Assembly: GCA_938002815.1 (NCBI GenBank)
Contig: CALKZT010000067.1
Location: 1-34,832, forward strand
DNA length: 34,832 nt
Source: an uncultured bacterium
GTDB lineage: Bacteria; Desulfobacterota; DSM-4660; Desulfatiglandales; CALKZT01
Reading direction: 5' to 3'
Each line of letters starts with the position of its first letter. The stretch's first letter is position 1. Made by a program: the position numbers and the translations under genes. A model generated the notes under the pieces. That model was not told the DNA's origin. It worked only from the letters and a program-made list of their open reading frames with translations, and made no database searches. Positions 1 to 34,832 of this stretch are shown here, in pieces.

Positions 1-1
1 T

Positions 2-1015
2 CAATCAGAAGATAGGGATAATATAAATGTTGCAAATGAAACAAACAGAGAAAGGTATAGACTTAGGTGGAGACTTGGGTTAGAGAATAAGATCAATGAT
101 CAATGGCTTGCTGGATTCGGGCTTTGTTCCGGAAGTGATGATCCGAGGTCCACAAATCAGACGTTTGAAAACACATTTCAAAGTCCAGATGCAAGAATTG
201 ACTATGCCTTTGCCAGGTATACTCCAATAAGCTGGTTGACTCTTACTGGTGGTAAATATTCAAATCCTTTATGGCAGACGAAGGATCTTTTATGGGACAC
301 AGATATTACCACAGATGGCATCACCGTGATGATGAAGCCCAAGATAAGTAAGGAAATAGAGCCCTGGCTCAGCGCTTCTTGGTTTTTGCTGGATGAAAAC
401 AGGAACCAAAACGACCCTAATATGGTGGCCTTTCAAGTGGGGGCAAAGTTTAGCCCTTCGGAGATGGTGGAATTTAGGCTCGCTCCAGCCTATTATATCT
501 TTAACAACGTAAAGGACAACCTTACCCTTGAACATGCCTCAGCCGGAAATACCACGTACAGTAGGAGCACTAAGGATCCAAGGAACAGTTATAGGTACTC
601 ATATGACGGAGTGGGCCTTGATGGGAGTCTGTCCTTCTATCCAATGGCCTCGTTTGTCCAGAAGATCTCCCTCTTTGGCCAATATGTAAAGTCAGATGCG
701 GACAATGAAAATACCGGGTATCTCTATGGGGTCTCCTTTGGGAGCAAAAAGGTACAGAAATTGGGGGATTGGGAAATGAAGTATAATTACAGAAAACTCG
801 AGGCGGATGCGTGGCCTGCAGCCCTTCCAGACAGCGACTTTTACGGTGGGGCTACCAATGTGAAGGGGCACGAACTGGAGCTGACCCTGGGGATTAGAAA
901 GAATGTGACCTTGGGGTTGGATTACTATAAGGCAAAACCCATCAAGAAGCTAAACGGATTAGATCCCTATAACGATGAAAAGTTACTCCAGGTGGATCTG
1001 GTGTTAAAATGGTAG
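2..1015 (+). CDS. putative outer-membrane porin (beta-barrel, Porin_5-like), 5' truncated by window edge
   Basis: Frame of the 236..1015 ORF is open back to position 2 (QSEDRDNINVANETNRERYRLRWRLGLENKINDQWLAGFGLCSGSDDPRS...); the track start at 236 is an internal TTG. Alternating beta-strand pattern and terminal aromatic ...VDLVLKW. Confidence 0.75.
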   Translation, partial: QSEDRDNINVANETNRERYRLRWRLGLENKINDQWLAGFGLCSGSDDPRSTNQTFENTFQSPDARIDYAFARYTPISWLTLTGGKYSNPLWQTKDLLWDTDITTDGITVMMKPKISKEIEPWLSASWFLLDENRNQNDPNMVAFQVGAKFSPSEMVEFRLAPAYYIFNNVKDNLTLEHASAGNTTYSRSTKDPRNSYRYSYDGVGLDGSLSFYPMASFVQKISLFGQYVKSDADNENTGYLYGVSFGSKKVQKLGDWEMKYNYRKLEADAWPAALPDSDFYGGATNVKGHELELTLGIRKNVTLGLDYYKAKPIKKLNGLDPYNDEKLLQVDLVLKW

Positions 1016-1026
1016 GAAATGGAGAT

Positions 1027-1053
1027 TTAACTGTTTGCTAACCGAATTCTAAC
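1027..1053 (+). promoter_or_regulatory. Pho-box-like triple direct repeat TTAAC-N6-CTAAC-N6-CTAAC upstream of pstS
   Basis: TTAAC at 1027, CTAAC at 1038, CTAAC at 1049; exact 11-bp period; directly upstream of pstS in an operon that encodes PhoB/PhoR. Confidence 0.65.
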
Positions 1054-1089
1054 AAATCAGAAATATTTTGGGGAAAAAGGAGGTAGGTT

Positions 1090-2088
1090 ATGGAAAGAAA
1101 GATCTTGAGCTTGGCAATGGTAATCCTTTTGGTGCTGGCATTTTGCCTAGACTCCCAGGCCAAGAGTGTAATCAAGGTAGATGGGTCGAGTACAGTCTAT
1201 CCCATCACAGAGGCAATGGGGGAGGAGTTCCAGAAGGTGAAGAAGGGGAGTGTCCATGTCACTGTGGGTATCTCCGGGACAGGTGGTGGATTTAAGAAGT
1301 TTTGCAGGGGTGAAACGGATATATCTGATGCCTCAAGGCCGATCCTAAAGAAGGAGATGGAGGTCTGCAAAGAGAACGGCATCCAGTACATAGAACTGCC
1401 TGTGGCATATGACGGACTTGCGGTGATGGTAAACCCCAAGAATAACTGGGTGGACAAGCTCACAGTGGAAGAGCTCAAAAAGATGTGGGAGCCCGATGCC
1501 CAGGGCAAAATAACCAACTGGAAGCAGATAAGGCCCGAGTGGCCTGATCTGCCCCTAAAACTGTATGGCCCAGGGGTAGATTCAGGTACCTTTGACTATT
1601 TCACAGAGGCCATTGTGGGGAAAGCAAAGGCCTCAAGGGGTGACTTTACTGCCAGTGAGGATGACAATGTCCTGGTACAGGGCATAGCCGGCGACAAGGG
1701 TGGTCTGGGTTACTTTGGCGTGGCCTATTATGAAGAGAACAAGGACAAACTGAAGTTGGTCCCTATAGTGAACCCCAAGACAGGTCAGGCAGTGTTGCCA
1801 AGCATAGATACAGTGATGGAGGGCATCTATCAGCCCCTTTCAAGGCCCCTATTTATATATGTGAACCTAAAGTCAGTAGAAAAACCGGAAGTAAGGGAGT
1901 TTGTGGAGTTTTATCTAAAAAATGCTCCGAAGTTAGTGAAAGAGGTGGGATACATACCCCTGCCAGAGAAGGCATATCCAATGGCATTGGAGAGGTTCAC
2001 CAAGAAAGAGTTAGGCACTGTATTTGGGGGTGAGCCTGAAGTGGGGTTAAAGGTAGAGGAGTTGCTAAAGAAGGAGGCAAAACACTAA
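1090..2088 (+). CDS. pstS: phosphate ABC transporter substrate-binding protein PstS
   Basis: Signal peptide, [46 protein letters not shown] aaaggaggt; first gene of a pst operon. Confidence 0.95.
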
Positions 2089-2089
2089 A

Positions 2090-2120
2090 AAGGAGGGGCC
2101 CCAAGGCATAAGCCTTGGGG
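2090..2120 (+). promoter_or_regulatory. intercistronic hairpin between pstS and pstC with SD on its 5' side
   Basis: AAGGAGG (2090-2096) followed by CCCCAAGGC-ATAA-GCCTTGGGG (2099-2120), perfect 9-bp stem, then TATTTTAA-ATG. Confidence 0.7.
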
Positions 2121-2128
2121 TATTTTAA

Positions 2129-3010
2129 ATGGGCATGAGATCCAAAAAAGAAGGTACTGTGGAAGCCCTTCTCTTCTTTTCCGGGGCTTTCTCTATAGTG
2201 GTTACAGGGGCGATTGTGTTTGTATTGTTCTATGAGTCTTTGAGGTTCTTCAAAGAGGTGTCTCTAATTGAGTTTTTCACAGGAACTGTCTGGAGCCCCC
2301 TCTTTAGTAATCCGAGATTCGGTGTCCTCCCCTTAGTGGCGGGAACTCTCCTTACGACCATTATAGCCCTTTTGGTGGCACTCCCAGCAGGCCTTGTCAC
2401 GGCCATATATATAAGTGAATATGCACCAAGGGGCCTAAAGGAGGTCCTAAAACCCCTTTTGGAGCTCTTGGCCGCCATCCCCACTGTAGTATATGGATAC
2501 TTCGCCCTACTCTTTGTAACACCCTTATTGCAGAAATTTATCCCAAACCTTTCGGGATTCAATGCCCTGAGCCCCGGGATCATAATGGGTGTAATGATCA
2601 TTCCTTATGTGAGCTCGGTAAGTGAGGATGCCATGAGTTCTGTCCCCATGTATATCAAGGAAGGGGCCTATGCAATGGGGGCCACCAGGCTTCAGACCGC
2701 CTTTAGGGTGGTTGTCCCAGCCTCTTTTTCAGGTATTGGAGCTGCATTCATCATAGGTAGTTCACGGGCCATAGGAGAGACCATGGTGGTGGCCATTGCA
2801 GCAGGGATGATGCCCAACTGGACCTTTAATCCCTTGGAGCCTGTCCAGACCTTCACATCCTATATTGTTCAAATCAGTTTGGGAGATGTTCCACATGGCA
2901 CCTTTGAATATTCCACTATATTTGCAGTGGGTGTGGTTTTATTCTTCATCACCTTGGGACTTAATGTTATAAGTTTCTTTCTAAGAAGGAGGTTCAGAGA
3001 GAGCTACTAA
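2129..3010 (+). CDS. pstC: phosphate ABC transporter permease PstC
   Basis: Binding-protein-dependent permease family; YISEYAPRGLKEVLKPLLELLAAIPTVVYGYFAL and SRAIGETMVVAIAAG motifs. Confidence 0.95.
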   Translation: MGMRSKKEGTVEALLFFSGAFSIVVTGAIVFVLFYESLRFFKEVSLIEFFTGTVWSPLFSNPRFGVLPLVAGTLLTTIIALLVALPAGLVTAIYISEYAPRGLKEVLKPLLELLAAIPTVVYGYFALLFVTPLLQKFIPNLSGFNALSPGIIMGVMIIPYVSSVSEDAMSSVPMYIKEGAYAMGATRLQTAFRVVVPASFSGIGAAFIIGSSRAIGETMVVAIAAGMMPNWTFNPLEPVQTFTSYIVQISLGDVPHGTFEYSTIFAVGVVLFFITLGLNVISFFLRRRFRESY

Positions 3011-3912
3011 TGTGGGAATACAAGGGAAGACTTTCAAAATACTTGGACAAGCTCTTTATGATTTTTGGCCTTTTGCTTTGCTTAACAGGCCTTGCAGTAA
3101 TCACTATTTTGTTGATCGATCTCTTTATAGATGGTTCCCCAAGGCTAACCTTGAAGTTTTTGATTTCATATCCTTCAAGATCCCCTGAAAAGGCAGGGAT
3201 ACTTTCGGCCTGGGTGGGGAGCTTTCTGGTTATGTTCGTTACCGTGTTTGCAGCTATACCAGTAGGTGTTGCGGCAGGTATCTATTTAGAGGAATATGCA
3301 CCAAAAAATTGGGTAACTGACATAATGGAGATTAATATAGCAAACCTGAGCGGGGTCCCTTCTGTTATCTTTGGTCTCCTTGCCCTTGGGGTATTTGTGT
3401 ACATGCTGGGTCTCGGTGAGAGTATCTTAACCGGAGGTCTTACCCTTGCCCTCTTGGTATTGCCCATTGTCATCATGTCCACAAGGGAGGCCATTCGTGC
3501 TATACCTCAGGCAATAAGGGAGGCCTCTTATGCATGCGGTGCCACAAGATGGCAGACGGTAAGGTGGCACGTGCTTCCCTATTCCATGGGGGGGATCCTT
3601 ACAGGGGTCATAATAGGGCTTTCAAGGGCAATAGGGGAGACAGCCCCCTTGGTCACCATAGGTGCCTTGACGTTTATTGCTTTTTTGCCGTCCCCGCCTA
3701 TAAGCACTGAGTTTCCTTTTATATCATTTAGATGGCTTTTAGATCAGTTTACTGTCATGCCTGTACAGATCTTTAACTGGGTATCAAGACCTCAAAAGGA
3801 ATTCCACTTAAATGCAGCGGCAGCTTCAATAATATTGCTTTTAATGACACTGATTATGAATGGATTTGCCATATATTTGCGGTACAGGTTTAGGAGAAAG
3901 ATAAGATGGTAG
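3010..3912 (+). CDS. pstA: phosphate ABC transporter permease PstA
   Basis: [38 protein letters not shown] and [18 protein letters not shown] motifs. Confidence 0.95.
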
Positions 3913-4688
3913 AATATTCCATTCAGGAGAACTTAAAAGCAGAGGTAAAAAATCTTGACTTCTTCTATGGGAAAAACCATGTTCTGAAAAATATAAATAT
4001 ACCAATTGCTGATAAGAAGGTAACTGCTCTTATAGGTCCATCAGGATGTGGAAAGACAACCTTTCTTAGGTGTTTTAATAGAATGCATGATCTCTACCCT
4101 GGAAACAGATATGAAGGTGAAATAATAATATACCCAGAAGGAATTAACATAGTAAGCCAAAGTGTTGATCCTATTTTGGTGAGGATGAAGATAGGGATGG
4201 TCTTTCAAAAGCCAAACCCTTTTCCAAAATCTGTTTATGAAAATGTTGTATTTGGCCTAAGGATAAGAGGGAACCATAACAGAAAATATTTAGACGAGGT
4301 GGTGGAAAGGTCTCTTATGAGTGCTGCCCTATGGGATGAGGTAAAAGATAGGCTTCACAAGCCTGCCTATGACCTGTCTGGAGGTCAACAGCAGAGGCTG
4401 TGTATTGCAAGGGCCCTTGCAACAAACCCGGAGATCCTGCTGTTTGATGAGCCGACCTCTGCTTTAGACCCAATTGCCACCTCAAAGATAGAAGAGCTCA
4501 TAGACTCTTTAAAGAAGGAGGTCACCATCATAATAGTGACCCACAATATGCAACAGGCTGCTAGGGTATCGGATTATACCGCATTTATGTATCTGGGCAC
4601 GTTGGTGGAATTCTGTAAGACAGAAAAGATGTTTACAAATCCATCACAGAAGCTGACAGAGGAGTATATCAGCGGAAGATTTGGATAA
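3906..4688 (+). CDS. pstB: phosphate ABC transporter ATP-binding protein PstB
   Basis: Walker [21 protein letters not shown], signature [16 protein letters not shown], Walker [15 protein letters not shown]. Confidence 0.96.
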
Positions 4689-5361
4689 GAGAGAGGATTT
4701 TAAGATGACGAAGAGATTCCAAAAAGAGATGTCAATCCTGCATGAAAAGTTACTTAGCCTTGGCATATTAGTGGAGTCAAGGCTTAAACAGGCCATGAAG
4801 GCACTTCAGACGAGAGATTTAGTACTTGCCAGGATGGTTATAGATTCAGATGTGGATATTGATACAACCGAAGTTGAGATAGAAGAAGATTGCTTAAAAA
4901 TATTAGCTTTATATCAGCCTGTTGCAGAAGATCTTAGATTTTTGATAGCAACAATAAAAATAAATAGTGATCTTGAAAGAGTTGGAGATGAAGCTGTAAA
5001 TATCGCAGAACGATGCTTAGTTATATTAAAATATCCAGCTTTGTATTTGGATGTGGATTTTGATGGCATGTTTACTATCGTTGATAAAATGTTGAGAAGT
5101 AGCTTAGACTCTCTTGTTTATAGGGATATCGATCTTGCATACAAGGTATGTCTGATGGATGACACAGTAGATGCTTTGCATAACAAAAACTATGATGTGA
5201 TAAAAGACGCTTTAAATTCCTGCAAACATAGAGCCGGTCTTTTGCTAAATACATTTATGGTTTCACGCCATCTGGAAAGAATAGCTGATCATGCAACAAA
5301 CATAGCAGAAGAGGTGATACACCTGTTGGAAGGGGAGATCCCAAGACACAGAAAACTATGA
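4681..5361 (+). CDS. phoU: phosphate signalling complex protein PhoU
   Basis: PhoU repeats ([59 protein letters not shown]). Start may be ATG 4705. Confidence 0.93.
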
Positions 5362-5376
5362 GCCTAAAGGACTTAG

Positions 5377-6078
5377 ATGATGACCCAAAAGGTACTCGTT
5401 GTGGATGATGAGGAACCCATCCTGGAGTTGGTCACCTACCATTTAGAAAAGGAAGGGTTCAAGGTGATTGGGGCCAAGACTGGGGAGGAGGCCATCGAGA
5501 AGATAAGGTCCCAAATTCCTGACCTGATCGTCCTGGATCTTATGCTCCCAGGTGTTCAGGGGTTAGAGGTTGCCAAATTCTTGAAGGCAAGGCTGGAAAC
5601 TCAGCACATCCCAATAGTTATGTTGACTGCAAGGGCAGAGGAAACAGATGTCATAGTGGGACTGGAGATAGGTGCAGATGATTATATCACCAAACCTTTC
5701 AGCCCGAAGGTCCTTGTAGCAAGGGTAAAGGCTGTCTTGAGAAGGATTCAAGACCTAAAAGAATCAAAGATTTTATCCTTTGGTGACCTAAGAATTGACC
5801 TTAAAAGCCACGAGGTGTATTGGAAAGGAAATTTGATAAACCTTACACGTACAGAATTTAAGATACTTTCAGAACTTGCTAAAAGACCAAATTGGGTTTT
5901 TAGTAGGTATCAGATTGTTGATATGGTCCATGGTGAGGATTATGCTGTAACAGAGAGATCAGTAGATGTGGCAATATCTAGCCTCAGAAAGAAGTTGGGT
6001 GAGGCAGGAAATTTAATAGAAACAGTCCGAGGTGTAGGTTATAAGCTAAAATATAGAATCATCAATGTCACTGATTAA
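5377..6078 (+). CDS. phoB: OmpR-family response regulator PhoB
   Basis: Receiver domain (VVDDEEPI, DLMLPG, KPF) plus winged-helix DNA-binding domain; in pst-phoU operon before phoR. Confidence 0.92.
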   Translation: MMTQKVLVVDDEEPILELVTYHLEKEGFKVIGAKTGEEAIEKIRSQIPDLIVLDLMLPGVQGLEVAKFLKARLETQHIPIVMLTARAEETDVIVGLEIGADDYITKPFSPKVLVARVKAVLRRIQDLKESKILSFGDLRIDLKSHEVYWKGNLINLTRTEFKILSELAKRPNWVFSRYQIVDMVHGEDYAVTERSVDVAISSLRKKLGEAGNLIETVRGVGYKLKYRIINVTD

Positions 6079-7843
6079 ACCATTTTACGTTGTAATTTTA
6101 TTCATCTTTGCCAATTTGACGGTAATACCCATTAGCATTTTCTATCTGAGGGAGTCTCTGATCAACAGCGTTATTGCACAGGAACAGAAGATTCTCATCA
6201 ATTCGTTAAACAAGATAGAGGAAAAGCTCCTTGTGGAAAAGAAGATTACAGACGTCGAAAGGTTATCGGAGTTGCTCTCTGTCTTCGGGCTGACATCCAA
6301 CACAAGGATAAGCATAATAGATACCTCTGGGAAGGTCCTTTTTGACACGCACGTAGACCATAGGACCATGGACAATCATGCGGACAGGCCTGAGGTCTTT
6401 GAGGCAATTAAGGGGAGGTTGGGGGTATCACAGAGGTATAGCAAGACCCTGAAGGATTTTATGCTCTATGCAGCAAAAGAAGTCTACCTCCGGGATGGAT
6501 ATAGAATGATTTTGAGGATAGGTAAGAGTTTTTTTTCTAAAGAGGAGTTATTTGAGAGAAACATAGGCTATGCAGTGGGGGCTGGAGGGATTATAGCCCT
6601 TATAAATATCTGGTTATTGATTTTATTGGAATTTTTAGGTCGGGCAAGAGTGTCTGAATTGATGAATTCTATTGTGGCCAATATTAGAGATCAAACACCT
6701 CTAAGGCCTGAAATATTAGAGGATAAAGCATTAAAAAAGGCTGTAAAAGATATAAGTGATCTTTCAGATTTTGTGTGTACATTAGAACAGAGAGTTGATA
6801 CACTTAATCTTATGCTATCAGGTTTTTACAAGAGTGAGGTTGCTTCGATTATTATTACAAACACAAATTTTTATATTTTGAGCTACAATGAGGGTAGCAA
6901 AAGGTTTTTGAAAGAAAGATATAAAAGACTGATAGGTATAAATTTCCTTGATGTGTTTAGATCGTCAGAAATCTTGGAGTTGTGTAAGATGGCCAGCAGT
7001 AGCGATGGCCGTGTTAATGATGTGGTGGAACTAAAAACCGGAGATCAGATTTTTACAGCTGAAATCTCAATTACTAAGATCCAAAAAAATTGTTCAGAAA
7101 CCGTAGGTTACTTAATAGAGATGCATGACCTTAGCCAGCTTGTGGCCCTAAAGGAGGTGGAAGAGGAGTTCCTTGCTGGGGCAGGGCATGAATTGCGCAC
7201 ACCCCTGTCTTCTATCAAAGGTTATGTGGAGACCCTCAAGGAAGAGGGCATAGAGAACAGGGAGCAGTCCCTAAGGTTTTTAGGTGTTATCGAGGATCAG
7301 GTGAAGAGGCTCGAAAGGGTGATCAATGCGATGATAACCCTTGCCCAATTAAAGGGTAAGGGAGGGCTTCTAAAGGATGAGCTCACAGAGGTAGAGATCT
7401 ATAGCCTTGCGGAGGAGGCAAAGATCTCCCTCAATGAGCTTTCCCTCGAGAGAGGGATAGAGGTCAAGATAGAGGGAGAAAAGGGGATTTATCATCCCAT
7501 GAGGCCTGATCTCATGCACCATGTTCTTAGGAACCTTTTAGAGAACGCCCTGAAGTTTGGTCCCTCAGGCTCCCAGGTGGTCATGGGTTTTAGAAAGGAG
7601 GATGGGCTCTATCTTTGGGTGGAGGATAAAGGGCCAGGTATAAAGGATTTTGAGAAGGAGAAGATATTCAACCGCTTTTACAAGGGCTCCACATTCTCAC
7701 TGCAAAAGGGGGCTGGTTTAGGTCTGGCCTTAGCAAGGGCAGCCGTTGAAGTGCACAGGGGGAAGATCTGGGTCGAATCCCCGGGTATTGGAAGCAAATT
7801 TGTGGTATGGCTCCCTGATCTGTGGGAATCTTCCATTCCTTGA
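6065..7843 (+). CDS. phoR: phosphate-regulon sensor histidine kinase PhoR
   Basis: N-terminal TM/extracytoplasmic sensor, PAS-like region, HisKA GAGHELRTPLSSIKGYVETL, HATPase N/G boxes; overlaps phoB by 14 nt. Confidence 0.9.
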   Translation: MSLIKPFYVVILFIFANLTVIPISIFYLRESLINSVIAQEQKILINSLNKIEEKLLVEKKITDVERLSELLSVFGLTSNTRISIIDTSGKVLFDTHVDHRTMDNHADRPEVFEAIKGRLGVSQRYSKTLKDFMLYAAKEVYLRDGYRMILRIGKSFFSKEELFERNIGYAVGAGGIIALINIWLLILLEFLGRARVSELMNSIVANIRDQTPLRPEILEDKALKKAVKDISDLSDFVCTLEQRVDTLNLMLSGFYKSEVASIIITNTNFYILSYNEGSKRFLKERYKRLIGINFLDVFRSSEILELCKMASSSDGRVNDVVELKTGDQIFTAEISITKIQKNCSETVGYLIEMHDLSQLVALKEVEEEFLAGAGHELRTPLSSIKGYVETLKEEGIENREQSLRFLGVIEDQVKRLERVINAMITLAQLKGKGGLLKDELTEVEIYSLAEEAKISLNELSLERGIEVKIEGEKGIYHPMRPDLMHHVLRNLLENALKFGPSGSQVVMGFRKEDGLYLWVEDKGPGIKDFEKEKIFNRFYKGSTFSLQKGAGLGLALARAAVEVHRGKIWVESPGIGSKFVVWLPDLWESSIP

Positions 7844-7913
7844 TCGAGGCTCTCTCTTAGACTATATTACTCCTGAGGCCCTGAGCCTCTAATCTCATAA
7901 AAGGGGGTTGGAG

Positions 7914-8150
7914 ATGGCACGACTCCTACATCAACACAGACACAGTCACGGACACAGGCATGTGCATAGCCATGAGCATGAACACCATGGTCAAAGGCAC
8001 AGTCACGAACACGAACACTACCATAGTCACGAACATGTGCATGAGCACAGTCACGAACACTTAAATGAACATGATCACCTTGAGGAGCACGAATCCCATG
8101 ACCATAACCACCAAGACCATGAAAAGGAACCCCACGAGCACAACCATTAG
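7914..8150 (+). CDS. small histidine-rich putative metal-binding protein (78 aa)
   Basis: MARLLHQHRHSHGHRHVHSHEHEHHGQRHSHEHEHYHSHEHVHEHSHEHLNEHDH...; 32 His residues; SD GGGGG before ATG 7914 (track start 7908 is TTG). Confidence 0.6.
   Translation: MARLLHQHRHSHGHRHVHSHEHEHHGQRHSHEHEHYHSHEHVHEHSHEHLNEHDHLEEHESHDHNHQDHEKEPHEHNH
7944..8072 (+). repeat. tandem 24-bp coding repeat (AGTCACGAACA...) within the His-rich ORF
   Basis: AGTCACGGACA at 7944; AGTCACGAACA at 8001, 8025 and 8049; intervening unit 7968-8000 is 33 bp. Confidence 0.8.
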
Positions 8151-8160
8151 GAACTAAGTT

Positions 8161-8187
8161 ACCTGTGGGGGCCCTGCCTCCATAGGT
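8161..8187 (+). terminator. stable hairpin just after the His-rich ORF (terminator-like or 3' stabiliser)
   Basis: ACCTGTGGGGGC-CCT-GCCTCCATAGGT: 12-pair stem with 2 G-U pairs, 3-nt loop, 11 nt after the stop; no good U-tract. Confidence 0.45.
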
Positions 8188-8616
8188 AGCACTGATTTTG
8201 ATCTCCCTCTTTCCCCAAAATCCATATTTTGAGCCTTAGAGGTTAAACTCTTAAAAAAGGAGTTGAGGCGGTATCCTTATCTGCCGATCGGGTCTCAAAA
8301 AGGTTTTTTGAGTAATAACAGGTGGTGGTACCTGGATCTCTTAAAAGGCCATAAGTTTCCATTTCTAAATGGCTCAGAAAAAGGATTCCAGTTTTTAGGG
8401 AGGAAGCCATGTAAGGTGTGCTTTGAGGCCTTTTGGCTGGTGAAGAGAAGATAGCTTTTTTTGGGATTTTCAGCCCATAATTGGATGGAAGACCTTTCAA
8501 AAATTTTGCTATTTACCGTAAGTTGCCCAGATGTCCGTGATTGACTTTAAATGTAGGATACCTTAGACTCCTTTCCATGTGAAAGGATTACAATAGTCTG
8601 TAAGGAGGAGGAAGAG

Positions 8617-9585
8617 GTTATCGTTAGGAAAAAGATCACCTTTAAGGATCCAGAACTGACTCAGCTCTTATTCGGGGAGGCAAATGCCAACCTGAAGATA
8701 GTGGAAAGGGGCTTGAATGTCTCGCTTTCAACCAGGGCAAACTCGGTTTTCCTGGAAGGGGAAGATTGGGGTGTGGACCTTGCAGACAGGCTTCTGAATC
8801 AGCTATACGAGCTTGTGAAGGCAAAGTATCCCCTCTACACGAACGATGTGGACTATGCTATTCGATGCATCCGTGCAGATCCAGACATGGATCTCCTGAA
8901 GATCTTCAAACAAGAGGTCTTCATATCCTCCCACAAGAAGGTGATAGTCCCAAAGAGTATAAACCAAAAGTTGTATGTGGATTCCATAAAGCAATATGAT
9001 ATGGTCTTTGGCATAGGTCCAGCCGGGACCGGTAAGACCTATCTGGCCATGGCAATGGCGATATCCTATTTGCTAAAAAAAGAGGTAAACAGGGTTGTGC
9101 TCACAAGGCCAGCGGTGGAGGCAGGTGAGAGATTAGGCTTTTTGCCTGGGGACCTTTATGAAAAGGTAAATCCGTATCTCAGGCCCCTCTACGATGCCCT
9201 CTACGACATGATGGACTATCCCAGCGCAACTCGGCTTATTCAGCAAGGCACCATAGAAGTGGCCCCCCTCGCATTTATGAGGGGTAGGACCTTAAACGAT
9301 GCCTTTATAATCTTAGATGAGGCCCAGAATGCCACCTGTGAGCAGATGAAGATGTTTTTGACGAGGCTGGGTTTCAGGGCAAAGGCAGTGATCACAGGCG
9401 ATATCACCCAGACCGACCTCCCTGAAGGAAAGATGTCAGGCTTAATGCACGCCTATCAGATCCTCAGAGAAATTAAAGGGATAAAGTTTGTCCTCTTTTC
9501 AAAGGAGGATGTTGTAAGGCATCCCCTTGTGCAAGAGATCATAGAGGCTTACGAGAAGGCAGAGGTGCAGTCCCCCAAAAGGTAA
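8617..9585 (+). CDS. phoH: PhoH family ATPase
   Basis: GIGPAGTGKTYLAMAMA Walker A, VLTRPAVEAGERLGFLPGDL, FIILDEAQNAT. N-terminal similarity extends upstream of track start 8701 (VIVRKKITFKDPELTQLLFGEANANLKIVERGLNV); exact start uncertain. Confidence 0.93.
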   Translation, partial: VIVRKKITFKDPELTQLLFGEANANLKIVERGLNVSLSTRANSVFLEGEDWGVDLADRLLNQLYELVKAKYPLYTNDVDYAIRCIRADPDMDLLKIFKQEVFISSHKKVIVPKSINQKLYVDSIKQYDMVFGIGPAGTGKTYLAMAMAISYLLKKEVNRVVLTRPAVEAGERLGFLPGDLYEKVNPYLRPLYDALYDMMDYPSATRLIQQGTIEVAPLAFMRGRTLNDAFIILDEAQNATCEQMKMFLTRLGFRAKAVITGDITQTDLPEGKMSGLMHAYQILREIKGIKFVLFSKEDVVRHPLVQEIIEAYEKAEVQSPKR

Positions 9586-9586
9586 A

Positions 9587-12031
9587 ATGAATCCCCTAAA
9601 ATCTCTTCTGGAAAGGATCAAAAGGCCACGCAGGGCCAAGACTCTTGTGGTCTCCCTGAGTCAAAAAAGGCCTGTTAGGTTTTCGGGGCTAAGACAAAAC
9701 CTTCCCAGGCTCTCATTATTGATGGCCACCTCAATCTTTTTTGCCTTCCTTATGAATACTGGATTGTGGACGGTTCACCACGAATACAAGGTGGGGGATA
9801 TTGCGGAAAGGGACATAAAGGCAAGTCATGATTTTTTGGTGGAGGACAAAGAGACAACCGAAAAAAACAGAACCGATATATCCAAGACGGTCTTGTCCTC
9901 ATACGACTATGATCCCACTGCAAATTTTCTCTTGGAAAAGATCGCCGAGGCCTTCTCTAAGGCCAGAGAGAGTTTGGCAAATTTAAGTTCGTCTTCTGGG
10001 TCGGAAGTTGAAGATACGAAATCCAGGATCAAGGAAGAATTTTTCTTTTTGCTGGGAATTCATCCAGATGAAACCCTTTTTGAAATGCTTTGGAAGCTAA
10101 AGTTTAGCGAACAAGTTGAAAATATCCTCACGATGCTTTTGAAAGATGTCTATGAAATAGGCATTATAAACTTTGCAAATTTTCCTGCTAATGAAATGCA
10201 AAAGGGTATAGTGCTGAAAAATGTAATTACAGGCAGTGAAAGTGTAGTGGTAGCATTTGATCGATTCCTTGATATAGATGAGGCAAGGCAAATAATAAAA
10301 CAGAAGATAAAAGAATCTAAAGTGGATAATTACACCAAACAGGCACTTTTAAGAATCGCACCCCTATTTGTGCAGCCGAATATTACATATAATAGACGCC
10401 AAACCATGCTCAGAATGGAAGCAGCTAAAAGTTCTATCAAACCATTTTACCAGATTGTAAAAAAAGGAGAGATCATTATAAGAGAAGGTGAGCGGATTAC
10501 ACCCATTCATCTTCAAAAGTTAGCAGAAGAAAGTAGACAAAAAAGACCGATAGATCTGGTTTGGAGATTAGCTGGTAGCAGCTTGGTTAACGTCGTGTTT
10601 CTCTTATTTACCTATTATGTTGGGCTCTCAAAGAGGGGGAGGAAGTATTACAGCACCAAGGATCTGGTCTTCTTAAGTGGGCTCTTGATCCTTTTTGGAC
10701 TTCTTTGTAGCGGGATCTGGTTCTCCTTGCAGAATCTCATTATGCTTCAGCCAGATCTATCTCTAAGAATAGCCTCCTATGTGTTGCCTGTGGCCTCAGT
10801 GGGGCTGATAGTATCTATCTTTAAGGGTATATCCGCAGCCGTAACAGTGGGGACAGTCTTTTGTATATTTGCCTCCACCCTTTCAGGGAATATGCTCCAG
10901 ATGGTCTTCTATTTTTTGACCGGGACCATGTTGGGGGTGTACAATGTGAGATTTGCAAAGGAGAGAAAGAATATCATTTTGGCAGCCATAAAGATTGCCT
11001 CTGTAAATGGCGCAGTTGCAGTGGGGGTGGAACTCTCTTTGAGCCAGGTCTCACATCTGAGTCTGGTGGGAGCTTCTGCGGCAGGCTTTTTTGGAGGGAT
11101 CCTTTCTGGAGTCTTTACCACAGGGCTTTTACCCCTCATAGAGATGATCTTCGGTTACACCAATAATATAAAACTGATAGAACTTGCAAGTTTAGATTCT
11201 CCCCTCATCAAAGAGCTCATGCTCCAGGCCCCTGGTACATATCATCATAGTGTGGTGGTGAGTAGTCTTTCAGAGGCTGCTGCCAGTAGTGTTGGGGCAA
11301 ATCCCATATTATGTAAAGTGGCATCCCTTTATCACGACATAGGCAAGATTAAGATGCCGCAGTACTTTGTGGAGAACCAAGGGGGAGGGGAAAACAAGCA
11401 CGAAAGACTGGCTCCTTCCATGAGTGCGCTGATACTCTTATCACATGTGAGGGATGGTGTAGAGCTTGCGGGCAAGGCAAAGTTACCACAGGAGATCATA
11501 GCCATAATCCAGCAGCACCATGGTACCAGCCTTATCCAATATTTTTATCAAAAGGCCAAGGAGCAGGCGGAAAAGAGGCCTGATAAGGCAGTTGTAGTAA
11601 ATGAGGAGGATTTTAGGTATCCGGGGCCTAAACCCCAGAGCAAAGAGGCAGCTGTGGTGATGCTCTCTGATTCCATAGAGGCGGCCTCCCGTTCCCTGGA
11701 GGAACCGAGCCCTGCCCGAATAAAGGGGCTTGTCCAGAAGATAATAAACAGGTGTTTTGCCGACGGCCAATTGGATGATTGCGATCTCACCCTAAAGGAT
11801 TTACATAAGATAGCCAAGAGCCTCAATACGACCCTTGCTGGCATATTCCATCAGAGGATCCAATACCCTGATCAGGAGACCTCATATGCCAAGGCAAAGA
11901 TCTCAAAGGAGCCCAAGAAAAGGTCTGAGGAAGATGGAGATTCAGGTAAGGTTTCAGGGAAAGAGACTTGGGTTAAGATCCAGGATTATAAAGACAGAGC
12001 TCGAGAAGGCCTTAAGAGACTTGGGATATAA
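9587..12031 (+). CDS. 7TM-HD family (7TMR-HDED) phosphohydrolase, PgpH/YqfF-like
   Basis: 7TMR-HDED extracellular domain, 7 TM segments, HD motif YHDIGKIKMPQYFVENQ; next to phoH and ybeY as commonly seen. Confidence 0.92.
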   Translation: MNPLKSLLERIKRPRRAKTLVVSLSQKRPVRFSGLRQNLPRLSLLMATSIFFAFLMNTGLWTVHHEYKVGDIAERDIKASHDFLVEDKETTEKNRTDISKTVLSSYDYDPTANFLLEKIAEAFSKARESLANLSSSSGSEVEDTKSRIKEEFFFLLGIHPDETLFEMLWKLKFSEQVENILTMLLKDVYEIGIINFANFPANEMQKGIVLKNVITGSESVVVAFDRFLDIDEARQIIKQKIKESKVDNYTKQALLRIAPLFVQPNITYNRRQTMLRMEAAKSSIKPFYQIVKKGEIIIREGERITPIHLQKLAEESRQKRPIDLVWRLAGSSLVNVVFLLFTYYVGLSKRGRKYYSTKDLVFLSGLLILFGLLCSGIWFSLQNLIMLQPDLSLRIASYVLPVASVGLIVSIFKGISAAVTVGTVFCIFASTLSGNMLQMVFYFLTGTMLGVYNVRFAKERKNIILAAIKIASVNGAVAVGVELSLSQVSHLSLVGASAAGFFGGILSGVFTTGLLPLIEMIFGYTNNIKLIELASLDSPLIKELMLQAPGTYHHSVVVSSLSEAAASSVGANPILCKVASLYHDIGKIKMPQYFVENQGGGENKHERLAPSMSALILLSHVRDGVELAGKAKLPQEIIAIIQQHHGTSLIQYFYQKAKEQAEKRPDKAVVVNEEDFRYPGPKPQSKEAAVVMLSDSIEAASRSLEEPSPARIKGLVQKIINRCFADGQLDDCDLTLKDLHKIAKSLNTTLAGIFHQRIQYPDQETSYAKAKISKEPKKRSEEDGDSGKVSGKETWVKIQDYKDRAREGLKRLGI

Positions 12032-12374
12032 CCAAGGGGAGCTCAGCATCTACTTTGTAGATGACCAAACCATGTCTGAGCTAAACAAGAAATATAGGGG
12101 AAGGGCTACCCCCACCAATGTCCTCTCCTTCTCCATGTTAGAGGGGGAGGAGAGGCCTTTTTCGGATATGTTGGGAGATATTGTGATATCCCTGGAGACT
12201 GCAAATAGAGAGGCTGTGGAAGAAGGGGTGAGCCTGGAGGAGAAGGTGAGGAGACTCCTTGCACATGGGCTTTTGCATCTTTTAGGGTATGACCATGAGA
12301 CAGACTCGGAGGAGAGGATAATGGGCGAAAAGGAAGATAGACTCATAGGTATCATGGGAGGTGCCAATGGCTAA
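11934..12374 (+). CDS. ybeY: endoribonuclease/rRNA maturation factor YbeY
   Basis: [20 protein letters not shown] zinc motif. True start is ATG 11934 (MEIQVRF); overlaps the HD gene by 98 nt. Confidence 0.94.
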
Positions 12375-13086
12375 ACTTGCTGTAAACGTGGACCATGTAG
12401 CCACCCTCAGGCAGGCAAGGGGGGGAGTAGAACCAGATCCGGTCACTGCGGCCAGCATAGCAGAGCTTGCCGGTGCAGAGGGTATCATATGTCACCTAAG
12501 GGAAGATAGGCGACATATACAGGACAGGGATCTGAGGCTTTTGCGGGAGGTGGTTAAGACAAAGCTAAACCTGGAGATGGCGCCTGTAGAGGAGATGGTG
12601 GAAATCGCCCTGAGTGTGTCCCCTGATATGGTTACCCTTGTCCCTGAGAGGAGGCAGGAGCTTACCACCGAAGGCGGGCTGGATGTATTGGCAGATTTAG
12701 AAAGATATCAGAAGATAGTGGAGAGATTGCACAGGGCGAGGATCCTGGTCAGTTTTTTTGTGGACCCAAGCCCTGAGCAGGTGATGGCTGCCAAGGACTG
12801 TGGGGCAGACATAGTGGAGATCCACACAGGCCAGTATGCAGAGGCCAAAAACGAGGACCAGGCCGAAAAGAAGTTTAGGAAGATAGAGCAGGCAGCAAAG
12901 TCAGCCTTTGAGCTGGGGCTGGGCGTGAGTGCGGGCCATGGCCTAAACTATGTGAACATAAAAAGATTCAGGCTGATTCCGGAGATTGAGGAATATAGTA
13001 TAGGCCATAGCATCGTGGCTCGGGCCGTCTTTGTGGGGTTTGAGAGGGCCGTAAGGGAGATGGTGGAGATGGTGAGGTCCTTTTGA
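12367..13086 (+). CDS. pdxJ: pyridoxine 5'-phosphate synthase PdxJ
   Basis: [29 protein letters not shown]..., [12 protein letters not shown]. Start could be GTG 12361. Confidence 0.96.
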
Positions 13087-13087
13087 T

Positions 13088-13465
13088 ATGATATTTGGTA
13101 TAGGGGTGGACATAGTAAAAAATCTAAGGATTGCCAGGGCGTTAGATAGATGGGGGAAGAGGTTTTTGGAGAGGGTCCTTTCCCCTCAGGAGATAGCCCT
13201 GCTCATCAAAAGGACTGATCCAGTGCCACTGCTGGCAGTGAGGTTTGCGGCTAAAGAGGCCTTTACAAAGGCCTTGAAGACAGGTTTAAAGGAAGGGATC
13301 AGGTTAAGGGATATAGAGATGCTCGGTAAGGAAACTGGGGAGCCTTATCTGGTCCTAAGGGGAGAGGCAAAAAAGAGGGTAAGGGAGCTTGGGATTACAA
13401 ATATCCATGTGAGCGTCTCCCATGAAAGGGAATACTCGGTGGGGGTTGTGATCTTAGAAAAGTAG
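13088..13465 (+). CDS. acpS: holo-[acyl-carrier-protein] synthase
   Basis: GIGVDIVKNLRI, RFAAKEAFTKAL, ISVSHEREYSVG-like motifs. Confidence 0.95.
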   Translation: MIFGIGVDIVKNLRIARALDRWGKRFLERVLSPQEIALLIKRTDPVPLLAVRFAAKEAFTKALKTGLKEGIRLRDIEMLGKETGEPYLVLRGEAKKRVRELGITNIHVSVSHEREYSVGVVILEK

Positions 13466-13921
13466 ATGTTAGGGTCAAAGACCGTCACAAGGAGAGAGGA
13501 AGAGACAGTACAGATTGGGGTCAAGTTTTCCGAGAACCTCAAAAAGGGGGATGTAGTGGCCCTTGAAGGGGAGCTGGGAAGTGGAAAGACCAGATTTGTA
13601 AAGGGTGTCTCTCTGGGGCTGGGTGTTATAGATCCAAGGGAGGTGAAGAGCCCCACCTTTAGCTTGCTTCAGGTCTATGAGGCAAGGCTGCCCATTTACC
13701 ACATGGATTATTACAGACTATCTTCTCCAAAAGAGGTCCTGGATGCAGGTCTGGACCCCTTTGATTACAGGGATGGGGTTGTCTTGGTGGAGTGGGCAGA
13801 TAAGTTCCCTGAGCTCTTTTCCCTTCCTCACATAAGGGTGATCCTTAGGATCCTGGAGGAGGAGACGAGGGAGATCGAGGTGATTTTGGAGGCACATAAG
13901 TCTTTTGTGGAGGACAGCTAA
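13466..13921 (+). CDS. tsaE: tRNA threonylcarbamoyladenosine biosynthesis protein TsaE
   Basis: GELGSGKTRFVKGVSLGLG, SPTFSLLQVYEARLPIYHMDYYRL. Confidence 0.95.
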   Translation: MLGSKTVTRREEETVQIGVKFSENLKKGDVVALEGELGSGKTRFVKGVSLGLGVIDPREVKSPTFSLLQVYEARLPIYHMDYYRLSSPKEVLDAGLDPFDYRDGVVLVEWADKFPELFSLPHIRVILRILEEETREIEVILEAHKSFVEDS

Positions 13922-13924
13922 GAG

Positions 13925-15142
13925 ATGGCATTGATAGTTCAAAAGTATGGCGGCAGTTCGGTAGCTGATTTGCAAAAGATAAGATATGTGGCAGAGAAGG
14001 TGGCAAAGGCCCATGACCAAGGTCACAAGGTGGTGGTGGTGCTCTCTGCCAGGAAAGGGAGGACAGACAGCTTAATTAGTCTTGCAAAGGAGATAACCCC
14101 AATACCTGACCCAAGGGAATTGGATGTGCTCCTTGCCACAGGTGAGCAGGAGAATGTTGCCCTTTTCTGTATCACCTTAAAGGCAATGGGATATGATGCC
14201 TGCTCCCTTCTGGGATTTCAGGTGGCAGTCCAGACCTCTGATCTTTACGGTAAGGCCAGTATATTAAAGGTGGACACCCAAAGGATCTTGGATGAGCTGG
14301 ACAAGGGCAGAATAGTCGCCGTGGCAGGCTTCCAGGGGGTCGACGAGCAAGGAAACATAACCACCTTGGGCAGAGGCGGTTCAGACACCACTGCCGTGGC
14401 AGTGGCAGCTGCTCTCAATGCCCACCTATGCGAGATATACACAGACGTGGATGGGGTCTATACCACCGATCCCAATGTCTATCCAAAGGCAAGAAAACTC
14501 AAAAGGATCTCCTACGAAGAGATGCTGGAAATGGCAAGCCTTGGGGCAAAGGTGCTTGAGATTCGGTCTGTGGAATTTGCCATGAAATACAATGTGCCTA
14601 TCCATGTAAGGTCAACATTTACGGAGGAAGAAGGGACGATGGTTACACAGGAGACAAAGGATATGGAAAAGGTGCTGGTCTCAGGGGTAGCATTCAGCAA
14701 GAATGAAGCAAGGGTGACAGTGAAAAGGGTACCTGATAGACCCGGGATTGCCTTTAGGCTATTCCGCCCCCTTTTGACGCAAGGTATTGTGGTGGATATG
14801 ATAGTACAGAACACCAGTGAAGATGGTTTTACGGATCTCACCTTTACTGTGCCAAAGCCAGACCTCCTCAGAACCATGAATGTGATTAACGAGGTGGCAA
14901 AGGAAATAGGTGCCACCAAGGTAATAGGGGATGAAAATATTGCAAAGGTATCCATCGTGGGAGTAGGTATGAAGACACACGCAGGTGTAGCTGCGAAGAT
15001 GTTTGAGACCCTGGCCAAGGAGGGGATTAATATTATGATGATCAGTACCTCTGAGATAAAGATCTCTTGTGTGATAGAGGAAAAGTACACTGAGCTTGCT
15101 GTAAGAGCCCTCCACGATGCCTTTGAACTGGACAAGGTCTAA
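13925..15142 (+). CDS. lysC: aspartate kinase
   Basis: [33 protein letters not shown]-terminal ACT domains. Confidence 0.95.
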
Positions 15143-15497
15143 TTCCAAGTTGGAGGTAGAAAAGGGTGCCTTACTATTACTCTGCCTTCTGCTTCTGGCA
15201 TCTTGGCTCTTCAGGATTGTCCTGAAGGATATCCAAACAGTCAGGCCCCTAAAACTGACACCCCAAAACCCTTATCAGAGTATTACCCTTGGCCACAGGG
15301 TGGACATCAACGAGGCGGATCTGGAGGGTCTCATGGCAGTACCCAAGATGACCGAGAAGATGGCCCAGAGGATATTGAGCTTTAGAGAGCTGCACGGGAA
15401 GATAAAGGATGAGGCCAGCTTAAGGGAAGCTCTGGGGAATAGATACAGGGATCGCCTCCCTCATGTAATGGCCCATATCTCCTTTGGGAAGGAATGA
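15117..15497 (+). CDS. membrane-anchored helix-hairpin-helix (ComEA-like) protein
   Basis: N-terminal TM helix then [35 protein letters not shown] (HhH); overlaps lysC by 26 nt. Confidence 0.75.
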
Positions 15498-16507
15498 TGC
15501 TGGTAATGGGAATAGATACCTCCTGTGATGACACCTCTGTGGCTATCTTAGAGGACGGGCATAAGGTCCTATCCAATGTTGTACAGTCGCAGGTGCCTTT
15601 ACATGCTCCATACCTTGGTGTGGTGCCAGAGCTGGCATCGCGGGAACATTTGAAAAATATCCTATTTGTAACCGATTTTGCATTGAAATCCGCGGATATC
15701 TCTCTCCAAGAGATCTCCTGTGTGGCGGTGACAGTGGGCCCTGGTCTCATGGGGAGCCTTCTGGTGGGCCTCTACATGGCAAAGGCCCTCTCCCTGGCAA
15801 CCGGGATCAAGATGATCCCTGTAAACCATTTGGAAGGCCATCTGCTAAGTATACTTCTGGAAGAGGAGTCCCCCCACTTCCCCTACCTGGCCCTTACTGT
15901 CTCCGGTGGACATACCTCCCTGTACCTGGTGGAAGCCCCCCTGAAATATCGATTGCTGGGCACAACCTTGGATGATGCCGCTGGTGAGGCCTTTGACAAG
16001 GTGGCGAAGCTCATGGGCCTTGGCTATCCTGGGGGGAGGCCTTTGGAAGAGCTTGCTAAGGGAGGGGGGCCAGGGAAGGTGATCTTTCCAAGGGTGGATC
16101 TGGGAAAGGGTTCCCTGGATTTCAGTTTTAGTGGGATAAAGACTGCTGTGGCCCTGTATCTCAAGAAGTGGGCAGGGGATAGCTCTTTAAGGGAAAGGGT
16201 GAGCCTTGCCGATATAGCCTATGCCTTTCAGGAGGCAGTCTGTGATATGCTCAGCAAGAATCTATTTTCTGCACAGAAGTCCACTGGAATAAGGGACCTA
16301 GTTATGGCAGGAGGGGTTGCCTGCAACGGATTTATCAGGGAGAGACTGAGGAAAAAGGCCGGGGAGTTAAATCTCCACATGTACTTTCCAAGGCCCTCCT
16401 ATTGTACAGACAACGGAGCTATGATCGCCCTTGTTGGTTATTATAAATACAAAGAGGGGCAGATTGGGGATATGTGGATAGATGCAGTTTCAAAGCATGC
16501 CATTTGA
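15494..16507 (+). CDS. tsaD: tRNA N6-adenosine threonylcarbamoyltransferase TsaD
   Basis: GIDTSCDDTSVAIL, NHLEGHLLS, ALTVSGGHTSLYLV, LVMAGGVACNG. Confidence 0.97.
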   Translation: MMLVMGIDTSCDDTSVAILEDGHKVLSNVVQSQVPLHAPYLGVVPELASREHLKNILFVTDFALKSADISLQEISCVAVTVGPGLMGSLLVGLYMAKALSLATGIKMIPVNHLEGHLLSILLEEESPHFPYLALTVSGGHTSLYLVEAPLKYRLLGTTLDDAAGEAFDKVAKLMGLGYPGGRPLEELAKGGGPGKVIFPRVDLGKGSLDFSFSGIKTAVALYLKKWAGDSSLRERVSLADIAYAFQEAVCDMLSKNLFSAQKSTGIRDLVMAGGVACNGFIRERLRKKAGELNLHMYFPRPSYCTDNGAMIALVGYYKYKEGQIGDMWIDAVSKHAI

Positions 16508-16513
16508 TTTGAG

Positions 16514-17152
16514 ATGTCAAGGGATAAAAAAAGGGCTAAAAAGGCAGTAATATTTGATTGTGACGGAGTGCTATTCGATTCAAAAGCCTCTAATATCAGC
16601 TATTATAATCACTTGCTATTAAAGTTTGGTTTGCCTCCCTTGAGAGAAGAAGATGTGGAATTCATTCATATGCACACGGCAGATGAGTGCATAAAATATT
16701 TATTTAAGGATAGTCCCTTTCTTGCTATGGCTCTTGAGTACAGGTGGAACATGCCTTTAGATGAATTTATAGCCCAAATGAAGATGGAGGTTGGGCTTGT
16801 AGATCTGCTCAGAGAATTGAAGCCAAGGTATTATCTTGCGATAGCTACAAACAGAAGTAATTCCTTGCCAGAGGTTTTATCATACTTCAAATTAACAGAA
16901 TATTTTGACAAGGTAGTTTCTGCACTCGATGTAAAGAATCCAAAACCTGATCCTGAATGTATTGAAAAAATATTAGAACATTTTGGTCTTTCAAAAGACG
17001 ATGTAGTTTACATAGGTGATTCGAAACTTGATGAAGAAACTGCATTCAATGCAAGAATCAAATTTATCGCATATAAGAACAATTCTCTAAAAGCAGACTT
17101 TTATGCTAACTCAACCAGGGAGATCGGAGATTATATCAAAAGCCATTTCTAA
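16514..17152 (+). CDS. HAD-superfamily hydrolase (phosphoglycolate phosphatase-like)
   Basis: VIFDCDGVLFDSKASN, AIATNRSN, NPKPDPE...VVYIGDSKLDEETA. Confidence 0.88.
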   Translation: MSRDKKRAKKAVIFDCDGVLFDSKASNISYYNHLLLKFGLPPLREEDVEFIHMHTADECIKYLFKDSPFLAMALEYRWNMPLDEFIAQMKMEVGLVDLLRELKPRYYLAIATNRSNSLPEVLSYFKLTEYFDKVVSALDVKNPKPDPECIEKILEHFGLSKDDVVYIGDSKLDEETAFNARIKFIAYKNNSLKADFYANSTREIGDYIKSHF

Positions 17153-17288
17153 CCCCAGAAATCCGATACAGGTCGATTTTAAATTTCATTTACATGGATT
17201 TATTTTGAGGCTAATTTTGGTGATGGAGTATCCTTGATACTAAACAACCGCCTTGGGCTATTAGGCAAAGGTTTTTTGGGGGAAAGGA

Positions 17289-17912
17289 CTGGAAGACTTT
17301 TTTAAGGCCTTTTTGATAGGATTTGCACTGTGTGCACCTTTGGGGCCCATAGGTATACTGTGTGCCAGGAGGGCTCTGATATATGGGAAACTCTACGGAA
17401 TAGTGTCTATAATAGGTGCCTCTGTAACCGATGCATTCTACTGTGGGGTAGCTGCCTTTGGACTGGGTAGCCTCAGTGAGCTTTTGGCAAATTATAAGAT
17501 GGAGGTAAGGCTCCTTGCCTCTATTGTCCTGGTAATAGTGGGGTTAGGGATATTCTTGATGAAGATGACAGAGAGGGACAAGTATATCAAAAAGGGCCTG
17601 ATCAGGGCCTTTTTCAGTACGATATTTCTGACTTTGAGTAATCCCATTCCAATACTGGTATTTGCCTCTGCCTTTGCAGCCACGGGTATACTGAGCTTTG
17701 ATGGAGGAAAGCTACATACTGTGGTGATAATCATAGGCGTTTTTGCCGGTTCTGCAATATGGTCTATAATCTTTGGAACCTTTTTTACCCTGTTTAAACC
17801 ACAATTTGAATTAAGAAGACTTGTGGTTGTAAATAGAGTAGCAGGTTTTGCCATAGGATCCATTGGGATCTTGGGGATATTTGTTTATGTAAGGCATTTC
17901 TTTTTCCATTGA
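17289..17912 (+). CDS. LysE/RhtB family amino-acid exporter
   Basis: LEDFFKAFLIGFALCAPLGPIGILCARRAL is the family N-terminus; the likely start is CTG 17289 rather than TTG 17313. Confidence 0.8.
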   Translation: MEDFFKAFLIGFALCAPLGPIGILCARRALIYGKLYGIVSIIGASVTDAFYCGVAAFGLGSLSELLANYKMEVRLLASIVLVIVGLGIFLMKMTERDKYIKKGLIRAFFSTIFLTLSNPIPILVFASAFAATGILSFDGGKLHTVVIIIGVFAGSAIWSIIFGTFFTLFKPQFELRRLVVVNRVAGFAIGSIGILGIFVYVRHFFFH

Positions 17913-18079
17913 GCATAAGATTAACCATTCTCCCTGTTTCTTATCTTGGTACCCATAAGGGGATAGAGACTTGGCAAAGGCATTAGGGCCCAGGGTGTGA
18001 TCTTTTCTTTCTCCAATGAAATTAAAGAAAGGTTTAGAGGAATGGGGCAACAGGAGAGAGGAAACAGATGTGAGAGGGC

Positions 18080-18736
18080 TTATTTTTCGTGGAATGCCTG
18101 AACCTGGTAAGTTTCCACCTCTAAGGTCCCCTTTTTCCACTCGTCAGGACTAAGCCCTGCCTTCATACAGAGGTGACTCAGGAACTCCTCTTTCTGTGGC
18201 AATTGTTCCCAGACCTGCGGGAGAAATGTGGCCTGATGGGTACCTTTCTTAATGATCACACCATCTATATTGGGCCTAAGTTTCTCCAACAGGTCCTTTG
18301 GACCCTTGTACTCCAACCTCTTGGGGGTTGTAAGGACACTCACCTCTATTTGGATCTTATCAAATTCCTCCCTCGAGAGGGGAGGAAACCTGGGGTCCCT
18401 AAAGGCAGCATTTATGGCGTTCTCCTTTACTCCATCTATGAGGTCCTCCACTGGCAGTATATGTCCAATACATCCCCTGAGATGACCTCCTATTGTGATG
18501 GTGACGAAGGTACCCTTTTTCTGTCTCAGGGTAGCAGGTATTTCACTGGGTATCTGGGCCCTTTCAGCAAAGAGCCTTTGCTTTATTGTCTCCCTGGCAA
18601 TCTTTAAAAGAAGTCTACCTTCCTCCTCTGAGAGCAAGTCCCTCTTTTCCATACCCAGGCCCTCCTTCTCTATGGTATCTGAAAGACAGAGGCATTCAGA
18701 TGTGAAAACAAGCAGAAGTGCAAGCAAGACCCTCAC
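18080..18736 (-). CDS. AMMECR1-domain protein (AmmeMemoRadiSam system protein A-like) with optional N-terminal signal peptide
   Basis: GTFVTITIGGHLRGCIGHILPVEDLIDGVKENAINAAFRDPRFPPL (AMMECR1 signature LRGCIG). Confidence 0.9.
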   Translation of the reverse strand: MRVLLALLLVFTSECLCLSDTIEKEGLGMEKRDLLSEEEGRLLLKIARETIKQRLFAERAQIPSEIPATLRQKKGTFVTITIGGHLRGCIGHILPVEDLIDGVKENAINAAFRDPRFPPLSREEFDKIQIEVSVLTTPKRLEYKGPKDLLEKLRPNIDGVIIKKGTHQATFLPQVWEQLPQKEEFLSHLCMKAGLSPDEWKKGTLEVETYQVQAFHEK

Positions 18737-19351
18737 GGCAGAACCCCCTTAAAATGTTATGATACCCCAAAATGCCTCCTAAGGCAATAATACCTATCTA
18801 AATTTCCAGGCTTAACCCCGCAAGGCTTCTCAAATCCGTACCTCGTAAGTAAAAAATCGGAGATACAAGATATGCACCTCCTAATCTTAAGGAGACACAC
18901 CTGTAGCATTGGGACCTACCCCCTTTTGTTTTGTTTAAAAGTTAGAGACGGAGATCCCCCTTTGATGAAAGATGGGATCTAGCCCCCTTCCCCTTGAAGC
19001 AATCTATTCTGGACAAGAAAGAGCCCTATTATTCAAGCTACGAAAATTGTACCTTTTCTGGCCATCCATAGGTTTTGATCCTCTTTCCCATTGCAAGCTC
19101 TACGGCAGTCTTGTCTATCATAGGAGGAAGAGTCTTTTGTCTACTCCACTGTGGGCCATGATCTCGGCCTAAAAATTAAAAAGCTGTTTTGCCCTCCATT
19201 TTTGAGAAAGTGTAAGAGTAAGTCTACGATCTATCACTGTCTACTGGAGTTTAGTTTGCTTCTTTTTCATAACCCAATTTGCCTCTGTCTTAGTCAAAAT
19301 TTTGCGGGCGCTCTTTTAAGGTTTTTAAGTCAAATCTTAACTTAAGACCTA

Positions 19352-20299
19352 TCAGATCGCCTCTGAAATCGTGTCTTTGTCCACAATAAGGCCATCACTT
19401 ATGATGCTATCCACTACTCTTACGTTTGTACTAACTACGACGTTTTCCCAAAGGATGCTACGGACAATCTTGGCTCCTCTTCTTATTTTGGATCCAGAAC
19501 CCAAGATCGCCCACTCCTCCAGGCTAACTCCTTCCTCTATAAAGGACATGTCTCCTCTCAGGACCAATGTCCCACGGCCAGTTTCCCCATCTCTTTCATT
19601 TTCAGTCCCCATCAGCAAGAGTTCTTTGTTACAGGCGATATAGTCTTTTATGGTTCCTAAGTCTCTCCAGTAGCGAAAGGGACAGAAAACCCCGTATATC
19701 TCTCTACAACCAGAGCTTATAAGGCCTCTATATACATCCATTATGTCCACAAATCTGTTTGGCTCAATGGAGTTCATCAATTCCGGCTCAATTATCTGGA
19801 TCCCACTGAAGGTGTAATATCCTTTCCTGTCTTGCCTTAAGATCTCTTTCACCTGTCCACCCTCTGTCAGGGTGACTCGGGGGGCATATTGGGACTCCAA
19901 GAGGACAAGGGTAGAGAGGGCCTTTTTTTGCCTATGAAATTTCAATGCGTCACCTATCTCTACGGATGAGACTGTATCCCCATTTAACAGGATAAAGGTG
20001 TCGTCTAAGAACCACTGGGCCCTTTTTATCCCTCCTCCTGTGCCCAAGATGTTCTCTTCGATTGAAACAGAGGGGATTATAGTTTCATGAGGCCTTTCTG
20101 AAAGGTATCTTTTAAAAAAATCTGTCATATGGTGGAGATTTATTATGACATCCACAACTCCCAACTGCGATAAGGAATCGAATATATGGTAGAGGATAGG
20201 GCGGTTCAGGACCGGGATTAGGGGCTTTGGTCTCTTATAAGTAAGGGGCCTAAGCCTTGTGCCCAGACCCGCACAGAGCACCATTGCCTTCAGGGGCAT
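19352..20299 (-). CDS. sugar-phosphate nucleotidyltransferase (mannose-1-phosphate guanylyltransferase-like)
   Basis: MVLCAGLGTRLRPLTYKRPKPLIPVLNRPIL, LLNGDTVS, C-terminal left-handed beta-helix-type residues. Confidence 0.9.
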   Translation of the reverse strand: MPLKAMVLCAGLGTRLRPLTYKRPKPLIPVLNRPILYHIFDSLSQLGVVDVIINLHHMTDFFKRYLSERPHETIIPSVSIEENILGTGGGIKRAQWFLDDTFILLNGDTVSSVEIGDALKFHRQKKALSTLVLLESQYAPRVTLTEGGQVKEILRQDRKGYYTFSGIQIIEPELMNSIEPNRFVDIMDVYRGLISSGCREIYGVFCPFRYWRDLGTIKDYIACNKELLLMGTENERDGETGRGTLVLRGDMSFIEEGVSLEEWAILGSGSKIRRGAKIVRSILWENVVVSTNVRVVDSIISDGLIVDKDTISEAI

Positions 20300-20303
20300 C
20301 TTT

Positions 20304-21455
20304 TTAGAGGGCCCCTATGTACCTGGAGATCACAATCCTCTGTATCTCAGAGGTCCCTTCCCCAATTTCTAGGAGCTTTTGGTCCCTATAGAACCTCTCT
20401 ACATCGTATTCCTTCATAAGGCCATAGCCTCCATGGAGCTGCACTGCCTGATTTGCAACCCTACCCATTACCTCAGAACAATATAGCTTCGCCATCGCCG
20501 CCTCTTTGGCAAAGGGCTTACCCGTGTCTCTCAACCAGCATGCCTTGTAAAGTAAAAGCCTTGCACACTCTATTTCAAGTGCCATATCTGCCAGCTTAAA
20601 GGCATTTACCTGAAAGGTAGCTATGGGTTTCCCGAATTGGACCCTCTCTTTTGCGTATTTGAGTGCCATCTCAAAGCAGCCTTGGGCACCCCCTAACCCC
20701 ATAGCTCCTATGGAAAGTCTGCCCCCGTCCAAGGTCTGCATCATCTGGTAAAAACCCTTGCCCTGCTCCCCTAAGAGATTCTCCTTGGGGACCTTGCAAT
20801 CTTCGAAATAGAGCTCACTGGTATTGGAGGCCCTCCACATCATCTTTCCTTTCATGGGCCTTGCTTCATAGCCTGGGGTACCTGTCTCCACGAGGATGCA
20901 AGAGAGCTCAGGCCTGCCATCCGGCCTTGTCCCTGTCCTGCATAGGGATGTGACCCCTTTGCTGATCTTGGTAGAGGCATTGGTTATGAAGATCTTGCTC
21001 CCGTTAATTACCCAGTGGTCGCCTTGGAGATAGGCAGTGGTCTTGGAGTTGCTTGCGTCAGAGCCGGCATTGGGCTCAGTTAGCCCAAATCCCCAGAGCC
21101 CTTGTCCGCTGCAGAGGGGAGGGAGATATTTTCTCTTCTGTTCCTCATTCCCAAAATAATAGATTGGCCCTATACCAAGGGAATTTCCTGCCGCGACTGT
21201 AGCTGCGTGGGAGCCATCTACCCTTGCTATTTCCTCCACTGCTATGATGTAGGAGAGGTAGTCCATGCCCTGGCCACCATACTCCTCTGAGACGAACATC
21301 CCAAAAAGGCCCAATTCTGCCATCTTTGGCATGGTCTCATAGTGGAACTCCTCTTTTTCATCTAATTCCCTGGCGATAGGCTTTATCTCCCTCTCGGCAA
21401 AATCCCTCACAGTCTTTCTCAGTATCTCATGCTCCATAGATAGGCTGAAATCCAT
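20304..21455 (-). CDS. acyl-CoA dehydrogenase
   Basis: FGLTEPNAGSDASNSKTTA, KIFITNAS, QLHGGYGLMKEYDVERFYRDQKLLEIGEGTSEIQRIVISRYI. ATG 21455 (MDFSLSMEHE) preferred over TTG 21482. Confidence 0.95.
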   Translation of the reverse strand: MDFSLSMEHEILRKTVRDFAEREIKPIARELDEKEEFHYETMPKMAELGLFGMFVSEEYGGQGMDYLSYIIAVEEIARVDGSHAATVAAGNSLGIGPIYYFGNEEQKRKYLPPLCSGQGLWGFGLTEPNAGSDASNSKTTAYLQGDHWVINGSKIFITNASTKISKGVTSLCRTGTRPDGRPELSCILVETGTPGYEARPMKGKMMWRASNTSELYFEDCKVPKENLLGEQGKGFYQMMQTLDGGRLSIGAMGLGGAQGCFEMALKYAKERVQFGKPIATFQVNAFKLADMALEIECARLLLYKACWLRDTGKPFAKEAAMAKLYCSEVMGRVANQAVQLHGGYGLMKEYDVERFYRDQKLLEIGEGTSEIQRIVISRYIGAL

Positions 21456-21493
21456 GGCCTCTCCTCTCGAAGATATAGTCAAACACCAAGGGA

Positions 21494-21522
21494 CTTATAG
21501 AAAGACTTTCTTGTCATGTCAA
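21494..21522 (-). promoter_or_regulatory. near-consensus sigma70-type promoter for acyl-CoA dehydrogenase
   Basis: Minus strand TTGACA-N17-TATAAG, upstream of ATG 21455. Confidence 0.6.
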
Positions 21523-21565
21523 TTATATCTTGGGAGAAGTAATGTGAACGAGCGTTCTAACAATA

Positions 21566-22630
21566 TTAAGGCAGGTCAACCCCTCTTATACACATCGATA
21601 ATTCTTCCACATGCCGGTCAAGGAATCCCAATAGAGATTCACTTACTTCATTTGTGATTTCCATCTCAGGTAGTAGGGCCTCGTATAGTAGTTTGAGTTC
21701 ACCTTGACTCATCTCCCTTAGGAGATCTAACACCTGTATAAAACCATGACATAGCCTCGATATGTTCTTGATCAATCCAGAAATACTTGCCTTGAGTGTG
21801 ATCTCTGGGAGCAATAGGATCTCTCCTACACCCTTCTCCTTGTCGATCCTGTTTAGTAATAGTACCTCAAGGACAAGACAAAGCTTTGAGTAAAGGTCCT
21901 TGAGTTCGTGATCTCGAGGCAGAGTCTTATAGGAATTATACCCCCTGATAGTGGTCAGGAAGACTGGGTTTGGGGCTTCTATAGTTGGATTATAGACAAA
22001 ATCACCTGTTATGTGTGACCAGCCTGTGATCCTTCTGTTTTGAATAGGGTCATAACATAAAAACAGGATCTCTGCTGAGTGGCTAAAGAACTGATAGATT
22101 TCTCTTTGATCAAGTAAACGGATGGAGACAGGATCCCAAAGTTCAAAGAAAATCCCTGAAGGGGTCATCACTGCATGGATTTCATGGTATGAATATAACC
22201 ACTCAAGGATGCCTACTGAAATATGGACCCCTTTGATCTCTATCTCTCTTAGTCCATATACCTCAGGGAAATAGGGCGCAAATCTCTCTTTTAGAAGGGT
22301 CAAATATTTCAGGTCAGAGGCCAGAAGGGCTTTAGCCCTTTCTGTGATTGCCACAAGGAGGCACAGGTATGCCCTATCTTCATCTCCTAAGGAGAGGACA
22401 TGGTAGTAAGGACCATGCTTTTCACTCCTGATCACAAGGGGTCTTGAAGGGTCCAAAAATCCCGGGGAGACATTGGATAACCCCTTGGTCTGTCCGAGGG
22501 CCCTCAACAGATCACCCAAGAGTATCTGAGGAGATATCTCTTTGGGAGATATCCTGTAGGGAAGGGCCATTTCCTCTGGGGTAACTTCCCTATAGCCGTT
22601 TTCAGAGAAGAGGAGGTATTTAAGCTCCAA
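21566..22630 (-). CDS. uncharacterised protein (354 aa)
   Basis: Long ORF with coding-like composition; 11-nt overlap with the upstream HEAT/Zn-ribbon gene. Confidence 0.75.
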   Translation of the reverse strand: MELKYLLFSENGYREVTPEEMALPYRISPKEISPQILLGDLLRALGQTKGLSNVSPGFLDPSRPLVIRSEKHGPYYHVLSLGDEDRAYLCLLVAITERAKALLASDLKYLTLLKERFAPYFPEVYGLREIEIKGVHISVGILEWLYSYHEIHAVMTPSGIFFELWDPVSIRLLDQREIYQFFSHSAEILFLCYDPIQNRRITGWSHITGDFVYNPTIEAPNPVFLTTIRGYNSYKTLPRDHELKDLYSKLCLVLEVLLLNRIDKEKGVGEILLLPEITLKASISGLIKNISRLCHGFIQVLDLLREMSQGELKLLYEALLPEMEITNEVSESLLGFLDRHVEELSMCIRGVDLP

Positions 22631-23672
22631 GGGCCAACAGGGCCTCTTTGGCCAATTCTGAGATACTCTTTGTTTTTAAGGCCCCTTCTTCAAAAAAGGT
22701 CACATTGGTTTGGTCACTTTTGAGTTCTTCGATATCTCTTTTTGCCTCAAAGGCGCCAAGGAAGCCCATCATTCTCACCGCAGCGGCCCTAATGCCCGGG
22801 TTGGCATCCTTTAGGAACGGAATAAAGTGAAGGGTTAGCTTTCTAAAATGCCTTGGATTCTCCTTTACTATCCTTGAAATGGCCTTAAACCCCTCCTCTC
22901 TTTTGGATTCATCCTTCAAAAAGGGGTAGAGGTAAGCAACATAGGAAGAGTAGAGGTCAAAACGCTGGGAAATGATCTCTGAGATCGCCTCAAATGCCCC
23001 CCAGCTGGATGAGGCGGTATCTGAAATGGAATAGATGAGGTTTTGTAGGATCCTGTTGACCACATGGGGTTTGTAATTGGAGACAACGGCACAGGCCAGG
23101 CCAAGGGCCTCTGCTGCCCTTCCTCGTGCCTCAGGTTCTGGGGTATAGAGTAACCTCTGGATGTATCTTAGGACCTCTTCTGACTCTAATGCACATGCCC
23201 TTATGTTATCAAAGTCCCTGGCCCTGACCCAAGACTCCACCTCTACCTTTGAGAGCCTTCTACTACTCTTCCTCCCTGATTCAAGGGGAGGCCTTTGGGG
23301 TCCTGGGATATCATGGGATAACTCCTCTCTCAGGGGATCGGAAAGTCTCAAAAAGAGGAGCTGGCCTTTCACCCTTCTCCCCTCAAAAAAACCCCTCTGG
23401 ATTATTAGGTGGCTTATGAGGTCGTAATTTTCGACTCGCTCCTCTTGATAGTCCACGCCTTCCTTCAGCTCCGAGATGAGGTCAAAGTCGGAGTTACAGG
23501 CCAAATTGAGGGCCTCCCAGAGGGCCTGCCCTAAATTCTTCCCTGTCACATCACAGGAATAGACAGCACCACAGACACACCTTCCCACGGGCATCTGACC
23601 GGGGTGATAAGGAGGTATCTCTATGGGCCTTTCTATGACCTGACCGCAAAAGGGGCATTCTGGCCTTTTCAT
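22620..23672 (-). CDS. zinc-ribbon plus HEAT-repeat protein (possibly DVU0298-like family)
   Basis: N-terminal CPFCGQ...CVCGAVYSCD; C-terminal HEAT-like repeats (GIRAAAVRMMGFLGAFEAKRDIEEL). Confidence 0.75.
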   Translation of the reverse strand: MKRPECPFCGQVIERPIEIPPYHPGQMPVGRCVCGAVYSCDVTGKNLGQALWEALNLACNSDFDLISELKEGVDYQEERVENYDLISHLIIQRGFFEGRRVKGQLLFLRLSDPLREELSHDIPGPQRPPLESGRKSSRRLSKVEVESWVRARDFDNIRACALESEEVLRYIQRLLYTPEPEARGRAAEALGLACAVVSNYKPHVVNRILQNLIYSISDTASSSWGAFEAISEIISQRFDLYSSYVAYLYPFLKDESKREEGFKAISRIVKENPRHFRKLTLHFIPFLKDANPGIRAAAVRMMGFLGAFEAKRDIEELKSDQTNVTFFEEGALKTKSISELAKEALLALGA

Positions 23673-23692
23673 CTACTGGGAACCTTTAAGGC

Positions 23693-23932
23693 CTATTCAG
23701 GGCCAGGTATGTCAAAGCTGGCGCAGGTTCCACCTGAGGCGCAGGACCTCTGGGCCACCTTTACATTGGTCTTTTGGGTCATGCCCTTTATGTAGCTGGC
23801 CCTACTCACAACCCTTTCCAAATCTTCTCCTCCACAGGCATCACATCTAAGCTCAATTTCCCCCTCTCTGCCAAGGATCAGCCTCTCGCTCACAAACCCA
23901 CAATTAAGGCATCTAAATTCATATATGGGCAT
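23693..23932 (-). CDS. FmdB-family zinc-ribbon regulatory protein
   Basis: MPIYEFRCLNCGFVSERLIL...LRCDACGGEDLERVVSRAS. Confidence 0.88.
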   Translation of the reverse strand: MPIYEFRCLNCGFVSERLILGREGEIELRCDACGGEDLERVVSRASYIKGMTQKTNVKVAQRSCASGGTCASFDIPGPE

Positions 23933-24003
23933 CTTTTCCTCCTACCTTAAACTGGTATATTAGGTAATTCTAAAGAGGGCTCAAGAGGAAAATTCTTGGA
24001 AGG

Positions 24004-25044
24004 ATGGAGGCGCAGAATCCGCCATTGGACCAGAGATTGACGGAGAGGACCTTAGGTGATAATGGACGAAAGATGGGACAAGACACTAAGGGTTACAGAG
24101 AGATTTTTTGTGACGGTCTAAGGGAGGGATTGAGGGCCTTCCTCTGGATGGCCAAGATAGTGATACCCACCTCCTATGCCACTGCCCTCATGGCATGGCT
24201 TGGAATCCTTCAAAAGATCACAGCCCTCCTTGGGCCTTTCATGGGCTACTTGGGGCTTCCAAATATTGCTGCCGTTCCACTCATTGCAGGTGCCTTAAGC
24301 AGTGTATACGCAGGTATAGCCGCAATGGTCGTCCTCCCCTTTAGTGAGGGGGAGATGATACTCATGGCCAACTTTATCTTGATCTGTCACAATATGATTC
24401 AGGAGACAATCATCCAGACCAAGTCAGGGCTCAAGGCCTGGAAGGCCATCTCGATAAGGATTATATCTGCCACACTAACGGTTTATGTATTAAAGATTAT
24501 CATGAATGTGAAGGTAGATGCCTCTTTACGTGAAGGTGGCGTCTTTAATGACCACCTTAGCTTTATTGATATGAACCTGGCATGGCTTAGTTCCACTGGC
24601 ATCCTGATAGCGAAGATCTTTTTCATCATAATGGGGATCATGCTGCTCCTTGAGTTGGGCAGGGCCAAAAACCTGATAGATAAGGTATGTAGGCTACTTT
24701 ACCCCTTTTTGAGGGTCATGGGACTCTCAGAGAGGGTTTCCATTCTGTGGATGACTGCTGTCGTATTTGGCCTTGCATACGGAGGCGCGGTTATTGTGGC
24801 AGAGGCCCAGAATCACAAGATCAGTAAAGAGGAGTTGGAGGCACTCCAGCTTTCCATTGGAATAAACCATTCCATGGTAGAGGATCCCACACTCTTTTTG
24901 CCCCTGGGGCTGCCTGCAGGGTATCTCTGGGTCCCCAGAATTATCACTGCAATGATTGCCACAAGGATACTTTATCTTTTGGCTAAGCTTAAGAGGTTCT
25001 CCCCTTCGGGGAGGCCCTTACCCCTTGATGGTAACAAGGGGTAA
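24004..25044 (+). CDS. nucleoside-recognition (Gate) domain membrane protein
   Basis: Multi-TM; two Gate-like halves (IVIPTSYATALMAWLGILQKI...; IGINHSMVEDPTLFLPLGLPAGYL). Confidence 0.7.
   Translation: MEAQNPPLDQRLTERTLGDNGRKMGQDTKGYREIFCDGLREGLRAFLWMAKIVIPTSYATALMAWLGILQKITALLGPFMGYLGLPNIAAVPLIAGALSSVYAGIAAMVVLPFSEGEMILMANFILICHNMIQETIIQTKSGLKAWKAISIRIISATLTVYVLKIIMNVKVDASLREGGVFNDHLSFIDMNLAWLSSTGILIAKIFFIIMGIMLLLELGRAKNLIDKVCRLLYPFLRVMGLSERVSILWMTAVVFGLAYGGAVIVAEAQNHKISKEELEALQLSIGINHSMVEDPTLFLPLGLPAGYLWVPRIITAMIATRILYLLAKLKRFSPSGRPLPLDGNKG
24999..25044 (+). terminator. tandem hairpins at the convergent Gate-protein/rhodanese junction
   Basis: CTCCCC-TTC-GGGGAG (24999-25013) and TTACCCCTTG-ATGGTAA-CAAGGGGTAA (25018-25044), the second ending exactly at the stop codon; no U-tract on plus strand. 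Confidence 0.4.
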
Positions 25045-25073
25045 GTTGCGACAGGAAAGGGGCAATTGGATTT

Positions 25074-25646
25074 TTAGTAGGGGTGAAACTCCCTTACCCT
25101 ATAGGGGTCCTTGTCGGGTCCCATGAAGTACTGGTGATATTCGGTCACCTTAAACTTGCCCATGAACTGGTTGCAGAGCTCCCAGCCTTTGCCCATCCAG
25201 CCCACTACACCGTCCTTTACTACGTAAACGTTTTTGTATCCGTATTTATAGAGGAAGCCGGCAACATAGGGGGATCGGTGGGTGGTCCTGCAGATGATGT
25301 ATATCTCCGCATTGGGATCCTTTATATGCTTGGGGAATGTATACATATGGCCCGCATGTATATGATCGGTTCCAGGAATATGGCCGGCATAAAATTCTGG
25401 ATGGCTCCTTATGTCTACGAGATAGGCCTTTCTCTTGCCAGCCATGACCTCTTCCCAGATCTTCTTAAAGGTATCCAGATCAACCCACTTATCTGGTGGA
25501 ACTATTTTTTTGAATTCCTCCAATGTGGCCTGCTCCCCTGCCACCAATGGGTCTTGTTCTTTTTTTTCTTCTGCTGCAAAGGCTAATGTCCAGCCTATAG
25601 AGATGGCCAATACCAATAGCATAGCCATCATACCAATTTTTTTCAT
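25074..25646 (-). CDS. exported rhodanese-domain protein
   Basis: MKKIGMMAMLLVLAISIGWTLAFA signal peptide; YLVDIRSHPEFYAGHIPGTDHI...IYIICRTTHRS active-site Cys loop. Start refined from 25697 to ATG 25646. Confidence 0.9.
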   Translation of the reverse strand: MKKIGMMAMLLVLAISIGWTLAFAAEEKKEQDPLVAGEQATLEEFKKIVPPDKWVDLDTFKKIWEEVMAGKRKAYLVDIRSHPEFYAGHIPGTDHIHAGHMYTFPKHIKDPNAEIYIICRTTHRSPYVAGFLYKYGYKNVYVVKDGVVGWMGKGWELCNQFMGKFKVTEYHQYFMGPDKDPYRVREFHPY

Positions 25647-25784
25647 CAAATCACCTCCAGTGTAATTTGTTGCCCCTTTCCTGTCAGTTAGATACACTGA
25701 TAGTGCTTTTGTGGCATTGTGTCAATAAGATACCCCATTACTCTTCTGGGGACACCAAAACGGAGAGGAAGAAGAGGTGCTACG

Positions 25785-27689
25785 GTGAGACGGGTAATTT
25801 TGGGCACGGCAGGGCACATAGATCATGGAAAGACCTCCTTTGTTAAGGCCTTAACCGGCATAGACACGGATAGGCTCAAAGAGGAAAAGGAGAGGGGGAT
25901 TACCATAGAGCTGGGATTTGCCTACCTCCAGCTGGGAGACGATACCTTGGTGGGGATAGTGGATGTTCCTGGGCACGAGAGGTTTGTAAAGCACATGGTG
26001 GCTGGGGCTACGGGTATAGATCTGGTGGCGCTGATAATTGCTGCAGATGAAGGGGTGATGCCCCAGACAAGGGAACATTTGGAGATCTGTGAGCTTTTGG
26101 GTATCAAGACAGGGATCGTGGTCTTAACGAAAGTAGATATGGTAGAAGGAGAGTGGCTTGAGCTGGTAAGGGAGGATGTTAGGGCCTTTCTAAAAGGCAC
26201 CTTCTTGGAGGATTCACCCATAGTGGAGGTCTCTTCTATAACAGGCCAAGGACTCCAAGACTTTATCGTGGCACTCAATGGTATTGTTAAGGGGCTACCT
26301 GAGAGGGAGGTGGGGCACATCTTTAGGCTGCCTGTGGATCGTGTATTTACTATAAAGGGATTCGGGACGGTGGTGACAGGGACTACTGTATCGGGAAAGG
26401 TGACAGTTGGGGAGGAAGTAACAGTATATCCTCACCAGGTGGGTGCAAAGATCAGGAGCATTCAAGTCCACGGCAAGGATGTAAAGGAGGTCTACCCAGG
26501 GACTCGAACCGCCCTAAACCTCCAGGGGCTTGAGAAGACCTCCTTGGAAAGGGGGCATGTGGTGGCCACCAAGGACTCTCTTGTCCCAAGTTATTCTGTG
26601 GACTGCCATTTGGAGATCCTTCCAAGTTGTCCTTATATCTTGAAAAATCGTTCTGACATAAGATTTCATATAGGTACTTCAGAGATAATTGGAAAGATAG
26701 TTCTTTTGGATAGAACACGGATAGAGCCTGGAGAGTCTTCCTTTGTGGTGCTAAGGTTACAAGAGCCTATAAGTGCCTTAAGGGGGGATAGGTTTGTGAT
26801 AAGGAGCTACTCTCCCATGAGGACCATAGGAGGGGGTACCATAATAAATCCTTCCCCCCCTGTAAAGAGAAAACTGAAGCATATCAATTTGGAGCATTTA
26901 AAGGTATTGGCAGGGCAAGACCGAGTAAAAATAGTTGAAGTATGTGTCAAAGAAGCAGAGTACGGTGGTATTGAAAAGAAAGAACTTGTCTATAGATCGA
27001 ATCTAAAACCTAATATAGTTGATGATTCCCTTGAAGTATTGGGAAAGGCAAACACAGTTATATATGTTGACCAAGTGAGAGGACCATTTATACATTCTGA
27101 GTACTATACCAAAGCAAGGGATGATATTTTGGCTCAGTTAGAAGAGTATCACAATATGTTTCCTTTGAAAGCTGGAATTCAGAAAGAAGAACTAAAAATG
27201 AAAAGTTTGGTTTCAAAAAGTCCGGCTGTTTTTGAGGTAATACTGAAAAATCTTATAGATAGAGATCAAGTCGTACAAGAAAAGGACTTAATTAGACTAA
27301 AGTCATTTGCTATTAAATTGAGTTCTGAACAGACCAATTTAAAGGCTAATCTCCAAAATTATTACCTCAGCTGTGGTGTTTTTGCACCTACGACCAAAGA
27401 GGTCAAGGAGAAATTCCCATATGAAGAAGTTGATGAACTATTGGAGTTGCTCATAAGAGAAGGGGTACTGGTCAAAGTAAAGGACGATCTTTTTTTTCAT
27501 AAAAATGCCCTGAAGGAGATCCAGGAGAAGGTGCTCAATTACTTTTCTTCTAACGAAAGCCTTAACGCAGGTAAGTTCAAAGAGCTAACAGGCCTGAGTA
27601 GAAAGTATGCCATTCCGCTCCTCGAATATTTTGACAGGATACAGCTGACCGTAAGGGTGGGTGACGACAGGTTGCTCAGGAAGAAATGA
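25785..27689 (+). CDS. selB: selenocysteine-specific translation elongation factor SelB
   Basis: [49 protein letters not shown]-terminal winged-helix repeats. Likely GTG start at 25785. Confidence 0.94.
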
Positions 27690-27739
27690 AATGTGGTTAA
27701 GTACAAGGGTAATTCCATAAATCAAAAGAGGTCTTACGG

Positions 27740-29725
27740 ATGGGATTGCTTTGGGATCTTGCAATAATATCTTCACTTGCAATAATTGTAATTTACTTAT
27801 GCTATAAACTTAAGGTGCCTGTAGTGGCAGCCTATCTCATCACAGGCATAATACTGGGACCAAATTGCTTTGCCCTGATAAATGACAGGGAAAGCATTGA
27901 AGGTCTCTCAGAAGTGGGTGTTATGCTCTTGCTCTTTACGATAGGCCTTGAGTTTTCATTTAAGCAGCTCTCTGCACTCAAGAGATTGATATTTCTTGGT
28001 GGCTCTCTTTATATGTTATTTTCATTTCTGTTAGGTGTTGCAATATTTCCAATCCTAATAGGAAACAAAACTTTTGGCTTATTTCTGTCACTTTTGATTA
28101 CTTTGAGTAGCACTGCTATAGTATTAAAGATCCTTCAGGATTCCATGAGGTTAGATAGTACTCATGGCAAGATAACGTTTTCAATATTGCTGTTCCAGGA
28201 TATTGCCTTTGTGCCTATCTTGGTAATTTTACCCGTTTTAGTGAATATAAACCAGATATCCTATGGTTCTTTAGGTTTTCTCCTCCTTAAGGCATTTGCA
28301 CTAATCTTGCTAACCATAATTGGATCCAAGTACCTGGTTCCATTGATCATGAATACTATAGCCAAGACTCGATTGAGGGAACTCTTTTTGCTTGCACTTC
28401 TCTCCATCTTCCTTTTGATGACCTGGGTTGCCCATATCTTGGATCTTAGCCTTGCCTTAGGGGCATTTCTGGCGGGGCTCATGTTGTCTGAGACAGAGTA
28501 TAGCCACCAGGCCCTTGCAGACTTCCTTCCTTTTAAGGATATCTTCACTAGCATCTTTTTCATATCCATAGGTATGTTGGTGGATCCATTTTACCTAATC
28601 CAAAATTATTATCTTGTGACAAAGTTGACCTTGATCGTACTTCTTATAAAGTTTTTCGCAGGGATAATCTCGACTTTTGTCATTAAATATCCCCTTAGTA
28701 TTGCACTTTTAGTGGGTGCATATCTTTGTCAAATGGGAGAATTTTCCTTTATGGTTGGTATTACAGGATCAACTTTAGGGATAATAGAAAAAAGTGAATA
28801 TGCACTTTTTCTGGATTCCGCCGTAATAACAATGATATTTGCTCCTTTTATAATTAGTTTCTCAGAAAGGTTGACTGGATTTCTTGATAAAAAAGGTTTT
28901 ACAAGTAAGTTGTTTTCGATCTCGGTCACAAAATTTGGGGCAACAGAAGATAGCTTAGGTAAATTGTCAGGACATGTAATAATAATTGGTTTTGGATTCA
29001 CAGGAAGGAATGTGGCTAAAGTTTGTAAGATTACGAATATCCCATATGTGATTGTTGAGATGAATCCTGAGACAGTAAGGAGGGAAAAAGAAAAAGAACC
29101 TATAATTTATGGAGATGCAACAAGGGAGGCCATTCTAAAGCATGTTAAGGTGTCAGAGGCAAGGATGGTGATAATTGCTGTCCCAGATCCTTTATGTGCA
29201 CAAAAGATTGTGGAGTTAGCCAGAAGAATGGCACCTTTCTTGAAGATAATAGTGAGAAATAGGTATGTGAGCCAGCATGCCCCCTTGAAAAATATAGGTG
29301 CAGATGAGGTAGTCACAGAGGAATATGAAAGTGCCGTGGCTATCCTTAGGCTGCTCATGATGGAGCTTGGGGTGGCCTTCCAGAAGATGGAAGAGTTTTT
29401 GAGCCAGATAAAGGCAGGGGGCTATAGATTTTTTGAGGCCCCTGCCCTGCTCTCCACAGATGTGTGTACAATTAATGCAGCCATTCCAGACCTTGAGATA
29501 CGGACATGGCTTGTGCCCACAGGGAGTGAGTTGGCAGGGAAAAGCATAAAGGAGCTGGAATTCAGGAGCAGATACGGCCTCAGTATCCTTGGGATAAAGA
29601 GTGATGATGCCGTATACTCAAACCCACTACCAGACCATGTAATAAAGGAGGGGGATACCTTGATCCTTGCAGGGAGTCCAAGGGACTATGCAGTGTTTCA
29701 GGAATCTGTCTTTGGTCATGGATAA
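27740..29725 (+). CDS. CPA2-family monovalent cation:proton antiporter with TrkA-N and TrkA-C domains
   Basis: Na+/H+ exchanger domain (VVAAYLITGIILGP), TrkA-N GHVIIIGFGFTGRNVAKV, C-terminal TrkA-C. Confidence 0.92.
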   Translation: MGLLWDLAIISSLAIIVIYLCYKLKVPVVAAYLITGIILGPNCFALINDRESIEGLSEVGVMLLLFTIGLEFSFKQLSALKRLIFLGGSLYMLFSFLLGVAIFPILIGNKTFGLFLSLLITLSSTAIVLKILQDSMRLDSTHGKITFSILLFQDIAFVPILVILPVLVNINQISYGSLGFLLLKAFALILLTIIGSKYLVPLIMNTIAKTRLRELFLLALLSIFLLMTWVAHILDLSLALGAFLAGLMLSETEYSHQALADFLPFKDIFTSIFFISIGMLVDPFYLIQNYYLVTKLTLIVLLIKFFAGIISTFVIKYPLSIALLVGAYLCQMGEFSFMVGITGSTLGIIEKSEYALFLDSAVITMIFAPFIISFSERLTGFLDKKGFTSKLFSISVTKFGATEDSLGKLSGHVIIIGFGFTGRNVAKVCKITNIPYVIVEMNPETVRREKEKEPIIYGDATREAILKHVKVSEARMVIIAVPDPLCAQKIVELARRMAPFLKIIVRNRYVSQHAPLKNIGADEVVTEEYESAVAILRLLMMELGVAFQKMEEFLSQIKAGGYRFFEAPALLSTDVCTINAAIPDLEIRTWLVPTGSELAGKSIKELEFRSRYGLSILGIKSDDAVYSNPLPDHVIKEGDTLILAGSPRDYAVFQESVFGHG

Positions 29726-29986
29726 ATTATGTGGTCTCAACCCCAAAAGCTCTTCCAATCTTTTGAATCTCTGTTTCTACTGGTATTCCCAGCTCAGCCC
29801 TTTTTCCTCATCGCTAACCACCCTGAGGGGATGGGGTGGCAAAGCTCTTTGTGGCGTCCCTGTGTGATGGTATGCCATCTTCTAAGACTGCTTAGCTCGC
29901 CAACTCTTCCTCAAACAGATCTGGTTTGGGATACCCCTAAATATATTTTGTACCGATTACGCCTCAGAGTCATAGGCTTTTTTGGC

Positions 29987-30015
29987 TTGACATTTTAAAA
30001 AGGACCGATTAATGG
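29987..30015 (+). promoter_or_regulatory. probable sigma70 promoter of the aroK leader
   Basis: TTGACA (29987-29992), 17-nt spacer, TAATGG (30010-30015); immediately upstream of the attenuator leader. Confidence 0.5.
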
Positions 30016-30038
30016 TTTGGCTGTAAATGGGAGATGAG

Positions 30039-30116
30039 ATGGTAAGGTCAACCGGGCACAACGGACAGCTGAATTTCTGGTATTACTTTAGCAGTGGAGG
30101 TGTGCCCAGGGGCTGA
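30039..30116 (+). CDS. aromatic leader peptide of the aroK-aroC attenuator (25 aa: MVRSTGHNGQLNFWYYFSSGGVPRG)
   Basis: Short ORF with five consecutive Phe-Trp-Tyr-Tyr-Phe codons (30075-30089), GGGAG SD-like sequence 5 nt upstream; followed by antiterminator/terminator. Confidence 0.8.
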   Translation: MVRSTGHNGQLNFWYYFSSGGVPRG

Positions 30117-30152
30117 GCCTTACCCTAAACTATCCAAGGCCATGGGCACACC
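30054..30152 (+). promoter_or_regulatory. transcription attenuator: protector (1:2) and antiterminator (2:3) pairings
   Basis: 1:2 GGGCACA (30054-30060)/TGTGCCC (30101-30107); 2:3 GGTGTGCCCA (30099-30108)/TGGGCACACC (30143-30152). Confidence 0.8.
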
Positions 30153-30176
30153 AGTTGCCCATGGCCTTTTTGTTTT
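30136..30176 (+). terminator. intrinsic terminator of the aroK attenuator (3:4)
   Basis: AAGGCCATGGGC-ACACCAGTT-GCCCATGGCCTT (12-bp stem) followed by TTTTTGTTTT. Confidence 0.9.
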
Positions 30177-30185
30177 GGAGGAGAG

Positions 30186-30716
30186 ATGAATATTGTGCTC
30201 ATAGGTTGCAGGGCCGTTGGAAAGACATCCATCGGAAGCCTTCTGGCTCAAGAGCTCAACATGACCTTTGTGGATACGGACCAGTTGTTAGAAGAAAGGC
30301 TGGGGGAAAGTATAGGTTCCTATGTTAAGAGACACGGCTGGGAGGCCATGAGGATGTTAGAGTCGGAAGTTTTGAGATCGTTGCTGGGGATTCAAAACCA
30401 CGTAATTGCCACAGGTGGAGGCTGTGTGGAATCACCAGAAAATCAGAGGCTTTTGAGGTCCTTGGGCCATGTGGTATGGATAAAGGCCCCATCTTCTAAG
30501 ATCCTTGAACGCTTAATTAACGGGCATAGACCCCCGCTGACCTCCTTTGACCCCAAGACGGAACTGGAACTTATACTCAAAAGGAGGAATCCCCTTTACC
30601 TCAAGGCGGCGGATGTGGTCCTGGATACAGGCGAGCTTGGGGTCTTGGAGGCCACCAGGATATTGAAGTTGGCCGTAAATAACCTCAGGAAGGGGTCAAT
30701 ACATGCCGGGCAATAG
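30186..30716 (+). CDS. aroK: shikimate kinase
   Basis: IVLIGCRAVGKTSIGSLLAQEL, FVDTDQLLEERLG, IATGGGCVES. Confidence 0.94.
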   Translation: MNIVLIGCRAVGKTSIGSLLAQELNMTFVDTDQLLEERLGESIGSYVKRHGWEAMRMLESEVLRSLLGIQNHVIATGGGCVESPENQRLLRSLGHVVWIKAPSSKILERLINGHRPPLTSFDPKTELELILKRRNPLYLKAADVVLDTGELGVLEATRILKLAVNNLRKGSIHAGQ

Positions 30717-31830
30717 TTTTGGCCAGGCCTTCAGGGTTACCACCTTTGGGGAGAGCCATGGACCTGGCTTGGGGGCGACTATAGACGGCTGCCCACCGGG
30801 TATAGGCCTCTCTCCCCAAGATTTCTTGGAACCCCTTTTTAGAAGGAGGCCTGGTAGGGGGATCTCCTCTTCCCTTAGAAAGGAAGAGGACCTTGTGGAG
30901 ATTGTCTCCGGGGTATTTGAGGGAAGGACGACAGGGTGCCCGATTACCCTTCTGGTCAAAAACCAGGATCAGAGGCCTGGGGACTACGAGCCATTAAGGC
31001 ACATATTTAGGCCAGGTCATGCAGACATAACCTACCACCTAAAGTACGGCCTACGTGATCACAGAGGAGGGGGAAGGGCCTCTTCCAGGGAGACCGTTGG
31101 GAGGGTCTTGGCTGGTGTGGTGGCCCAAAAGATACTCGAGCCATTGGGGGTAAAGGTCCTCGCCTTTACTGTGGAACTTGCCGGGATAAAGGCAGAGGAA
31201 AGGGACCCTGAGGTGGCTCTTCAAAACCCCTTTCGATGGGGAGACAAAAGGGCACTGCCTTTGATAGAAAAGGCGATCTTGGAGGCCAGGGAGGCAAAGG
31301 ACTCCTTGGGAGGGATTGTGGAAATAGTGGCCAAAAATGTCCCACCTGGGTTGGGAGAGCCTGTATTTGATAAGCTGGATGCAGACCTTGCAAAGGCCAT
31401 CCTCTCTGTGGGCGCCGTAAAAGGGGTTGAGTTTGGAAGGGGATTTGAGGCAGCCAGGATTAGGGGATCCCAAAACAATGACCCCATCTACCGAAGAAAG
31501 GGTGCCGTAGGATTGTGCCCGGGATATCTCTCCAACAATGCCGGAGGGATCTTAGGAGGTATCTCAAATGGGGATGAAATTGTGATACGTGCAGCAATAA
31601 AACCAATCCCTTCAATAGGCCTCAGACAAGAGACGATAGACTCTCATGGAAACCCCATAGAAATTGCACTTGAAGGGAGATTTGATGTCTGTGCGATCCC
31701 AAGGATACTACCTGTTTTGGAGGCAATGGTTTCAATAGTCTTGGCCGACCACCTGCTTAGGCAAAGGGCTATTTTGCATGAGCCATTCTCATCGAGTCCG
31801 GCCTTTCTACCACGAGGCAAGGAATGCTAA
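30703..31830 (+). CDS. aroC: chorismate synthase
   Basis: TFGESHGPGLGATIDGCPPGI, GGGRASSRETVGRVLAG, GNP.E.ALEGRFDVCAIPR. Confidence 0.97.
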   Translation: MPGNSFGQAFRVTTFGESHGPGLGATIDGCPPGIGLSPQDFLEPLFRRRPGRGISSSLRKEEDLVEIVSGVFEGRTTGCPITLLVKNQDQRPGDYEPLRHIFRPGHADITYHLKYGLRDHRGGGRASSRETVGRVLAGVVAQKILEPLGVKVLAFTVELAGIKAEERDPEVALQNPFRWGDKRALPLIEKAILEAREAKDSLGGIVEIVAKNVPPGLGEPVFDKLDADLAKAILSVGAVKGVEFGRGFEAARIRGSQNNDPIYRRKGAVGLCPGYLSNNAGGILGGISNGDEIVIRAAIKPIPSIGLRQETIDSHGNPIEIALEGRFDVCAIPRILPVLEAMVSIVLADHLLRQRAILHEPFSSSPAFLPRGKEC

Positions 31831-32021
31831 AGGGGACCCTCTTTGGCCTTTCACATAGGATGAGCCAGCGCCATTTTGGCTTTGGGTATTTTTATTGGAA
31901 GAGACCTCCACCTGCGACCTTCAGCTATGTATGGCCGCAGGTGGATAAGACCTGCGGCATTTTTGTTTTTAAAAACCATTTATCAAAATCGAAAGCCATT
32001 CAAAAGGGGGAATGTGAATGA
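31824..32021 (+). CDS. aromatic-rich leader ORF upstream of the ADTH synthase gene (alternative start ATG 31860)
   Basis: [49 protein letters not shown]...; ATG overlaps the aroC stop (ATGCTAA), and its TGA overlaps the downstream ATG (ATGA). Confidence 0.65.
31907..31970 (+). terminator. attenuator with mutually exclusive antiterminator and intrinsic terminator upstream of ADTH synthase
   Basis: Antiterminator TCCACCTGCG (31907-31916)/CGCAGGTGGA (31936-31945); terminator GCCGCAGGT (31934-31942)/ACCTGCGGC (31950-31958) then ATTTTTGTTTTT. Confidence 0.85.
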
Positions 32022-32842
32022 CCGGGAAATCAATCAGGCTTGAGAGGATACTAAATCCAAAGACAGGGAAGACGGTGATAATCCCCATGGACCATGGCGT
32101 TACCATGGGGCCCATAAACGGCATTGACAAGATTCGTGATGCCGTTTCCGCTGCCTCATTGGGTGGTGCAGATGGGGTTGTCTTGCACAAGGGGATGGTC
32201 AAGGCAATATCCGGGATCTTTAATCCTCACTTGGCCCTTATTTTGCACCTCTCTGCCAGCACAACTCTTTCCCCAACACCCTTGAAGAAATCATTGGTAT
32301 CCAGTGTAGAGGAGGCAGTCAGGTTGGGTGCCGACTGTGTCTCTGTGCATGTGAACATCGGAAATGCCCACGAAAAAGAGATGCTAAGGGATTTAAGCAG
32401 GGTTTCCAGGGAGGCAGAGTCGTGGGGACTTCCCCTCCTGGCCATGATCTACCCGAGGGGGGAGAGGGTGAAGGACGAATACGACCCAAATCTCATAGCC
32501 CATGCAGCAAGGTTAGGGGCTGAATTAGGTGCTGATATCGTAAAGGTTTCATACACTGGAGACCCCGAAAGTTTTGGAAAGGTAGTGGAAGGTACACCTG
32601 TGCCTGTGGTGATAGCAGGGGGACCTAAGATGGACTCAGACCTAGAGGTCTTAAAGATGGTGAAAGAGGCCATCGATGCTGGAGCTAAAGGGACCTCTAT
32701 TGGCAGAAACGTCTTTCAGCACCCCTTCCCAGCCCTTATGTGCAAGGCCATTTCTTCAATAGTCCATGAAAACAAGGGGGTGGAGGAGGCAGCGGAGATA
32801 TTATGGCAAGGGGAGGATTGGAAGGATGCCCAATGCTGCTAA
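32018..32842 (+). CDS. 2-amino-3,7-dideoxy-D-threo-hept-6-ulosonate (ADTH) synthase, archaeal-type shikimate entry enzyme
   Basis: Class I aldolase of FBA/ADTH synthase family: [45 protein letters not shown]; adjacent aromatic genes and DHQ synthase II. Confidence 0.9.
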
Positions 32843-33920
32843 AGAAGACAAGTTGACCGAATCGCTGAGGGAAAAGATAGATCAACTGGATGAGAAGATC
32901 TGCTCCCTTTTGTTAGAGAGGATCGAGATATCCAAAGAGATTGGGGAGATAAAGAAGAGGAGAGGCGAAGCTTACTACGATCCTTCAAGGGAGACGGAGG
33001 TGTTGGAAAGGGTCTCAATCACAGTAAGAGATCCTAAGGTTCGCAGGGGGCTCAAGGGTATCTTCAACGAGATAATATCATTATCCAGGGCCGTGCAGGC
33101 AGGGCATAAGATTTACTACCTTGGTCCTGAAGGGAGTTTTTGCCATAGGGCCGTCACCTATGCACTGGGGAGTGCGGCCCCTAGGGTTTCCTGCTCTGAT
33201 GTAGAGGAGGTGTTCCATAAGGCCTCTTCAGATGAAGATTCCTTAGGAATAGTACCCTTGGAAAACAGCATAGAAGGCCCTATCGGCCAGGCATACGATC
33301 TGTTGGCAGAGAGCGATCTACTTGTTCAACGAGAGGTGTTTCTACCTATAGGGCTCTCCCTCCTGGGGAGTACTCAGGCAACAAAAAGGGCAAAAAGGCT
33401 TTTTAGCCACCCTGTTGCCCTTGCCCAGGCAAGGCCGTGGATAAGGAAGAATCTATCCTCGGTGGAGGTTGTGGGTGTCCTTAGCACATCCCATGCAGCT
33501 CTTTTGGCCTTGGAGGACGGGGAGGCCCTTGCCATCGCCACGAAGGAGTGTGGAGAGCTCTATGGCTTAAAGGTCATCATAGAAGATATCCCTCTGCGTG
33601 AGAGATCTTGGACAAGGTTTGTCATCCTTGGGAGGCAGGTCCCAAAGCCTACGGGCAAGGACAAGACCTCTGTCTATTTTACACTCCCTCATCGCCCCGG
33701 GACCCTAAGGAGGGCCTTAGAGTCCTTCTCCGATTCAATAAACCTCTGCCTCATATTTTCAAGGCCCCTTAAGGGGAGAGAGTGGGAATACGGCTTTTTC
33801 TTAGACTTGGAAGGCCATATCAATGACCCGAGCGTTTGGGTGGCATTGGATTCCCTCCAGAGACAGAGTGTCACTTACAAATTTCTGGGCTCTTATAGAA
33901 GGGCATGGCCATGCTTATAG
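32826..33920 (+). CDS. pheA: bifunctional chorismate mutase/prephenate dehydratase
   Basis: AroQ-type chorismate mutase [47 protein letters not shown]-terminal ACT domain. ATG 32826 preferred over 32766. Confidence 0.94.
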
Positions 33921-34717
33921 GGCCAGATACAAGGATAGGAATAATAGGCGCTGAAGGCAGGATGGGTAGCTTTCTTGTAAGCCTTTCAAGGGAGAAAGGC
34001 TTGGAGGTCTTGCTGGCAGACAAAGGGGTGGGAGATGTTGCGTCTCTTGCAAGGAGTTCTGACCTAATAATACTTGCAATTCCATTTTATGCCATGGATG
34101 AACTTTTGAGGTCCATCGGAGGCCTTATCCGTCCCGAGGCCCTGCTTATGGACATCACCTCCATCAAGATAAGGCCCTTAAAGCTCATGCTAAAGACTAC
34201 CTCCTGTAATGTGGTAGGGGCCCATCCCCTCTTTGGCCCAGAGTCCTTTGATGAAGATGGGCTTGGGGTCATACTGTGCCCGGGTAGGGGTAATGATTCC
34301 CTGAAGATGGCAAGGGCCTTTTGGGAGACTCTTGGATTACAGGTCCATTTATCCAGTGCCGAAGAGCACGATAGGATCATGGGGATTGTACAAGGGGTCT
34401 TTCATGGAATTGCCTTTTCAATGGCGGACTGTTTGGCCAACATGTGCAGCTTAGAGAGGAAAAAGCTAAGAGAACAGAGCACTTTCAATTTTTTGATCAT
34501 GCTGAAAAGGATTAAGGCATTAGTCTTTCAGCCTTCTTTTCTCTACGAGACCATATTTTTTGAGAATCCATTCGCCATAGACAGTATAGAGGCATTTATA
34601 AGGAGTCTAAACGAGTTAAGAGATTGGATCAAAAAGGACGACAGAGAGTCCTTCAGGAGCGAGATAAATAAAATAAAAGAGGTTTTGGGCCATGAAACAA
34701 GTTTGGGTCAAGATTAG
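33905..34717 (+). CDS. tyrA: prephenate dehydrogenase
   Basis: IGIIGAEGRMGSFLVSL, MDITSIK, VVGAHPLFGPES; overlaps pheA by 16 nt. Confidence 0.9.
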   Translation: MAMLIGPDTRIGIIGAEGRMGSFLVSLSREKGLEVLLADKGVGDVASLARSSDLIILAIPFYAMDELLRSIGGLIRPEALLMDITSIKIRPLKLMLKTTSCNVVGAHPLFGPESFDEDGLGVILCPGRGNDSLKMARAFWETLGLQVHLSSAEEHDRIMGIVQGVFHGIAFSMADCLANMCSLERKKLREQSTFNFLIMLKRIKALVFQPSFLYETIFFENPFAIDSIEAFIRSLNELRDWIKKDDRESFRSEINKIKEVLGHETSLGQD

Positions 34718-34832
34718 GAATTGGGATAAGGATATAATCCTTTCTGCTATTGAGTCAGGTGCAGATGCGGTCTGGATAGATGGTGCATATGTCCAGGAGG
34801 CCAAAAAGCTTGGAAGAATTCCTATTATAGCA
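34692..34832 (+). CDS. 3-dehydroquinate synthase II (archaeal type), 3' truncated by window edge
   Basis: MKQVWVKIRNWDKDIILSAIESGADAVWIDGAYVQEAKKLGRIPIIA matches the DHQS II N-terminus; not in the supplied ORF track. Confidence 0.85.
   Translation, partial: MKQVWVKIRNWDKDIILSAIESGADAVWIDGAYVQEAKKLGRIPIIA

Follow-up and report, generated by a model that had tools for sequence, protein, structure and literature searches.

A putative trp/phe-type attenuator with codons for all three aromatic amino acids upstream of aroK in an uncultured member of the Desulfobacterota

Introduction

Attenuators in which one leader reads more than one end product of a common pathway are known from gammaproteobacteria, namely those of ilvGMEDA (Ile/Val/Leu) and thr (Thr/Ile). 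Sensing of several end products is also proposed for the leader described here (leader 1), but ilvGMEDA and thr respond to branched-chain amino acids or threonine and not to aromatic amino acids.

The leaders trpL and pheL of E. coli consist of an open reading frame (ORF) with control codons, the alternative pairings 1:2, 2:3 and 3:4, a stop codon located after region 2 and a U-tract (PMC11802643). All of these elements are found in leader 1. However, trpL and pheL each read one amino acid and control one terminal branch, whereas leader 1 contains codons for three amino acids and precedes genes of the common pathway. Moreover, region 1 is located on the control codons in trpL and pheL and upstream of them in leader 1. 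In the C. glutamicum aroR-aroF attenuator (Neshat et al. 2014) the leader contains Phe-Tyr-Phe, and only Phe limitation is reported to act in the account given in PMC11802643. This system resembles leader 1 in that an aromatic leader peptide precedes a common-pathway gene (DAHP synthase), but it is without a Trp codon, belongs to another phylum and precedes another gene, and the likeness drawn here is one of description. The uORFC-13-1 motif before aroF, found in Acholeplasma and environmental sequences only, was proposed to consist of an upstream ORF with Phe codon(s) and a terminator (PMC8632094). It also precedes a shikimate-pathway gene, but a different one, and has codons for Phe only. 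The main texts of the delta-proteobacterial survey of Rodionov 2004 (PMC545781) and of the terminator survey of Naville and Gautheret 2010 (PMC2965389) contain no aroK or aromatic leader. Within this comparison, outside which the older surveys Vitreschak 2004 and Panina 2001 lie, an aroK leader across this order seems to be undescribed.

The window analyzed here is a stretch of 34,832 nucleotides from an uncultured bacterium of the order Desulfatiglandales (assembly GCA_938002815.1, contig CALKZT010000067.1). An initial annotation of its letters had proposed a ribosome-mediated attenuator upstream of aroK-aroC.

Results

Leader ORF 1, read from the sequence, comprises 25 codons between the ATG at 30039 and the TGA at 30114-30116 (Table 1), and re-reading confirmed the coordinates of the ORF and of the run of five aromatic codons that had been proposed at the outset. 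This short translatable ORF combines a run of end-product codons with a ribosome binding site and is kept in relatives; translation of 30039-30116 is predicted. The candidate -35 box is accompanied by a weak -10 element (TTAATG/ATTAAT, about 30008-30014). A consensus promoter scan did not call the TTGACA box at 29987..29992, and an exact TTGACA was present at most 60 nt upstream of the leader in six of 12 other aroK leaders inspected. An aromatic-rich ORF (at least five aromatic codons in eight) followed by a terminator occurred once in the real window and in none of 60 dinucleotide-shuffled versions of it, searched on both strands.

Table 1. Coordinates of the two leaders, their predicted RNA elements and the downstream genes in the window.
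Feature	Coordinates	Strand	Evidence
Candidate -35 box TTGACA	29987..29992	+	seen directly
Shine-Dalgarno-like GGGAG, 5 nt 5' of leader ATG	30029..30033	+	seen directly
Leader peptide 1, MVRSTGHNGQLNFWYYFSSGGVPRG, followed by stop	30039..30116	+	orthologous peptides upstream of aroK in relatives
Region 1 (GGTAAGG...GGGCACA), partners 30101-30107 and 30118-30124	30041..30060	+	folding, 43 aroK leaders
Control codons TTC TGG TAT TAC TTT (F W Y Y F), codons 13-17	30075..30089	+	seen directly
Region 2, GGTGTGCCCA, encodes GVPR (relatives GLPM)	30099..30108	+	2:3 covariation
Predicted intrinsic terminator 1 (3:4), 13-bp stem 30136-30168, then TTTGTTTT 30169-30176	30136..30176	+	terminator call, covariation
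Region 3, TGGGCACACC, 3' arm of the antiterminator; shares positions with the 5' arm and loop of the terminator	30143..30152	+	folding, covariation
aroK, shikimate kinase	30186..30716	+	PF01202 E=5e-41
aroC, chorismate synthase	30703..31830	+	PF01264, TIGR00033
Leader ORF 2, no stop before terminator 2; TGA overlaps ADTH synthase ATG	31860..32021	+	sequence, held-out model
Leader 2 aromatic codons F-G-F-G-Y-F-Y-W	31875..31898	+	sequence
Antiterminator 2 arms TCCACCTGCG (31907-31916) and CGCAGGTGGA (31936-31945)	31907..31945	+	sequence, folding
Terminator 2, GCCGCAGGT/ACCTGCGGC, then ATTTTTGTTTT	31934..31969	+	terminator call
ADTH synthase (2-amino-3,7-dideoxy-D-threo-hept-6-ulosonate synthase)	32018..32842	+	TIGR01949 350 bits, over cut-off
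pheA, chorismate mutase/prephenate dehydratase	32766..33920	+	PF00800 and PF01817
tyrA, prephenate dehydrogenase	33905..34717	+	PF02153 and PF20463
DHQ synthase II start, cut by contig end	34692..34832	+	PF01959 E=3e-5, above gathering score

The three alternative pairings 1:2, 2:3 and 3:4 of the initial annotation are all present in the sequence, as are the spacing of 9 nt between the last aromatic codon and the start of region 2 and the position of the leader stop after region 2, although two of the stems had been described too short. The 3:4 stem with its U-tract was borne out but has 13 bp instead of 12, and the 1:2 stem contains, in addition to the pairing of GGGCACA (30054-30060), that of GGTAAGG (30041-30047) with CCTTACC (30118-30124). 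The 2:3 antiterminator and the 3:4 terminator have region 3 in common and are mutually exclusive. The calculated energies are -33.0 kcal/mol for the 1:2 hairpin, -26.2 kcal/mol for the 2:3 hairpin and -24.8 kcal/mol for the 3:4 terminator. The stop codon starts 6 nt past the end of region 2, a placement in which a terminating ribosome would cover region 2, and the intrinsic terminator precedes the first structural gene, ending 10 nt upstream of aroK. The 1:2 anti-antiterminator lies inside the leader ORF, where its masking by a stalled ribosome would be only partial.

Comparison of the coordinates of aroK matches with those of model matches placed the element directly upstream of aroK in 30 of 35 genomes of the order in which aroK was clearly matched, this genome counted and relatives being compared no closer than at the level of order. 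A covariance model built from 23 relatives, with the window left out, found the window leader with 70.3 bits (E=1.2e-13), making it a held-out match to a Desulfobacterota aroK leader family defined here (models R1/R2). A model-free scan of the relatives' loci for an aromatic-rich ORF with a terminator mostly returned leaders before aroK, ADTH synthase or DAHP synthase. Leader peptides of relatives such as MISNQSWQSYYWFYFSGRGLPMD end with GLPMD, compared to GVPRG in the window, and this stretch is the coding part that forms region 2. The distance from stop codon to terminator was 18-24 nt in 42 of 43 aroK leaders. Since orthologous elements occur upstream of aroK, a chance origin is excluded.

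Covariation was assessed in a sequence-only alignment of 42 aroK leaders. In the 3:4 terminator stem 92.7% of cells were paired, with two-sided changes in eight of 13 pairs; the corresponding values for the 2:3 antiterminator were 85.1% and five of 12 pairs. When the partner was slid by one to three columns, pairing fell to about 26-54% and 33-45% for the two stems. The number of 2:3 pairs with two-sided changes was reached in 81 of 500 shuffles and is not exceptional alone, and the cell-level measures of this stem were reached in none of the 500. The 1:2 hairpin between the 5' part of the leader and region 2 was predicted in all 43 aroK leaders, and in 40 of these the cognate pairing exceeded the mean swapped pairing, a test that still contains the kinship of the sequences. 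Upstream of aroK in related genomes, both the run of aromatic codons and the alternative stems are thus conserved and covarying, and this is the comparison by which the initial annotation was to be judged.

These data also bear on the simpler explanation that the hairpin merely terminates an upstream transcript and that the short ORF is accidental. Terminators are common after genes, and a strong one is indeed situated between a kefB-like gene and aroK. However, about 410 nt separate the hairpin from the preceding gene, whose end is at 29725, and the terminator stands at a fixed distance from an aromatic-rich ORF in about 40 genomes. Moreover, region 2 covaries with the terminator arm, for which a plain terminator has no need. 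This explanation is highly improbable and was rejected because of the covariation of region 2 with region 3.

T-boxes and riboswitches also use leaders with terminator and antiterminator. A leader binding a protein or a metabolite (T-box, TRAP-like or riboswitch), instead of one read by a translating ribosome, would fit this general layout. However, none of the 4227 Rfam families matched the window at gathering score, and at a relaxed threshold (E up to 10) there were only two weak, irrelevant matches. Furthermore, what is conserved is the coding frame, the aromatic codons and a GxPM motif, and the codon content tracks the product of the downstream gene. There is very little probability left for a ligand-binding leader, and the translating ribosome is retained as the reader.

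In order to follow the switch in a growing transcript, only RNA downstream of the ribosome was allowed to fold. With a ribosome stalled at F75, W78, Y81, Y84 or F87, 2:3 was formed over about 12 bp, and 3:4 was absent until RNA beyond about 30162 was out; by then the polymerase would have reached or passed the end of the U-tract, assuming that it covers ~14 nt of RNA. With the ribosome at the stop codon or absent, 3:4 was formed. Folding of the whole leader at equilibrium with a masked ribosome was discarded in favor of this calculation, as it did not separate the states: with region 4 present, 3:4 was favored in every case, and 1:2 can pair across the ribosome. Because 3:4 wins at full equilibrium even with a stalled ribosome, antitermination must be kinetic.

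According to the proposed mechanism, with plentiful charged tRNAs the ribosome would reach the stop codon at 30114-30116 and cover region 2, so that the 3:4 terminator would form before aroK. A stall at any codon of the FWYYF run would leave region 2 free and keep region 1 away from it; 2:3 would then form ahead of the emergence of region 4 and RNA polymerase would pass the U-tract. If no ribosome is loaded, 1:2 would form and 3:4 would terminate. Termination in vivo would be expected at 30136-30176. Geometrically, this scheme is weakest in the masking of region 1 by a stalled ribosome. Region 1 precedes the aromatic codons by 15-34 nt; a ribosome stalled late would therefore sit between regions 1 and 2 and block 1:2 by its position, but 1:2 persists in folding if pairs across the ribosome are allowed.

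The initial annotation had named aroK-aroC as the target. Both genes are located downstream, but the operon is longer and continues with ADTH synthase, pheA, tyrA and DHQ synthase II. The order aroK-aroC-ADTH synthase-pheA-tyrA recurs in three loci of relatives (L032, L041 and L057). A PDB search of the 47-aa fragment returned weak, irrelevant matches only. The bacterial operon at 32018-34832 has an archaeal-type entry into the shikimate pathway, with ADTH synthase and DHQ synthase II.

A second attenuator-like element, absent from the initial annotation, was found between aroC and ADTH synthase (31860-31969). Model R3, which represents the family of second leaders before ADTH synthase/DAHP synthase and was built from relatives with the window left out, matched 31875-31968 with 32 bits (E=1.2e-5). 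Relatives carry leaders at the same position between aroC and ADTH synthase, and their 2:3 stem covaries. In leader 2 of the window no in-frame stop was found between region 2 and the terminator, the frame being open through the terminator; most of the second leaders of relatives stop 3-19 nt before the terminator, and two run into it. This second, related attenuator probably serves as a further checkpoint ahead of the distal genes.

Among 398 sampled genomes of the phylum, 70 had a match at E up to 1e-7. The genes downstream of the matches encode DAHP synthases (three types), AroK, ADTH synthase, class I aminotransferases, CoA ligases, metallo-beta-lactamase-fold proteins, a periplasmic binding protein and indolepyruvate oxidoreductase alpha (IorA). 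Phe, Tyr and Trp codons were all present in 93% of 42 aroK leaders and in 92-94% of the leaders of two DAHP synthase classes, Trp was present in none of the 13 class I aminotransferase leaders, and the two IorA leaders had a mean of five Trp and hardly any Phe or Tyr. Because aromatic runs are what the model selects for, the abundance of Phe and Tyr is in part a product of the search, which does not hold for the difference in Trp between the gene classes. Judged from the predicted peptides, the codon content of the leader follows the product of the downstream gene.

Several groups of leaders were observed within this set. The aminotransferase leaders with Phe/Tyr only include L208, L213, L216, L218, L221, L223, L224, L225, L249 and L250. 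The Trp-rich leaders FWGWWWW and NWWRWWW, with a terminator, precede indolepyruvate ferredoxin oxidoreductase alpha (L265:201-294 and L268:201-286). Aromatic leaders mostly without Trp codons stand before a metallo-beta-lactamase-fold gene (L137, L155, L160, L176, L188, L194, L203 and L209). Tandem aromatic leaders with terminators are located before one gene in L156, L161, L162, L170, L227, L232 and L234, the gene being ADTH synthase, CoA ligase or unassigned.

From its codons, leader 1 would respond to each of Phe, Trp and Tyr. It is possible, although we regard it as rather unlikely, that the attenuator is real and effectively senses Phe and/or Tyr only, with the lone Trp codon being incidental or part of a pairing sequence. 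The FWYYF run contains one Trp codon against four Phe/Tyr codons, and the conserved Trp codon (SWQ) of most relatives lies in the region-1 pairing stretch. In the account of PMC11802643, C. glutamicum AroR contains a Tyr codon with no measured Tyr effect. In addition, a search of the genome, which is 90.7% complete, found no Chorismate_bind gene (PF00425; TrpE/PabB/MenF type) and none for IGPS (PF00218), and the one indication of TrpB was a match that stayed under the curated cut-off. The Trp branch may accordingly be absent; the missing Trp synthesis genes reflect either Trp auxotrophy or missing contigs. Against restriction to Phe and/or Tyr, the Trp codon of the window lies within the aromatic run, not in region 1, and the calculated switch is the same for a ribosome stalled at this codon. 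Furthermore, the frequency of Trp codons in aroK leaders stands against their lack in aminotransferase leaders of the same architecture. A joint reading of the three amino acids is kept as the working model.

Discussion

At the level of sequence, leader 1 carries every feature of a trp/phe-type attenuator that can be tested there. The conservation, the covariation, the codon content and the flip between folding states point to ribosome-mediated attenuation of this type, in agreement with the initial annotation, whose reading is supported by the conserved codon run and the covarying alternative pairings in relatives. Ribosome-mediated attenuation by leader 1 is very likely on the basis of sequence, conservation, covariation and calculated switch behavior. 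With high confidence, leader 1 is interpreted as a transcription attenuator that would read charged tRNA-Phe, tRNA-Trp and tRNA-Tyr together and set the transcription of the aromatic operon.

With regard to the whole phylum, we lean toward a regulon controlled by leader peptides and no repressor, in which one architecture would precede DAHP synthases, aroK, ADTH synthase, aminotransferases and indolepyruvate oxidoreductase, the choice among Phe, Tyr and Trp as the amino acids sensed would follow from the codons of each leader, and some operons, including this one, would have two attenuators in series.

The predicted coverage of all three aromatic amino acids by one leader is an uncommon trait: a single peptide of 25 residues seems to combine the signals of all three end products and to govern the part of the pathway that they share. 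The leaders form a natural series in which the codon content changes with the downstream gene, so that the way in which an attenuator weighs several amino acids becomes testable. Since Rfam is without such a family, the leader family described here offers a ready annotation for Desulfobacterota genomes.
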